From positions 434,001 through 498,000 of the forward strand of contig JAJEAN010000001.1 of NCBI GenBank assembly GCA_022822725.1: 64,000 nucleotides of DNA. The letters are read 5' to 3'. Positions 1 through 64,000 of the stretch are shown piece after piece (position 1 is the first letter of the stretch; the number at the start of each line of letters is the position of its first letter). Source of the stretch: Candidatus Latescibacterota bacterium. GTDB lineage: Bacteria > JAAXHH01. The position numbers and the translations under genes are program-made. The notes below the pieces were generated by a model. The model had not been told where the DNA came from and searched no databases. It saw nothing but the letters and a program-made list of their open reading frames with translations.

Positions 1-671
1 CCTTCACGCACGTCTCCAACACCACCGGGCTTACCATGCCGGCCAAGCGGTTGTGCGCCGCGGCGCGGGAACGGGGCGTGTTCTCCCTCGTGGACGGCGC
101 CCAGAGTTTCGGCGCCCTGAAGATCGATCTCGCAGACATGGGCTGCGACGCCTACTCCGGCAGCGCGCACAAGTGGTTCATGGGCCCGAAGGAGGTCGGT
201 GTGCTCTTCGTCCGCAAGGACAGCCAGGACGCCGTCTGGCCGGCCATCGTGAGCGCGGGCTGGCGGGACGAAGTGGAGGAAAGCGCGCGCAAGTACGAGG
301 TCCTCGGACAAAGGGACGACGCGGCGCTGACGGCCACGGGACGGGGCGTCGATTTCCACGAGAAGATCGGACCCGCCCGCGTGGAGGCCCGCATGCGCCA
401 GGTGGCCACGGCCATCAAGGAAGGGCTTTCCGGCCTGCCGGGCGTTGTGCTTTCCACGTCCATGGAACCCGCGCTTTCCGCCGGCGTCGTGATCTTCAAG
501 CCGGGCGAGCTCGATCCGCGCAAAGTCTTCGCCAAGCTCTACGAGACGTACCATATCGCCGGTGCGGGCATGGGACCCAACGTCCGGCTTTCTCCCCATG
601 TCTACAATACCCTCGACGAGGCGGACCGCGCCGTTACCGCGGTAGCGGAGATGCTGAGGGACGGGGTCTGA
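1..671 (+). CDS. Aminotransferase class V family protein (5' truncated)
   Basis: The reading frame is open from base 3 to the TGA at 669-671, so the start lies outside the window. The family is PLP-dependent, fold type I (cysteine desulfurase / isopenicillin-N epimerase-like). The PLP lysine is in the motif SAHKW (AAG at 171-173), and the PLP-ring aspartate is in SLVDGAQS upstream. A GPKEVGVLF stretch follows, and the C-terminal small domain ends in a typical NVRLSPHVYNTLDEAD segment. The exact substrate cannot be read. Desulfurase, epimerase and other C-S or C-N lyase roles remain possible because the N-terminal half is missing. It is followed by a flippase gene after 38 bases. Confidence 0.85.
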   Translation, partial: FTHVSNTTGLTMPAKRLCAAARERGVFSLVDGAQSFGALKIDLADMGCDAYSGSAHKWFMGPKEVGVLFVRKDSQDAVWPAIVSAGWRDEVEESARKYEVLGQRDDAALTATGRGVDFHEKIGPARVEARMRQVATAIKEGLSGLPGVVLSTSMEPALSAGVVIFKPGELDPRKVFAKLYETYHIAGAGMGPNVRLSPHVYNTLDEADRAVTAVAEMLRDGV

Positions 672-709
672 GCCTACCCCCCGGTGCAGGCCCACCGCCT
701 GACGGGCCC

Positions 710-2173
710 ATGTCAAAACGAAGCGCCGCCGTCATACTCTATGCCGCGCTGCTTGTCGCGAGCGTGCTGCAGGTATTCCAGTCGATCGTCGTCGCCCATT
801 TCTTCGACCCGGAATACCTGGCGCCGTACCGTTACGGCATCCTGGCGGCCGGATTCGTCTACCTGTTCGCCACCGGACTGATCGAAAGCGTCTTCTTCTT
901 CATTTCGGGCAAATACGCCCCGGACGCCCGCAGGTACATCGGGAACACCCTGGCCAGCTGCGCGCTGATCTTCCTGGCCCTCCTCCTGCTCTTCGAAGTC
1001 GTGCTCGACCCCTACGTACTTATCCACACGGAACTGGGCCCCTATCTCCGGGAGATCGGCGCCTATCTCCTGATCGCCCTGTTCCTGTTCGTCAACATGA
1101 CCGCCCACAACGCCCTGGTCGGGAGCGGCCACACGGCCGCCGCCAGCACCCTGCGCGTATTCCAGTACCTCCTGCGCATCCTCGCCATCGCAGGCGCGCT
1201 GTTCTCGGGCCTGATCGCGTCCATCTACCCGCTCATCCTGCTGATCGTCGTCCTGGAAGGGATCCAGTCGCTGCTATACGGGCTCGTCCTGCTCAACCGG
1301 AAGCTGCTGTCCTTCCGGCTGCGGGGCATCGATACCCGGGCCCAGTACCGCTACGCCTTCGGGCTGGGCGTCGCGGGGTTCATCCCCTTCATCAACGGGA
1401 GCCTGGACAAGATCATGATCAGCGCCTTCCTGGGCGCATCCAGCTTCGCGGTGTACAGCGTGTCGGCCATCGAACTGCCCATTGCCGGCATCCTGATGAG
1501 CGTGTTCGGTTCGGTGTTCTTTTCCACCTACGTGGGCTACGCCGAAGACGGCGATCATCCCTCCATGGCGGCGCTGTGGCACAAGTGCTCCAGGTACGGC
1601 ATGATCGCCATCGTCCCTGCGGGGATCTTCGTCTTTCTCTTCTCCGACGTGCTGTACCGGCTCATCCTCCCGGACGCCTACTTCGAGGGCCACCGGGTCC
1701 TGGGTATCTACGCGCTGCTCCTCCTGCTCCGCTTCAACAGCCCGGACGTGCTCGCCCGGGCCCTCAACCGGAACGCGATCATCGTCCAGGCCGCGACCGC
1801 CATGCTGATCGTCAACGTCGCGGGCAACCTGGTATTCATCAAGGCCTTCGGCCTGTGGGGCGCGGCCCTGGCCACCCTGTGCGGGACCGCCGCGGGATGG
1901 ATCTACTACGTGGCCCGCTATGCCCGGCTGCTCAACACGACCGTGGGCCGGCTCGTTCCCTGGAAACCCTATGTCATCCTCATCACCATCTCGGCGGCCT
2001 TCTTCGGCGCGGCGCGCTGGACCCTCGATCGGGTCGAGGTCAGTGCCGCCCTGGCCATCCTGGGCATGGCGGCCTACCTCTGGTACGCGTACCGGCTGCT
2101 GGATCATTCAGAGCAGGCGTTCGTTCGGGACTGGGCGGGAAGGATAGGCATTCCACTGCGAAAAACGGACTAG
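710..2173 (+). CDS. MOP-family polysaccharide flippase (Wzx-like)
   Basis: This 487-residue protein is almost entirely hydrophobic, with about 12-14 predicted membrane segments starting at residue 7. Its layout matches oligosaccharide flippases of the MOP/MATE superfamily, which move lipid-linked glycans across the inner membrane. The frame is open far upstream, but that part overlaps the aminotransferase in another frame. The ATG at 710, just before the first membrane helix, is the sensible start. It sits directly ahead of a family-2 glycosyltransferase, a YfhO-like protein and a polyprenol-phosphate glycosyltransferase. This context supports a role in export of a surface glycan. The substrate is unknown. 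Confidence 0.8.
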   Translation: MSKRSAAVILYAALLVASVLQVFQSIVVAHFFDPEYLAPYRYGILAAGFVYLFATGLIESVFFFISGKYAPDARRYIGNTLASCALIFLALLLLFEVVLDPYVLIHTELGPYLREIGAYLLIALFLFVNMTAHNALVGSGHTAAASTLRVFQYLLRILAIAGALFSGLIASIYPLILLIVVLEGIQSLLYGLVLLNRKLLSFRLRGIDTRAQYRYAFGLGVAGFIPFINGSLDKIMISAFLGASSFAVYSVSAIELPIAGILMSVFGSVFFSTYVGYAEDGDHPSMAALWHKCSRYGMIAIVPAGIFVFLFSDVLYRLILPDAYFEGHRVLGIYALLLLLRFNSPDVLARALNRNAIIVQAATAMLIVNVAGNLVFIKAFGLWGAALATLCGTAAGWIYYVARYARLLNTTVGRLVPWKPYVILITISAAFFGAARWTLDRVEVSAALAILGMAAYLWYAYRLLDHSEQAFVRDWAGRIGIPLRKTD

Positions 2174-2181
2174 CCCGGTTT

Positions 2182-3207
2182 ATGCACTCATCTGTTCCCC
2201 ACGTAACGATCGTCATACTCAACTGGAACCGGGAAGCGGATACGCTGGCGTGCCTGGACTCCCTTGCCGGTATGAACTACCCTTCCTTTTCGATCGTGGT
2301 CGTGGACAATGGTTCGACCGACTGCTCGCCCGGGGCCATCGAGCGGTGGGGACGTGAGCACCTGCCTTTGACGCTGATTCGCAACGCCGAAAACAGGGGA
2401 TTCGTCGGTGGAAGCAACCAGGGCATGCGCCACGCGCTTGCGACCGGCACGGATTATGTATTCCTGCTGAACAACGACACGGTCGTGGCGCCAGACGTGA
2501 TGAAGTTGCTCGTCGCGGCAGCGGAAGGCTCCGACGATACCGGCGGCAATACCGGCGGAGATACAGGCGGCGACACAAACGACGCTACCGGCGACACAAG
2601 CAGCGATACCGGCGGCGATGCCGGCATGGTGGGTCCGAAGATATACCAGTACGGGAAGGACAACCTACTCGATTCGGCCGGTACCCGCGCCATTCCGTGG
2701 CTGGCGCAGGGATTCCTGATCGGACATGGGGAAGAAGACCGCGGCCAGTACGATCATCCCGGCGAAATGCCCTATATTACGGGGACGGCGCTCCTTGTCA
2801 AGCGCGCCGTGCTGGAACAGGTCGGGCTGATGGATGAAGACTTTTTTTGCTACTTCGAAGACTTCGACTGGGGCGTGCGGGTGCGGAAAGCCGGTTACAA
2901 ATTGCTGTTGGAACCCGGGGCCGTCGTCCACCACAAGGGGTCGCAAACGGCCGGTTTCAATAGTCCGTTCTACGTGCATCACATGGTACGAAGCAGGATT
3001 CTCTTCGCGAGAAAAAATGTGCCGCTTCTACTGTATCTGTTCGCATTCCTGCCCTACCTTTTTCTATATCGCTATCTTCGGCCGGCGGCTATCTTGATTT
3101 TCCGTCGCCGATGGGACCACCTGGGCGCACTCCATCGGGGGATTCGGGATGGATTCACCGCGCCGGTCACTTCCAATACATGCCGATCGCCCCGGCATTC
3201 AGGCTGA
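2182..3207 (+). CDS. Family 2 glycosyltransferase with Gly/Asp/Thr-rich insertion
   Basis: The protein has 341 residues. A GT-A fold begins with VTIVILNWNR (residues 8-17), then VVDNGSTD (40-47) and the metal-binding NNDT (97-100). A C-terminal acceptor part contains DEDFFCYFEDFDWGVR, typical of rhamnosyltransferase-like GT2 enzymes (WbbL-type). Residues about 117-148 are a tetrapeptide-like run of Gly-Gly-Asp-Thr repeats inserted between the NNDT strand and GMVGPKIY, where relatives have a short loop. The ATG at 2182 lies 8 bases after the flippase stop, so the genes are probably co-transcribed. It likely adds a sugar to a lipid-linked oligosaccharide at the inner membrane. The sugar is unknown. 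Confidence 0.85.
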   Translation: MHSSVPHVTIVILNWNREADTLACLDSLAGMNYPSFSIVVVDNGSTDCSPGAIERWGREHLPLTLIRNAENRGFVGGSNQGMRHALATGTDYVFLLNNDTVVAPDVMKLLVAAAEGSDDTGGNTGGDTGGDTNDATGDTSSDTGGDAGMVGPKIYQYGKDNLLDSAGTRAIPWLAQGFLIGHGEEDRGQYDHPGEMPYITGTALLVKRAVLEQVGLMDEDFFCYFEDFDWGVRVRKAGYKLLLEPGAVVHHKGSQTAGFNSPFYVHHMVRSRILFARKNVPLLLYLFAFLPYLFLYRYLRPAAILIFRRRWDHLGALHRGIRDGFTAPVTSNTCRSPRHSG

Positions 3208-3228
3208 AACTGACCATTAAGAGCCTTC

Positions 3229-5697
3229 ATGGCGAAGAAGCAAACATATACGCGATCCGAACAGCGCGGGAACCGCGGACGGGATCCAGGCCGCCGGGAA
3301 CGCCCGGCACGGCGTCTTCATCCGGTCATCCAGGACGCCTTGTTCTGCCTGATCATCGCGGTGCTTGCCGTCTTCGTCTATCGCGGCTATATCATCGAGG
3401 GCAAGGTGGACATCCGGCCCGATTTCATCGGCCAGGCCATACCCTTCGACCGTTTCGCGCAGGATTTCGATGCAGCATTTGACGAAACGCCGCTCTGGTA
3501 CCCCCACATCTTCGGCGGCATGCCCTTCCAGGCCAGCGGCACCTACCACCATCTGCAGTACAGTTTCGAAGCGCTGATCAACGCCGTCCTGCCGGACGGG
3601 CTCATCAGCGCGCTGCACGGCCGCTTCTTCTTCCACCTGCTCCTCGGCGCGGTATCCATGTTCTTTCTTGCGCGCGCCTTGTCGCTTTCCAGGCCCGCGT
3701 CTTTCGTCGCGGCCACGGCCTTCGTGTTTTCCACCCACATGATGGCCACGGAACACGCCAACCGGTTCATCTGCTTCATGCACGTACCCCTGGTCTTCCT
3801 GGCCGCGTATCGCGTCTTCGATCGCGGACGGCCGTTCGACATGTTGTTACTCGGCGCGGCCCTGGGTTCTCAGCTGAGTTCCTTCCATCCCCAGATTGCC
3901 TTCTACACGGCCATGTTGATCGGCCTGTACGCCGCATACGCGGTCGTGAACGACTTGCGGGACAAAACGTCCGCGGTTCACATCGCCAGGAAATCCGCGC
4001 TGTTTGCCGGCGGGGTCGTCCTGGCCATTGCGGTCGCGGCCGTGCTGGTCTTTCCCATGCAGGAATACACGCAGCACTCCGCCCGCGGCCTCTCCGTGGG
4101 GGGCAGCGACGTGAACGTGCCCTTCGCAACGAGCTGGTCGTTTCCGCCGGTTGAAATCCTGACTTTCATCGTTCCTTCCTTTGCCGGTTTCGGCGGCGCC
4201 CTTTACTGGGGCGACATGCCGTTTACCGATTTCCCGAACTACCTGGGCATCGTCGTCGTCGTGCTGGCCGTGGCGGGCATCGTTCTGAACCGATCGCGGA
4301 TGACCCTTTTCCTGGTCATCGCGGCGGTCCTTGCCCTCCTGGTATCCTTCGGACGGCACCTGCCGCCGGTATCCTACGTCATGCTCCACTTCGTACCCTT
4401 CTTCGGCAAGTTCCGCGCGCCGGTCATGATCCTGGTCCTGTCGCAGTTCGCCGTTGCGCTCCTCGCCGGTTACGGCGTGCATGCGCTGGTCGAGCGCATA
4501 CGGACGGGCAGGGACACGCTTGGGCGTTTCGCGAAAAGGCTGTGTGTCGTTGCCGGCGCGGCGCTGTTGCTGGTCCTGGCCCTGACCGTGTTCGAATCCT
4601 CCTTCCGGTCCTTCATGACGGGCGTATACACGGCGGCCGACACCGCGCACGGGGCACGCAGCGCCATGGTGAACAACGCCGATTACCATGCCGGGGTCAA
4701 TGCCCTGCGTTTCGACCTGCTCATGGGTGACCTGTGGACCGTGGTGCTGTTGCTTTGCGCGGCGTCCGCATTGATCTTCGCCACCCGCAAGACCAGCCCG
4801 ACGCTGCTGACCGCCGGGTTGGGCGCCCTGGTCGTTGCCGATCTTCTGCTCGTAGCCTCGCGGGTCGTGAACCCGGAAGATGATCCCGCGCAGATCGAGG
4901 CCTACTATGCCGCACGGGAAACCGAAGTCGTGAAGGCGCTGAAGGACGATCCCGGCCTCTATCGCATGCTGCCGCTTTCCGAGTTCTCTTCGAATGAATA
5001 CGGCTACTTTGGCATCTCCAGCATCGGAGGCTACCACGCGGCGAAACTCGGGGTCTACCAGGAATTCATGGACCAGGTCGGGTTAAATTCATTTCCGGTA
5101 CTGAACATGTTGAATACACGGTACCTGGTTTCCCGGCAACCGATTCAGGCCGAGGGACTTGCCACCGTGGTCGAGTCCGAGGGCGGTTACCTCTACCGGA
5201 ACGAGGCCGCCCTGCCGAGGGCCTTCCTGGTGGACAGCGTGCGTGTCATCGCCGGGAAGGACGCCATCTTCGAAGCGATGAGAGATCCGGAGTTCCGCCC
5301 CGGCGAATACGCGATCCAGGGAAAACCCGTCGCGGGGCGCCTCGGTCCGCTGGGCGAATCGTCCGTGGAGATCACGCTCCACACGCCGCACCGCATCGAG
5401 ATGGCCGTGGATGCGGCCGCGCCTTGCCTGCTGGTACTGAGCGAGATCTACTATCCAGCCGGGTGGCAGGCTACGATTGACGGTAATCCTGCCGAGATAC
5501 ACCAGACCAACTACGTGCTTCGCTCCGTGACCGTCCCGGAGGGGCGGCACGAAGTGGTCATGACGTTCGAGCCGTCGAGCTTCACAGCGGGCCACCTGGT
5601 GAGCCGGATCGCCAGCACACTGGTCCTGGCCGGATTGATCGCCGCGGGTGCATTGCACATCAGAAAGAGCCTGAAGAACCGGACCTTAAAACCATGA
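3229..5697 (+). CDS. YfhO-family large membrane protein
   Basis: This 822-residue polytopic protein has a short basic N-terminus, a first membrane helix near residue 30 and many further helices up to about residue 540. A large soluble part follows, with a last helix near residue 800. The C-terminal block LVLSEIYYPAGWQATIDG is the hallmark of the YfhO family, which is related to GT-C glycosyltransferases and is implicated in modifying wall polymers or lipids with sugars from polyprenol carriers. The next gene encodes a polyprenol-phosphate glycosyltransferase and overlaps it by 4 bases (ATGA). The pair plausibly forms a donor-synthase plus transferase module. The function is inferred from family and context. 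Confidence 0.8.
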   Translation: MAKKQTYTRSEQRGNRGRDPGRRERPARRLHPVIQDALFCLIIAVLAVFVYRGYIIEGKVDIRPDFIGQAIPFDRFAQDFDAAFDETPLWYPHIFGGMPFQASGTYHHLQYSFEALINAVLPDGLISALHGRFFFHLLLGAVSMFFLARALSLSRPASFVAATAFVFSTHMMATEHANRFICFMHVPLVFLAAYRVFDRGRPFDMLLLGAALGSQLSSFHPQIAFYTAMLIGLYAAYAVVNDLRDKTSAVHIARKSALFAGGVVLAIAVAAVLVFPMQEYTQHSARGLSVGGSDVNVPFATSWSFPPVEILTFIVPSFAGFGGALYWGDMPFTDFPNYLGIVVVVLAVAGIVLNRSRMTLFLVIAAVLALLVSFGRHLPPVSYVMLHFVPFFGKFRAPVMILVLSQFAVALLAGYGVHALVERIRTGRDTLGRFAKRLCVVAGAALLLVLALTVFESSFRSFMTGVYTAADTAHGARSAMVNNADYHAGVNALRFDLLMGDLWTVVLLLCAASALIFATRKTSPTLLTAGLGALVVADLLLVASRVVNPEDDPAQIEAYYAARETEVVKALKDDPGLYRMLPLSEFSSNEYGYFGISSIGGYHAAKLGVYQEFMDQVGLNSFPVLNMLNTRYLVSRQPIQAEGLATVVESEGGYLYRNEAALPRAFLVDSVRVIAGKDAIFEAMRDPEFRPGEYAIQGKPVAGRLGPLGESSVEITLHTPHRIEMAVDAAAPCLLVLSEIYYPAGWQATIDGNPAEIHQTNYVLRSVTVPEGRHEVVMTFEPSSFTAGHLVSRIASTLVLAGLIAAGALHIRKSLKNRTLKP

Positions 5698-6407
5698 AAT
5701 CCCTGATTATCGTCCCCACCTACAACGAACTCGAAAACATACGGCGGCTTCTGCCCGAACTGATGGCGCTGGACCCGGATATCCGGGTGCTCGTGGTGGA
5801 TGACAACTCGCCGGACGGCACGGGTAGGCTCGCCGACGAAATGGCCGCGGAGAACGAGAGAATAAGTGTCCTGCATCGACCCGAAAAGCAGGGGTTGGGC
5901 TCCGCCTACGTGGCGGGTTTCAGGTACGCCGTCCAGCAGGACGTGGACTGCGTATTCGAGATGGATGCGGACTTTTCCCACGATCCCGCCATGATCCCCA
6001 GGTTCATCGAAGAGATCGCGTCCTGCGACGTGGTGATCGGATCCCGGTACATCAGCGGCATCAACGTGGTGAACTGGCCCATGTCCCGATTGCTGCTCAG
6101 TTATTTTGCCAACATCTACACCCGCGTGGTCACGGGCATGACGATCCGGGACACCACGTCGGGATTCAAGTGCTTCCGGCGCGAAGTGCTCGAGCGCATC
6201 GACCTGGACAGTGTTCGGTCCGACGGGTACGCCTTCCAGATCGAGATGAATTTCAGGTGCTGGCGCAAGGGATACCGCGTGCGTGAAATCCCCATTATCT
6301 TCGTAGACCGGCGCTCGGGTACCTCGAAGCTTTCCCGGGGCGTCATCAACGAAGCGGTCTGGATTGTATGGTGGCTTCGCCTTCAGCGGCTGCTGCGCCG
6401 CATATAG
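5694..6407 (+). CDS. Polyprenol monophosphomannose synthase-like glycosyltransferase
   Basis: The protein has 237 residues and is GT2 of the DPM1/Ppm1 type. It starts with LIIVPTYNE, then VLVVDDNSPDGTG, and has the metal-binding EMDADFSHDP near residue 85 and GSRYISG near 115. The C-terminal RRSGTSKLS motif is typical of dolichol- or polyprenol-phosphate mannosyltransferases. There is no C-terminal membrane domain, so it is the short soluble form. It would charge a polyprenol phosphate with a hexose at the cytoplasmic face. The start codon overlaps the stop of the YfhO-like gene, so translational coupling is likely and the two proteins probably act together. Confidence 0.87.
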   Translation: MKSLIIVPTYNELENIRRLLPELMALDPDIRVLVVDDNSPDGTGRLADEMAAENERISVLHRPEKQGLGSAYVAGFRYAVQQDVDCVFEMDADFSHDPAMIPRFIEEIASCDVVIGSRYISGINVVNWPMSRLLLSYFANIYTRVVTGMTIRDTTSGFKCFRREVLERIDLDSVRSDGYAFQIEMNFRCWRKGYRVREIPIIFVDRRSGTSKLSRGVINEAVWIVWWLRLQRLLRRI

Positions 6408-6450
6408 CAAGGTTACGACAGGGTGATGGTGAAAGACGGAGGATACCTTC

Positions 6451-7251
6451 ATGTTGACCGAAAAACAGTATCAGCACTACAAGACCTTCGGTTTCGTCGT
6501 CCTGCGCCAGGTCTTCACGCCGGACGAACTGGCCGTGATTAACAGGGAATTCGACCAGGGGCTGGAATCCGCCTACCGCCACCTGCCCTTCGATGGCACG
6601 GTCCGGCACTGGGTCACGATGATGGGGAAATCCACGCCCTTTTTCGCAAGTCTGCTGGAGGACGACCGGCTCTGCGGCGTCGCCGAGCAACTCTACGGCG
6701 AAGATGCGCTGGGGGTCGCGGCGGATGCCAACCGGTACGTCGGCAACACGGGCTGGCATCCGGATACCCACAGCATCCACCAGTACGGCATCAAGTTCGC
6801 CTTTTATCTCCAGCCCGTGGGACCGGAAACCGGGGCGCTGCGCGTCATTCCGGGTTCTCACCGCAACCCTTTCCACGGCCAACTCAGAAAGGTGATGCCG
6901 GAACTGGCCCTGCCCGGCGCGGAAGTGCCGGCCCACGTCTGTGTATCCGAACCGGGCGACGTGGTGGGATTCGATCTGCGGCTGTGGCACGCAAGCTTCG
7001 GAGGTTCCAGCGACCGCCGCATGTGCACCTGCGTGTATTACAACAACCCGAGGACGCCGGAAGAACTCGAAACCACCCGGGAGCAGGGAGCGAACAACGG
7101 CAAGGCGACCGCCAAGTACAATCGTCCCGGCGATCCCGTGGTCGATCCCTACTGGCTCGCCAATCCCGAAGGCAGCCCCAAACGCCGGCGATGGCTGGAC
7201 CGCCTCCTGGAACTGGGCTTCTACCAGGACGCAACGGTAGACGACTCATGA
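6451..7251 (+). CDS. Phytanoyl-CoA dioxygenase family protein
   Basis: This 266-residue protein is an Fe(II)/2-oxoglutarate oxygenase of the PhyH family. The metal facial triad is visible as H103-x-D105 (GWHPDTH) and H180 (LWHASFGG). An arginine just after (RR, 189-190) would bind 2-oxoglutarate. The motif TGALRVIPGSHR is typical of the family. The bacterial branch hydroxylates diverse small molecules, and the substrate cannot be read from sequence. Its stop overlaps the start of an HpaI-type aldolase (ATGA), so the two enzymes are probably translated together and may act in one catabolic route. Confidence 0.88.
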   Translation: MLTEKQYQHYKTFGFVVLRQVFTPDELAVINREFDQGLESAYRHLPFDGTVRHWVTMMGKSTPFFASLLEDDRLCGVAEQLYGEDALGVAADANRYVGNTGWHPDTHSIHQYGIKFAFYLQPVGPETGALRVIPGSHRNPFHGQLRKVMPELALPGAEVPAHVCVSEPGDVVGFDLRLWHASFGGSSDRRMCTCVYYNNPRTPEELETTREQGANNGKATAKYNRPGDPVVDPYWLANPEGSPKRRRWLDRLLELGFYQDATVDDS

Positions 7252-8033
7252 TAAGCAGCCGCCTCAGCGACCTGCTGGACACCGACGCGCCCGCCTTCGG
7301 CATACAGCTCCGGTTCGGGTCCCCCGCCATTGCGGAACTGGCCGGACTGGCCGGTTTCGACTGGATCCTGATCGACACGGAGCACGCGCCGCAGACGCCG
7401 GTGACCGTACAGGCGCAGATCCAGGCGGCGGGATGCACGCCGGCCGCGCCGGTCGTCCGCATCACCCGCACCGACCCGGACCTGATCAAGCTATACCTGG
7501 ACATGGGCGCCATGGGGATCGTCGTCCCCTTCGTGAACACGCCCGAGGAAGCGAAGCTGGGGGCCGACGCCTGCCGCTATCCCCCGCGCGGCACGCGGGG
7601 CTGGGGACCGCACCGCGCCGCGGGCTACGGGCTGTTCGAAGAGGAATACACCGCCGGTATCGACGACGCCGTAGTCTATCTACCGATCATCGAGTCGGCC
7701 GAAGCGGTCGAACGCATCGGCGATATCATGGCCGTGGACGGGGTGGACGGCTGTATCGTGGGACCGGTGGACCTGTGCATTTCCCTCGGAGTGCCCTTCC
7801 GTTTCGACCATCCGAAGTACCTGGACGCGCTACGCCGCGTGCGGGAAGCGGGACAGCGCGCAGGGAAACCCGTGGGCCATCCCCTGCTCGGTTCCATGGA
7901 TGACGAGGAAAACGTCCGCAGGCAGGTTGCAGCAGGCGTTCGCCTGCTGCTCGTCGGAGGTGACGAACCGGCCTTGAAGGAAGGATTCAGGCGGGCGGTC
8001 GACGAACTGGCTTACCTGCGGAAGGACCGGTAG
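7248..8033 (+). CDS. HpcH/HpaI family aldolase
   Basis: This 261-residue TIM-barrel protein is a class II, metal-dependent aldolase-lyase of the HpcH/HpaI family, which cleaves 2-keto-4-hydroxy acids to pyruvate and an aldehyde. Visible family marks are WILIDTEHAPQ near residue 40 (catalytic histidine), the metal-ligand glutamate in LPIIESAEAVE, CIVGPVDL, and RYPPRGTRGWGP, where the conserved glycines and arginine bind substrate. The ATG at 7248 overlaps the TGA of the upstream dioxygenase. The true substrate is unknown. A hydroxylation followed by retro-aldol cleavage is a plausible joint scheme, but that is inference. Confidence 0.88.
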   Translation: MISSRLSDLLDTDAPAFGIQLRFGSPAIAELAGLAGFDWILIDTEHAPQTPVTVQAQIQAAGCTPAAPVVRITRTDPDLIKLYLDMGAMGIVVPFVNTPEEAKLGADACRYPPRGTRGWGPHRAAGYGLFEEEYTAGIDDAVVYLPIIESAEAVERIGDIMAVDGVDGCIVGPVDLCISLGVPFRFDHPKYLDALRRVREAGQRAGKPVGHPLLGSMDDEENVRRQVAAGVRLLLVGGDEPALKEGFRRAVDELAYLRKDR

Positions 8034-8134
8034 GGCCGTTCGGTCTCCCGGTCCGCTCCGACGGGACAGCCCGGACTTCCGATCCGGGCATTAATCGGTC
8101 ATTCGCGGTCACCGGCCGCCGACCGCAAAAAAGA

Positions 8135-9130
8135 TCAGGCTGAAGCCGCCGGCTTCCGGGCGATCAAGGCCTGGCTCACCGTGGACAGTCCCGCCATGAT
8201 GGTCGCCAGATCGATCATGCAGCTTACCGACTTGACAAGGAAGTTGTCGTAGCTGATCAGGCTGTACATGTAGCCGGCCGATCGAGGCGCGTGGGGATTC
8301 ATATTCAGCTTCATACGGAGACTGACGGGCCAATGGCTCGCTTCGACGATGGCGCCGTGGAACTCGATATCCAGGTCGCTTTCACTGACGCAGGCCGCGA
8401 GTGCCTTGCGGGAGAACATATGGAAGTGCCTGGGTGTACTCAGCGCCAGCCAGTGTTTCCTGAAAACGTACCCGGAAAGTCCCTTCAAGTCGGGTGTCTC
8501 CAGATACACGACGCCTCCCGGCGCAAGATGATCCGAAATCCATCGAATCACCTGTTTGGGATCGGCCAGGTGCTCGATGACCTGCTGGCAGATGATGGCA
8601 TCGAACCGTTCCCCGCACTGAACGTCCTCGATAGGTCCTTCCAGGAGGGTTACGTCCCGCTCGGAGAGGTATGACCGGGCTTCGGGCTCGAACTTGAGGT
8701 CGTTGGCGTAGAGTTGGAGCGGAAAAGGCGCGAGTTTCGCCAGGTAGGTCAGGTTCCCGCCGAATCCCGCGCCGATATCGAGCACCCGGGAACCGGCCCG
8801 GAGGTTCGCGATCACCTTCCTGATCCATCCCCGGTCCAGTACGTTGAACTTCAACCACCTGAAGGGAGCGAAGGCGGGGTACTCGACTTCCGTGACACGC
8901 AGCACGTAGTCGCGGGGATAGATGCGGTCAATGTCCTCCATCCTGACCCTGGGCGACTGATACACGTGTCCGCAATCAGCGCACGCGAGAAACCGGAACC
9001 TGTTGTCGCAGGTACGGTACTCGTAGTCGTATCCCTCGAAGACGGGCCGTGGTTTCGTCTCGTCGCTTCCGCACATGGCGCAGGCTACGCGCGTCAGCTC
9101 CAGCTCGATACCGCTGTCAATGGGGTTCAT
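8135..9130 (-). CDS. SAM-dependent methyltransferase with N-terminal Cys pairs
   Basis: This 331-residue protein has two cysteine pairs at the N-terminus (CAMCGSDE and CADCGHVYQSP), suggesting a small zinc-binding region. A class I Rossmann methyltransferase follows, with motif I VLDIGAGFGG, a motif-II-like FDAIICQQVIEHLADP, and the post-motif LAPGGVVYLETP. This arrangement is common in methyltransferases of sugar or secondary-metabolite clusters. It is convergent with the aldolase gene across about 100 bases and lies downstream of the ATP synthase operon on the same strand. The substrate is unknown. Confidence 0.8.
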   Translation of the reverse strand: MNPIDSGIELELTRVACAMCGSDETKPRPVFEGYDYEYRTCDNRFRFLACADCGHVYQSPRVRMEDIDRIYPRDYVLRVTEVEYPAFAPFRWLKFNVLDRGWIRKVIANLRAGSRVLDIGAGFGGNLTYLAKLAPFPLQLYANDLKFEPEARSYLSERDVTLLEGPIEDVQCGERFDAIICQQVIEHLADPKQVIRWISDHLAPGGVVYLETPDLKGLSGYVFRKHWLALSTPRHFHMFSRKALAACVSESDLDIEFHGAIVEASHWPVSLRMKLNMNPHAPRSAGYMYSLISYDNFLVKSVSCMIDLATIMAGLSTVSQALIARKPAASA

Positions 9131-9137
9131 GGGATGG

Positions 9138-9241
9138 TCGGCCGTGCTGCTGGAGCCCGGCAGCGGGTGGACTACTGCCAGCTCGCATTTCGGCCGTGCA
9201 GCCGGAGCCCGGCAGCAGGTGGACTACTGCTGGGTCGCCTT
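9138..9241 (-). repeat. Two-copy 52-bp tandem duplication of the atpC 3' end
   Basis: Two copies with a 52-base period occupy 9138-9189 and 9190-9241. The atpC-proximal copy covers the last codons and the TAG stop of atpC (stop at 9224-9226). The distal copy keeps a TAG at the equivalent place (9172-9174). Copies differ at only a few bases. This fills the short spacer between atpC and the methyltransferase gene. Confidence 0.8.
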
Positions 9242-9625
9242 GATGCGGTTGAGCGCGCGGTCGAGCGAAGCCCTGGCCCGGTCGACGTCGACGTCTTCTT
9301 CGCCCGATCCCAGGCGCTGGCGCGCCCGTTCCTCGGCCTGTTTAGCCCTTTCAACGTCGATGGCGCCGACCTCTTCGATGGTCTCGGCCAGGACCGTAAC
9401 CTGGGCCCTGAGCACTTCGACGAATCCGCCGGACACGGTATACTGCGTGCGGCCCTCGTCGTTCCGGATGGTCAGCACGCCGGGCCGCAGGGAGGTGAGT
9501 AAAGGCACGTGGCCGATCAGCACTTCGAAATAGCCGTCCGTGCCGGGAGCCAGCACGCTGCGCACCTCGCCTTCGAAGGCCATGCTCGAGGGTGTTACGA
9601 TGACCAGGGGGAATTCGCCTGCCAT
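9224..9625 (-). CDS. atpC: ATP synthase epsilon subunit
   Basis: This 133-residue protein is the F1 epsilon subunit of the central rotor stalk, which inhibits wasteful ATP hydrolysis. The N-terminal beta-sandwich begins PLVIVTPSSMAFEGEVRSV and contains the conserved GTDGYFEVLIGHVPLLTSL. The C-terminal helical hairpin is Arg/Glu rich, and the length is normal. It is the last gene of the operon, 3 bases after atpD. Its final codons lie inside a two-copy tandem repeat. Confidence 0.96.
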   Translation of the reverse strand: MAGEFPLVIVTPSSMAFEGEVRSVLAPGTDGYFEVLIGHVPLLTSLRPGVLTIRNDEGRTQYTVSGGFVEVLRAQVTVLAETIEEVGAIDVERAKQAEERARQRLGSGEEDVDVDRARASLDRALNRIKATQQ

Positions 9626-9628
9626 GAT

Positions 9629-11921
<2,293 letters not shown>

Positions 11922-11931
11922 GTTGCCCTTT

Positions 11932-13464
11932 CTACGCGTTGAACGTCTTGCTGAATTCCTCGACCGCGTCCCGGATGCGCTGTTCGGCGTCTTCGCTCAG
12001 TTCTTTGGTCTCCCGGATCTCGCGGCCCACGTCCGAATGGTGCGTCTCCATGTGCTGGAGGAAGGCCGCCACGAAGGGCTGCACCTGGCCCACCTCGAGG
12101 TCGTTCAACAACCCGTTGACGCCCACGTAAAGCGAGAGGATCTGCTCCTCGACGGCCATGGGCCGGTACTGGGGCTGCTTGAGCAGTTCGACCAGCCGCT
12201 CGCCCAGGTGAAGCTCCCGCTGCGTGGTCTGGTCCAGTCCCGACGTGCCGAACCGGGCGAAGGCCTCCAGCTCGCGGTACCGGGCCAGCGACGTTCGCAA
12301 AAGCCCGGCTACCTGGCGCGATTTCATCGCCTTGATCTGCGCGGCGCCGCCCACGCGGGAGACCGACAGGCCCACGTTCACCGCCGGCCGCTGACCGGCG
12401 AAGAACAGGTTGGATTCCAGGAAGATCTGTCCGTCGGTGATGGAAATCACGTTGGTCGGAATGTACGTCGACACGTCGCCGAACTGGGTCTCGATGACGG
12501 GCAGCGCGGTCAGCGATCCGGATCCGTATTCTTCGCTCATCTTGGCCGCCCGTTCCAGGAGCCGGGAGTGGAGGTAGAACACGTCCCCCGGATAGGCTTC
12601 CCGGCCCGGCGGCCGCCGCAGGTTCAGCGACAACTGCCGGTAGGCCACCGCGTGCTTGGTCAGATCGTCGTAGATGACGAGGGCGTGCTTGCCGTTGTCG
12701 CGGTAATGCTCGCCCATGGTCGCGCCGCCGTAGGGCGCCAGGAACTGCATCGGCGCCGGCGTGCTGGCCGAGGCCACGACCACGGTGGTGTATTCCATCG
12801 CGCCGTGTTCCTCCAGGGTCGCGACCGTCTTGGCGATCGTGGAACCCTTCTGGCCGACGGCGACGTAGATACAGACCATGTCCTGGCCCTTCTGGTTGAT
12901 GATCGCGTCCAGGGCCACGGCCGTCTTGCCCGTCTGCCGGTCGCCGATGATAAGCTCCCGCTGCCCCCTTCCGATGGGGAACATGCTGTCGATCACCTTC
13001 AGGCCGGTATACATGGGTTCGTTCACAGGCTGGCGCTGCACGACGCCGGGGGCCTTCGTCTCGATCGGGCGGGACTCCGCACCTACCACGGGTCCCTTTC
13101 CGTCTATCGGCCGGCCCAGGGAATCCACCACGCGGCCCAGCAGGCCGTCGCCCACGGCGCACTCGACGATGCGCCCCGTCCGCTTGACCGGATCGCCCTC
13201 CTTGATCAGCTCGTCGTCCCCGAAGAGGATGCACCCGACGTTGTCCTCTTCCAGGTTCAGCACCATGCCCACCACGTCGTTGGGAAACTCGACCAGTTCG
13301 TTCGCCATCACGTTGGAGAGGCCCTGTACGCGGGCAATCCCGTCGCCGACCTGGAGCGCGGTACCCGTTTCGTAGATGTCGACCTCTCTCTTGAAGTCGA
13401 GTATCTGCTGCTTGAGGAGTTCGGAGACCTCGTCCGCACGAATTGCAATTTCATCAAACGCCAT
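11932..13464 (-). CDS. atpA: ATP synthase alpha subunit
   Basis: This 510-residue protein is the non-catalytic nucleotide-binding subunit of F1. The P-loop GDRQTGKT and the conserved [13 protein letters not shown] are present. An in-frame ATG 12 bases upstream (13476) is possible. The ATG at 13464 is chosen because a GGAG lies 6 bases before it and relatives begin near this residue. The gene follows atpH after 18 bases. Confidence 0.97.
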
Positions 13465-13482
13465 AGTCTTCTCCATCGAAGG

Positions 13483-14025
13483 TCATTTTCGAACGAACGC
13501 CTGCCGGACCCGCTGGAGCTGTGTCGCCAGGCTGCTGTCGAACACCTGGTCGCCCACGCGCACCACGAAACCTCCGATCAGGTCCGGGTCCACATTAGTC
13601 CGCATACGAACGCTTTTTCCGGTCTGCGCTTCCAGTCTGGTTTTCAAGTCGTCTTCCTGCGCGTCGGTCAGCGCGACCGCGCTTGCGACCTCCGCGTTTA
13701 CGATGCCGTCCCATTCGTCCAGGATCGTGTGGCAGGCGTCCAGGATTTCCGGCAGGTTGCGCGCCCGCCGCCTGGAAGCCAGCAGAAAGAGGAAATTCAG
13801 AGTGATGTCCTGTACTTTGCCTTCGAATATCTCACCCAGCATGCGTTGCTTTACGTCAGCGGGTATGACTTTGTCCGTGATGAACTCCACGAAGGGTTGC
13901 GAGTCCCGGCACAACTGCTCGAAAGCCGTGATTTCCCCGCGCACCGCGTCCAGGGCGTCGGTTTCCGCCGCAGCTTCCAGCCACGCCCCGGCATAACGGT
14001 ATGCGATGTCGGTCTTGCTGGCCAT
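13483..14025 (-). CDS. atpH: ATP synthase delta subunit
   Basis: This 180-residue protein joins the peripheral stalk to F1. It begins ASKTDIAYRYAGAWLEAA, typical of the family's N-terminal helical domain. It ends in the C-terminal DPDLIGGFVVRVGDQVFDSS motif characteristic of bacterial delta/OSCP. Length and position between atpF and atpA are normal. Confidence 0.95.
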   Translation of the reverse strand: MASKTDIAYRYAGAWLEAAAETDALDAVRGEITAFEQLCRDSQPFVEFITDKVIPADVKQRMLGEIFEGKVQDITLNFLFLLASRRRARNLPEILDACHTILDEWDGIVNAEVASAVALTDAQEDDLKTRLEAQTGKSVRMRTNVDPDLIGGFVVRVGDQVFDSSLATQLQRVRQAFVRK

Positions 14026-14032
14026 CGGTCCC

Positions 14033-14539
14033 TTATTCCTTTGAAGGCATCTGAGCGATAAACTCGTCCACGACCTTACGGTGTTCCGTCGCGTCCAGTG
14101 TGCTGTTCAGGATCCTGCCCGCGATTTCCACCGCCAGGTCTCCCACCTGTGCGCGCAGTTCGGCCACGGCGATTTCCTTCTCGCGCCGGATCGTGTTGCG
14201 CGCCTTCTCGAGCTCCCGGTCCGCGTCCTGCTGGGTCTGCTCGAGGATCCTGCCGCGTTCCGCGTTGGCCTGGTCGACCGCGGCCTGCATCTTCTCGCGG
14301 GCCTCGGCCTCGATTTCGTCGAGCCGCCTCCGGGCTTCCTCGTGCAGACGGTCCAGTTCAGCCCGGTCCGCGTCCAGTCCGGCCATGCGGTCGCGGATGT
14401 CCCGTTTCCTGTCTTCGATGGCCTGGGCGATGATGCCGAAGACATACTTCCTCAGGACGAAGAACAGGACGGCGAACCCGATCATCTGGATGATCAGGGT
14501 GCTCAGGTCAATGCCAAGATCGTGCAAGATATCTAACAC
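14033..14539 (-). CDS. atpF: ATP synthase b subunit
   Basis: This 168-residue protein is the membrane-anchored peripheral stalk. A single membrane helix at residues about 12-30 (LIIQMIGFAVLFFVLRKYVF) is followed by a long charged coiled coil rich in Arg, Glu and Ala. There is only one b-type gene, so a homodimer is expected. It lies between atpE and atpH. Confidence 0.95.
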   Translation of the reverse strand: MLDILHDLGIDLSTLIIQMIGFAVLFFVLRKYVFGIIAQAIEDRKRDIRDRMAGLDADRAELDRLHEEARRRLDEIEAEAREKMQAAVDQANAERGRILEQTQQDADRELEKARNTIRREKEIAVAELRAQVGDLAVEIAGRILNSTLDATEHRKVVDEFIAQMPSKE

Positions 14540-14606
14540 GCGCTATGCTCCTTCGAACGCCGGCGGCACGCTCCTTAACAGGCGCGCACCGCAAGCCGCT
14601 GGTCTT

Positions 14607-14879
14607 CTACTGGGCGAGGCGGCTGAGTTCCATGACCTGTTCGAAGGACGGCAACTGTCCCTGGAGCATGAAGAACACCAGCAGCCCGTATATAGCCAGC
14701 GATTCCATGAACGCCAGGCCGATGATCAACACCAGCTGTATGCGGCCGGCGGATTCGGGTTGACGGGAAATGCCCTGACAGGCCAGACCGGTGGCGATAC
14801 CCTGTCCCACACCGGAACCGATGGCCGCAACGGAAACGGCCAGCGCGACGCCAAGACCTAAACCCATGTAGTACAGCAT
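14607..14879 (-). CDS. atpE: ATP synthase c subunit (proteolipid ring)
   Basis: This 90-residue hairpin protein forms the rotor ring. Helix 1 contains [11 protein letters not shown], the polar loop is SRQPES, and helix 2 contains the ion-binding glutamate in [15 protein letters not shown]. The glutamine of helix 1, together with Glu-Ser and the tyrosine five residues after the glutamate, matches the residues that coordinate sodium in Na+-type c-rings such as Ilyobacter. The F at position Glu-2 is also common in proton rings. The coupling ion is therefore open. A 67-base spacer separates it from atpF. Confidence 0.96.
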
Positions 14880-14955
14880 GTAAGCGACTCCTTTCGGAAT
14901 GGAGAATGGACTGCAACAAAATCAAACATCTCTATCAGAACCGGTTGTTTCGAAA

Positions 14956-15771
14956 TCAGTGGTCTTCTTCCTCCCCGTGGTCGTGATCCAGGAACTGGGC
15001 CACGTACACGGCGCTGAGCACCGAGAAGATCATCGCCTGGACCGTCCCTGAGAACACGCCGAACATCAACATCGGGACCTGCATCGGCACGAAGGGCACC
15101 TCGAGGGCGCCGATAAGGAACACCGGGGACAGACCCAGCAGCACCAGCACGATCATCTCTTCTCCAAACACGTTTCCGAAGAGGCGGATCGAAAGGGAGA
15201 TGACCTTGGCGAACTCGCCGACGATATGAAGCGGGCACATGAGTATGCCCATCCACTTGGGCTCGCCCCAGAAATGCCAGAGATAGGACTTGAGTCCGAT
15301 CTCGCGCAGACCGATGATGTGGGCCGAGACGATGGAGATCAGGGCGAATCCGAGGGTAGTGTTCAGATCGGCGGTCGGCGACTGCATGCCGGGTATGACG
15401 CCCAGCATGTTCATGAACCAGATGTAGATGAAGAAGGAGGCGAAAAAGGGAATGTACTTCCTGCCGCGCTCCCCGACGATATTGAGGAAGAATCCGTTCA
15501 GTCCCTCGACGGCCATTTCGAACAGCGTCTGGACCGAGCCTTCGGGTATGCGCTTGAACGTTTTTACCGCGATGGCCACAAGAACGAGGACGATTACGAA
15601 AACGAGCAGGGTGTTCAGCAGGAGATCCGGCTGCCTGACGGGTTGGGGGATCCAATCGGCCAGCGGGCCCAGCAGGTAAAATATACCATGTAGAATCGAG
15701 TAGTGCGCTTCACCGCTTCCTCCCTCGGACGCCATCTCCAGAGAGAGGACACTCGACCACGGACCAGTCAA
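14956..15771 (-). CDS. atpB: ATP synthase a subunit
   Basis: This 271-residue membrane protein forms the ion half-channels facing the c-ring. The essential arginine lies in SLSIRLFGNVFGEEM. Other conserved parts are FFASFFIYIWFMNMLGVIPG and a His/Asp/Glu-rich C-terminus (DHDHGEEEDH). The start at 15771 gives a short N-terminal extension, and the in-frame ATG at 15735 (residue 13) is an alternative. The gene follows the atpI-like gene by 12 bases. Confidence 0.95.
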   Translation of the reverse strand: MTGPWSSVLSLEMASEGGSGEAHYSILHGIFYLLGPLADWIPQPVRQPDLLLNTLLVFVIVLVLVAIAVKTFKRIPEGSVQTLFEMAVEGLNGFFLNIVGERGRKYIPFFASFFIYIWFMNMLGVIPGMQSPTADLNTTLGFALISIVSAHIIGLREIGLKSYLWHFWGEPKWMGILMCPLHIVGEFAKVISLSIRLFGNVFGEEMIVLVLLGLSPVFLIGALEVPFVPMQVPMLMFGVFSGTVQAMIFSVLSAVYVAQFLDHDHGEEEDH

Positions 15772-15783
15772 AGGACAACCTCC

Positions 15784-16245
15784 TTACCGGTAAGACCGCT
15801 TCGGCTTGTTCAGCACTGCGGTCCAGTCTGCCCGATTATCCGACGAACCCTGTTTCATGACCAGGACGAGGCCGCACAGGGTCAGCGTGAAGGGAATCAG
15901 GGACACGCCCGTCAGCAATCCGATGGGGTGGAACCAGTTCCCCGACGTCACGAAATAAAGCACGATGCCCAGCAGCGGCAACTTGGCCATCAACAGCAGG
16001 AACAGCTTGTTGCGGTTCCGCTTGACCTGCTCGCCGGGCGTCACGAAACGGCGTACCAGCCAGGCCGTGACATAAAGCATCATCAGTCCGATTATCGACC
16101 CGGCGAAGAAGTTGACGGCAAGCAGATCCGCGCCCGCCACGCGCGCCGCGATGGTGCCGACGATGGTCAGCACGGCGCAGATCCGGTAGACGCGGGGCAG
16201 GAAGCGCCTCAGCGGTTCGCCGTCATGTTCAGTGGTTTGCGCCAT
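15784..16245 (-). CDS. atpI: ATP synthase subunit I-like protein (AtpI)
   Basis: This 153-residue protein has four predicted membrane segments arranged in two hairpins, and sits directly upstream of atpB where AtpI is normally encoded. AtpI-type proteins assist c-ring assembly and, with AtpZ, have been linked to divalent cation transport. The sequence is divergent, so the call rests on topology and position. It overlaps the AtpZ-like gene by 17 bases. Confidence 0.7.
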   Translation of the reverse strand: MAQTTEHDGEPLRRFLPRVYRICAVLTIVGTIAARVAGADLLAVNFFAGSIIGLMMLYVTAWLVRRFVTPGEQVKRNRNKLFLLLMAKLPLLGIVLYFVTSGNWFHPIGLLTGVSLIPFTLTLCGLVLVMKQGSSDNRADWTAVLNKPKRSYR

Positions 16246-16498
16246 CTCTCTCCCGTTCCGCCGCTTCGATCTTTCTGTTCAGCCGTTTCAACGTCCTTGC
16301 CATCTCCAGGAACCCGGCCACGACCCCGAGCATGGCGCCGACGACGCCGCCCCAGGGCTTCAACTCAGGCCAGGCCAGTTCGACCTGGTGACCCAGGAAG
16401 TACCCGATCGCGGTGGCGAAAACCAGGGTCAGGCCGATTACGGCGAGCTCCCCGGCTTCCCTCATATACTGCCATTTGCCCTGCGTGTCCCGTGCCAT
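16229..16498 (-). CDS. atpZ: AtpZ/AtpI-type small membrane protein
   Basis: This 89-residue protein has two membrane helices: GELAVIGLTLVFATAIGYFLG and, after a short loop, WGGVVGAMLGVVAGFLEM. The tail is charged. This is the AtpZ (F0F1-ATPase subunit, PF09527) pattern, in the expected place at the head of the atp operon. It overlaps the atpI-like gene. A partner role with AtpI in ATP synthase assembly or Mg2+ uptake is known for the family. Confidence 0.8.
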   Translation of the reverse strand: MARDTQGKWQYMREAGELAVIGLTLVFATAIGYFLGHQVELAWPELKPWGGVVGAMLGVVAGFLEMARTLKRLNRKIEAAERERDGANH

Positions 16499-16508
16499 AG
16501 ACCATCAG

Positions 16509-16904
16509 TCAACGCCCGTAAGAATGTTTCGGTTCGCCTGATTCGCCTGGTTTCGCCTGGTCCACCTGGTCCGGCCGGCCCGATCCGACGGGTTCGTCCG
16601 CCATGGCCGAATTCCCGTGGAAGACCGCCCCTTCCTCGATGACGAGGGTCTTGGTCTTCAGGTCGCCGACCAGGATGGATTTGCCCCCCAGGAGTATGTG
16701 TTGAGATACGACAAGCCGGCTTTCCACGTAACCATGAATGACCGCGGTCTTGGACTCTATGGACGATCCCACGATCCGGCCGGACTTGCCGACCTCGACC
16801 CCTTCGGTGGCTCTCACGTCGCCGTGCACGGTGCCGTCTACCCGGATATTGCCCTCAACTTCCATCGAGCCGTTCACCTCGGCGCCTTTGGCTATGATCG
16901 TCAT
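16509..16904 (-). CDS. Bactofilin (polymer-forming cytoskeletal protein)
   Basis: This 131-residue protein has a central right-handed beta-helix of short repeats (MEVEGNIRVDGTVHGDVRAT and similar) typical of bactofilins, which self-assemble into filaments at the membrane. The C-terminal tail (residues about 105-131) is rich in Gly, Pro, Gln and Asp with short repeated words. The M23 peptidase gene lies immediately upstream, a pairing known from other bacteria where a bactofilin scaffolds an LmdC-type peptidase to shape the wall. It lies 10 bases before atpZ. Confidence 0.92.
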   Translation of the reverse strand: MTIIAKGAEVNGSMEVEGNIRVDGTVHGDVRATEGVEVGKSGRIVGSSIESKTAVIHGYVESRLVVSQHILLGGKSILVGDLKTKTLVIEEGAVFHGNSAMADEPVGSGRPDQVDQAKPGESGEPKHSYGR

Positions 16905-16959
16905 ACCGCGCTCCTGGAATCGTCCCGCGTATCGTCCCGCACCTGATGGACTGAACGGG

Positions 16960-17940
16960 TCAGCGTTGCGTTCGCAGGCTCACCAGCAGATCGTCCCAGT
17001 GGATCACCTCGGGCAGGTAGCCGCGGGGGTCGACGGGAACGTCGTCTTTCCAGACTTCGTAATGCAGATGCGGTGCCGTACTTCGGCCCGTATTCCCGAC
17101 CAGGGCGATGATCTGCCCCCGGCGGACCGCCTGGCCGCGGTCGACGCGCAGCCTGGCGTTGTGACCGTAACGCGTCGACATATCATATCCGTGATCGATC
17201 TCGACCAGCCAGCCCAGGTTCTGGTCCCAGTCCGCGAACGTCACGATCCCGTCGGCCGTGGACACGACCGGCATGCTCTCGCGGGCTGCGACGTCCAGGC
17301 CGAAATGCGGCGCGGCGATCGGGTCGTCCCCGGTCAGAAACTCCCGAGTCACCCAGCCTGCCACGGGCCATATGGACGGCACGTAGCGAAAAAGGGCCGC
17401 GCTTGCGCTTTCCGTGGCGGCTGCGTCGGCCATGGCGGCCTGACCGGCCTGATTGGCCTGGTTGGCCTGACTGGCTGCAGCATCCGCCGCCAGGCCGTCA
17501 TCCGCCAGGAAGGGCAGCCCGTCCCGGCGGGCGGTCACGACGGACCAGGCCGACCGGTGGCCGGATACGTCGTCCACGCGGGCCAGGTATCCGGATTCGA
17601 TCCCCTCGACACCCGCCAGCCTGCGAATGGTGCTGACGGTCTCTTTTAATTCCTCAAGCTGCCGGGCCAGTTCCATGGACCTGTCCTCGACCGACTCCAT
17701 CTGTTCCTTCCAGGAATAGCCGAATGTTACGTCTACGACACCCGACGGAAGGACCAGGACAGCCACGGGCGCGAGTACGCAAAGGCCGATCACCACGACG
17801 AGGGCGCCGAACAGGAACCGCGGCATGCGCATTTCGTGCGCCCGGCCCGATCGGTCGGAGACGAAAACCAATGTCATCCAGTGCATTCTGAACATGGCCG
17901 ACACCGCCCCTGATACGTGCGAACCCCCTTGTTCAGTCAC
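16960..17940 (-). CDS. M23 family metallopeptidase, membrane anchored
   Basis: The protein has up to 326 residues. A short cytoplasmic N-terminus (VFVSDRSGRAHEMRMPRF) precedes one membrane helix, a short coiled coil (ESVEDRSMELARQLEELKET), a Gln/Ala/Asn-rich low-complexity stretch, and a C-terminal LytM domain. Zinc ligands are visible in HFGLDV and HLHYEVW. The enzyme would cut peptidoglycan peptides. The listed start is a GTG; ATGs at 17895 or 17877 are realistic alternatives because the typical N-terminal motif begins there. A strong promoter at 17971-17998 lies just upstream, so transcription of the bactofilin-atp block may begin here. Confidence 0.87.
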   Translation of the reverse strand: MTEQGGSHVSGAVSAMFRMHWMTLVFVSDRSGRAHEMRMPRFLFGALVVVIGLCVLAPVAVLVLPSGVVDVTFGYSWKEQMESVEDRSMELARQLEELKETVSTIRRLAGVEGIESGYLARVDDVSGHRSAWSVVTARRDGLPFLADDGLAADAAASQANQANQAGQAAMADAAATESASAALFRYVPSIWPVAGWVTREFLTGDDPIAAPHFGLDVAARESMPVVSTADGIVTFADWDQNLGWLVEIDHGYDMSTRYGHNARLRVDRGQAVRRGQIIALVGNTGRSTAPHLHYEVWKDDVPVDPRGYLPEVIHWDDLLVSLRTQR

Positions 17941-17970
17941 GCCTTTCGACGGATTCGGCGCAACAGCATA

Positions 17971-17998
17971 AATATAGAACGCCGGCCCGAAAAGTCAA
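17971..17998 (-). promoter_or_regulatory. Sigma-70-type promoter for the M23-bactofilin-atp block
   Basis: On the minus strand TTGACT and TATATT are separated by 16 bases. They lie 30-100 bases upstream of the candidate start codons of the peptidase gene and downstream of the parB stop. Confidence 0.65.
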
Positions 17999-18059
17999 CG
18001 GATATCGGCAAAATAACGGGGCTGAACAGGCGGGGGGCGTGTGCGGGGTCAGGCGCGTC

Positions 18060-18920
18060 TCACAGCCGGACTTTCAGCAGTTCGAGGATGCGGTTCAGGT
18101 CGTCCGTGGAATAGAACTCGATTTCGATCTTCCCCTTGTGCTGCCTGCGATTGATGTTCACCTTCGTGCCGAGGATGCGCTGCATGATGGACTCGGCGGC
18201 CGCGAGGTCGTGGGGCTTGCGCGCCGGGGCGCTTTCCCGCTTCTCCTCGTAGCGTTTCTTGACCAGTTCTTCCACCTTGCGGACGGACAGGCCTTTCCTG
18301 ACGACCTGCTTGCACAACTCGGCCTGTTCCGTACGGTTCTCCAGCCCGAGCAGCGCACGCGCGTGGCCCATGGTGATCTCGTCGGCCAGGAGGCACTTCT
18401 GGACTTCGGCCGGCAGTTTCAGCAGCCGGAGCGTGTTGGCCACCGTCGTCCTGTTCTTCCCCACGCGGGTGGCGACTTCCTCCTGCGTGAGGTGGCATTC
18501 TTCCTGCAGCCTCAGGTAAGCCCGGGCTTCGTGGATCGGGTTCAGGTCGTCCCGCTGGATGTTCTCGATAAGCGACAGTTCCATCATTTCTTCGGGGGAT
18601 GAAACCGCCATGACGATGGCCGGTATGGTCTGGTAGCCCGTTTGCCTGGCGGCCCGCAGCCTCCGTTCCCCGGCGATCAGTTCGTATTCCTCCTGCCCGT
18701 CCTTCCGGCGGACGGTGACCGGCTGGATCACGCCTTTTTCGAGGATGGACCGGGCCAGTTCGTCCAGCCGGGCCTGGTCGAAGGACTGCCTCGGTTGGTA
18801 GGGATTGGCCGAAATCCGGTCTATCGGCACCTGGAGCACGCTTTGCCGGCCTTCCTGGTCGTCCGGAAGGTCAGGAATGAGCGCTTCCAGTCCCCGTCCC
18901 AGCACTTTCCTGGCTGCCAT
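18060..18920 (-). CDS. parB: Chromosome partitioning protein ParB
   Basis: This 286-residue protein binds parS and spreads as a CTP-dependent clamp. It begins KVLGRGLEALIPDL, the ParA-interacting N-terminus typical of chromosomal ParB. The CTP/arginine patch GERRLRAARQTG is present. The helix-turn-helix runs through LTQEEVATRVGKNRTTVANTLRLLKLP, and a C-terminal dimerisation segment follows. Its start lies 50 bases inside the parA 3' end, indicating translational coupling. Confidence 0.95.
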   Translation of the reverse strand: MAARKVLGRGLEALIPDLPDDQEGRQSVLQVPIDRISANPYQPRQSFDQARLDELARSILEKGVIQPVTVRRKDGQEEYELIAGERRLRAARQTGYQTIPAIVMAVSSPEEMMELSLIENIQRDDLNPIHEARAYLRLQEECHLTQEEVATRVGKNRTTVANTLRLLKLPAEVQKCLLADEITMGHARALLGLENRTEQAELCKQVVRKGLSVRKVEELVKKRYEEKRESAPARKPHDLAAAESIMQRILGTKVNINRRQHKGKIEIEFYSTDDLNRILELLKVRL

Positions 18921-19674
18921 TGGCCATCACCTCTCTGGCCAGATTCATATAGCTTTCCGCGCCAGACGAGAGAATATCGTAGAGGATGATCGGACTCCCG
19001 AAACTCGGCGCTTCGCTCAACCGTACGTTTCTCGGGATGGTGGTCTGGTAGACCTTGTCCGCGAAATACTGCTTGGCTTCCACCTCGATCTGTCTCGAGA
19101 GATTGAGCCGCTTGTCGTACATCGTCAGGAGGATGCCTTCGATCTTCAGGTTGCGGTTCAGGTGCTTCTGGATCTTGCGGATCGAATTGAGCAGCTGCCC
19201 GAGACCCTCGAGGGCGTAGTACTCGCACTGTATGGGTATCAACACCGAGTCGGCCGCCGTGAGGGCGTTCAGGGTGAGCAGGCTCAGGGACGGAGGGCAG
19301 TCGATCAGGATATATTCGTATTCGTCGCGTATGGGCTTGATCGCGTCGTCAAGCTTCCGCTCCCGGGCGATGGCCGACACCAGTTCGATCTCGGCGCCGA
19401 CCAGCCGGCGATGGGCCGGGACGACGTGGAGCGAAGGGATCTCGGTCTGCTGCACGGCTTCTTCGATGGGGCGCTCGTCCAGCAGAATCTCGTAAATCGT
19501 CACGTCCAGCGTCCGGTCCTGCAGGCCGAGTCCCGACGTGGCGTTCGACTGCGGGTCCAGGTCGACCAGCAGCGTCTTCTTTTCCGCGACACCCAGGCAG
19601 GCGGACAGGTTGACGGACGTCGTCGTCTTGCCGACCCCGCCCTTCTGGTTCGCAATCGAAATGACCTTGCCCAT
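18871..19674 (-). CDS. parA: Chromosome partitioning ATPase ParA
   Basis: This 267-residue protein is a MinD/ParA-type ATPase. The deviant Walker A is KGGVGKTTT near residue 10, Walker A' is LLVDLDPQSNAT, and Walker B is YILIDCPPSLSLLT. There is no N-terminal DNA-binding extension, so it is the short chromosomal type (Soj-like). The ATG at 19674 is chosen over the TTG one codon upstream. A five-copy 31-32-bp repeat lies between ispF and this start. Confidence 0.95.
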   Translation of the reverse strand: MGKVISIANQKGGVGKTTTSVNLSACLGVAEKKTLLVDLDPQSNATSGLGLQDRTLDVTIYEILLDERPIEEAVQQTEIPSLHVVPAHRRLVGAEIELVSAIARERKLDDAIKPIRDEYEYILIDCPPSLSLLTLNALTAADSVLIPIQCEYYALEGLGQLLNSIRKIQKHLNRNLKIEGILLTMYDKRLNLSRQIEVEAKQYFADKVYQTTIPRNVRLSEAPSFGSPIILYDILSSGAESYMNLAREVMANGSQESAGTGTGSAHS

Positions 19675-19700
19675 CAAACACCCCGCGGCGGCACGCGAAG

Positions 19701-19858
19701 ACGCAAATCACCCGCCGACTGCCAGAAAACAACGCAGATCACCCGCCGACTGCCAGAAAACAACGCAAATCACCCGCCGACTTCCAAATAAACAACGCAG
19801 ATCACCCGCCGTCTGCCAAATAATCAACGCAGATCACCCGCCGTCTGCAGAACGGATC
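19701..19858 (-). repeat. Five-copy 31-32-bp tandem repeat between ispF and parA
   Basis: Copies start at 19701, 19732, 19763, 19795 and 19827 and are nearly identical. The fifth copy is the 3' end of ispF itself, including its TGA at 19834-19836, and every other copy keeps the same TGA-containing core. The units abut with no spacers, so this is not a CRISPR array. Confidence 0.85.
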
Positions 19859-20325
19859 AGTACCACGGCGTGGGCCGCGATGCCTTCTTCCCGTCCCGTG
19901 AACCCGAGTCTCTCTGAAGTTGTGGCTTTGATCGACACGCGGTCGTCCGGGAGTCCGAGGGCTTCGCCGATCCGGCTGCGCATCCGCGGCACGAAGGGAG
20001 ACAGTTTCGGACGTTCCGCGACGACGGTGGCGTCCACATTCGTTACAGTATAACCGGATTCACCCAGCGCGTCAACAATCCGATGGAGCAGTACGAGGCT
20101 GGAAATCCCGCGGTAACGGGCGTCGTCATCGGGGAAGTGAACCCCGATGTCTCCCAGCCCGGCCGCGCCCAGGAGGGCGTCGCCGATGGCATGGGAAAGC
20201 ACGTCCGCGTCCGAGTGGCCCTGCAGCCCGCGTTCGTGGGGAATGGTCTCGCCACCCAGCACGAGAAGCCTGCCTTCCGCGAAGGCGTGGACGTCGTAGC
20301 CGAAACCTACGCGAATGTCATCCAT
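19834..20325 (-). CDS. ispF: 2-C-methyl-D-erythritol 2,4-cyclodiphosphate synthase
   Basis: This 163-residue enzyme of the MEP isoprenoid pathway forms a trimer. Zinc ligands are visible in VGFGYDVHAF (Asp and His) and in LQGHSDADVLSHAIGDALLGA (His). The DIGVHFPDDD motif binds the substrate phosphate region, and the C-terminal EGIAAHAVV is typical. The length is normal. It follows ispD after 40 bases, so the two pathway genes are probably co-transcribed. The 3' end has been copied into the spacer ahead of parA. Confidence 0.96.
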   Translation of the reverse strand: MDDIRVGFGYDVHAFAEGRLLVLGGETIPHERGLQGHSDADVLSHAIGDALLGAAGLGDIGVHFPDDDARYRGISSLVLLHRIVDALGESGYTVTNVDATVVAERPKLSPFVPRMRSRIGEALGLPDDRVSIKATTSERLGFTGREEGIAAHAVVLIRSADGG

Positions 20326-20365
20326 GTCCTGAGCCTCGTTCTTCGGTTTTTAAGTTCCCGCACCG

Positions 20366-21064
20366 TCAGATCCGCCCCTGACGACGCAATATGCGCTCGG
20401 CGATTTCCAGGTCTTCCGCCGTGGTGACCTTGATGTTGTCGGGGCTGCCCTCCAGCACGCGCACTACGTATCCGGCCCGTTCCACCAGTTCGGCGTCGTC
20501 GGTACCCGCGTAACCTTCTTCGATCGCCTGTTCGTGGGCCGCCCGCAGGATCCTGTATTCGAACGTCTGCGGCGTCTGCGCACGCCAGAGGGTCGACCGG
20601 TCCGGTGTCGCCTCGACCACGCCATCGCGGATGATCTTCATCGTATCCGTAGCCGGTGTGGCGGAGATCACGGCGCCGTGCCTGGCGCCTTCGTGGACGG
20701 ACGCTTCGACCGCGCCTTGTTCGACGCAGGGCCGCGCCGCATCGTGAATCAGCACGTACCCGGTGCGCTCGTCAAGGGCCATCAGGCCGCGGTAGACCGA
20801 CTCCTGGCGCGTGCTTCCGCCGGCGACCACATCGGCCAGCTTAAGGTAGGCGCCGCCCGTGCCGGCCAGATGCGCCCGGCAGGACGCTACCCGGGACGGC
20901 TCCACCACCAGCACGTAGCCGTCCACGGCCGGACAGGCCTCGAAGACGGCGAGGGTATGGGACAGGATCGACCTGCCGCCGATCGCGATATACGGCTTCT
21001 CCTCGACCGACCGCATGCGCAGGCCGGTTCCGGCGGCGGGGATGATGCCCATGACCGAATTCAT
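20366..21064 (-). CDS. ispD: 2-C-methyl-D-erythritol 4-phosphate cytidylyltransferase
   Basis: This 232-residue enzyme catalyses the CTP-dependent step of the MEP pathway. It begins GIIPAAGTGLRMRSVEEKPY, matching the nucleotide-binding GxGxR and lysine of IspD. The catalytic VLIHDAARPCV motif is mid-protein. The frame is open further upstream, but the ATG at 21064 is chosen because AGGAGG lies 8 bases before it and the family N-terminus begins here. Confidence 0.95.
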   Translation of the reverse strand: MNSVMGIIPAAGTGLRMRSVEEKPYIAIGGRSILSHTLAVFEACPAVDGYVLVVEPSRVASCRAHLAGTGGAYLKLADVVAGGSTRQESVYRGLMALDERTGYVLIHDAARPCVEQGAVEASVHEGARHGAVISATPATDTMKIIRDGVVEATPDRSTLWRAQTPQTFEYRILRAAHEQAIEEGYAGTDDAELVERAGYVVRVLEGSPDNIKVTTAEDLEIAERILRRQGRI

Positions 21065-21272
21065 CGGAAATGCCTCCTTCCGGACCGAATCGCGCTCCGG
21101 GCGCGGGTATCGGCAAGACGCACGCTGCAGCAAGCCTGACTTAATGAATACATATTTAAGTGATCGCGTGAAGAAACTTGCATGTTATTTTCGGGACCGA
21201 CTGTTTCCGGGGCGTCAAATAAGTTCATAGACTCAAATGTAAATGATATTGATGTTTTGATGCTTGAATTAC
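21065..21272. other. AT-rich spacer between queA and ispD
   Basis: This spacer of about 208 bases is strikingly AT-rich from 21140 to 21270 compared with its surroundings. It should hold the ispD promoter on the minus strand. Several TTGA- and TAAATA-like boxes are present, but none has convincing spacing, so no single promoter is assigned. Confidence 0.4.
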
Positions 21273-22475
21273 TCAGACGATCAGCATGGCGTCGCCGTAG
21301 CTGTAGAACCGGTATTTCTCGCGGACCGCTTCTTCGTAAGCGGAAAGGACCAGGTCCCGCCCGGCAAAGGCGCTGACCAGCAGCAGGAGCGTCGATTTCG
21401 GCAGGTGGAAATTGGTCAGCAGCGCGTCGACCAGCCTGAACTCATAAGGAGGGTAGATGAAACACCGGGTAAGGCCCTCGTACCGGCGCGATTCGAGTAC
21501 GGATACGGCCCTTTCGCCGGCGCCGCCCGGTTCGGCTGGTTCCCCCGGACCGCCTGGTTTCTCTGGCCCGCCTGGCCCGGACACGCCCCCGGAACTTCCC
21601 GCAGCGGACCTCCCCGCCGCGATCGTCTCCAGGACGCGCACGGTCGTCGTACCCACGGCGACCACGCGCCCTCCGGACCGCCTGCGCTGGATCGTTTCCG
21701 CCTGGCGCGCTTCCACCCGGTAGTATTCCGCGTCCATCTCGTGGTCTTCCACGTCATCGGCGCGGATCGGCTGAAACGTGCCCGGCCCGACGTGGAGCAG
21801 GACCGGCACCACGGCCGTGCCCCGCGACCGGATGCGATCCAGCAGGGGCGCCGTGAAATGCAGTCCGGCCGTGGGCGCGGCCACGGCACCGTACTCCTCC
21901 GCGTAGACCGTCTGGTAGCGGTCCCGGTCCTCCGTGTCCTGCACGCGACGTATGTAGGGCGGCAGCGGCGTGCGGCCCACCTGTTCGATGACCCGGGCCA
22001 CGTCCGCGTTCCCTTCAAAACGGATGCGGCGAATCTCCTTCCCGGGTTCGTCCTCCACGGTGGCGGCCAGTGCGCCGTCCTCCAGTTCCAGGCGCGTCCC
22101 TTTCGCGAGCCGTGCGCCTGGCTTCAGCAGCGCTTCCCACAGGGCGGGTGAAGATGCGGGGGCTGGCGCCGATGTGCCGGCGTACCCTGTTTCGAGGGCC
22201 GGTGCCGCTTCGCCGACCCGGCGGACCAGGACGACTTCAACCTTGCCGCCGGTTTCCACCCGCTCCCCAAGGAGCCTGGCCGGCATCACCCGCGTCCGGT
22301 TGAGCACCAGCGTGTCGGCCGGAGCCAGGTAGTCGACGATATCTCGGAATGTCCGGTGCTCGATCTGGCCGCCGCGCCGGTGCACCACCATCAGCCTCGA
22401 CGTGTCGCGAGGTTCGGCAGGGAATTGGGCGATCAGGTCTTCCGGCAGGAAATAGTCGTACGCGTCAAGGTTCAC
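21273..22475 (-). CDS. queA: tRNA preQ1(34) S-adenosylmethionine ribosyltransferase-isomerase
   Basis: This 400-residue enzyme makes epoxyqueuosine in the tRNA wobble position from preQ1 and SAM. It begins [20 protein letters not shown], contains APTAGLHFT and [11 protein letters not shown], and ends with [26 protein letters not shown]. The usual length is about 340-350. The excess comes mainly from a Gly/Pro/Glu-rich insertion at residues about 289-328 and a Pro/Ala/Ser-rich one near 95-110. Its start overlaps the ruvB stop by 4 bases. Confidence 0.95.
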
Positions 22476-23521
22476 GGATGATCGAACAGTCCGGGCTGCG
22501 GCCGGGGCGGCGCAGGCGGTCCAGCGAATCCCAGGTGGTCGTAGGCCAGCTCGGTGGCCACCCTGCCCCGGGGGGTGCGCTTGATCAGTCCCTGGACGAT
22601 GAGGAAGGGCTCGTACACCTCCTCGAGCGTTCCGCTTTCCTCGCCCACGGCCACGGCCAGCGTGTTCAGGCCCACGGGACCGCCCTCGTACTTTTCGATG
22701 ATGGTCGTGAGGATCAGCCGGTTCATGTCGTCCAGCCCCATGTGGTCCACGCCCAGCATTTCGAAGGCGGCCTTCGCGGTCTCCCCGTATATGCGGCCGT
22801 CGCCCTTGACCTGGGCGTAGTCCCGCACCCGCTTCAGGTACCGGTTGGCGATCCGGGGGGTTCCCCTGGACCGCAGGGCGATCTCCATCGCTCCGGATTC
22901 GTCGGTCTCCACGCCGATGATTTCCGCCGCCCGCGCAATGATCAGGAAGAGCTCGTCCGGCGTGTAGAAATCGAGGCGGATGGGGATCCCGAAACGCGCC
23001 AGGAGCGGCGCCGTGAGCAGGCCCGTGCGCGTCGTTGCGCCCACCAGGGTGAAATGGTCCAGGTTGAGGGCGAGGGAACGGGCGTTCGGTCCGCGGTCCA
23101 CGAGGATATCGATCTTGAAATCCTCCATCGCCGCGTACATGTGCTCTTCCACCACGTGGTTCAGGCGATGGATTTCGTCGATGAAGAACACGTCTCCCGG
23201 CTGCAGGTTGGTCAGCAGGCCCGCCAGGTCGGCCGGTTTGTCCAGCACCGGTCCGGCGGTCTGGCGGATCTCCACGCCCATCTCGTTGGCGAGAATGGTG
23301 GCCAGCGTGGTCTTGCCCAGCCCGGGCGGCCCGTGGAGCAGCACGTGGTCGATGTGGTTCTCACCGCGGGTCTTCGCGGCCTCGATGTACAGCTGCAGTT
23401 CCGCCTTGGCCTTTTCCTGCCCGGGAAACTCTTCGAAACGGCCCGGCCGGAGCGCGCGGTCGAACTCGGCATCCTCGTCGATCCGGTCGGGGTCGGTAAG
23501 CGGGAAGTCCCGTTCGTCCAT
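22472..23521 (-). CDS. ruvB: Holliday junction branch migration ATPase RuvB
   Basis: This 349-residue AAA+ motor drives branch migration. Walker A is [11 protein letters not shown], Walker B is [12 protein letters not shown], sensor 1 is [11 protein letters not shown], and the C-terminal winged helix contains [16 protein letters not shown]. The length is normal. It starts one base after the ruvA stop and overlaps queA. Confidence 0.97.
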
Positions 23522-24130
23522 CTACCGCCCTCCCTGGCCCTTGAGCACCGTTCTGATGATTTCCTCCGCGTCGGGCGTCTCCGAGCTTTCGGACATCACG
23601 CGGATGACCTGCCTGCGCGCTTCAGGAGGATCGAGACCCAGGGATACCAGGCCCGAGATCGCGTCGTCCACTTCGGGGGCCTCTCCCGCCGGCGCCACGG
23701 GAAGCGCCCTGGATCCGCCGGTATCCATGGCGGCCAGCTTGTCGCGCAGTTCCATGATCAACCGCTGCGCGGTCTTGCGGCCGATCTTGGGCAGCGAGAC
23801 CAGTTTACCGACGTCTTCGTTGATGATGGCCGCGGTGAACTCGGAGACCGTCGCGCCGGAAAGGATGTTCAGGGCCACGCCGGGACCGATGCCGGGCAGG
23901 GTGATCAGCACCTCGAAAAGGCGCTTCTCGTCCGCGGTCGCGAAACCGTAGAGCTGCATGCCGTCCTCCCGCGCATGCAGCACCGTCTCCACGCGGACGC
24001 GCGAGCGCGCCGGACCCAGGGCCTCGAGCGTGGAAAGGGGAACGAACAGCTGCAGGCCGATCCCGCCGACGGACACCGTGATGTTGTCGGACTGCCTGTC
24101 GACCAGTTCACCTTCGACGAATGCGATCAA
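23522..24130 (-). CDS. ruvA: Holliday junction DNA-binding protein RuvA
   Basis: This 202-residue protein recognises four-way junctions. The N-terminal OB domain begins MIAFVEGELVDRQSDNITVSVGGIG. Helix-hairpin-helix motifs are LITLPGIGPGVALNIL and LVSLPKIGRKTAQRLIMEL. The C-terminal domain that binds RuvB is VSLGLDPPEARRQVIRVM. Its start lies 23 bases inside ruvC. Confidence 0.97.
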   Translation of the reverse strand: MIAFVEGELVDRQSDNITVSVGGIGLQLFVPLSTLEALGPARSRVRVETVLHAREDGMQLYGFATADEKRLFEVLITLPGIGPGVALNILSGATVSEFTAAIINEDVGKLVSLPKIGRKTAQRLIMELRDKLAAMDTGGSRALPVAPAGEAPEVDDAISGLVSLGLDPPEARRQVIRVMSESSETPDAEEIIRTVLKGQGGR

Positions 24131-24626
24131 CCGCTTTGATCCCTCCGGTTATCCGGTGATAGTGGCAGATGGCTACGGCCAGCGCGTCCGACGCGTCCTC
24201 CGGCAGGGGTTCGCTGCCGGGGCCCCGGTCGAGACTCAGCATGGCGCTTACCATGTACTGTACCTGCTGCTTCGATGCGCCCCCTGCACGGACGATGGCC
24301 AGTTTCACATCACGCGGGGCGTATTCCCAGACCTGCAGTCCCCGGTTCGCCGCGGCCAGGAGGGCGACGCCCCGGGCATGGCCCAGTACGAGGGCCGCCC
24401 TGGGAAACCTGCCGCCGAAGGTGGACTCGACGGCCACCAGTTCAGGGTGGTTTCGGTCGATGACCTCGCACAGGCCGTCGTAGATGACCTTGAGCCGGTC
24501 CGCAAGGGCTTTTCGCGATCCCGGACGCAAGACGCCCTGGTCCACCAGCCGGCACTGCCTGCCCCGGGCCTCGATCACGCCGTATCCCGTAATCACGCTG
24601 CCCGGATCGATTCCGAGGATGACCAT
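24108..24626 (-). CDS. ruvC: Holliday junction resolvase RuvC
   Basis: This 172-residue RNase H-fold endonuclease has its catalytic acids in ILGIDPGS (Asp7 region), AVESTFGG (Glu) and DASDALAVAICHYH (two Asp). Length and order (yebC-ruvC-ruvA-ruvB) are standard. It overlaps ruvA by 23 bases. Confidence 0.97.
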   Translation of the reverse strand: MVILGIDPGSVITGYGVIEARGRQCRLVDQGVLRPGSRKALADRLKVIYDGLCEVIDRNHPELVAVESTFGGRFPRAALVLGHARGVALLAAANRGLQVWEYAPRDVKLAIVRAGGASKQQVQYMVSAMLSLDRGPGSEPLPEDASDALAVAICHYHRITGGIKAVDRIRRR

Positions 24627-24635
24627 GGATACCCG

Positions 24636-25385
24636 CTACCCGTTCATTTCCTCCAGCACCTTGTCGTCCACGTCGAAATTGGCGTATACATGCTGGACGT
24701 CGTCGTGGTCCTCGAGGACTTCCATCAACCGGAGAAGCTGTTCCGCTTCCTTGCCCGCGACGGCCACGGTCGACTGCGGGATGCGGCCGATTTCCGCACG
24801 CACGGGGGCGAAGCCGCTCTCTTCGAGCTGGACCCGGACCGCCTCGAAATCGGAAACGGCCGTCAGCACGTCCAGGGTATCTCCCTCGTCCTGGATATCC
24901 TCCGCGCCGGCGTCGAGGGCGACCATCATGACCTCGTCCTCGTCGACACCGACCTTGTCCACCACGATCGTGCCCTTCTGGTCGAACATCCAGGCCACGC
25001 AGCCCGTCTCGCCCATGTTGCCGCCGTTCTTGGTGAAGGCATGGCGCATCTCGGACGTGGTGCGGTTCTTGTTGTCCGTCACCGCTTCCACCAGCAGGGC
25101 CACCCCGGCCGGCCCGTAGCCCTCGTAGACCAGTTCCTCGTAATGCACGCCGTCCAGTTCGCCCGTGCCGCGCGCGACGGCCCGGTCGATGTTGGCCTGG
25201 GGCACGTTTTCAGTTTTGGCGGCGAGTACAGCCGTCCGGAGCCGGGGGTTGTTCGCGACCGATCCGCCGCCCTGTCGCGCGGCAATGGTGATCTCCTTGA
25301 TGACCCGGGTGAAGATCTTCCCGCGGGCGGCGTCTTTCTGTTCTTTCTTCCGCTTGATCGTGCTCCACTTGGAATGACCCGACAA
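24636..25385 (-). CDS. yebC: YebC/PmpR family protein
   Basis: This 249-residue protein begins MSGHSKWSTIKRKKEQKDAARGK, the fixed signature of the family. It contains GPAGVALLVEAVTDNKNRT and GCVAWMFDQKG. The family was annotated as transcriptional regulators, and members have since been linked to relief of ribosome stalling at proline motifs. It sits directly ahead of ruvC, a common arrangement. Confidence 0.95.
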   Translation of the reverse strand: MSGHSKWSTIKRKKEQKDAARGKIFTRVIKEITIAARQGGGSVANNPRLRTAVLAAKTENVPQANIDRAVARGTGELDGVHYEELVYEGYGPAGVALLVEAVTDNKNRTTSEMRHAFTKNGGNMGETGCVAWMFDQKGTIVVDKVGVDEDEVMMVALDAGAEDIQDEGDTLDVLTAVSDFEAVRVQLEESGFAPVRAEIGRIPQSTVAVAGKEAEQLLRLMEVLEDHDDVQHVYANFDVDDKVLEEMNG

Positions 25386-25395
25386 CTTGGCCTCC

Positions 25396-27750
25396 TCAGG
25401 GCATCGTAACGACCCGTTTCCCTGTTCCCGTGTTATTGGCAGTGTCCCTGGCGCGAATGGCGAGGGTATGTTCTCCGGATTCCAGGCCGTCCAGCGCGAT
25501 CTCGAAGGCCTCCGTCTCCGAATCCGTTACCCCGTCTTCGGGATGGACCACCCGCCAGTCGCCTCCGTCAATCGCGTATTCGACCCGGAACAGGGGACTT
25601 GCGCCGTCCCGGACCATGAAGGACAGCAGGCCGTCCGCCACGTCGATCCGGGTTACCAGCGGACCGGTATTGTCCACCAGGAAGGGGTCGCTGAGGTATT
25701 CCGCCTCCAGAGCCTGGTCGGGAGGATTGGAGGGGGCGTCGCTGGCCACGACGCGAAGGACGTACTCGCCATCCGGAAAGGTCTCCGAATCCCACGAATA
25801 GGAAGGGGCGCGCCGCTCCGACTCCAGGAGTTTCCACGATACTTCCGCTTCGCCCCGGAAAAAGATCTCGTAAGAAAGCCCGTCCCCGTCGGGATCGCTC
25901 GCCCGGACCGCGACCGCCCGCATGCCCTTCCGGTAGGCGGGCGAACCGGACGATGCGCTCTGGCCGCGACCGTTGCCCCGGTTGCCGACCTGCGCGGCGA
26001 TGTCCGGGGGGAGATCAGTCTGTGCGGACTGCCCTCCCGGACCCGGCGCGGCGTCACGCAGGTAGACTCCCGGTTCGTATACCGTGACCGCATGCACCCT
26101 GGGCGGATTGTTCCGCGTCAGGTACGAGGCCGAAACGGACGAGACCGAGGGTGTTTCTTCGTTCTCCGTGCCCAGGACCGCCTTCCACTGCAGGTATCGG
26201 GCGGGTGGGCAGGCCAGGGCTTCACCTGACGGATCGGTATAGGGTCCGGTCCACTCGCTCCAGGTCTGGTCCGGCGAATCCGTATTGCCGGACCGCGCGA
26301 ACAGGCGGACCGAGGTACCGGGGGGCTGCTCGTCCTCCCACCGGATACGGCCCCACCGCGCCCTGCCCCGGGTATCCCTGATGTCGGACTCGTACTCGCC
26401 CTCGCGCACAGGCGTGGAACGCAGGCGGTACAGGTTGCCGCGATTGCTCGTCGCCACGACAACGCCGTCCGACGCGTCGGGCCACAGCGCCGTTATCTGC
26501 GACTCCTGCAGTTCGTTCAGCAGCGTGCCGGCACCCTGTTCCCGGACGCTGTAGAGCCGGCCGTCCGACCCGGTACCGATGAGCAGTTCGTTTTCCCCGC
26601 GTATCGCCAGCGACAGGCCTACGTCGGTCTGGGACCGCCACCACTCCACCACCCGGCCGTCCGGATCGATCCTGTAGACGACGCTGCCTCCCGTGGCAAA
26701 ACCACGGACGGACGACCGATCGGCAGCCTCCGCAGCGACGGTCACTTCTACCGCGTTGAGCACCATACCCCCGCCCGGATCATCAGGTGCGCCAGTGGAT
26801 GGCGGAGGCATCGAAGCGCCACCTGTTCCGGCCCGGCCGCCACGGGTGCCCCGGCGCGGTCCACTCAGCGCGCCGGCGAACACCGCGCCGTCATCGCCGA
26901 CCAGCAGGGTATTCACCTCACCGTAGGGAGAATCATGGAGGACAGAGATGGCGCCGTCGGACGAAATCCGGTAGACTCTTCCACCCGGTTCGGTCCCGGC
27001 GATGAGCCGGCCCGATCCATCCACGGCAAGGGCCATCACATGGGCCTCCTCCAACTCGGCCAGCAGGTGTGCGCCGCCGTCTTCGTCGAAACGATACACC
27101 CTTCCCTGTTCACCTGTTCCCGCGTAGAGACCTCCCCCGGCGTCCAGCGCCAGCGACCAGATGTAATTCGTGCCGTCGCCCGTGCCGCTGTTCGGTCCAT
27201 CGCCCGGGTCATCCCCGGCGTCCGGGCCGTCCACGGCGCCAGCGTCATCACCAGCGCCGTCTGCAGTGCCACCGGCCGGGCCGTTCAGGCCGCCATCCCG
27301 CGCGGGATCGAATAACACTTCGTGCGTCCCGTCCGGGTCGATCCGGTAGATACGGCCATCGGGGAAGGTGGCGGCGTAGACCCGGTCATTCCGATCGATC
27401 GCGACACTGCGGATTTCCAGCTCGTCCGCATCGAAAAACACCTCGGACCGGCCCGAAGGCTCTATCCGGTACAGCTTGCCGTCGTTTCCCGTACCCGCGA
27501 ACAGGTTCCCCCTGAAATCGGCCGCGAGACACCAGATCAGCGGCTCGTCGCTCTCGAAAACGAGATCCAGGACCGGCGACAGGGTCAGACGGCCCTTGCC
27601 GGTTATGGAAACGCCCCGGGTTTCACCATTTATAAAATCCCCGAGTCCGGCCTGTTTCCAGATGACCGGTGTCGACGCGTGGACGCCGAACGCCGCCGGA
27701 AGTAACACCGCGGCCATGCACAGCACTCGCCACCCAGGTACCCTTCTCAA
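25396..27750 (-). CDS. Secreted beta-propeller protein, unknown function
   Basis: This 784-residue protein has an N-terminal signal peptide (VLCMAAVLLPAAFGVHA). The first 430 residues contain repeats of the form GNLFAGTGNDGKLYRI and DRVYAATFPDGRIYRI, i.e. NHL or two-component-sensor type propeller blades. The C-terminal part looks like beta-sandwich domains (PDGDGLSYEIFFRG, DNTGPLVTRIDVADG, LESGEHTLAIRARDTANN). Two blades are separated by a Gly/Asp-rich low-complexity run at residues about 150-190, and another Gly/Pro-rich loop occurs near 300. No enzyme motif is seen. It is followed by yebC after 10 bases and preceded by the S55-domain gene after 9 bases, so all three are probably one transcript. 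Confidence 0.75.
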   Translation of the reverse strand: MRRVPGWRVLCMAAVLLPAAFGVHASTPVIWKQAGLGDFINGETRGVSITGKGRLTLSPVLDLVFESDEPLIWCLAADFRGNLFAGTGNDGKLYRIEPSGRSEVFFDADELEIRSVAIDRNDRVYAATFPDGRIYRIDPDGTHEVLFDPARDGGLNGPAGGTADGAGDDAGAVDGPDAGDDPGDGPNSGTGDGTNYIWSLALDAGGGLYAGTGEQGRVYRFDEDGGAHLLAELEEAHVMALAVDGSGRLIAGTEPGGRVYRISSDGAISVLHDSPYGEVNTLLVGDDGAVFAGALSGPRRGTRGGRAGTGGASMPPPSTGAPDDPGGGMVLNAVEVTVAAEAADRSSVRGFATGGSVVYRIDPDGRVVEWWRSQTDVGLSLAIRGENELLIGTGSDGRLYSVREQGAGTLLNELQESQITALWPDASDGVVVATSNRGNLYRLRSTPVREGEYESDIRDTRGRARWGRIRWEDEQPPGTSVRLFARSGNTDSPDQTWSEWTGPYTDPSGEALACPPARYLQWKAVLGTENEETPSVSSVSASYLTRNNPPRVHAVTVYEPGVYLRDAAPGPGGQSAQTDLPPDIAAQVGNRGNGRGQSASSGSPAYRKGMRAVAVRASDPDGDGLSYEIFFRGEAEVSWKLLESERRAPSYSWDSETFPDGEYVLRVVASDAPSNPPDQALEAEYLSDPFLVDNTGPLVTRIDVADGLLSFMVRDGASPLFRVEYAIDGGDWRVVHPEDGVTDSETEAFEIALDGLESGEHTLAIRARDTANNTGTGKRVVTMP

Positions 27751-27759
27751 GAATCGCTC

Positions 27760-29646
27760 CTATCGCTTTACAGTCAGCCGGCTCCAGTTCTGCCCGGCGA
27801 CGACGTAGTCCGTGCGGACCGTTTCTTCGGCCACCACCTTCTCGCGGATCGGTACGAAACTGCCCTTGGTCCGCTCCGAATCCATTACGGCGAGGACCGA
27901 CGGGGGCAGGCCGGGCATTTCCCTTCCCTTCACCATGCCGCCCGCGCCTCCCTGGAACATCTTCAGGTATACCCGGTTTCCGGTCCGGCGGTTGTTGAGC
28001 AGTTCGATCAGCCGGGGGCCGTCCGTGGGCCTGTACCTCTGGGGAACGGTATTCAGATCGTGGCGGGTGACGGCCCGTGCGGAACCGACCAGTACCTGTA
28101 CCGGCCCGCTGGATATGGTCTTGGGGATCGTTACGACCATTCGCCTGACCACGCGGTCACCCCGGTAAGGCCGGAGGTAGACCCGGACTTCGAGTGTATC
28201 GCCCGGCTCGACGGTTTCCGCACCGAACCAGACGTCTTCGATGACGGCCGTCCTGCGTTCATCCGACGAATGGATCTCGATCCTGAGGGACTCGATCATC
28301 GGCGTGATGAACCGGTTGTCGAGGACGAAATTGAGCACGCCGTTCACATCCCTGGCCAGCGCCGAAAGGGACGCCTGACCGGAAAACTGGTCGTCGAATA
28401 CGACGTCCGGATGGTCTCGCAGGGATATCCTGCCACCGAGCGTAATGGTTCGCTCGCCGACCATGTGGCCGTTCGCGAGGATCGTATTCGCCACGGCCAT
28501 GTTCACCAGCAGTGGTGTCCAGCCATTGGCCATCATCACGTCGAAACGGTAGGTCCGGGGCGCGCGGCCGGCATCGCCATAGGAGAGTTCCACCGGGATC
28601 ATGCGCGCCGTATCGCCGAGTTGTCCGTATATCCCGTTCGTGTGGTCCCACAGGACCGAGCCGACTTCGTCTGCCACGCTGCTGATCTTGGTGCTACCGG
28701 CCTGGTCCGGGATGACCGTGATGACTTCCGCCCGGTTCATCGGGATGTTCAGGGCGCCCGTCCACAGGAAGGGATGCCCGAAGGCCAGTATGGCGTCTTC
28801 TTCGCGCCAGGTGACCGTACCCGTGCCCGACAGGTTGTAATCGCCCCGGATAAGCTGCGCGCTCACGGCGGATCCGGGTTCCAGGGCGGACGTCCCCCCG
28901 GAAGCGCCGGCCACGCTGCCCCCGGAAGCGCCGGCCACGCTGCCGCCGATTGCACTTCCGGCCACGCTGCCGCCCGCCACCGGAACGAGTCCACGCCGGC
29001 GCAGTTCATTTTCGAAAAGGGATACGGTGCTCGGGTGGAATCCCGAAAATACCATGGGTACGGCAATGGGTTTGAGACCGGACGAACCGGGATCGTTCCG
29101 GCCGCCGTCCATACTTTCCGACGTCCCATCGGGCAAGTTGCTTCCCGGCACCGCTTCAGAATCGACGGCCTCGCGTATGGCCAGCATATGGTCGATCGGC
29201 GTGACGCCGCCGATGGGTTTCTTCGGAAACATCCCGAAGCGGTAGGCCAGCGCACCGACGAGTTTCCCGTCGATGTACACGGGGCTGCCGCTCATCCCCG
29301 CGATGACGCCCGCATCGTCGACATAGGGCCCCGAGACGCCCACCATGATGATATCGTGATCCGTGTAGAACTGGTTCTTGATGACGCCCAGCACTTCGAT
29401 TTCGAAGGTATCGATCCGGGTATCCTGAAAGACCGTGAGGCCGTATCCCCGCATGCCCGTTCGCACGTCGTCGATATCCATGAACTCGGCGGCGGACTGG
29501 CCCGCGGCCGGTAATGTGGATTGAGCCTCGACAGGCGACGCGGACTGGCCCGCGGCCGGTAATGTGGATTGGGCCGCTGCCTGCAAGGTGGATGAGAGCA
29601 GGCCCGCGAACAGGAAAGGCACGACCATCGCTTGAATGGTATACAT
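27760..29646 (-). CDS. SpoIVB peptidase S55 domain-containing secreted protein
   Basis: This 628-residue protein has a signal peptide (MVVPFLFAGLLSSTLQAAA) when started at 29646. The longer frame to 29727 overlaps the promoter and is rejected. Near the N-terminus, MRGYGLTVFQDTRIDTFEIE and VIAGMSGSPVYIDGKLVGAL are the hallmark of this family, with the likely nucleophilic serine in GMSGSP. LAFGHPFLW further on holds a conserved histidine. A 16-residue unit rich in Gln, Ser and Pro is duplicated just after the signal peptide, and Gly/Ser/Val/Ala repeats lie near residue 230. Non-sporulating bacteria often carry such proteins; their role is unknown. Confidence 0.82.
   Translation of the reverse strand: MYTIQAMVVPFLFAGLLSSTLQAAAQSTLPAAGQSASPVEAQSTLPAAGQSAAEFMDIDDVRTGMRGYGLTVFQDTRIDTFEIEVLGVIKNQFYTDHDIIMVGVSGPYVDDAGVIAGMSGSPVYIDGKLVGALAYRFGMFPKKPIGGVTPIDHMLAIREAVDSEAVPGSNLPDGTSESMDGGRNDPGSSGLKPIAVPMVFSGFHPSTVSLFENELRRRGLVPVAGGSVAGSAIGGSVAGASGGSVAGASGGTSALEPGSAVSAQLIRGDYNLSGTGTVTWREEDAILAFGHPFLWTGALNIPMNRAEVITVIPDQAGSTKISSVADEVGSVLWDHTNGIYGQLGDTARMIPVELSYGDAGRAPRTYRFDVMMANGWTPLLVNMAVANTILANGHMVGERTITLGGRISLRDHPDVVFDDQFSGQASLSALARDVNGVLNFVLDNRFITPMIESLRIEIHSSDERRTAVIEDVWFGAETVEPGDTLEVRVYLRPYRGDRVVRRMVVTIPKTISSGPVQVLVGSARAVTRHDLNTVPQRYRPTDGPRLIELLNNRRTGNRVYLKMFQGGAGGMVKGREMPGLPPSVLAVMDSERTKGSFVPIREKVVAEETVRTDYVVAGQNWSRLTVKR
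29492..29571 (-). repeat. 48-bp in-frame duplication in the S55-domain gene
   Basis: Two nearly perfect 32-base copies (29492-29523 and 29540-29571) recur with a 48-base period. They encode the repeated words AQSTLPAAGQSA just after the signal peptide. Confidence 0.85.
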
Positions 29647-29697
29647 AGGGCCGCCGCGTAGTGAGCAGGGGATCGGGAAACGACGATAAACTACTGC

Positions 29698-29727
29698 AAT
29701 ATACGGTCCCGCCGCTTCCTCTGGCAA
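29698..29727 (-). promoter_or_regulatory. Promoter for the S55-propeller-yebC-ruv-queA block
   Basis: On the minus strand TTGCCA and TATATT are separated by 18 bases. They lie about 50 bases upstream of the ATG at 29646, which supports that start. Confidence 0.55.
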
Positions 29728-29783
29728 CTGGTTTGTACCGTCTTCCGGACGATCCCGGCGCGGCCGTTAATGACAGAAACCGC

Positions 29784-29812
29784 TTGACTTACCGCGATGG
29801 TTCCCCGAGATT
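29784..29812 (+). promoter_or_regulatory. Possible cysE promoter
   Basis: TTGACT is followed after 17 bases by GAGATT, a weak -10 match. It lies about 90 bases upstream of the cysE start, in the divergent spacer. Confidence 0.35.
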
Positions 29813-29901
29813 CAGACAACCGCGCAAGGGTACGGAAAGCAGACCCGGCGCCAACCTCTGAACACTCGGAAAACGGCAGGCGAAAACAGGCAAGGAGCAC
29901 C

Positions 29902-30885
29902 ATGGATCAATCACGGCGCGATAAGACGACGGAAGAAAAGCTGGTGCCGGACTTCAACATGACCATGTCCGAAACACGCAGCCAGATCGGCGCCATTTCC
30001 TCCCAGATCGTACAGTCCTACGACACGATCGGCGGCCTGAACCGTATCGACGGCAAGAACCTGCCTTCCAGGGAACGGGTCTACGACATCCTGAAGGACC
30101 TGCTGGCGCTCTGCTTTCCCGGCTACTTCGGCGCCGAACCCCTCGTGACGAAGAATGTGGCCTTCTACGTGGACGGACTGGTGGACACCATCTACATCCG
30201 CCTGCGGGAGGAAGTGACCCGCAGTCTCATGCACGATGCGCAGTGCAAGGGAAAAGACCCCGTGGCCTGCGAGGAGATCGCCGACCGGATCGCGCTCGAA
30301 CTGCTGGAAGCCGTACCCGGTATTCGAAAACTGCTCATGGGCGACGTGGAAGCCGCCTACGACGGAGATCCCGCGGCGAAGAGCCACGACGAGATCATCC
30401 TCAGCTACCCTTGCATGGAAGCCATCGCCACCTACCGGATCGCCCATGAACTGTATTTGAGGAATACGCCGCTCCTGCCGCGGATCATGTCCGAGCACGC
30501 CCACAGCCGCACGGGTATCGACATCCACCCGGGCGCGACCATCGGCACCCGTTTCTTCATCGATCACGGAACGGGCGTCGTCATCGGGGAAACGGCGCTG
30601 ATCGGCAATAACGTGAAACTCTACCAGGGCGTGACGCTCGGTGCGCTGAGTTTCAGGAAGGATGACGGCGGGCGTCTCATCAAGGGCGGCAAGCGCCACC
30701 CCACGATCGAAGACGACGTGGTCATCTACGCCGGGGCGACGATCCTGGGCGGTGGTACGACGATCGGGCACGACGCCGTGATCGGGGCCAGCGTATGGCT
30801 GACGGAACCGGTTCCGCCCCATTCGAAGGTAACCATAGGCAACCCGCAGCTGGACGTGGTGAAGCAGGACGCCCGAACGGCCTGA
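29902..30885 (+). CDS. cysE: Serine O-acetyltransferase
   Basis: This 327-residue enzyme makes O-acetylserine for cysteine synthesis. The C-terminal left-handed beta-helix shows hexapeptide repeats from IDIHPGATIGTRFFIDHG through VVIGETALIGNNVKLYQGVTLGA. The N-terminal helical part (SYDTIGGLNRIDGKNLPSRE and following) is the long EpsC/SAT type. The ATG at 29902 has AAGGAG 6 bases before it, so the longer open frame upstream is not used. It is convergent with trxB. Confidence 0.9.
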   Translation: MDQSRRDKTTEEKLVPDFNMTMSETRSQIGAISSQIVQSYDTIGGLNRIDGKNLPSRERVYDILKDLLALCFPGYFGAEPLVTKNVAFYVDGLVDTIYIRLREEVTRSLMHDAQCKGKDPVACEEIADRIALELLEAVPGIRKLLMGDVEAAYDGDPAAKSHDEIILSYPCMEAIATYRIAHELYLRNTPLLPRIMSEHAHSRTGIDIHPGATIGTRFFIDHGTGVVIGETALIGNNVKLYQGVTLGALSFRKDDGGRLIKGGKRHPTIEDDVVIYAGATILGGGTTIGHDAVIGASVWLTEPVPPHSKVTIGNPQLDVVKQDARTA

Positions 30886-30894
30886 CCGGTCCGC

Positions 30895-31818
30895 CTAACC
30901 CCCGCTTTCGGCGATGTACTTCTCCGCTTCCATGGCTGCGGCGCATCCCGTGCCCGCCGCGGTGACTGCCTGGCGATAGACGTGGTCCTGCACGTCCCCG
31001 CCCGCGAACACGCCGGGAACGCTGGTGTGCTGCCTCCGGTCCGTCAGGATGTAGCCCTGCTCGTCCACTTCGAGCCTGTCGCTGAAGAGACCGGTATTGG
31101 GCGTGTGCCCGATGGCGATGAAGAGGCCCTCGGCGTCCAGTTCGCGGACCTGGTCCGATGCCAGTTCCCGCACGCGCACGCCGGTCACGCCGGTGGTTTC
31201 GTCACCCAGCACCTCGTCGACCACGGACCCCCACTGGAACGCGATCTTCGGATGTTTCAGGGCCCGGTCCTGCATGATCCTGCTCGCCCGCAGTTCATGG
31301 CGGCGGTGTATGATAAAGACGTGGCTCGCGAACCGCGTCAGGAAAAGCCCTTCCTCCAGCGCGCTGTCGCCGCCGCCCACCACGGCGACTTTCCGGTCCC
31401 GGTAGAAGGCGCCGTCGCAGGTCGCGCAGGTGGAGACGCCCCGGCCGAAGAACCTCTCCTCGCCCGGCACGTCGAGCAGGCGGGGCGACGAACCGGTGCT
31501 GATCACCACGGCCTTTGCCGTGTACTCGTTCCGGTCCGTCCTGATCCGGTGCGCCCCTGGTTCGAACGCCACCGAGGTGACTTCCTCGTACTTCATGACG
31601 GCGCCGAATCGCTCGGCCTGCTGCCTCATGCGGTCCATGAGTTCCATGCCGCCCAGACGCTCGGGAAATCCCGGGAAGTTCTCTATTTCGCTGGTGAGCG
31701 ACAGCTGCCCGCCGATCGTGCTGCCCGTCAGCACGACGGGGGACAGGTTCGCCCGGGCGGCGTAAAGCGCCGCCGTATATCCCGCCGGGCCACCTCCGAT
31801 GATGACGACCTGCTCCAT
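30895..31818 (-). CDS. trxB: Thioredoxin reductase
   Basis: This 307-residue flavoprotein transfers electrons from NADPH to thioredoxin. The FAD site is VIIGGGPAGYTAALYAARA, the redox pair is CATCDG, the NADPH site is VAVVGGGDSALEEGLFL, and the second FAD motif is GVFAGGDVQDHVYRQAVTAA. The length is normal. It lies 31 bases after the TPR-parvulin gene. Confidence 0.96.
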   Translation of the reverse strand: MEQVVIIGGGPAGYTAALYAARANLSPVVLTGSTIGGQLSLTSEIENFPGFPERLGGMELMDRMRQQAERFGAVMKYEEVTSVAFEPGAHRIRTDRNEYTAKAVVISTGSSPRLLDVPGEERFFGRGVSTCATCDGAFYRDRKVAVVGGGDSALEEGLFLTRFASHVFIIHRRHELRASRIMQDRALKHPKIAFQWGSVVDEVLGDETTGVTGVRVRELASDQVRELDAEGLFIAIGHTPNTGLFSDRLEVDEQGYILTDRRQHTSVPGVFAGGDVQDHVYRQAVTAAGTGCAAAMEAEKYIAESGG

Positions 31819-31849
31819 TTAAGGGCGCTCCCCGATCACCTGTGCTCTC

Positions 31850-33511
31850 CTATTCGATCCGCTTGATGATGTGAAAGCCCATGGGCGTCTGAACGACCCC
31901 GCTGAGTTCGCCTACCTCCAGACCCATCGCGGCCTGCTCGAATTCCGGGATCATTTCACCCGGACCGAAGAACCCGAGGTCGCCCCCGCGGTCCCGGCTC
32001 GAATCGATGGAGGTCTCCCGGGCCAGTTCGGCGAAATCGGCGCCGGCTTCCAACCGGTCCATCAAGGCGTCCGCATCCTCCTGCGTGGCGACGACGATCT
32101 GGCGGACGCGGATCTTGTTGGATTCGATGGCCTGCTCCCGATCCTCAACGATCCGCCTGACCCGGTTCAACGCGGCTTTCAACTGCGCGTTTTCCGGCAC
32201 GAGCTCAAGGGCCTGCTCATAGTTTGAAATCGCCTGCTCGAAGTCTTCCCGCCGCTCGTGTACCAGGCCGATTTCCGCGGAAATGCGCGGGTCTCTCGCG
32301 CCCAGGTCGAGGATCTCCCCGTAGTAGCGCAGGGCATCGTCAAGACGCCCGTCCGCGAAGGACAGGCGGGCCAGCGCCACGCGGGGCACGACCGACTGCC
32401 CTCCAACCTCCAGGGCCCTTTCCCAGACGGCCCGCGTGCTGTCCGGCATGTTCTTGCTCTGGTAGGCGGTCCCAAGGTTCATGTAGGCGTCCATGTAGTC
32501 CGGTGCGAGCGCGACGGCCCGTTTCCATTCCGTGATCGCGTCGTCGACGCGCTCCAGGCCCATGTAGGAAACGCCGAGATTGAGATGGATCCTGGGCAGC
32601 TGGTCCTCCGGGGGATGCAGCGTGAGCACTTTCTCGTAGACCTCGGCCGCCTGTTCGTATGCTTCGGTGTCGGTGTAGGCCTTGCCGAGATTCGTATAGG
32701 CGTCGACGTAGGTGGAGTCGTTTTCGATCGCCTGCCGGTAGTGGTGGACCGCCTCGTTGAAGTAACCGCCCTGGTTATACGCGATCGCCATGTCGGTATG
32801 GGCCGAGGCCAGGTTCGGCATCCCCGCCATCATCCTGTCGTACTGGATTCGGGCCCAGGCGTAAACGGTGTCGGGCGGTACGACACGCATGCGCGCCACG
32901 CTGAGCGTATCGCCCTCGACGGTCTTCATGAACGCCTCCAGCGCCTCGGCCGAGTTCCCCCTGGCGTGGTGTACCAGTCCCAGCGTGAGGTAGGCGGCGG
33001 CAAAACCCGGCGCGACCTCCAGGGCGTGTTCGAGATGCACCTGTGCGCTGTCGTAAGCTCCCTGCTCGAAATACACGGCGCCGAGGTTGTTCTTCGTGAG
33101 CGCGACGGTGGTCAGGAACTGCTGCAGCACGGCCTGCCGGCGTTGCTCGGGCGTAAGGGAGGTGTCCGGCTGCGCGTCCTGAGGGGCGGCCGGGACTTCC
33201 ACGCCGGGCTGGACTTCCGCACCGAGCTGGGTATCCGCGCCGGGCTGGGTTTCCACGCTGGCCGGGGCTGGCGGGGATGCCGGGACTGCACCGAGTTGGG
33301 TTTCCGCGCCGGCCGGGGCTGGCGGGGTTGCCGGGACTGCGCCGGGCTGGGTTTCCGCGCCGGCCGGGGCTTCCGTCCGGGGCGGCGGATCGGCGGTCGT
33401 CTGCGCGGCGGCCGGGCCGGTTACGATGAGGGAAAGACAAAGGGCGCAAGAAACCAGCCACGTTCCCTGACGGCCCCTTGCGGTATCCCTTGTTTGATTG
33501 GCCTTGATCAT
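31850..33511 (-). CDS. Secreted TPR protein with C-terminal parvulin PPIase domain
   Basis: This 553-residue protein has a signal peptide (WLVSCALCLSLIVTGPAAAQ). A Pro/Ala/Gln-rich region of 17-residue repeats (residues about 45-115) is followed by about ten TPR units (residues about 130-440, for example YVDAYTNLGKAYTDTEAYEQAAEVYEKVL). A C-terminal parvulin domain contains VRQIVVATQEDADALMDRL, ADFAELARETSIDSSRDRGGDLGFFGPGEM and TPMGFHIIKR. It is predicted to be a periplasmic chaperone that gathers clients by TPRs and isomerises prolyl bonds. The domain order differs from SurA or PrsA. It has its own promoter upstream. Confidence 0.85.
   Translation of the reverse strand: MIKANQTRDTARGRQGTWLVSCALCLSLIVTGPAAAQTTADPPPRTEAPAGAETQPGAVPATPPAPAGAETQLGAVPASPPAPASVETQPGADTQLGAEVQPGVEVPAAPQDAQPDTSLTPEQRRQAVLQQFLTTVALTKNNLGAVYFEQGAYDSAQVHLEHALEVAPGFAAAYLTLGLVHHARGNSAEALEAFMKTVEGDTLSVARMRVVPPDTVYAWARIQYDRMMAGMPNLASAHTDMAIAYNQGGYFNEAVHHYRQAIENDSTYVDAYTNLGKAYTDTEAYEQAAEVYEKVLTLHPPEDQLPRIHLNLGVSYMGLERVDDAITEWKRAVALAPDYMDAYMNLGTAYQSKNMPDSTRAVWERALEVGGQSVVPRVALARLSFADGRLDDALRYYGEILDLGARDPRISAEIGLVHERREDFEQAISNYEQALELVPENAQLKAALNRVRRIVEDREQAIESNKIRVRQIVVATQEDADALMDRLEAGADFAELARETSIDSSRDRGGDLGFFGPGEMIPEFEQAAMGLEVGELSGVVQTPMGFHIIKRIE
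33245..33395 (-). repeat. 51-bp coding repeats in the TPR-parvulin gene
   Basis: Units with a 51-base period begin near 33245, 33296 and 33347. Each encodes a 17-residue block containing AETQ-GAVPA-PPA. A degenerate continuation gives further E(V/T)QPG words. Confidence 0.8.
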
Positions 33512-33555
33512 TTCCTCCCGTCCTCCGGTATCTATCGCCTGAACGACTTCGCGTT

Positions 33556-33585
33556 TCTATACGATGGTTCCGCGTATGTGGTCAA
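33556..33585 (-). promoter_or_regulatory. Promoter for the TPR-parvulin gene
   Basis: On the minus strand TTGACC and TATAGA are separated by 18 bases, 45 bases upstream of the ATG at 33511 and after the folC stop. trxB may be read from the same start. Confidence 0.6.
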
Positions 33586-33623
33586 CCGCTTCGCATCTTC
33601 TTCAACTTATTCGCCTTCGTTTT

Positions 33624-34967
33624 TCAACGACTTGCCGTTTCTTCAGGTTCCAGTTCGTTCAGCACTTCCAGGGCTTCTCCCACCAGCGCGAAGCATCCCG
33701 TCACCAGGACCAGGTCGTCCGGTCCCGCCATGCCCATCGATTCGGAGAGGGCAGCCGCCACCGACGGCGCCGTCCGCGCCGGCGTTCCGGCACGCAAGCA
33801 GGCTGCAGCCGCGTCCCCGGGGTCCGCCTGCCTTTTCCGCAGCACGCGCCGCTCGGGGACGACGATCTCGTCGGCGTACCGCGCGATGACCGCACACAGA
33901 TCGTCTACGTTCTTGTCCCGGTGCGCGGACAGCACGACAATGGTTCTCCGGGCCGGAAACAGGCCACGCAGGCTGTCCGTCAGGCTTTCGGCCGCCAACA
34001 CGTTGTGGGCGCCGTCCAGCACCACCCAGGGCCGGTCCTGAAAGACCTGCATGCGTCCGGGCAGCCGCACCGAAGCCAGGCCGCGCCTTACGCCCCGGTC
34101 GGTAATCTCCATGCCCCGGTCGGACAGCGCCTGCGCCACGCCCACCGCCATGGCCGCATTGGCGGCCTGATACGTCCCGGAGAGCGGCAGCACTAGGTCT
34201 TCGTACGTCCGGCCCGCGGCCTTTATGTCGATCACCTGCCGGCCGATGGCCGCTTCCTTTAGCACGTAACGCACGTCGACGCCCACCTGCATCAGGGAAC
34301 TCCCCTGGCGCCGGCAGGCATCTCGGATAGCTTCGGACGCCTCCGGAAGCTGGGCGGCGGAAACGGTGCAGACGCCCTCTTTCACGATCCCGGCTTTCTC
34401 GCGGGCGATTTCCGCGACTGTCCCACCGAGCCGGTCCGTGTGGTCCAGGCCGATGGGCGTAATCGCGCAGACCCGGGGCCGGATTACGTTGGTGGAATCC
34501 AGCCGTCCACCCAGTCCGCATTCGACCACCGCCAGGTCCACCCGTCGTTCCCTAAAATACACAAAGGCCAGGGCGGTGAGTACATCAAAAAACGAACCCA
34601 TGTCTTTCCACCGGGGTCCGGTTCCTTCGATAGCCGGCCGGGCGCGTTCCGTGAGTTCGGCGAATTCCAGTTCGGATATGGACTCGCCGTCGACCTGGAT
34701 GCGTTCGCGCAGGGAGACGACGTGAGGTGAGGTGTATAGGCCCGTACGGTAACCGCATTCGCGGGCGATCGCCGCGATCATCGCGGCGGTGGATCCCTTT
34801 CCCTTGGTCCCGGCTACATGTACCGAATTCCACTGCCGTTCGGGATGGTCCAGGGCTTTCGTCAGGGCGCGGATGCCCGACAGGTCCATGCGGGGCGGGG
34901 CGGCGCCCGGACGCTGTTCGAAATCCACGAATCCATACAGATAGTCCAGCGCCTCTTTATAGTTCAT
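33624..34967 (-). CDS. folC: Bifunctional folylpolyglutamate / dihydrofolate synthase
   Basis: This 447-residue Mur-ligase-fold enzyme adds glutamate to folates. The P-loop is VAGTKGKGSTAAMIAAI, and FDVLTALAFVYFRERRVDLAVVECGLGGRLDSTN is the family's central block. VVLDGAHNVLAAESL marks the C-terminal domain. The length is normal. It lies downstream of the YheC/D-like gene across a short repeat-filled spacer. Confidence 0.94.
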   Translation of the reverse strand: MNYKEALDYLYGFVDFEQRPGAAPPRMDLSGIRALTKALDHPERQWNSVHVAGTKGKGSTAAMIAAIARECGYRTGLYTSPHVVSLRERIQVDGESISELEFAELTERARPAIEGTGPRWKDMGSFFDVLTALAFVYFRERRVDLAVVECGLGGRLDSTNVIRPRVCAITPIGLDHTDRLGGTVAEIAREKAGIVKEGVCTVSAAQLPEASEAIRDACRRQGSSLMQVGVDVRYVLKEAAIGRQVIDIKAAGRTYEDLVLPLSGTYQAANAAMAVGVAQALSDRGMEITDRGVRRGLASVRLPGRMQVFQDRPWVVLDGAHNVLAAESLTDSLRGLFPARRTIVVLSAHRDKNVDDLCAVIARYADEIVVPERRVLRKRQADPGDAAAACLRAGTPARTAPSVAAALSESMGMAGPDDLVLVTGCFALVGEALEVLNELEPEETASR

Positions 34968-34982
34968 TCCGATACCCCGATC

Positions 34983-35064
34983 CGGCGAGCGTCGCGTCTG
35001 AACTTACAAGGTCGACCGGATAACGGCGAGCGTCGCTTCTGAAATCACGAGGTCGACCGGATAA
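34983..35064 (-). repeat. Two-copy 41-bp tandem duplication of the YheC/D-like gene 3' end
   Basis: Copies at 34983-35023 and 35024-35064 differ at about four positions. The second copy contains the gene's last codons and TGA (35045-35047). The first has TAA at the matching place (35004-35006), so a stop is preserved although the base changed. Confidence 0.8.
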
Positions 35065-36304
35065 CGGCCAGGGCCTTCGCGTACTCAAAGGGACGGGCTA
35101 CCGACGTGCGGCGTATTGCGCCGTACTGTTGGCGGGCCGGTGCGGGTACGTCCTTGCTGCGGGCGATGCGCCTGAATACGTTCCGGCCAGGGCGGGCGTT
35201 TACCTCGATGATCCACGGCAGGCCGGCGGTGTCCGGCACGATGTCGAGGCCCACCTCGCCGACAGGTCCGAATGCCTCGTCCAGTAAACGGCAGGTCGCT
35301 AAAGACACCTCTTCGGCACGGCGCAGGATCTCCTTCCTGAGCGGTCGGCCGTACAGCGCGTCGAGGACGGGTTCGACCTCCTCGGAGCGGGCACCGTTGC
35401 TCAGATTGGTCGTGGGGCCGCTGGTCTGGCCGACGCGGGCCGCAAGGCCGGTAAGGCCCCATCGGGACCGCCCGGTCTTCTGCATGAGCAGCCGCATGTC
35501 GAACCTGGGAAAACGCCTTTCGCCCACGGGCTCGGGCGATATCCCCTGTTGCACCAGGCAGCCCATGGGTTTTGCGCGAGCTTCGGCGGTCAGCGCCATG
35601 ATCCGGTCCAGCGCCGCCCCTGAACACCCTGTTTCATACGTTGCGTCCAGCGTCCTGATGACCTGGCGTCCCTCCTCGGACCGGACGATTTCCATGACGC
35701 CCTCTCCCAGTGACCCGACCCTGGGCTTGATGTACACGTGATCGTACCTCGCCAGGAACGTCCGCAGCGCAAGCACGTCGAGGCACGCGGTATCAGGCGT
35801 AGCGAGGCCGGCGCTCGCCAGGCGCCGGTACATCTCCAGCTTGTCCACGGCCAGCCGGACGAAGGACCCAGGGTTCACGAAAGGTATGCCCGCCCGGTCG
35901 AAGAGTTCCCGTACGCGGTACGCGGCCTGGGAACCCGCGGGATCCAGCACGGGCGCCCGGTCGTAGATGACCGCCGGCCAGGGTTCGCGGCCGCATTCGA
36001 CCCACCGGCCGTCCACGACCGTGGCCGCCGACACCGTTTCCTCCGCCGTATCCACGTCCGACGCTTCGAACACGACCGCGCGAAGGTCCAGCGCCGCCGC
36101 CGCCTCGCAGCACTCCTCGAAAAACCCCGTGGGCGGACCGAAGGGCCGGCCCTGCTCATCGGGCGCACGGCGGGTCAGTATGCCCACGGTAATCGGTGTC
36201 ACAGCCTCGGTCGCCATACGGCTCGGTGTCACAGCCTCGGTCGAGATAGGAATCGAGTCCGGACGCCTCGCCTGCCCGTTATTTTGTGATGCCTTCGACT
36301 TCAT
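35045..36304 (-). CDS. YheC/YheD-like ATP-grasp protein
   Basis: The protein has 419 residues when started at the ATG 36304, which overlaps the PfkB-gene stop (ATGA). Sequence blocks VGILTRRAPDEQGRPFGPPTGFFEE and PAVIYDRAPVLD, then a variable-to-ATP-grasp transition (FVNPGSFVRLAVDKLEMYRRL, HVYIKPRVGSLGEGVMEI, GEVGLDIVPDT, PWIIEVNARPG), match the YheC/D group first described as endospore-coat-associated proteins. The catalytic ATP-grasp Asp, Glu and Asn are present. The product is unknown; such enzymes ligate carboxylates to amines. An ATEAVTP-like word is repeated near the N-terminus. Confidence 0.8.
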   Translation of the reverse strand: MKSKASQNNGQARRPDSIPISTEAVTPSRMATEAVTPITVGILTRRAPDEQGRPFGPPTGFFEECCEAAAALDLRAVVFEASDVDTAEETVSAATVVDGRWVECGREPWPAVIYDRAPVLDPAGSQAAYRVRELFDRAGIPFVNPGSFVRLAVDKLEMYRRLASAGLATPDTACLDVLALRTFLARYDHVYIKPRVGSLGEGVMEIVRSEEGRQVIRTLDATYETGCSGAALDRIMALTAEARAKPMGCLVQQGISPEPVGERRFPRFDMRLLMQKTGRSRWGLTGLAARVGQTSGPTTNLSNGARSEEVEPVLDALYGRPLRKEILRRAEEVSLATCRLLDEAFGPVGEVGLDIVPDTAGLPWIIEVNARPGRNVFRRIARSKDVPAPARQQYGAIRRTSVARPFEYAKALAVIRSTS

Positions 36305-37428
36305 GATTCTGCGGACCGGGTGGGCGGTGCCGACGCGGTGGCACGGACCGGACGGGCCATCCGTTTCACTTCCTCCAGCGTCGACCACGTCATGTCGCCC
36401 CGCTCCGACAGGCACAGTGCGGACAGCGCGGTGCCGTAGGACAGTCCGGCCGGAAGATCTTCGCGAAGCAGGCCGTACAGCAGGCCGGCATCAAAGGCAT
36501 CGCCGGCGCCAAGCCGGTCCACCGGCTCCACCACGTAGGGCTGGGTGTAGAGAAAGCCGGACGCCGCGGACCAGCCCACGGCCCCGCCCTCGGACAGCGT
36601 AAGCACCACGATCTCGTTCCCGAACCGCCCATGGAGGGCATCGACGGTTTCCTCCGGCGGCCCGTCCAGCCCGAAGATCAACGCCGCGTCGTCGGAGGTC
36701 GATACGAGTATGTCGACCTGGTCCAGCAGCGATTCCAGGACGTTACGGGCCTGTTCGGGCGACCATAGCTTCGCCCGGTAATTGATGTCGAATGACGTCC
36801 GGTATCCACCTTCCGCCCGGTTGCCCAGGATCCGGGCGACCGTCTCCCGGCAATCGGAACTTAAGGAAGCCGTGATGCCGGACGTATGTACGATCCGGGC
36901 GCCGGACCGGAGTGCCTGTTCCACCACCGCGGACGTCATGCCGGTCGCCGCGGACCCGGCGCGGTCGTAGACGACCCGGCTGCCTCTCGGCGGCGATCCG
37001 GGCTCGAGAAAGAACACGCCGGGCCGACTCGGCCTTCCAACCGTGTCGCCCCGGTTGTCCGTCTCTACGATTTGCCCGGCCCGATCGTCCCGCTCGCTTT
37101 GCCCATCCGGCAGCTCGCCTCGCTCGCCCCGGTTGTCCGGACCGCTTTGCCACGTCACGTGCGACGTATCCACCCCGTGCTGCGCCAGCCTGGAGGCGAT
37201 CCACCGCCCGGCGGGATGATCGGGGAGGACCGAGACCCAGGCCACGTCGGCGCCCATCCTGGCCAGGCCCGCCGCCATGTTGGATTCGGTGCCCGCCGCG
37301 TCGGCACGCAGGTAATCGGCCTGTTCCAGCATCTCGCCGTTCACGGGCGAGAACCGGATCATCGTCTCTCCGAAGGTGATGACGTCGTATCGCGGTTTTG
37401 AAGGCGGTCCAGCAGGGAAAGATGACAT
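36301..37428 (-). CDS. PfkB-family sugar kinase (2-keto-3-deoxygluconate kinase-like)
   Basis: This 375-residue ribokinase-fold protein begins YDVITFGETMIRFSP, as in KDG kinases. It has the substrate region GTESNMAAGLARMGADVAWVS and the C-terminal catalytic block VVEPVDRLGAGDAFDAGLLYGLL with the active-site Asp in GAGDAFDAG. An Arg/Asp/Glu/Gly-rich insertion fills residues about 96-133, where relatives have a short lid segment. KDG kinase would fit sugar-acid catabolism, but other PfkB substrates are possible. It is coupled to the ATP-grasp gene downstream. Confidence 0.87.
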   Translation of the reverse strand: MSSFPAGPPSKPRYDVITFGETMIRFSPVNGEMLEQADYLRADAAGTESNMAAGLARMGADVAWVSVLPDHPAGRWIASRLAQHGVDTSHVTWQSGPDNRGERGELPDGQSERDDRAGQIVETDNRGDTVGRPSRPGVFFLEPGSPPRGSRVVYDRAGSAATGMTSAVVEQALRSGARIVHTSGITASLSSDCRETVARILGNRAEGGYRTSFDINYRAKLWSPEQARNVLESLLDQVDILVSTSDDAALIFGLDGPPEETVDALHGRFGNEIVVLTLSEGGAVGWSAASGFLYTQPYVVEPVDRLGAGDAFDAGLLYGLLREDLPAGLSYGTALSALCLSERGDMTWSTLEEVKRMARPVRATASAPPTRSAES

Positions 37429-37443
37429 GTTCGGTTTTATTGT

Positions 37444-37530
37444 GTGGGCGCGGGCGCCTCAGGCAGACTGCGGCGACTCAGGCAGGCGGCGGCGCTTCAT
37501 GTGGGCGCGGCGACTCAGGCAGGCGGCGGC
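37444..37530 (-). repeat. GC-rich repeats between the kinase gene and oppF
   Basis: A core of about 20 bases centred on cTCAggca recurs around 37459, 37478 and 37515 with variable joins. A similar core spans the oppF stop (37618-37620). The spacer of 189 bases holds no gene that can be supported. Confidence 0.6.
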
Positions 37531-37617
37531 GCCCCGGGTATGCGAAGTTGTACCGCTCCGGGCAAGCGCATAAGGCACCTCGGAATACCGGGCCAGGCAC
37601 CCCGGGCAGGCGGCGCT

Positions 37618-38586
37618 TCAGGCGTAATGACAGGCCACCCAGTGGCCGCTGTCGTTCTGTTTGAATTCCGGTTCGTGCTCGGCGCAGTCGGCCTTGGCGA
37701 TGGGGCAGCGGGGATGAAAACGACAACCGGAGGGCGGGTTGACCGGACTGGGGACGTCGCCCGTAAGCTGTATGCGTTGCTTCTGGCGCCGCTTGCTGAT
37801 CTCCGGAACGGCGGAAAGCAGGCTCTGCGTGTAGGGGTGCTGGGGGTTGTCCGTCACCTCGTCGGTCCGCCCCGCCTCGATGAGCTTGCCGAGGTACATG
37901 ACCCCGATGCGGTCGCTGATGTGGGCGACGACGGCCAGGTTGTGGGCGATGAACATATAGGTCAGGTTCAGCTCGTTCTGCAGGTCCTGCAGCAGGTTCA
38001 GGATCTGGACCTGGATGGACACGTCCAGGGCGGAAACCGGCTCGTCGCAGATGATCACGCTCGGGTTCAGCGCGATAGCCCGGGCGATGCCGATGCGCTG
38101 CCGCTGGCCGCCGCTGAACTCGTGGGGATAACGGTCGACATAGGCCTCGCCCAGCCCCACCATCTCGAGCAGGCTGACCAGTCTCGCCCGCCGTTCCTCC
38201 CGGTTGCCCACGCGATGGATGTCGAGGGGCTCCTGGACGATGTTACCCACCGTCATGCGCGGGTCCAGAGAGGCGTAGGGGTCCTGGAAGATCATCTGGA
38301 TCCGCTTGCGGACGGGCTTCAGGTCATTCTCGGACATGGCCGCCAGGTCGTTGCCTTCGAAGAAGACCTTCCCCGACGTGGGGCGGTACAGCTGCAGCAC
38401 GGTCAGACCCAGAGTGGACTTCCCGCAGCCGCTTTCGCCCACCAGTCCGAAGGTCTCTCCGCGGTTGATGGAAAAGGAAACGCCGTCCAGGGCCCGGACG
38501 ATGCCTCCTTCCTCCTTGCGGCCCAGTCCTTCTTCCAGTTCGAAGTGCTTGACTACGTTTTCCAGTTGCAACAGAGGCTCGTTCAA
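37618..38586 (-). CDS. oppF: Oligopeptide ABC transporter ATP-binding protein (OppF-type)
   Basis: This 322-residue protein has Walker A GESGCGKSTLGL, signature FSGGQRQRIGIARAI and Walker B VIICDEPVSALD. The C-terminal extension with GCRFHPRCPIAKADC is the Cys-rich tail specific to oligopeptide/nickel transporter ATPases. It would energise peptide uptake with OppD. No permease or binding-protein gene is in the window. It starts 16 bases after the oppD stop. Confidence 0.9.
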   Translation of the reverse strand: MNEPLLQLENVVKHFELEEGLGRKEEGGIVRALDGVSFSINRGETFGLVGESGCGKSTLGLTVLQLYRPTSGKVFFEGNDLAAMSENDLKPVRKRIQMIFQDPYASLDPRMTVGNIVQEPLDIHRVGNREERRARLVSLLEMVGLGEAYVDRYPHEFSGGQRQRIGIARAIALNPSVIICDEPVSALDVSIQVQILNLLQDLQNELNLTYMFIAHNLAVVAHISDRIGVMYLGKLIEAGRTDEVTDNPQHPYTQSLLSAVPEISKRRQKQRIQLTGDVPSPVNPPSGCRFHPRCPIAKADCAEHEPEFKQNDSGHWVACHYA

Positions 38587-38602
38587 CGCGTCCTCCAGGT
38601 TA

Positions 38603-39583
38603 TCAATACAGCCAGCAGGCGCAGTCGTGCTCCTGCGCCACGTCTTTCAGCGCCGGATCTTCCTCGCACCGGTCGAAACGGCTCGGACACCGGGGCGCGA
38701 ACCGGCAGCCGGCGGGCAGGCTTATCAGGTTCGGCGGCAAGCCGTCGATGGGCGCCATGCGCTCCTTCACCGACGGACCCAGCTTGGGCACGGACTGCAA
38801 CAGGCCGTGGGTATAGGGATGCTTCGGATCGTCGAGCAGTGTGTCCACCGGTCCCGATTCGATGATCCGGCCGGCGTACATGACGATTACACGGTCGCAC
38901 ACCTCGCCCACGACGCCGAGATCGTGGGTGATAATGATGACGGACATGTTCAGTTCTTCCTGGAGCTTCATCATCAATTCCAGGATCTGCGCCTGTATCG
39001 TGACGTCCAGCGCCGTGGTCGGCTCGTCGGCGATGAGCAGTTTGGGGTTGCACGCGATGGCCATGGCGATCATCACGCGCTGCCTCATCCCCCCGCTGAA
39101 CTGGTGGGGGTAGTCGTTGAGGCGCTGCTCCGGACTCGGGATGTTGACCATCTGCAGCAACTCGATGCTGCGGTCCGTGGCTTCCTTCTTGTCAAGGCCG
39201 AGATGAAGCTGGAGGGGCTCCCGGAGTTGCCATCCGATCGTCAGCACCGGGTTGAGAGACGTCATCGGGTCCTGGAACACCATGGAGACGATATTGCCCC
39301 GGATCTCCTGCATTTCCGATTCCGGCAGGGTGCGCAGGTCCACCGGCGGTTCGTCGGCGCCGGGCCTGAACACGATGTTGCCGCTGACGATACGGCCCGG
39401 CGGGCTCGGGATGAGCCGCATGATGGAAAGCACCGTGGCGCTTTTGCCGCACCCGCTTTCCCCCACGATGCCCACCGTTTCCCCCTCCGCCACATCGAAA
39501 CTGACGTCGTCCACGGCTCGCACCGCGCCGCCGCGCGTAAAGAAGTGGGTTGAGAGGTTATCGACCTTCAGTATGGGTTCCAT
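38603..39583 (-). CDS. oppD: Oligopeptide ABC transporter ATP-binding protein (OppD-type)
   Basis: This 326-residue protein has Walker A GESGCGKSATVLSIM, signature FSGGMRQRVMIAMAI and Walker B LLIADEPTTALD. The Cys-rich tail GCRFAPRCPSRFDRC marks the Opp/Dpp family. It is placed between the EF-G-like gene (6 bases) and oppF, so the three are probably one transcript. Confidence 0.9.
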   Translation of the reverse strand: MEPILKVDNLSTHFFTRGGAVRAVDDVSFDVAEGETVGIVGESGCGKSATVLSIMRLIPSPPGRIVSGNIVFRPGADEPPVDLRTLPESEMQEIRGNIVSMVFQDPMTSLNPVLTIGWQLREPLQLHLGLDKKEATDRSIELLQMVNIPSPEQRLNDYPHQFSGGMRQRVMIAMAIACNPKLLIADEPTTALDVTIQAQILELMMKLQEELNMSVIIITHDLGVVGEVCDRVIVMYAGRIIESGPVDTLLDDPKHPYTHGLLQSVPKLGPSVKERMAPIDGLPPNLISLPAGCRFAPRCPSRFDRCEEDPALKDVAQEHDCACWLY

Positions 39584-39589
39584 CGGAGG

Positions 39590-41671
39590 TCATTCCTCTT
39601 CCAGGGCCTTGGACTCTTCGATGACCTTGTTCTCGATTTCCCGGGGCATTTCCTCGTAGCGGACGAATTTGCGCGCGTGGCTTCCGCGCCCGTGCGTGAT
39701 GGAGCGCAGCACGGTCGAGTACCGGTACAGTTCGGCCAGGGGCACTTCGGCCCGGACCACCTGGTTGCTTCCCCGGGGCGACATGCCCAGTATGCGTCCG
39801 CGCCGGCTGGAGAGATCGCCCATGACGTCGCCCATGTAGTCCTCGGGGACGACCACGTCCACCTCGTAGATCGGTTCGAGCAGGACGGGACGGGCTTCCA
39901 TGAACGCCTTCTTGAATCCCATGGACGCGGCGACCTTGAAGGCCATTTCGGAGGAATCGACCGTGTGGAAGGAGCCGTCGTACAGCGTGGCCTTCAGGTC
40001 CACCACGGGATACTTGGCCATCACGCCTTCCACCATGGCTTCCTGGATGCCCTTGTCCACGGCTGGAATGAACCGGCTGGGCACGGCGCCGCCGACGATG
40101 CCGTTGTCGAATTCGTATCCTTCGCCGCGCTGCCGGGGTTCCACGCGCAGCCAGACGTCGCCGAACTGTCCGCGGCCTCCGCTCTGCCGCTTGAACCGGC
40201 CCTGGGCTTCGGACCTGCCCTTGATGGCCTCGCGGTAGGGGATGCGCGGCTGCACCATCTCGACTTCCACGCCGAATCGGCGGCTGAGCCGTTCCACGAT
40301 GAGTTCCAGGTGCATCTCCCCGGCCCCGGCCAGGATCAGTTGCTTGATCTCGCTATTGAACTGGAAGGTGAAGGAAGGATCCTCCTCGTGCAGCCGGGAG
40401 AGTCCGGTACTGATCTTCTCCTCGTCGTCCTTGCTCTTCGGCAGGACGGCCACGTTCGCGACCGGCTCTGAGAAAGTCACCCATTCCAGGTCGAAGCCAT
40501 TCTGCCTCGTACACAGCGCGTCGCCGGTGTGGGTGTCCTTCAGTTTCACGGTCGCCCCGATTTCGCCGGCCCGGATGACGTTCAGTTCGCTGCGCGCGTG
40601 GCCGTTGGTATGGTAGATCTGGCCGAACCTTTCCGACGTGTTCTTCGTCGAGTTGTACACGTCTCCCCCATGCTTGATCTCGCCGGAATACACACGGAAG
40701 TAGGTGAGTTCGCCGATATGGGCTTCGGAGACCGTCTTGAACACCAGGGCCGCCAGGGGTCCGGAAGGGTCCGGATCCAGGGAGACTTCCTCGCCGCCTG
40801 CTGAACGGGTGACCGTCACCGGCGGCCGGTCCGCGGGCGACGCCATGTACGCGGCCACCGCGTCCATCACGCCGGAGACCCCGATATTTCCCGAGGCCGA
40901 CGTGGCCAGGACGGGGTAAACCGCCCCATCTCTCACTCCCTTGCGCAGCCCTTCCAGGAGCTGCTCATCGGTCAGGGCGCCTTCTTCGAAATACACCTCG
41001 AGCAGGTCGTCGTCGGATTCGGCCACCGTCTCCACCAGCTTTTCACGGTATTCCTCCGCCTGGCCGGCCAGTTCGTCCGGTATCGCGGCACGATTTCCCT
41101 TTCCGTCGCCGCCCTCATAGGTCACGGCCTCCATGGCCACCAGGTCGACGACGCCCGAAAGCCCTTCTCCTTCCCCGATCGGAAGCTGCAGCGGGACGGC
41201 CTGGGTGCCGAACCGTTCCTGTATGCGGGCCAGCGCGTCGTAGAAGTCGGCGTGTTCCTTGTCCAGGAGATTTACCACGACCATGCGGGGCAGGCCGTAC
41301 TGTTCCGCGTATTCCCAGGCGCGCTCCGTCTCCACCTCGATACCCTCGATGGCCTTGACCACGATGGCCACGTTGTCCGTAACGCGCATCGCGCAGTGCA
41401 CTTCGCTGGTGAAGTCGGAGTATCCCGGCGTGTCCAGAATATGGAGGTTATGGTCGTTCCACTCGCAGTGAAGGGGCGTGAGGTTCATGGAAATGCGGTG
41501 CTCGATCTCTTCCTCGCGATAGTCGGATACCGTGTTGCCGTCCTCCACACTGCCGAGCCGGTTCGTTGCGCCGGCGTTGAAGAGCATGGCTTCGCCCAGG
41601 GAGGTCTTGCCGCTTCCCCCGTGGCCCGCGAGGCAAATGTTTCTGATGTTTTCGATGCGATATTCCTTCAC
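39590..41671 (-). CDS. Elongation factor G-like GTPase (EF-G2 type)
   Basis: This 693-residue translational GTPase has all five EF-G domains. G1 is GHGGSGKTS and G3 is DTPGYSDF. The G4 position reads NLLDKEHADF, so the usual lysine of NKxD is leucine. Domain IV shows GRGQFGDVWLRVEP, and domain V GRILGMSPRGSNQVVRAEVPLAELYRYSTVLRSIT. It belongs to the EF-G-like paralogue group rather than the canonical fusA, which is normally next to rpsG and tufA. The GTG at 41671 is chosen because AGGAGG lies 7 bases upstream; the listed alternative GTG at 41677 is too close to it. Confidence 0.9.
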   Translation of the reverse strand: MKEYRIENIRNICLAGHGGSGKTSLGEAMLFNAGATNRLGSVEDGNTVSDYREEEIEHRISMNLTPLHCEWNDHNLHILDTPGYSDFTSEVHCAMRVTDNVAIVVKAIEGIEVETERAWEYAEQYGLPRMVVVNLLDKEHADFYDALARIQERFGTQAVPLQLPIGEGEGLSGVVDLVAMEAVTYEGGDGKGNRAAIPDELAGQAEEYREKLVETVAESDDDLLEVYFEEGALTDEQLLEGLRKGVRDGAVYPVLATSASGNIGVSGVMDAVAAYMASPADRPPVTVTRSAGGEEVSLDPDPSGPLAALVFKTVSEAHIGELTYFRVYSGEIKHGGDVYNSTKNTSERFGQIYHTNGHARSELNVIRAGEIGATVKLKDTHTGDALCTRQNGFDLEWVTFSEPVANVAVLPKSKDDEEKISTGLSRLHEEDPSFTFQFNSEIKQLILAGAGEMHLELIVERLSRRFGVEVEMVQPRIPYREAIKGRSEAQGRFKRQSGGRGQFGDVWLRVEPRQRGEGYEFDNGIVGGAVPSRFIPAVDKGIQEAMVEGVMAKYPVVDLKATLYDGSFHTVDSSEMAFKVAASMGFKKAFMEARPVLLEPIYEVDVVVPEDYMGDVMGDLSSRRGRILGMSPRGSNQVVRAEVPLAELYRYSTVLRSITHGRGSHARKFVRYEEMPREIENKVIEESKALEEE

Positions 41672-41766
41672 GAACACCCCTCCTCTTCAGGACTGCTGCT
41701 TCAGGACTGCTTCCGGCCGCTTCGAGTTCAAATTTTAGTTTTTTGCAGACTTCAGGGAAAAACACT

Positions 41767-41796
41767 AATATGACTGTGTCCGCCTTACGCTGTCAA
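41767..41796 (-). promoter_or_regulatory. Promoter for the EF-G-like / opp transcript
   Basis: On the minus strand TTGACA and CATATT are separated by 18 bases, about 95 bases upstream of the GTG. A 12-base direct repeat lies between promoter and gene (around 41694-41720). Confidence 0.6.
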
Positions 41797-41874
41797 GTCT
41801 TTCGGATGGGCCGGTCAGGGACGGCCGTACCCGCCGTAACCCGGGTGCCTGGCGCCCGTATGAGGGACGCTTCC

Positions 41875-43029
41875 ATGCGAACAAAACCAAACCGGTCTAT
41901 TGTGGAGATCGTCCGGGAGTACAGAAGACAGAACGAAGCGGACGCGAGCAAAACCGACCGCCGTGTCCTGGAAAGCAGCAGGTCCTTGCTGTATGATGAA
42001 ATCGAAGCATCGTCCTGGGATGCCCGAGTCGTTCACAGCGGACACGAACTGTTTCACCGGCTGGGCGACAAGGAAGCCATCGTCGATCTCCTGAATCGAT
42101 ACCTTGCCGCTCCGTCATTGGACGTGTCGGAAGAGAACTGGGCCAGGTGGAATCTGACGGACAACCTGGCGATGCTGCGCCGGTGCGAAGAGACCGTCGA
42201 TTCCCAGAAGGCGTACCTGGACTGGGGCCGTAAAATGCTGCCTTCCCCGGGCTGGCGGCTGCCGGCGGAATGGCCTCACGATTTCGGGCACGATTGGAGG
42301 CCGTACAGAACGGAAGTGCCCGCGGACGAGTGCCTGTTGTTCAGGATCATGTATGACGGGACCCAGGCCCTATGCTGGATTGAGGCGTCCCGATCGGAAG
42401 AATGGCTTGATATCTATCGGGCGCTGATCGGTGAAGTTCCGCCAACCGACCAGAACCGCGTGGAGAGACGTTATTTGATCCGCACGGCCTGTGTTGTGCT
42501 GAATAACTCCGGCAGGCCGGCCGAGGCGCTTGAGGAAGCCGGCGAGCTGGACCGCCTCGCCAAGGAGCATGAGCACTGGGAGGAGGCCGCGGAAACCGCC
42601 TTTGACGCAAGGGCCGCTGAAATCGAGGCCTATCGCATGCTGGATGATATGCCCGGTTTGCGGCGGGCCGCCCAGATCGCCACATCCGGCCTGGAGCGGC
42701 AGTACGAGCGCCTTGCGGCATTGAAGCAGGACGAAGTGAGGGCGCTGTGGGGCCTGTACCATAATACGGCCGCGCCGATCTACCGCGCCCGGCAGTACGA
42801 CCTGGCGATTCCGCTGTTCAGGCGGGCGATTGAACTGGGCATCCCCTCGAATCACGCATACCTGTGGCTTGCCGCGTCGATCTGGGCGACCGAAAGGGAC
42901 AGATCCCAGGTACTGTCCCTGCTCAACCAGGGCGTCGCGTACTCCCGCTTCGGGAGGCACGGTACCGCCGCGGAGTTCGAGGAAGTTATGGACGATCCCG
43001 AATTCCGGGCCGCATTGACGGGATCGTAA
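41875..43029 (+). CDS. Hypothetical TPR-like helical protein
   Basis: This protein of about 384 residues is not recognised. It has no signal peptide and no membrane segment. It is predicted almost wholly helical, with spaced Ala/Leu/Tyr patterns such as YDLAIPLFRRAIELGIPSNHAYLWLAASIW that resemble tetratricopeptide-like hairpins. The ATG at 41875 is chosen because GAGGGA lies 10 bases before it; the ATG at 41860 and a longer frame to 41743 are alternatives, but the latter covers the divergent promoter. It ends just before the shared terminator hairpin of the rRNA operon. A protein-interaction scaffold is the best guess. Confidence 0.6.
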   Translation: MRTKPNRSIVEIVREYRRQNEADASKTDRRVLESSRSLLYDEIEASSWDARVVHSGHELFHRLGDKEAIVDLLNRYLAAPSLDVSEENWARWNLTDNLAMLRRCEETVDSQKAYLDWGRKMLPSPGWRLPAEWPHDFGHDWRPYRTEVPADECLLFRIMYDGTQALCWIEASRSEEWLDIYRALIGEVPPTDQNRVERRYLIRTACVVLNNSGRPAEALEEAGELDRLAKEHEHWEEAAETAFDARAAEIEAYRMLDDMPGLRRAAQIATSGLERQYERLAALKQDEVRALWGLYHNTAAPIYRARQYDLAIPLFRRAIELGIPSNHAYLWLAASIWATERDRSQVLSLLNQGVAYSRFGRHGTAAEFEEVMDDPEFRAALTGS

Positions 43030-43032
43030 CCC

Positions 43033-43070
43033 AAAAAAGAAAGGCGCCCGAAATGAATCGAGCGCCTTTC
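43033..43070 (-). terminator. Rho-independent terminator of the rRNA operon
   Basis: On the minus strand a perfect 9-base stem GAAAGGCGC / GCGCCTTTC (43062-43070 and 43039-43047) is followed by six T. The same stem lies right after the convergent hypothetical gene and could also act in the plus direction, though without a T run. Confidence 0.85.
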
Positions 43071-43078
43071 ATGCATCC

Positions 43079-43194
43079 CCCGGCAGCGTCCTACTCTCCC
43101 ACAAGGTCACCCAAGCAGTACCATCGGCGCAAGAGGGCTTAACTACTCTGTTCGGAATGGGAAGAGGTGTTTCCCCTCCGCTATCGCCACCGGA
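43079..43194 (-). rRNA. rrf: 5S ribosomal RNA
   Basis: The minus strand shows the standard 5S core: GGTGGCGATAGC near the 5' end, CCCATTCCGAACAG in the loop-B/C region, and GGGTGACCTTGTGGGAGAGT towards the 3' end. Length is about 115 bases. It follows the 23S gene and ends just ahead of the terminator. End positions are approximate. Confidence 0.93.
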
Positions 43195-43252
43195 AGAAAT
43201 GGGTTGCAATTACAAGGAATGAGGAAACGACGTCGTAGCAATGGAGCATTGG

Positions 43253-46316
<3,064 letters not shown>

Positions 46317-46420
46317 AAAAATGCTACTGTGCTTGAGTGCTCCGATGTACAACGCCGTTCCCGTCATTCCTATGTAATTGTCAAAGAGCGGGCACCGTCA
46401 TGATGCGGACCGCGCCCCAG

Positions 46421-46493
46421 TGGAGATAACCGGGATCGAACCGGTGACCTCCGGCTTGCAAAGCCGGCGCTCTCCCAGCTGAGCTATATCCCC
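46421..46493 (-). tRNA. tRNA-Ala (UGC)
   Basis: This 73-base cloverleaf on the minus strand has acceptor GGGGATA paired with TATCTCC (with one G-T pair), D arm GCTC...GAGC, anticodon loop TTTGCAA and T loop TTCGATC. CCA is not encoded. It lies in the 16S-23S spacer. Confidence 0.97.
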
Positions 46494-46506
46494 GGCTTTT
46501 GAATGG

Positions 46507-46569
<63 letters not shown>

Positions 46570-46580
<11 letters not shown>

Positions 46581-46599
46581 CCTTGTGCTACAGGCCCCC
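46570..46599 (-). repeat. Duplicated tRNA-Ile 5' end in the leader
   Basis: A 13-base word covering the tRNA-Ile 5' end (46570-46582) recurs at 46587-46599 with one change, separated by four bases. It lies between the 16S 3' end and tRNA-Ile. Confidence 0.6.
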
Positions 46600-46666
46600 C
46601 ACTTCAAAAACATGACAGCGTGCACATCGTGCGCCGGACAAGTCGACCTCGAGTTACGAGAACTCT

Positions 46667-48228
<1,562 letters not shown>

Positions 48229-48357
48229 AGAAAAGTCCGATCTTAACTTTGCATCTGTATATGCTCTCCGAAAGGTTCCGAAGAGCCCTCATCAGACGAC
48301 TTAAGGACATGCACGCTGCCATGTTTTCAAAGAGCGTAATCTTACCGCAACCCGCGC

Positions 48358-48386
48358 AAGATACACAGCCGGGTAGTTGAAGTCAA
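48358..48386 (-). promoter_or_regulatory. rRNA operon promoter
   Basis: On the minus strand TTGACT and TATCTT are separated by 17 bases, about 130 bases upstream of the 16S 5' end. The -35 box is part of the right arm of a 9-base inverted repeat (48382-48390 / 48407-48415) enclosing a 16-base A/T tract that could act as an UP element. Confidence 0.75.
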
Positions 48387-48529
48387 CAGGTTTCTTTTTT
48401 TTTCTTCCTGTTGACCAAACACCCGGTATTTCGGGCCGGTTTCCGTCCTGATTCGAACCCTGTACCGGGGGCGGTGAACCGCGTTCCGCGACTCCGCGCG
48501 GCGGCGGCCGGATTTCGGGCCGGCCGATG

Positions 48530-49630
48530 CTATCCCGGCATGCTTCCAAACGGCTCGATGGACAGCAGGCCGTTTCCGTTCACCCCGTTCTCAGGGGGCG
48601 CGCCATCGCTCGTGCGCTGACCGTTCTCCTGTTGCGCGCCGTTGCCCTCGCGCCGGCCGTTCCCGTTCGTCCCGTGCGCGCCATCGTCGGATCCCGGAGG
48701 CGCCCCGGCCTGGCGTGCGCCGTTTCTGTGCGCGCCATCGCCGGATCCCGGAGGCGCCCCGCCGACGCTGTCCGCCTGGTCGGCCGCGTGATAGGAGCTG
48801 CGGACCAGGGGGCCGGACTCCACGTGCGGGATGCCGTACGACTCGCCCGCCTGCTTGAAACGGGCAAACTCGTCCGGGTGATAGTGCTTGCGCACCGGCA
48901 GATGCTTCTTCGTCGGCTGCAGGTACTGCCCGATCGTCAGGATGTCGGAGTTCACCGCGGCCACATCGCGCATGAGGGCATGCACGGCTTCGTCGGTCTC
49001 GCCGAGCCCCACCATGATGCCCGTCTTGGTCTTTGCGCCGCGTTCCTTCGCCCGCTCGAGCAGTTCGAGGGACTGGTCGTACCGCGCCTGGGGCCGCACG
49101 GTCCGGTACAGGTCCGGCACCGTCTCCAGGTTGTGGTTCAGCAGGTCCGGACGGGCGTCGAGCACGGTCTGGAGCGCGGCCTCCGATCCCTTGAAATCGG
49201 GGATGAGCACCTCCACGCCTACGCCCGGGCACCGGCGGCGGATGGCCCGGATCGTCTCGGCGAAGATCGGCGCGCCGCCGTCGGTCCGCTCATCCCGGTT
49301 CACGGAGGTGATCACGGCGAACCGCAGGCCCAGCTTCTCCACGGCGCCGGCCACCCGTTCGGGCTCGTCCCAGTCCAGCCCCTCGCTCGGTCGGCCCGTC
49401 TTCACCGCGCAGAACCCGCAACTGCGCGTGCAGATGTCGCCCAGGATCATGAAGGTGGCGGTGCGCTGCTCCCAGCATTCCCAGATGTTCGGGCACTGGG
49501 CGCTCTCGCAGATCGTATGGAGCCGGTTGTCCCCGACCAGCCGCTTCAGTTCCTGGAAATTGGGTCCCTGCTTGAGGCGCACCTTGAGCCACGGGGGCTT
49601 GGGCACGTGGGATGTAGTCGTTTCGCTCAT
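48530..49630 (-). CDS. lipA: Lipoyl synthase with long Gly/Asn-rich C-terminal tail
   Basis: This 366-residue radical-SAM enzyme inserts sulfur into octanoyl groups of lipoyl domains. The auxiliary cluster cysteines are C41, C46 and C52 ([12 protein letters not shown]), and the radical-SAM cluster is C67, C71 and C74 (CTRSCGFC). Catalytic family blocks [23 protein letters not shown] and [16 protein letters not shown] are intact. Normal LipA ends at about 290-320 residues. Here residues from about 288 onward form a Gly/Asn/Pro/Asp-rich tail with repeated words such as GAPPGS-DGAH. The conserved final serine motif of LipA is displaced into this tail or lost. Confidence 0.92.
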
Positions 49631-49849
49631 GATTCTTCAAGGGTTCCGGCGCAGGCTCGGTCGGCATGCAGTCCGTCTGCCGTCATACTGCAGGTGCGGT
49701 CCGCATTCTGCGGCCTACAGGAACAAAAAGCGACCCTCCGGCGCCGTGAACCGTCGTTCCGCGCCGAAGCGGCCGCCATGGATGTCAGGTACTTAACTTG
49801 CTCGTCGTTATCCGGGTTACGGTCGAGGCCCGACCGGTTGTTTCGAGCC

Positions 49850-50344
49850 TCATCCAGGCTTCATTTCGGGCGCTCCGTCGTCCCCCGGCGAAATGACCAC
49901 GGCCTCCTCGTCGAGATGTCCCGCGATGGTCTTCGACAGGTCGTTCAGGTCGGTCCGGCAGAAGCCCGTGTTGCTGTCGAGTATGCCGCCGCCCTCGTCC
50001 ATGAGGAACCACGTCGGCACGTTCGTCAGGCCGAAGTCCGAGGAAGCCCAGTGGGTCGTGTCGTACACGTTCGGAAAGGACGCGCTGTGCTCGTCCATGA
50101 ACGCCTGCGTCTCTTCCGGCGTGTCCTGTGATACACCTAGTACCCGGAATCCACCGTTGCCGCCGTAGGCCTGGTGGATCTTATCGAAATAGGGGGCGCT
50201 GAACTTGCAGGTCCCGCAGCCCACCTTGTAGAAGACCGCCAGCATCCAGCCGCCGTCCGCCTGATCGGCCAGTGACGTCGAATTGCCGTCCCCGTCTTCC
50301 AGCGCGACTTCCGGGGCCGCGACCCCGGCTTCCAGATACGCCAT
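49850..50344 (-). CDS. Thioredoxin-fold protein, peroxiredoxin/TlpA-like
   Basis: This 164-residue protein begins with the AhpC/TSA-type opening APEVALEDGDGNSTSLAD. It has a CxxC active site in VGCGTCKFSAPYF, the segment VLGVSQDTPEETQAFMDEH, and the cis-proline NVPTWFLMD. No signal peptide is visible, so it probably acts in the cytoplasm as a thiol reductase or peroxidase. The two-cysteine CGTC site favours a disulfide-exchange role. It has a strong promoter upstream and lies about 220 bases ahead of lipA. Confidence 0.85.
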   Translation of the reverse strand: MAYLEAGVAAPEVALEDGDGNSTSLADQADGGWMLAVFYKVGCGTCKFSAPYFDKIHQAYGGNGGFRVLGVSQDTPEETQAFMDEHSASFPNVYDTTHWASSDFGLTNVPTWFLMDEGGGILDSNTGFCRTDLNDLSKTIAGHLDEEAVVISPGDDGAPEMKPG

Positions 50345-50734
50345 GGATTACTCCCGTACAGGTTGAGTTTTGAATAATGCCAGGTTCAAACCATGCTTCG
50401 GTCAAATGACGTACTGCCTATATATAAGGATATAAGAGAAACGGGCCGTTGTCAATGATTGGGTAGGATGGGACAGCGGGTAACCGGGCCAGGATATCGA
50501 AGTCAAGACCCAAGAAGTGAAAGGTCACTTTTTCGATCGTGTATCGTGTATGGACTTCCCATAGACGAATTCACAGAACCAATAGATTTGATTTTGAGCA
50601 ATCGGGGTTCTGAAGCGTCTAAACTATAAGAGGGTTATGTCTGGCACTGGGGAATTCATTCCAGTAAACCCCATTCGGCCGACTGACTCAGACTAAATTT
50701 CATAGTGAAGAATACAATATGGAGGACTAGACAC
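50345..50734. other. Divergent low-GC spacer
   Basis: These 390 bases separate the thioredoxin-fold gene from the first metalloprotease-like gene. The left part holds the thioredoxin-gene promoter. The right part has a good GGAGG before the ATG at 50735 but no convincing sigma-70 promoter; a TTGAGC with a TCTAAA after 18 bases near 50594-50624 is the best weak candidate. GC content drops here and stays low to about 59500. Confidence 0.5.
50427..50455 (-). promoter_or_regulatory. Promoter of the thioredoxin-fold gene
   Basis: On the minus strand a perfect TTGACA and TATCCT are separated by 17 bases, about 85 bases upstream of the ATG at 50344. Confidence 0.7.
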
Positions 50735-51742
50735 ATGATCCGGTCTGTGATGGTTTTAAATAGATTCAAAGTGAGGATAATCCTCTGCAGTTTCTTTTGT
50801 ATGTATAGCGTCGCAACGGCTTCTGCGCAACAGACAGGGAGTTTCTCCTCCATGAACACCAATCCCAATGAAGTCCGTTTGGTTACTTCCGACATCGATC
50901 ATTTCTGGCTGGCGTACGACCTGTCGGAAGGCAAGACTACAGAAGAAAAAATAGAAATATTCGAATCGGAGTACTTCGCAAAGGGAAGTATCGGTCTTAA
51001 GGACTTCATCGAAACCAGAATCGAAAGCGCAGAGGGATTGGTCGAGGTAATCGAAGCCCGGCCGAGGTATTACGCTTCAATAAGAGAGAGCTCGAACCGT
51101 GTGTTGGATTTGACCAATCAGATCCGTGGATATATGCACAACTGGAAGCAACTGTACGACAAGGCGATATTCCCGGACGTGTACTTTCTGATAGGTAAAA
51201 TGAATTCTGGAGGAACTACATCAAACAACGGCCTTTTGATTGGGACCGAGATTTCCTGTCGAACGGACAATCTTCCCAAGGACGAACTGAACGAATGGTA
51301 TCTTGAAGTCCTCAAACCGGTAGAAGACATTCCATTTATCGTTATTCACGAACTTATACACGTGCAACAAGCTTATGATTTTGGAGAAAACACACTTCTG
51401 GGCCACTCCGTTTTCGAAGGCGCTGCCGACTTTCTTGGAGAGTTAGCAACTGGAAAACACATAAACCCTCATTTGCATGCGTATGGAGAAGCGCACGAGA
51501 CTGAATTATGGGAATCGTTCTCGAGTGAAATGTTACAGACCGACTTCAGCAACTGGCTCTACAACGGAGGCAATTCCACAGGGGCAAGACCGGCTGATCT
51601 TGGATATTACATAGGTTACAAAATATGTGAAGCTTACTATGGGAAGGCAGCCGATAAGAAGGCGGCTATAGAAGATATTTTGGCCATAAAGGACGGCCCC
51701 GATGCGCTACGTTTTCTAAAAAATAGCGGGTACGGTCATTGA
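50735..51742 (+). CDS. Exported HExxH metalloprotease-like protein (DUF2268/GldB-like)
   Basis: This 335-residue protein has a signal peptide (VRIILCSFFCMYSVATASAQ). The zinc motif HELIH is at residues 205-209, and FEGAADFLGE gives a candidate third ligand at E228, the spacing seen in DUF2268-type putative zinc proteases, including gliding-motility GldB-like proteins. The ATG at 50735 is preceded by GGAGG at 9 bases. The next gene, another HExxH protein, begins near its stop. The lower GC and codon use than the genes left of 50400 suggest separate ancestry. The substrate is unknown. Confidence 0.75.
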   Translation: MIRSVMVLNRFKVRIILCSFFCMYSVATASAQQTGSFSSMNTNPNEVRLVTSDIDHFWLAYDLSEGKTTEEKIEIFESEYFAKGSIGLKDFIETRIESAEGLVEVIEARPRYYASIRESSNRVLDLTNQIRGYMHNWKQLYDKAIFPDVYFLIGKMNSGGTTSNNGLLIGTEISCRTDNLPKDELNEWYLEVLKPVEDIPFIVIHELIHVQQAYDFGENTLLGHSVFEGAADFLGELATGKHINPHLHAYGEAHETELWESFSSEMLQTDFSNWLYNGGNSTGARPADLGYYIGYKICEAYYGKAADKKAAIEDILAIKDGPDALRFLKNSGYGH

Positions 51743-51807
51743 ACGATTACCGTATCCTCGATCGAGTTACACCGGCTCCTTCGTCCCCTAGAAACGGAGA
51801 AATAGTG

Positions 51808-52806
51808 ATGGCCAGGCTGAAAATCAACGTAGATCCCAGAATAGAACTTGTCATCACCATAAAGTTGCTGTGCGACTATGAGGGACTAACCAGGTACGAC
51901 GTGGCGTATTCCCAATGCATGCGGGATTACTTTTCGCCATTCAAAACGCATGATGCAGCCAAACTGTTTAAGAAAATCACAGAGCATGGCACTTACTCGG
52001 ACGCCTATCTGGGTCCGGTGTTGTCGCTTTCGAACCCGCCGGAACTTACGCCTCTATTCCCCTTCGAAAACCACGAATACTACATTCGAGCATTTCAAGA
52101 CGAAACCCGGTTTCGAACGTTCTACGAACTACTGAGTGATTTCGCGATCCAATCAGACTTCGGCACTTTTTTCGAAAGCCAAACCGCATACTTCCAATCC
52201 TTGGTCGACGAAGTTGCTAAAACGCTGGACAGTAAGAATTTGATCGACGTCCTGGAACTATACTACGGAATGCGACATCGGGACTACAATCTGGTTCTAA
52301 GTCCCTTGTTTCAACACGGTGGAATCGGGCCTCGAGTTCGAAACCCTGATAGCAGGCTGTCCATATTCAGCGTAATCGGGCCGGTTGGATCGGATGATGG
52401 TATCCCGATGTTCGGAACTAGAGAAGAATTGCTGGAACTCATCTGGCATGAGTTCGGCCATTCGTTCGTAAATCCCGTTACTGAACGACATCGCTCCGAC
52501 ATTGGGAAGTATGCTCCGTTGTTAGATCCAATTCTGGAGAAAATGTCGAAAACGGGTGGTTACGGAGATTGGGAGATCTGCCTTAACGAACATTTGATCC
52601 GTGCCATTACATCTCGATTGTTTCACCGTGAATGGGGTCCGAAACACGGTGATCGTTTACTCGTGCGGGATATAGAAAAGGGATTTCGCTACCTCCCTGC
52701 CCTTTTACGCGCACTTGAGGATTTCGAGCAACATCAAATTCAAAACACGACCTTCGCAGATTACTATCCTGCATTGCTGAAGTCTTTCGATACATATCTC
52801 GAATAA
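51808..52806 (+). CDS. DUF4932-like HExGH metalloprotease-like protein
   Basis: This 332-residue protein begins MARLKINVDPRIELVITIKLL, an opening typical of DUF4932. The zinc motif HEFGHSF is at residues 214-220. A later ICLNEHLIRAIT block holds a glutamate that could be the third ligand. A TTG at 51739 would extend it by 23 residues and overlap the upstream stop; the ATG at 51808 with GGAGA before it and the family N-terminus are preferred. No signal peptide is seen with this start. It lies 33 bases before the first sigma-fusion gene, so the two are probably co-transcribed. Confidence 0.75.
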   Translation: MARLKINVDPRIELVITIKLLCDYEGLTRYDVAYSQCMRDYFSPFKTHDAAKLFKKITEHGTYSDAYLGPVLSLSNPPELTPLFPFENHEYYIRAFQDETRFRTFYELLSDFAIQSDFGTFFESQTAYFQSLVDEVAKTLDSKNLIDVLELYYGMRHRDYNLVLSPLFQHGGIGPRVRNPDSRLSIFSVIGPVGSDDGIPMFGTREELLELIWHEFGHSFVNPVTERHRSDIGKYAPLLDPILEKMSKTGGYGDWEICLNEHLIRAITSRLFHREWGPKHGDRLLVRDIEKGFRYLPALLRALEDFEQHQIQNTTFADYYPALLKSFDTYLE

Positions 52807-52839
52807 CCGTCCGTATTCAGAACTCGATATGATTCGAAT

Positions 52840-54711
52840 ATGTCGACACTCATAGACAACGACACCTATAATGTCCAGCTTTGCCTGGACGGAAACGCGA
52901 ACGCCTTCGAACCATTGGTCCGGCGATATCAGAATGCTGCTTTCGCCGTGGCTTTGGGTTACCTCCGGGATCGGGCAGATGCCGAGGACGTGGTGCAGGA
53001 CGCCTTTATCTCGGCATATTGTAAATTATCGCAACTGAAGGACCCGGCTGTTTTCGGAAGTTGGTTTCACCGAATCGTAGTCAACCGTTGCAAGGAGTGG
53101 GTCCGCCGAAGCAGAATCGGTCGTCAAGTCCGTGTTGATGCGGATTCCGGAGGATTACACGATGAATTCGCTATCTCGGATCGTATCCATCGCAAATACA
53201 TCGAGCGTCTTGAAATCTGGGACGAAGTCGAGCTACTCCCAGAACACTATCGCCAAGTCGTCACGTTGTACTATTACACCGGATTCTCTCTGAAAGAAAT
53301 CGCCGCCTTCCTGGAGATCCCCGAATCGACTGCGAGGGGACGGCTCTACCAGTCACGGATCCGTCTTAGAAAAGCACTGTCGCCCCAGGAAAAGGAGACC
53401 ATCGTCATGAGCCAGATTGATGTAACCGCGGAAGTTCAGGATGTAGTCTGCAAGCTCGCCAAAGAAGACTTCGAAGAAACGATCTACATGGGCGACGTAG
53501 AAAACATCGTCCTTTATTGCGGAGTCAGTACTGAGGTGGAGATCGTCCGGACCAAAGGAGAGCAAACGATTGTCAGAGGGTCGAAAATCGGACTTGGATA
53601 TACCGAAGAAGAAGCGGATCACAACCTTGGAGGGTTTTCCGTAACCCACGATACTGTCGATGATTTCTATAAATCCGGTCCCCATGAAGGTGAGCTTTTT
53701 GTGGGTGTAGATTCAAGCGGCAACAAAAACGCAGCCATGACCAAACGGATCAGTGACCACTGGAAACGGGACTTGATGAACGACTGGATGCTGGACGAAG
53801 TATGTAACGGAGTCAGGTTGGTTGATCTTTATCCGGACCTGAAGTCCGATATCGATGCGTTTCCTCCGCTGCCAAAGCGAGCGCGAGCTAGCTTGAGCAA
53901 ATCAATACGGATTTCGGTTCACACGATGGAAGTACAGCCGATTCATGTACCGAACTCCGCCATGAAGGGAAACATCAAGGACGTTTTCCAGGTTTACTGG
54001 TCCGACGACTCCAAGGTCTTCGGACCGGCCTCGTATTGTCATGTTTCCATTGAGGTCCCGGCCGGGAAGAACATTTCGGTGTTCAGGGCAAAGCGAGTCA
54101 ACGCGGAGGGTTTGAAGGGTTCCTTGATGGTATATGCCTGCCATTCATGCCAGATAGCTGATATCGCGAAGGATGTGTACCTGTTCAACAGCATGTTTTC
54201 GGATATAAATGAAGTAGGTGGTATGTTCTGTCAGCGCATGTACGAATATGGCGGCGCGAGCTACGATGAGGGAATGATACGTAATATGGATGTGTGGGAA
54301 GGTAAACTCTCCAATGTAAAGGGTGGTGTGGATATCGATGTCGGCCGTTTCGTACTGGATGCCCAGGACTTGGAAGGCGACGTATCTATTTACAATCGAT
54401 TTGGCACAACCCGCTTGTACCAGTCATCCAGGGAATCCGGTACCCGGTGTAACCTCAGGACCGTTGCAGGTGAGACAAAGCTGGTTCTGGATGAAAGACT
54501 CGCGAAGAAGGTCAGCCTGGTGATGTATACACGCTGTGGCGTCTTGAAATTGGGTCAGGCGAAGGACCAGATGCGGCTGTATTCGACGTATAACGACGGG
54601 CATCGCATCACGGCTGGAACAACGTACGATACAACCCAAGCGGACTACCTGCTTCTTGCAGAAAGTGGCACAGCCGAAGTCGAGTTGTTAAACGGCTCCG
54701 ACTCGAAGTGA
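52840..54711 (+). CDS. ECF sigma factor fused to a large beta-rich C-terminal domain (copy 1)
   Basis: The protein has 623 residues. Residues about 15-95 are sigma region 2 (FEPLVRRYQNAAFAVALGYL, DAEDVVQDAFISAY). Region 4 is about 135-185 (LPEHYRQVVTLYYYTGFSLKE, IPESTARGRLYQSRIRLRKAL). An ordinary ECF sigma factor would end there. About 430 further residues follow in frame without membrane helices. They contain repeated strand-like phrases (EGDVSIYNRFGTTRLY, VAGETKLVLDE) reminiscent of DUF4097-type beta-roll domains, and a CHSC motif at residues 434-437. An in-frame ATG at codon 190 has AAGGAG 9 bases upstream. No anti-sigma gene is adjacent. The C-terminal domain may hold the sigma part inactive or sense a ligand; this is inference. 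Confidence 0.85.
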   Translation: MSTLIDNDTYNVQLCLDGNANAFEPLVRRYQNAAFAVALGYLRDRADAEDVVQDAFISAYCKLSQLKDPAVFGSWFHRIVVNRCKEWVRRSRIGRQVRVDADSGGLHDEFAISDRIHRKYIERLEIWDEVELLPEHYRQVVTLYYYTGFSLKEIAAFLEIPESTARGRLYQSRIRLRKALSPQEKETIVMSQIDVTAEVQDVVCKLAKEDFEETIYMGDVENIVLYCGVSTEVEIVRTKGEQTIVRGSKIGLGYTEEEADHNLGGFSVTHDTVDDFYKSGPHEGELFVGVDSSGNKNAAMTKRISDHWKRDLMNDWMLDEVCNGVRLVDLYPDLKSDIDAFPPLPKRARASLSKSIRISVHTMEVQPIHVPNSAMKGNIKDVFQVYWSDDSKVFGPASYCHVSIEVPAGKNISVFRAKRVNAEGLKGSLMVYACHSCQIADIAKDVYLFNSMFSDINEVGGMFCQRMYEYGGASYDEGMIRNMDVWEGKLSNVKGGVDIDVGRFVLDAQDLEGDVSIYNRFGTTRLYQSSRESGTRCNLRTVAGETKLVLDERLAKKVSLVMYTRCGVLKLGQAKDQMRLYSTYNDGHRITAGTTYDTTQADYLLLAESGTAEVELLNGSDSK

Positions 54712-55053
54712 ATAAACACAAAATACCGACCCCGTAGGTAACTCCACGTTTGATGTTTCGATCCAGAATCGAAGATGCCCTATTAGGAATCAGAACGCGC
54801 TCGCGTTACCGGGCATGAGTGAACATCCTTTCGAAACTGAACTCTCCTTTGCGAACCGATCAGAAATATCCATTGTCGAGATCGTCGGCAGGCGGACCAG
54901 GCGCTCTTTTGTCCGTGGCAACCCGGTTGTCTTTTCGATCCATTCATTTTAAGAGCATGAAGCGATTACACGTTTTTGTTTTAACCTTTGAAGCCGCAAT
55001 GTCGTCCTTTTCTACGTAGTGAATTGCTTCATTAGGTGTAACGAGACCACCCT
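54712..55053. other. Spacer between the two sigma-fusion genes
   Basis: These 342 bases contain no supportable gene. An ECF-type promoter is possible: AACC at 54983-54986, a 16-base gap and CGTC at 55003-55006, 48 bases before the second sigma-fusion ATG. No terminator hairpin with a T run is evident after copy 1. Confidence 0.4.
54982..55006 (+). promoter_or_regulatory. Possible ECF-type promoter of copy 2
   Basis: TAACC and CGTC are separated by 16 bases, resembling the general ECF pattern (AAC core at -35 and CGTC at -10). The match is short and could be chance. Confidence 0.25.
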
Positions 55054-56928
55054 ATGACGACCTTTACACAAGACGATACGTACAACATCCACCAGTGCCT
55101 GCAGGGAAACGCCAACGCCTTCGAGCCGCTGGTCCGGCGGTACCAGAACGCCGCTTTCGCCGTGGCTCTGGGTTACCTTCGGGATAGGACAGATGCTGAG
55201 GACGTGGTACAGGAAGCTTTTGTGGCCGCCTACTGCAAGCTGTCACAGTTGAAGGATCCCGCCATCTTTGGCAACTGGCTGCACAGGATAGTCGTCAATC
55301 GATGCAAGGAATGGAGCCGTCGGAAGAAAGTCAGCCGCCTGGTCCGTGTCGATCCGGATGCTGAACACATTCGCGACGAATTTACCGTTGCGGACTGGAT
55401 CCATCGGGAATACCTCGAGGGCCTCGAGCTCTGGGATGAAGTCGAGAGACTGCCCGAACACTATCGCAAGATTGTCACATTGTACTACTACACCGGGTTT
55501 ACACTGAAGGAGATTGCCGCCTTTCTTGACATTCCCGAATCGACCGCGAAAGGACGGCTTTACCAATCCCGAATCCGGCTGAGAGATGCGTTGTCGCCGC
55601 AGGAACAGGAGACCATCGCCATGAGCCAGATCGATGTCACCGAAGATGTCCAGGATGTGGTCTGCAAGATCGCCAGAGAAGATTTCGAAGAAACCATAGA
55701 AAAGGGAGATATGGAGAACATCGTCCTGTATTGCGGTGTCAATACAGAGGTGGATTTTGTACCTGCGCCAGGAAACCAGGTGGTTGTTAAGGGTACGAAA
55801 ATTGCACTTGGTTTGAGCGATGACAAAGCACATAGCAATGTCAGCGGATTACAAATATCCCATGACCAGGTCGACAATTATCTTGAAACGGGACCTCATG
55901 AAGGAGAGTTGTTTCTTGGCACCAGTAACCCTTATGGGTCTGACTACGTAGCCGCTACGTCGCCAATCAGTAAATTCTGGAGAAGTGATCTGATCAATGA
56001 CCGCGTGCTGAAGGACAACGTCGGCGGTGTAAGAACGGTCGACATGTTCCCGGATTTGCAGAATGAAGTCGATGGGTTTCTGCCCCTTCCGAAACCTGTT
56101 GGAAACAGTCTGGGGAAAGCAATACGTATCACCGTTCATGTTTCGAACGTACGATCCATTGAATTGCCGAGAACGGCCGTATCAGGAAATGTCGAGGCTG
56201 TTTTCCGGGCTGTTTGTACCGACGAAAAGAGTCTATTCGGTCATGCCACGTACTGCCATATGTCGATTTCGGTTCCCGCTGGGATGAAAATGTCGGTGTT
56301 CAGATCCAGTAAGGTCAACGCGGAAGGTTTGAAAGGTTCACTTGTAACGTATTCCTGCTATTCATGCCACATACAGGAGATCACGGGAGATGTTTACCTT
56401 TTCAACAGCGAGTTCTCCACAATACGACGGGTAAGTGGATTGTTGTATCAGCGTATGTACGGCTGCGGGGGAAGTAGCCTGGATCACGACATGTTATCAC
56501 GCCCGGATCAGTGGGAAGGTAAAATCGAGTCCATCGGTGGCGGTGTGGATATTGACGTCGGCCGTACAGCGGTGGATGCACGTGATTTAAACGGAGATGT
56601 TTCCATTTTCAACCGCTATGGCACAACCCGGTTGTGCTACACTGACGGGATTCAAAAAGGCAGGTGCAACCTCCGTACCGTTTCCGGTAACCTGATTCTG
56701 GCATTAAACGAAAAAGCTGCAAAAACAACCAGCCTGGTGATGCATACCCGTTGCGGTGTGCTGAAGTATGAACAGGTAAAAGAGTTGATGCCTCTGAATG
56801 CATGGTCGAGTAATGATATCAGGATGTCATTGGGGACTACCTATGAATATGGAAACACCGATGTCGTTCTCGCTACGGAAAGCGGACAGGCCAGTATTGA
56901 AGTGCTTAAGTATCCTGAACATGGTTGA
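55054..56928 (+). CDS. ECF sigma factor fused to a large beta-rich C-terminal domain (copy 2)
   Basis: This 624-residue paralogue of the preceding sigma fusion is collinear over its whole length. Most residues of the sigma part (1-190) are identical, and the C-terminal 430 residues are clearly related but more diverged. Shared marks include LYCGV, GPHEGELF, VNAEGLKGSL, the CxxC pair (CYSC at 435-438), GGVDIDVGR, GDVSIFNRYGTTRL and TRCGVLK. As in copy 1, an internal ATG at codon 190 (55621) has AGGAG 9 bases before it. It lies 131 bases before the FtsX-family permease gene. No anti-sigma gene is adjacent. Confidence 0.85.
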   Translation: MTTFTQDDTYNIHQCLQGNANAFEPLVRRYQNAAFAVALGYLRDRTDAEDVVQEAFVAAYCKLSQLKDPAIFGNWLHRIVVNRCKEWSRRKKVSRLVRVDPDAEHIRDEFTVADWIHREYLEGLELWDEVERLPEHYRKIVTLYYYTGFTLKEIAAFLDIPESTAKGRLYQSRIRLRDALSPQEQETIAMSQIDVTEDVQDVVCKIAREDFEETIEKGDMENIVLYCGVNTEVDFVPAPGNQVVVKGTKIALGLSDDKAHSNVSGLQISHDQVDNYLETGPHEGELFLGTSNPYGSDYVAATSPISKFWRSDLINDRVLKDNVGGVRTVDMFPDLQNEVDGFLPLPKPVGNSLGKAIRITVHVSNVRSIELPRTAVSGNVEAVFRAVCTDEKSLFGHATYCHMSISVPAGMKMSVFRSSKVNAEGLKGSLVTYSCYSCHIQEITGDVYLFNSEFSTIRRVSGLLYQRMYGCGGSSLDHDMLSRPDQWEGKIESIGGGVDIDVGRTAVDARDLNGDVSIFNRYGTTRLCYTDGIQKGRCNLRTVSGNLILALNEKAAKTTSLVMHTRCGVLKYEQVKELMPLNAWSSNDIRMSLGTTYEYGNTDVVLATESGQASIEVLKYPEHG

Positions 56929-57059
56929 CCGACGATGGATGAGGTTTCCAGATGGCGAAAACCGAAGAGGTTTGCATTTGGAAACCACTCGAAACATAGT
57001 CAAGCACGCCACTAAGCGATCCCTACGATTGTCCGTATAACGGCTTCAATAAATACATC

Positions 57060-59459
57060 ATGTATAGAAACTGCCTTGCCGTCTTTCTGAGGAACCTGCT
57101 CAGGCAAAGGGGCTATTCGGCGATCAATGTTCTGGGCCTGGCCATTGGCCTTGCTTCCTGCATTCTGATCCTGCTCTACGTGCAGGACGAACTCAGCTAC
57201 GACCAGCACCATGAGAACAAAGACCGGATTTACCGAATAGTGGTATCAGATACCGCGGAAGGCAGAACGGACGAATGGGCGAGGACGCCATCAGCATGGG
57301 GTCCGGTCCTGATGGAAGAGTATCCCGAAATCGAGCTTTTCACACGGTGGAAGCCGCCGAACACCAGTTGGCTCATTGGTTACGGAGAAAAACGTTACGA
57401 GGAGAAACACTTCATTTTTGCGGATTCAACCGTATTTGACATTTTTACCATCCCTCTGGTGCAGGGCAATCCCGAGACGGCCCTGACCAAACCCCATACC
57501 GTGGTAGTCTCGGAAACCATGGCGACGATGATTTTCGGGAATGAAAACCCGATGGGGAAAGTGATCTCCGTCGACGAAATCTACATGTTTACCGTTACGG
57601 GTATCATGCGGGGCATGCCGAAGAACTCGCATTTTCACGCTGACTTTCTGGCCTCGTTTTCCACTCTGGCAGCGAGCGGACTGTACGATGAGCCCACCAC
57701 GATCCAGAACTCGGACAGAACCCTGTATACCTATCTCATGATTAAAGAGGGTTACGCACCGGAAGACCTGGAAGACAAACTTTCCCAGTTTCCGGTGAGA
57801 CACCTCGGTGAACGACTGGAGACCCTGGGCATGGAAATCATCCCCTACCTGCAGCCGCTCACCGATATCCACCTGCACTCCAATCTCAAACTCGAAATCA
57901 AAGCAAATAGCAATATCCAATATGTCTACATCTTTACCTCGGTGGCTGTATTCATGTTACTGATCGCCTGCGTAAACTTCATGAACCTTTCCACGGCCCG
58001 TTCCGCAGGAAGGGCGCGGGAGGTCGGTATTCGGAAAGTGCTGGGTGTCCGGCGGGTCCAGTTGGCCGTGCAATTCATCGGTGAGTCGGTAATCTACTCC
58101 TTCATCGCACTGGCCGTCGCCCTTGTACTGGTACACCTGATCCTTCCCGAATTCAGCCGGTTTTCCGGGAAAGAACTGGAAATGGATTACGATTCCACGT
58201 GGTTGATGCCGGCCCTGCTGGCCATCACACTTTGTACCGGGATTGTCGCCGGCGGATATCCCGCCTTCGTGCTTTCCTCCTTCAGGCCGGTTGCCGTACT
58301 GAGCGGAGTGTTGAAGGCGGGGGTTCCCCAATCGCATTTCAGAAAAGCGCTGATCACCTTCCAGTTCGTCGCCTCGATCATCATGATTGTCGGAACCGTT
58401 GTAATACTGGCGCAACTGGAGTACATGAGAAATAAGAAACTGGGATTCGACAAAGAGCACGTGGTGGTTGTCCGACTGCCCGATAATGAGGCCGTTCAGG
58501 GTTATCCGGCCTTTAAGGACAAGGTCTTGCAGTATCCTGAAGTCGTTAACTTGAGTACGACAACCAGCGTTCCCGGCAGGCTGACTGCGACCAGTTTCAT
58601 TCAGCCGGAAGGATACATCGTGGAGGACACTCCGCTCATCCCCACCATTTGGACCGGTTTCGACTTCGTAGAAACAATGGGCATCGATATAACATCGGGC
58701 CGTTCGTTTTCTCGCGAAGTCGCCTCGGACGACTACTCTGTTCTTGTAAATGAAACGGCCGCCAGGACATTCGGATGGGAAGATCCGATTGGCAAGGAGT
58801 TTAAGTACACACATACACCGGACTATCCTCCAATGCACGTTGTCGGCGTCATGGCGGATTTTCACTATCATTCGCTTCACCAACGTATTGAACCCCTGTT
58901 GATTCTGTTTTGGGAAGGCGGCAATACGATGGTCGTCAGACTGAGCAGCCAGAGCCTGGCCCGGGGACTAGAAATACTGCAGGATCAGTGGCGCGAATCC
59001 TATCCGAACCATCCCGCCATGGAATCCTATTTCCTCGACCAGGACCTCGAACGAAAATACGCCGCCGAACAACGGCTAGGCTCCGTCTTCATTGCCGGGA
59101 CGGTCCTGTCCATTCTCATTGCCTGCCTGGGCCTGCTGGGATTGGCATCTTACATGGCCGAACAGCGCATCCGGGAGATCGGCGTTCGCAAAGCCGTCGG
59201 CGCAACTATTTCGAACGTTATCCTGCTGTTCTCGAAGGACTTTACCAGGCTGATCCTAATTGCGTTCGTTCTTGGCGTTCCCATCAGTTACTACATCATG
59301 CAGGGGTGGCTGGGGGATTTTCCGTATCGCATCGAAATGAGTTGGGGGGTGTTCATATTCACAGGGCTCGCGGCGTTGCTTATCACTTGGCTGACGGTGG
59401 GATATCATGCGCTGAAGGCCGCCACGACGAATCCCGCCGATGCGCTGCGTTCCGAGTAA
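57060..59459 (+). CDS. FtsX/MacB-family ABC transporter permease
   Basis: This 799-residue protein begins with a short cytoplasmic segment and a membrane helix (YSAINVLGLAIGLASCILILLYV). A periplasmic MacB-like core (YDQHHENKDRIYRIVVSD and following) precedes three helices near 290-430 containing SAGRAREVGIRKVLGVRR. A second periplasmic core and a final group of helices with RIREIGVRKAVGAT follow. This doubled FtsX layout is typical of Bacteroidota-like permeases that work with a LolD-type ATPase in lipoprotein, peptide or signal export. The ATPase gene follows after 141 bases. Confidence 0.9.
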   Translation: MYRNCLAVFLRNLLRQRGYSAINVLGLAIGLASCILILLYVQDELSYDQHHENKDRIYRIVVSDTAEGRTDEWARTPSAWGPVLMEEYPEIELFTRWKPPNTSWLIGYGEKRYEEKHFIFADSTVFDIFTIPLVQGNPETALTKPHTVVVSETMATMIFGNENPMGKVISVDEIYMFTVTGIMRGMPKNSHFHADFLASFSTLAASGLYDEPTTIQNSDRTLYTYLMIKEGYAPEDLEDKLSQFPVRHLGERLETLGMEIIPYLQPLTDIHLHSNLKLEIKANSNIQYVYIFTSVAVFMLLIACVNFMNLSTARSAGRAREVGIRKVLGVRRVQLAVQFIGESVIYSFIALAVALVLVHLILPEFSRFSGKELEMDYDSTWLMPALLAITLCTGIVAGGYPAFVLSSFRPVAVLSGVLKAGVPQSHFRKALITFQFVASIIMIVGTVVILAQLEYMRNKKLGFDKEHVVVVRLPDNEAVQGYPAFKDKVLQYPEVVNLSTTTSVPGRLTATSFIQPEGYIVEDTPLIPTIWTGFDFVETMGIDITSGRSFSREVASDDYSVLVNETAARTFGWEDPIGKEFKYTHTPDYPPMHVVGVMADFHYHSLHQRIEPLLILFWEGGNTMVVRLSSQSLARGLEILQDQWRESYPNHPAMESYFLDQDLERKYAAEQRLGSVFIAGTVLSILIACLGLLGLASYMAEQRIREIGVRKAVGATISNVILLFSKDFTRLILIAFVLGVPISYYIMQGWLGDFPYRIEMSWGVFIFTGLAALLITWLTVGYHALKAATTNPADALRSE

Positions 59460-59600
59460 GGATGAAGCCTGTTCGAACGACAAATATGTATTTCTCTTAA
59501 AACCTTCCTGACAAATCCGCATTCCCCACGAGATTCCCCCACGTAAACACGACCATTCCTGTATAGCACCGAATCACACACCCGGTCACAGGCAGGCGTC

Positions 59601-60305
59601 GTGCGTCATTCCATTCATTCCCCATCCCTGATCTCCATCGAAGACCTGCATAAGTCCTTCCCGATGGGAGACGGCCGCATTCCCGCGCTCCGGGGGGTAT
59701 CCGCCACCATCAACAGGGGCGATTACGTGGCCGTGATGGGCCGTTCTGGATCCGGAAAATCCACCCTGATGAACATCCTGGGCTGCCTGGACACGCCCAC
59801 GGCGGGCAGATACGCCCTCGACGGCAGGTCCGTCGGAGATCTCACGGACGACGAACAGGCCTTCATCCGAAACCGGATGATCGGGTTCGTGTTCCAGGCC
59901 TTCAACCTGCTCCCGAGAATGGACGCACTGCACAACGTAGAACTGCCGCTGCTCTACCGCGGCATGGACAGCAGGGAACGGCGTTGGCGCTCCATGGAAG
60001 CCATGGAAGCGGTGGGCGTGAGCGACCGGGCGCGCCACAGGCCCAACGAGATGTCGGGCGGGCAGCGCCAGCGCGTGGCCATCGCCCGAGCGCTGGTCGG
60101 CGAGCCTTCCATCATACTGGCGGACGAGCCGACAGGAAACCTGGACAGCGGGACCGGGGAGGAGATCATGGCGATTTTCGATCGCCTGAACCAGGAAGGA
60201 CATACGATCGTACTGGTGACCCACGAAGCACACGTCGCCAGGCACTGCAGGCGGATCATACGACTGCGCGATGGTGTGATTGAGGAGGACCGTCCGATTG
60301 TGTAA
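59601..60305 (+). CDS. ABC transporter ATP-binding protein (LolD/MacB type)
   Basis: This 234-residue ATPase has Walker A GRSGSGKSTLMNILG, signature MSGGQRQRVAIARAL, Walker B IILADEPTGNLDSG and switch VTHEAHVA. The GTG at 59601 is the only start that keeps the full first strand (LISIEDLHKSF); its ribosome site is weak. It is the natural partner of the FtsX-family permease just upstream. GC content rises back to the window average from here on. Confidence 0.9.
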   Translation: MRHSIHSPSLISIEDLHKSFPMGDGRIPALRGVSATINRGDYVAVMGRSGSGKSTLMNILGCLDTPTAGRYALDGRSVGDLTDDEQAFIRNRMIGFVFQAFNLLPRMDALHNVELPLLYRGMDSRERRWRSMEAMEAVGVSDRARHRPNEMSGGQRQRVAIARALVGEPSIILADEPTGNLDSGTGEEIMAIFDRLNQEGHTIVLVTHEAHVARHCRRIIRLRDGVIEEDRPIV

Positions 60306-60371
60306 CAAACAAATCCACGAAGATCGAGAACATCAAACTGGAAGTTCCGTATGACTTCATAAGGAGATGAC

Positions 60372-60620
60372 ATGGACGCCACAAACGTCATAAGCAATGT
60401 AGTCGTTATCGGGATCCTGCTCTTTGTCTGGCGCAGCCTCGACATGCGGATATCTCAACTCGATAAGCGTCTGAGCGACCGAATCGATCACCTTGATGAG
60501 CGGGTCTCGCAGATCGAGGAACGGATAGCGCACCTGGGCGAGCGCGTATCTCGGATAGAAGGGCTGATTGAGGCCTTCGTCCGGAAAAGCAACCCCTTTG
60601 AATCGGAAAAGAAGAACTGA
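60372..60620 (+). CDS. Small membrane-anchored coiled-coil protein
   Basis: This 82-residue protein has an N-terminal membrane helix (NVISNVVVIGILLFVW) and a heptad-patterned coiled coil from residue 25 to 70 (IDHLDERVSQIEERIAHLGERV). AAGGAG lies just before the ATG. Function is unknown. The next small gene has the same architecture, and the two could form a heteromeric bundle. Confidence 0.7.
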   Translation: MDATNVISNVVVIGILLFVWRSLDMRISQLDKRLSDRIDHLDERVSQIEERIAHLGERVSRIEGLIEAFVRKSNPFESEKKN

Positions 60621-60689
60621 TTGGAGGAGATACATACCAGCTTGCTGGATAAAACCCCGGCCACACTTTGAAATCGGGAAAGGAGCATC

Positions 60690-61028
60690 ATGGAAAACGT
60701 ACATCTCTGGGCTCAGCCCCTGATCCTGCTGACCGCCTTCATCTTCTTCTGGCGGGAGGCGAAAGGCAGCCGGCATGAACTGAAAGCCGACATAGGGGAA
60801 GAACTGAATAAGATCGACGCGAGATTCGACCGTTTCGAGGACAACCTTAGGAAAGAGTTAGGCAAAGTCGATTCGACGTTCGACAAGGTAATCGCGAAGT
60901 TCGATCGTTTCGAAAACGAAATGCGGAAAGACCTGGGTGAGATGGACAAACGGATTGCACATATGGAAGACAAGGTGGACGCCCGTTTCGACCGGCTCGA
61001 GCGCATTTTGCTTGAACAGGGGAAGTAG
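60690..61028 (+). CDS. Small membrane-anchored coiled-coil protein
   Basis: This 112-residue protein has an N-terminal membrane helix (LWAQPLILLTAFIFFW) and a long charged coiled coil with repeated (A)RFDRFE words (residues about 40-105). AAAGGAG precedes the ATG at 60690. It resembles the preceding 82-residue protein in layout and may be a diverged duplicate. It lies 9 bases ahead of comEC. No function is assigned. Confidence 0.7.
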   Translation: MENVHLWAQPLILLTAFIFFWREAKGSRHELKADIGEELNKIDARFDRFEDNLRKELGKVDSTFDKVIAKFDRFENEMRKDLGEMDKRIAHMEDKVDARFDRLERILLEQGK

Positions 61029-61037
61029 ACGCCCACC

Positions 61038-63563
61038 ATGCAACGCCCGGCCTTGTTCATCGCGGTGTGCTTTGTCATCGGGATTCTGCTGGGGCACCGC
61101 GTCGACGTATCACCCGTCCTTTTCGCGCTGGGGGCCATAGCGGTCATCGCGACGGGTTACGCGCTTTTCCGAACCCGTGGAAACGGCGCTACGTCCCTCC
61201 GCATCTGCATGGCCCTGGGTCTCGTGTTCGCGGGCGCCTTCTGGTACGCGGTGCAGGTGCGGGTCGTACCGGCAAAGGACATCCGGCGATTCAGCGACCA
61301 GCGGCAGCGGCATGCGCTGACCGGGACGATCGTCCGATCGCCCGATGCGAGGGAACGGTTCACCCTGGTTACGGTGGACGTGGACTCCATAGCGCTGGCG
61401 GGCACCGGGCGGTCTTCGAGGGGAGCGCGGACCCGGGCGGGGTCGTCCGGCATGGCGCCGGCCACGGGTCGATGGGCGTCGGCCACGGGACGCCTGCAGG
61501 TACGCCTGAACAGCGGCATCGATCCCGGCCGATACGGTGACCGCGTCCTCGTATCGGGAAGACTGCGCAGCCCTCAACCCGCCCGGAACCCCGGCGGGTT
61601 CGACGCGCGGACCTACTATGCGAGCAGGGGCGTGCATGCACTGATGAGCGTGCGCGATGAGGCGGGCTATCGCGTGACGCTGCGCGACACGTCGTTCACC
61701 TGGCAGACCGGGGTCATCGACCCGATGCGCAACAGTATCGACCGGTCCATCGACCTGACCATGCGGGGCGATTCCGCCGCCCTGTTGAAAGGCATCCTGC
61801 TGGGTGAGCGGCGGCAGTTGCCCGAGGACCTGCTCAACACCTTCCGGACGATCGGCCTGGCCCATATCCTGGCCGTATCCGGACTGCACGTCGGCCTGAT
61901 CACCCTGGTGATCCATACGCTGCTGTCCGTTTTGAGACTGCCACGGAATATCGTCGTCGCCGGTACACTGGGCGTCCTGGTGCTCTATGCCTTCATCACC
62001 AACCTGACGCCGTCGGTCATACGGGCCACGATCATGGCGGCGCTGTTCCTGGTGGGCCGGCAGATGGACCGGCAGACGGACACCGTCAACATCCTGGCCG
62101 TGGCGGCCATCGCAATCCTCCTGATCTGGCCCTCGGCCCTCTTCGATCTGAGCTTCCAGCTTTCCTTCCTCGCGACCTACGCCATCATCACGGGTTATCC
62201 CAGGATGAAGGAGCTGCTTCCCGAACGGCTTTCCCGGTCGGAGAAACTGTGGGCCCGGTGGCTGCGGGACGGTTTGCTGGTCTCGGTCGCGGCGCAGCTG
62301 GGTGCACTGCCCGTGGTGGCGGGTACGTTCTACCAGGTATCCTGGATGTCCGCGGTGGCGAATCTGTTCATCGGGCCGCTGATTTTCCTGAATACGACCT
62401 TCGGTGTACTTACCGCGCTGACCGGCCCCCTTTATATCGAGATCGCCCGTCTCTTCAGCGCGGCCAACGCGTTGGTGCTGTACGTCATGATCCATCTCTC
62501 GAAGGCATTCTCCGGCGCGCCGTCCGCGCTGGTTGAGGTGCCAGCGCCTTCCACCCTCTTCTTTGCGTCCTTCTATGGCGCGGGGCTTCTGCTGCTCTGG
62601 AAGCCGAGTGGGTCCCGGGAGCGGCGGGCCCGGCAGGGACTTCTGGTCCTTTCCCTCCTGCTCTTCTGTTACAACCTGTTGCCCGACCGGTCGCTGAGGA
62701 TCACCGTCCTCGACGTCGGACAGGGGGACGCCATCTTCATTGCCTGTCCCAACGGACGCACCCTGCTGGTCGACGGCGGCTCCGGACCGCCCGCGTACGA
62801 CGCCGGGGCCCGCGTCGTCGTGCCCTTCCTGCGCGCGAAGGGCCATCGACGCGTGGATACGATCGTCGTAACCCATCCTCACCTGGACCATTACGGCGGA
62901 CTTTCGGCCGTGGTGGAATCCGTGGACGTGGGCGAGATCGTTTCAAGCGGCGTGGGATCGAGAACCGGCGCCTACCTCGCCTGGCGCGAGACCGTCGCGC
63001 GGCACGGCATCCCCTACCGCGCGGTCGGCAAGGGCGACACCCTGTCGGCGCTGGGCGGCGTGCGCGGCGTCTTCCTCCATCCGGACCCCTTGTTCCTGTC
63101 CGGTGTGACGGAGAACAACCCCAACGAGGTGTCCGTGGTCCTGCGCCTGTCCTACGGCACGTTCAGCATGCTGCTGACCGGCGACATCGAGGAAAAGGCG
63201 GAGTACGCGGTGACCCGTATGCCTGCCGCATTAAAAAGCACGGTGCTCAAATCGCCCCATCACGGCAGCAGGACGTCGAGCGGAACCGCCTTCCTGAACG
63301 CCGTCGACCCCGAGGCCGTGGCCGTCTCCGCCGGCATGTACAACTCTTTCGGCCACCCCTCGATCATCACCCTCGAGGAATACAGGCGACTGGGAGTGGC
63401 AATCTACCGGACGGACCGGGGCGGCGCGGTCACGATCCGCAGCAACGGCCGGTCCTGGGACATGCATTACTATTCGCCGCCCGCACCGCTCGGACCCACA
63501 CCCGGCCAGGTGGTGGATGGGTTTCTCTTGACAGGGAAATCCCTTCCGCCTATATTCCGGTAG
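61038..63563 (+). CDS. comEC: ComEC/Rec2 family competence DNA channel
   Basis: This 841-residue inner-membrane protein conducts single-stranded DNA during transformation. An N-terminal membrane pair and an OB-like region are followed by the competence domain (residues about 230-500, with GILLGERRQLPEDLLNTFRTIGLAHILAVSGLHVGL). The C-terminal metallo-beta-lactamase domain has VLDVGQGDAIFI, VTHPHLDHYGG and SPHHGSRTSSG, suggesting an intact nuclease site. An Arg/Ser/Gly-rich insertion lies near residues 125-150. The strong promoter for the next gene is inside its 3' end. Confidence 0.93.
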   Translation: MQRPALFIAVCFVIGILLGHRVDVSPVLFALGAIAVIATGYALFRTRGNGATSLRICMALGLVFAGAFWYAVQVRVVPAKDIRRFSDQRQRHALTGTIVRSPDARERFTLVTVDVDSIALAGTGRSSRGARTRAGSSGMAPATGRWASATGRLQVRLNSGIDPGRYGDRVLVSGRLRSPQPARNPGGFDARTYYASRGVHALMSVRDEAGYRVTLRDTSFTWQTGVIDPMRNSIDRSIDLTMRGDSAALLKGILLGERRQLPEDLLNTFRTIGLAHILAVSGLHVGLITLVIHTLLSVLRLPRNIVVAGTLGVLVLYAFITNLTPSVIRATIMAALFLVGRQMDRQTDTVNILAVAAIAILLIWPSALFDLSFQLSFLATYAIITGYPRMKELLPERLSRSEKLWARWLRDGLLVSVAAQLGALPVVAGTFYQVSWMSAVANLFIGPLIFLNTTFGVLTALTGPLYIEIARLFSAANALVLYVMIHLSKAFSGAPSALVEVPAPSTLFFASFYGAGLLLLWKPSGSRERRARQGLLVLSLLLFCYNLLPDRSLRITVLDVGQGDAIFIACPNGRTLLVDGGSGPPAYDAGARVVVPFLRAKGHRRVDTIVVTHPHLDHYGGLSAVVESVDVGEIVSSGVGSRTGAYLAWRETVARHGIPYRAVGKGDTLSALGGVRGVFLHPDPLFLSGVTENNPNEVSVVLRLSYGTFSMLLTGDIEEKAEYAVTRMPAALKSTVLKSPHHGSRTSSGTAFLNAVDPEAVAVSAGMYNSFGHPSIITLEEYRRLGVAIYRTDRGGAVTIRSNGRSWDMHYYSPPAPLGPTPGQVVDGFLLTGKSLPPIFR
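63528..63556 (+). promoter_or_regulatory. Strong sigma-70-type promoter
   Basis: TTGACA and TATATT are separated by exactly 17 bases. The -10 box ends 7 bases before the end of comEC and lies about 65 bases before the ATG at 63621. Confidence 0.75.
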
Positions 63564-63620
63564 CACATCATAAGTCATTATCAATCATATAGTTAACCCC
63601 ATATTTCCATCCGGTACGTT

Positions 63621-64000
63621 ATGATCAGAGCCGCCCCGTTGCTCGTGGTGTTTCTGCTGCTCTCCGCAACGGAAATCCCTCCTCCTGCAAGCGCCCAGGA
63701 CAGCGCCGCCTTCGAACAGGCGATCGAGGAAGGCCGCGCGGCGCGCCAGCGCTACGTGGACCGGATCGAGGCACTCCGGACGGAGGTCTCGCGTCAGAAC
63801 GTCCGCCTGCGAAACGCCGGCGCCGGCAACCCGGAGGAACAGGCACGGCGCAACGCGACGATCCTGGCACTGGCGCGGCTTCACGCGTCTATCGGTCATT
63901 ACGGGCAGGCCGTCGAACTCCTGAAGAACGCGGTGGGGCAGGCAGGGACGACGGCCGATCCGGGCGAAATGCGCGCTACGGCCGGCACCGGCGAGATGCG
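63621..64000 (+). CDS. Secreted helical protein, unknown (3' truncated)
   Basis: The frame is open from the ATG at 63621 to the end of the window (126 codons) and lies behind a strong promoter. A signal peptide is evident (LLVVFLLLSATEIPPPASA). The following sequence is helical and charged (FEQAIEEGRAARQRYVDRIEALRTE), then has a TPR-like segment ATILALARLHASIGHYGQAVELLKNA. The last residues begin a Gly/Ala/Thr-rich run with the repeated word GEM. A periplasmic TPR or coiled-coil protein is likely. The rest lies outside the window. Confidence 0.7.
   Translation, partial: MIRAAPLLVVFLLLSATEIPPPASAQDSAAFEQAIEEGRAARQRYVDRIEALRTEVSRQNVRLRNAGAGNPEEQARRNATILALARLHASIGHYGQAVELLKNAVGQAGTTADPGEMRATAGTGEM

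Follow-up and report, generated by a model that had tools for sequence, protein, structure and literature searches.

Tandem ECF sigma factors fused to a predicted Toastrack-fold domain, a candidate one-protein switch

A separate anti-sigma protein usually keeps an ECF sigma factor in check. In the window, the 64,000-nucleotide stretch of Candidatus Latescibacterota DNA analyzed here, two collinear genes each continue a complete ECF sigma factor by about 430 further residues in the same frame, which raises the question of whether a regulator is built into the same protein, as seems to be the case.

Architecture and fold of the fusion proteins

The two open reading frames, copy a (52840-54711, 623 aa) and copy b (55054-56928, 624 aa), have the layout proposed by the sequence-only reading, namely ECF regions 2 and 4 followed by a long tail. 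In both copies, Pfam places Sigma70_r2 at residues 26-92 and Sigma70_r4_2 at 124/125-176, above cut-off, and TIGR02937 (sigma70-ECF) is also above cut-off for the sigma head; no model for sigma region 1 or region 3, and no Pfam model past residue 198, was found in either copy at E values up to 1. On the forward strand, the head (residues 1-182) occupies 52840..53385 in copy a and 55054..55599 in copy b, a conserved linker (residues 183-235, delimited by alignment and dN) follows at 53386..53544 and 55600..55758, and the predicted Toastrack-fold tail, stop codon included, extends over 53545..54711 and 55759..56928. The tail assignment is based on a model from residue 191 on and a fold search in copy b, and on homology to this modelled tail and the fold in copy a. 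A weak terminator-like hairpin lies between the copies (54917..54931, forward strand); the region scanned holds 6 such sites against a shuffle average of 9.2.

The highest 19-residue Kyte-Doolittle means, 1.03 and 1.05, both fall within the sigma head, which indicates no membrane helix and bears out the expectation of a tail free of them. The extension contains no zf-HC2/ZAS domain or membrane helix (Pfam, 13 tails; hydropathy, both copies), and the SnoaL-like (ECF41/ECF56) and TPR (ECF42) families of Pfam match neither copy at E values up to 1, nor any of the 13 tails. As also anticipated, Pfam finds no anti-sigma gene among the scanned neighbors of both copies, which are DUF2268, DUF4932, permease and ABC ATPase genes.

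The structure prediction and fold search suggested by the sequence-only reading gave Toastrack matches. The model of the copy b tail (m4afd0f032662) is mostly β-strand and of moderate confidence, with a mean pLDDT of 66.5, values below 50 at protein residues ~363-398, 471-486, and 571-599, and values mostly of 50-75 at ~251-360. Foldseek ranks 4QRK first (E 4.4e-5). By VIA-align, whose comparison covers the listed families, so that absence from the list does not exclude a family, the best match is 3LYC (Z 14.0, 224 of 241 residues), together with 3LJY (Z 13.7), 3JX8 (Z 13.0), 4OPW (Z 12.8, 217 aligned, rmsd 3.3), 3PET (Z 12.1), and 4QRK (Z 9.0, 164 aligned, rmsd 3.9); 7MUC, which is not known to be a Toastrack, scores Z 10.7, above 4YGU and 4QRK. 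We take 3LYC, 3LJY, 3JX8, 3PET, and 4YGU to belong with the Toastracks 4QRK and 4OPW, a membership which rests on fold, since PDB sequence searches gave no Toastrack link: the tail profile had one match (E 0.33), and the DUF4097 proteins of the phylum had no Toastrack entry among the matches listed. 4QRK and 4OPW themselves are named as Toastracks in the cited sections of PMC11237479.

None of the 13 tails reaches the Pfam DUF4097 cut-off (22.9 bits); four touch this family, scoring 11.1-16.5 bits singly, and profile-profile comparison relates the tails weakly to the phylum's DUF4097 proteins (probability 20%, E 0.0011). The full-length model is poor (pLDDT 56.7), and its fold search returned sigma structures, with 4QRK at rank 17. 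Judged by the tail model, the extension is recognizable by fold as a Toastrack (DUF4097-type), although below the Pfam sequence cut-off. The earlier guess of a DUF4097-like domain was therefore right, given the fold match to 4OPW and 4QRK, and the description of the tail as unrecognized holds by sequence, for which there is no Pfam family, but not by fold.

Divergence and recombination of heads and tails

The sigma halves of copies a and b are far more alike than the C-terminal halves, as the sequence-only reading had noticed, with 139/182 identical residues in the head and 41/53 in the linker, compared to 67/159 for residues 236-395 and 123/229 for 396-624. Within the extension, conservation is highest in the linker, which adjoins sigma region 4. 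Cysteines 204, 227, 401, and 567 are invariant. Sigma regions 2 and 4 are under purifying selection as judged by dN/dS, which in the window pair is 0.06 for the head and 0.27 and 0.23 for the tail segments, values that are rough because dS is near saturation (2.2 in the head, about 1.8 in the tail, lower at 0.84 in the short linker). This near-saturation in head and tail also leaves no sign of gene conversion as the cause of head likeness within the window. Over the 16 pairs computed, dN/dS of the tail segments is 0.03-0.44 where finite, and the tail looks constrained.

The fusion occurs in 11 of the 12 genomes of its genus and in none of the 372 other genomes searched (E 1e-4), which answers the earlier question of how far it is kept elsewhere. 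Full-length fusions were found in 10 genus genomes, including that of the window, and a contig-edge tail fragment in the eleventh; an assembly error or a chance read-through joining two genes can hardly account for this distribution, and we give it next to no credence. The genus holds 13 complete copies, all with the entire tail. A search of 384 genomes with the tail profile at E 0.05 gave three matches outside the genus (E 0.018-0.040, 57-81 profile positions), which we take as chance. Searches of plasmids and with PADLOC gave no match, and a pattern scan of the genome contigs found one relative.

Trees of the heads and tails conflict. In the gene of one relative, the natural chimera of G001, the sigma half comes from one lineage and the tail from another (AU p 4e-6 and 8e-43, with the groups for these tests picked after the trees were seen); the TonB_C gene tree likewise departs from the core split, and the LipA tree is without resolution. 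Part of the genus-wide contrast between head and tail is, as read from these trees, recombination. The proposal of a conserved head with a diverging tail stands for the window pair, on dN/dS, but it missed this contribution to the genus-wide contrast. We tentatively suggest, as a possibility short of an even chance, that an ECF head of fixed promoter has repeatedly been re-equipped with other Toastrack tails by recombination just past the linker; species of the genus would then alter what they sense without altering what is transcribed.

Upstream element and gene neighborhood

ECF promoters have an AAC-like and a CGT-like element 16-17 bases apart. Each of the 13 complete copies belongs to an apparent operon with an ECF-like element ahead of it, TTT(G/A)A(T/C/G)-N17-C(G/A)TC. 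At a spacing of 17 it occurs in 13/13 operon upstream regions, compared to 0/13 at spacings 11-16 and 18-22 and 1/13 at 23, and 400 shuffles gave a mean of 0.09 matches and a maximum of 2; the expression was written after the sequences were seen, and the copies are homologous and hence not independent. Mean majority-base frequencies, computed over 11 of the 13 promoters after alignment on the motif, are 0.95 for TTTT, 0.85 for GAY, and 0.95 for CRTC, against 0.61 within the spacer and 0.64 downstream of the element. That other spacings fail while the spacer sequence varies speaks for the element being real. It is short, and its loose form matches once in the window, where 1.08 matches are expected by chance.

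In the window, putative promoters lie on the forward strand upstream of the first operon (50592..50619, TTTTGAG-N17-CGTC) and of copy b (54979..55006, TTTTAAC-N17-CGTC). The latter was found by a matrix scan (threshold 15) and is the only exact match to the strict pattern in the genome; the former, the least typical of the 13, was missed by the scan and spotted by eye. In other genomes, the scan picked up the element ahead of DUF2268 in G003 and ahead of the permease in G007, there 121 bases before the ATG, with the end of the upstream region set by hand; those upstream of DUF2268 in G000, G005, and G010 were missed by the scan and seen by eye. The presence of the element before all 13 operons suggests that the fusion operons may be autoregulated by their own sigma factor.

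The searches brought up no further target. Beyond the fusion's own promoter, 4 sites in the genome fit the strict pattern with two mismatches, the same number as for the control. A relaxed pattern gives 18 sites in 11 genus genomes (without G011), of which 7 fall at fusion loci and 11 outside them, compared to 4 for the reversed control. Among the 11 non-fusion sites, four represent one orthologous site (G000, G004, G005, and G009) and two another (G001 and G002). Two more of the 11, which precede a DUF4097 gene in G001 and in G008, were rejected as targets, as the G008 site overlaps the gene's start codons and G000 lacks the site.

Copy a lies in an apparent operon whose first gene encodes a DUF2268/GldB-like predicted metallopeptidase (50705..51742, forward strand, Pfam), followed on the same strand, with a 4-base overlap, by a DUF4932 protein (51739..52806, Pfam E 7e-52), itself a predicted metallopeptidase from its HEFGH motif and also encoded in G005 and G010. 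Type-A copies have a DUF2268 gene upstream in 4/4 genomes, spanning both core-gene clades, with relatives in G003, where it adjoins the fusion, and in G005 and G010, where, as in G000, DUF4932 lies between; it is upstream in 0/4 other genomes with an upstream region (G001, G002, G007, and G011). Downstream of copy b, on the forward strand, Pfam identifies an FtsX/MacB-type permease (57060..59459), with a 90% relative in G010 and a 43% relative in G007 that lies upstream of the fusion and has an in-frame stop, and an ABC ATPase (59601..60305). An ABC ATPase is near the fusion in 11/11 loci compared, and a MacB-type permease in 3/11.

Proposed regulation in cis and comparison with known systems

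Beyond the features that were computed (the fusion itself, the tail fold, a conserved element upstream, a conserved locus, and recombination between head and tail), we infer control in cis, a signal, and autoregulation by the fusion's sigma factor. On balance, we consider it probable that the fusion is a one-protein ECF switch in which a cytosolic Toastrack sensor or regulator controls the sigma head in cis and the head transcribes its own operon. The Toastrack domain, behind a normal two-domain ECF and a conserved linker, would take the place of the anti-sigma factor, most likely governing the head via the linker, and would switch state once a protein or a ligand is docked to it at the inner membrane. 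The sigma factor would then transcribe from TTTGAT-N17-CGTC-like promoters, its own operon first, together with the attached metallopeptidase genes and, in some species, the MacB/FtsX permease; the sensor half would be swapped between lineages by recombination. A fusion with neither adjacent anti-sigma gene nor membrane helix counts for a built-in regulator, and the recurrent ABC ATPase and MacB-type permease count for a one-protein switch.

The tail could instead act as a positive docking platform, as proposed for the TPR tails of ECF42, being needed for activity and for meeting a partner rather than inhibiting; we regard this as possible but somewhat unlikely. A Toastrack has been proposed to offer proteins a surface for docking close to the membrane, aiding the assembly of sub-membrane stress-signaling complexes (PMC11237479), ECF42 tails are reported to be essential for activity (PMC8999054), and the conservation of the linker beside sigma region 4 points the same way, although the present data do not separate this role from inhibition in cis. 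Cleavage of the tail by the metallopeptidases of the same operon, freeing the sigma head, would agree with the DUF2268 gene found upstream of type-A copies across both clades, and IutY is an ECF fusion activated by proteolysis (PMC8999054). Such activation is nevertheless unlikely here, as other tail types lack these metallopeptidase genes and the DUF2268 protein, which is hydrophobic close to its N-terminus (19-residue mean 1.59 from residue 23), may not be cytosolic. Several solved structures of this fold among the Foldseek matches are titled putative adhesins, and evolution is faster in the tail than in the head, as might be expected of a structural or adhesin-like domain of no regulatory role retained after a chance fusion; the absence of a membrane helix, the constrained tail segments, and the retention of the whole tail in all complete copies make this quite improbable.

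The fusion proteins share with other ECFs bearing a C-terminal extension the two-domain head, the extra domain, and the lack of an adjacent anti-sigma gene. The extension types described in the cited sections of PMC8999054 are SnoaL, TPR, WD40-like, Cys-rich, membrane/zinc-finger, and carbohydrate-binding, whereas the present one, a predicted Toastrack of ~390-430 residues without membrane helix, is not among them, in agreement with the earlier view that it differs from known types. With Toastrack proteins (DUF4097/DUF2154/DUF2807, e.g. LiaG) the tail shares the fold, the envelope and ABC-transporter context, and the link to transcription, but here the domain is fused directly behind a sigma factor, and it has 434 residues, compared to 212-247 in the best-matching solved chains. 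The cited sections of PMC11237479 report Toastrack operons with ABC transporters and a sigma factor linked operonically rather than fused. The tail fold would tie ECF control to the envelope-stress Toastrack proteins, for which a role in transcription has been proposed. Now that the head, the tail, the element upstream, and a natural head/tail chimera are defined, one protein and one promoter would suffice to ask whether a Toastrack can control transcription directly.

The genome of the window also has an unfused gene row (C9, about 556-559 kb) with an ECF beside a Toastrack, as in the fusion, but as three separate proteins, which counts for the one-protein switch. Between the ECF and a DUF4097 protein with a hydrophobic, signal-like stretch at its start lies a zf-HC2/HEAT protein, which also has a hydrophobic stretch and which we read as a putative membrane anti-sigma factor. 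Birth of the fusion by collapse of this row is not clearly supported: the best tree does not group the fusion heads with the ECF of the row, although neither this grouping (AU p 0.104) nor a grouping of the fusion with ECF-ankyrin proteins (AU p 0.191) is rejected. The ECF-ankyrin fusions of the phylum share a long C-terminal interaction domain, made of ankyrin repeats (Pfam, 9/9 scanned) rather than a Toastrack, and their heads, 27-38% identical to the fusion heads, are among the nearest found outside the family. The best tree places the fusion heads with a long-branch plain ECF (92/81) and, at the next node, with the ECF-ankyrin heads (92/89).

The fusion proteins and the fold of their tails

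Two intact, collinear ORFs on the forward strand of the window, copy a (52840-54711, 623 aa) and copy b (55054-56928, 624 aa), carry sigma region 2 at residues 26-92 and region 4 at residues 124/125-176 by Pfam, which matches no family in the remainder of either protein; the NCBIfam sigma70-ECF model also scores above its cut-off. The sequence-only reading had described an ECF sigma factor with a tail of about 430 residues, lacking both a membrane helix and an adjacent anti-sigma gene, and this is borne out. Hydropathy indicates no membrane helix in either copy, and Pfam detects no anti-sigma factor among the scanned neighbours, which are DUF2268 and DUF4932 proteins on the 5' side and an FtsX/MacB permease and an ABC ATPase on the 3' side.

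Of 618 aligned residues the two copies share 371, distributed as 139/182 in the sigma head (residues 1-182), 41/53 in the linker (183-235), 67/159 over residues 236-395 and 123/229 over residues 396-624, which agrees with the earlier observation that the sigma halves are more alike than the C-terminal halves. On rough dN/dS estimates, with dS near saturation in head and tail (0.06 for the head vs 0.27 and 0.23 for the tail segments), the contrast in this pair appears to be one of selection. Cys 204, 227, 401 and 567 and H402 (copy b numbering) are invariant across 13 aligned copies, a set compatible with a metal or redox site.

Pfam touches the DUF4097 'Toastrack' in four of the 13 tails, which score 11.1-16.5 bits where the cut-off is 22.9 (single scores cover ten of the 13). 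Structure prediction and a fold search, proposed earlier as the check for this region, give Toastrack (DUF4097-type) matches. With a tail-only model (434 residues, 13 sequences, mean pLDDT 66.5, pTM 0.72), Foldseek places 4QRK at the top (E 4.4e-5, probability 1.00), followed by 3LYC, 4OPW, 3PET and 3LJY. The best VIA-align match is 3LYC (Z 14.0, rmsd 3.5, 224/241 residues), then 3LJY (13.7), 3JX8 (13.0), 4OPW (12.8), 3PET (12.1), the type IV secretion chain 7MUC (10.7), 4YGU (10.2), 4QRK (9.0) and polygalacturonase (at most 8.8). We take 3LYC, 3LJY, 3JX8, 3PET and 4YGU to be Toastrack family members; none is among the entries listed by PDB sequence searches with DUF4097 proteins. 4QRK and 4OPW are examples of the Toastrack domain, which unifies DUF4097, DUF2154 and DUF2807, in the sections consulted of the PSP paper (PMC11237479). 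Since the structural matches start and stop close to the tail ends, the modelled tail reads as a single enlarged Toastrack that carries insertions. The model is poor at tail residues 173-208, 281-296 and 381-409, and profile-profile comparison with 11 DUF4097 proteins of the phylum gives a weak match (probability 20%, E 0.0011, 73 columns).

Distribution, locus and upstream element

Across its 9 contigs (3.8 Mb), the window's genome carries two full copies, its other matches being sigma domain only. A tail profile built from the 13 copies and searched at E 1e-4 in a sample of 384 genomes, which says nothing on absence elsewhere, finds the fusion in 11, all of one genus. To the earlier question of whether relatives keep the fusion, and in how many copies, the answer is 11 of the 12 genus genomes with one or two each: two in G000 (the window's genome), G003 and G010, one in G001, G002, G005, G006, G007, G008 and G011, and a tail fragment at a contig edge in G009. 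It was not recovered from G004, whose 520 contigs and 90% completeness make a true absence uncertain, and by the tail profile it is absent from the four other genomes that complete the 16 representing the phylum. At E 0.05, short matches in three further genomes were taken as chance.

In 11/11 loci the fusion is followed by relatives of the ABC ATPase and of the ComEC-like gene, both named from Pfam matches of the window's own genes. Between them and the fusion, seven of the 11 have an opposite-strand TonB_C gene (partial in G003), a place occupied in G010 and in the window by an FtsX/MacB permease (window 57060-59459, forward strand). A DUF2268 gene precedes the copies with a type A tail (G000a, G005, G010a, G003y) in 4/4 genomes; none precedes the fusion in G001, G002, G007 and G011, and the contig ends before this position in G006, G008 and G009. 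Judged from gene order, the locus exchanges genes between fixed neighbours. The small protein at window 60690-61028 is 92% identical to its counterpart in G001 but 49-68% identical in the remaining nine relatives, a further sign of exchange. The DUF2268/GldB-like and DUF4932 genes overlap within window 50705-52806.

An element that resembles an ECF promoter, TTTT(G/A)A(T/C)-N17-C(G/A)TC, recurs in the regions 5' of the copies. The expression TTT[GA]A[CTG]-N17-C[GA]TC, chosen with the sequences already in view, occurs in 13/13 operon upstream regions, which are homologous to one another and 167-500 bases long; spacers of 11-16 and 18-22 give 0/13 and 23 gives 1/13, and 400 dinucleotide shuffles average 0.09 matches and never exceed 2. 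The element precedes the first gene of the operon, whichever that is: the fusion itself in eight copies, DUF2268 for the type A copies of G000, G003, G005 and G010, and in G007 a gene for an FtsX/MacB permease, interrupted by an in-frame stop at codon 188. Within the window the frequency of a loose form does not exceed chance, and the strict form has a single exact match in the window's genome, at window 54979-55006. Autoregulation is therefore likely; we claim no wider regulon.

Separate histories of head and tail

As far as sampled, the genus splits into {G000, G001, G002, G005, G006, G008, G010} vs {G003, G007, G009, G011} in the ABC ATPase and ComEC trees (11 genomes each) and the peroxiredoxin tree (8); the LipA tree does not resolve this split and the TonB_C tree departs from it. 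Tail types cut across it, G003y grouping with G000a/G005/G010a (100/99) and G007 with G001 (100/99). In the head tree, G001 groups with G002/G006/G008 (95/97) and G007 with G000a/G005/G010a (98/94). AU tests reject G001+G007 for the head (p 4e-6) and, for the tail, both G001+G002+G006+G008 (p 8e-43) and G007 with the a copies (p 4e-40); a head tree in which G003y joins the a copies is not rejected (p 0.053).

In 60-residue windows, G001 and G002 are 88-98% identical to residue 240, 63% at 211-270 and 29-47% after; the best break in G001 falls at 261/262 when the comparison is with G002 and at 276/277 when it is with G008. Silent sites follow the same pattern (dS 0.54 in the head, 0.67 in the linker, 1.82 in the middle, then saturation), so the G001 conflict reflects recombination and more than tighter constraint on the head.

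A possible one-protein switch and related proteins

We lean modestly towards a one-protein ECF switch with a built-in Toastrack regulator. The tail would take the place of an anti-sigma factor, hold or present the sigma head via the conserved linker, and react to a partner or ligand on the inner side of the membrane, after which the sigma factor would read its own TTTGAT-N17-CGTC element and the attached genes. The consulted sections of PMC11237479 propose that Toastrack serves as a surface on which signalling complexes dock beneath the membrane, describe operons with ABC transporters and mention an operonically linked sigma factor. The C-terminal extension is reported as inhibitory in ECF41 and as necessary for activity in ECF42 (PMC8999054, in part), two possible models for the Toastrack tail. 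An ECF-Toastrack fusion was not found described in the parts consulted of PMC11237479, PMC8103513 and PMC8999054; we file it as a new variety of ECF factor with a regulatory extension, possibly of a previously described group.

Unfused counterparts are present: DUF4097 proteins score above cut-off in 15/15 searched phylum genomes, and in the window's genome one of them shares a gene row with an ECF (C9:558499-559035), the gene between the two encoding a zf-HC2 protein that has HEAT repeats and a hydrophobic stretch. The DUF4097 protein of this row is hydrophobic at its N-terminus, and the fusion could have arisen from a row of this kind. Tandem genes at L073:3852-6206, another stretch examined, carry regular GGDI-type repeats, with DUF4097 called by Pfam in the second only. 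ECF-ankyrin fusions with long repeat tails (418-774 aa, some frames leaving the stretch) occur in seven phylum genomes, including the window's (G000:C9:954928-955395, in L004 and L039; others in L109-L116), and Pfam finds both parts in 9/9 proteins scanned. A further extended ECF, with frames of 477-479 aa, is found in seven genus genomes (G000:C9:2055142, in L010 and L040; G001:C101, G002:C31, G004:C453, G006:C91, G008:C27, G011:C275); in the one of seven scanned, Pfam names nothing convincing in the roughly 290 residues past the sigma domain.
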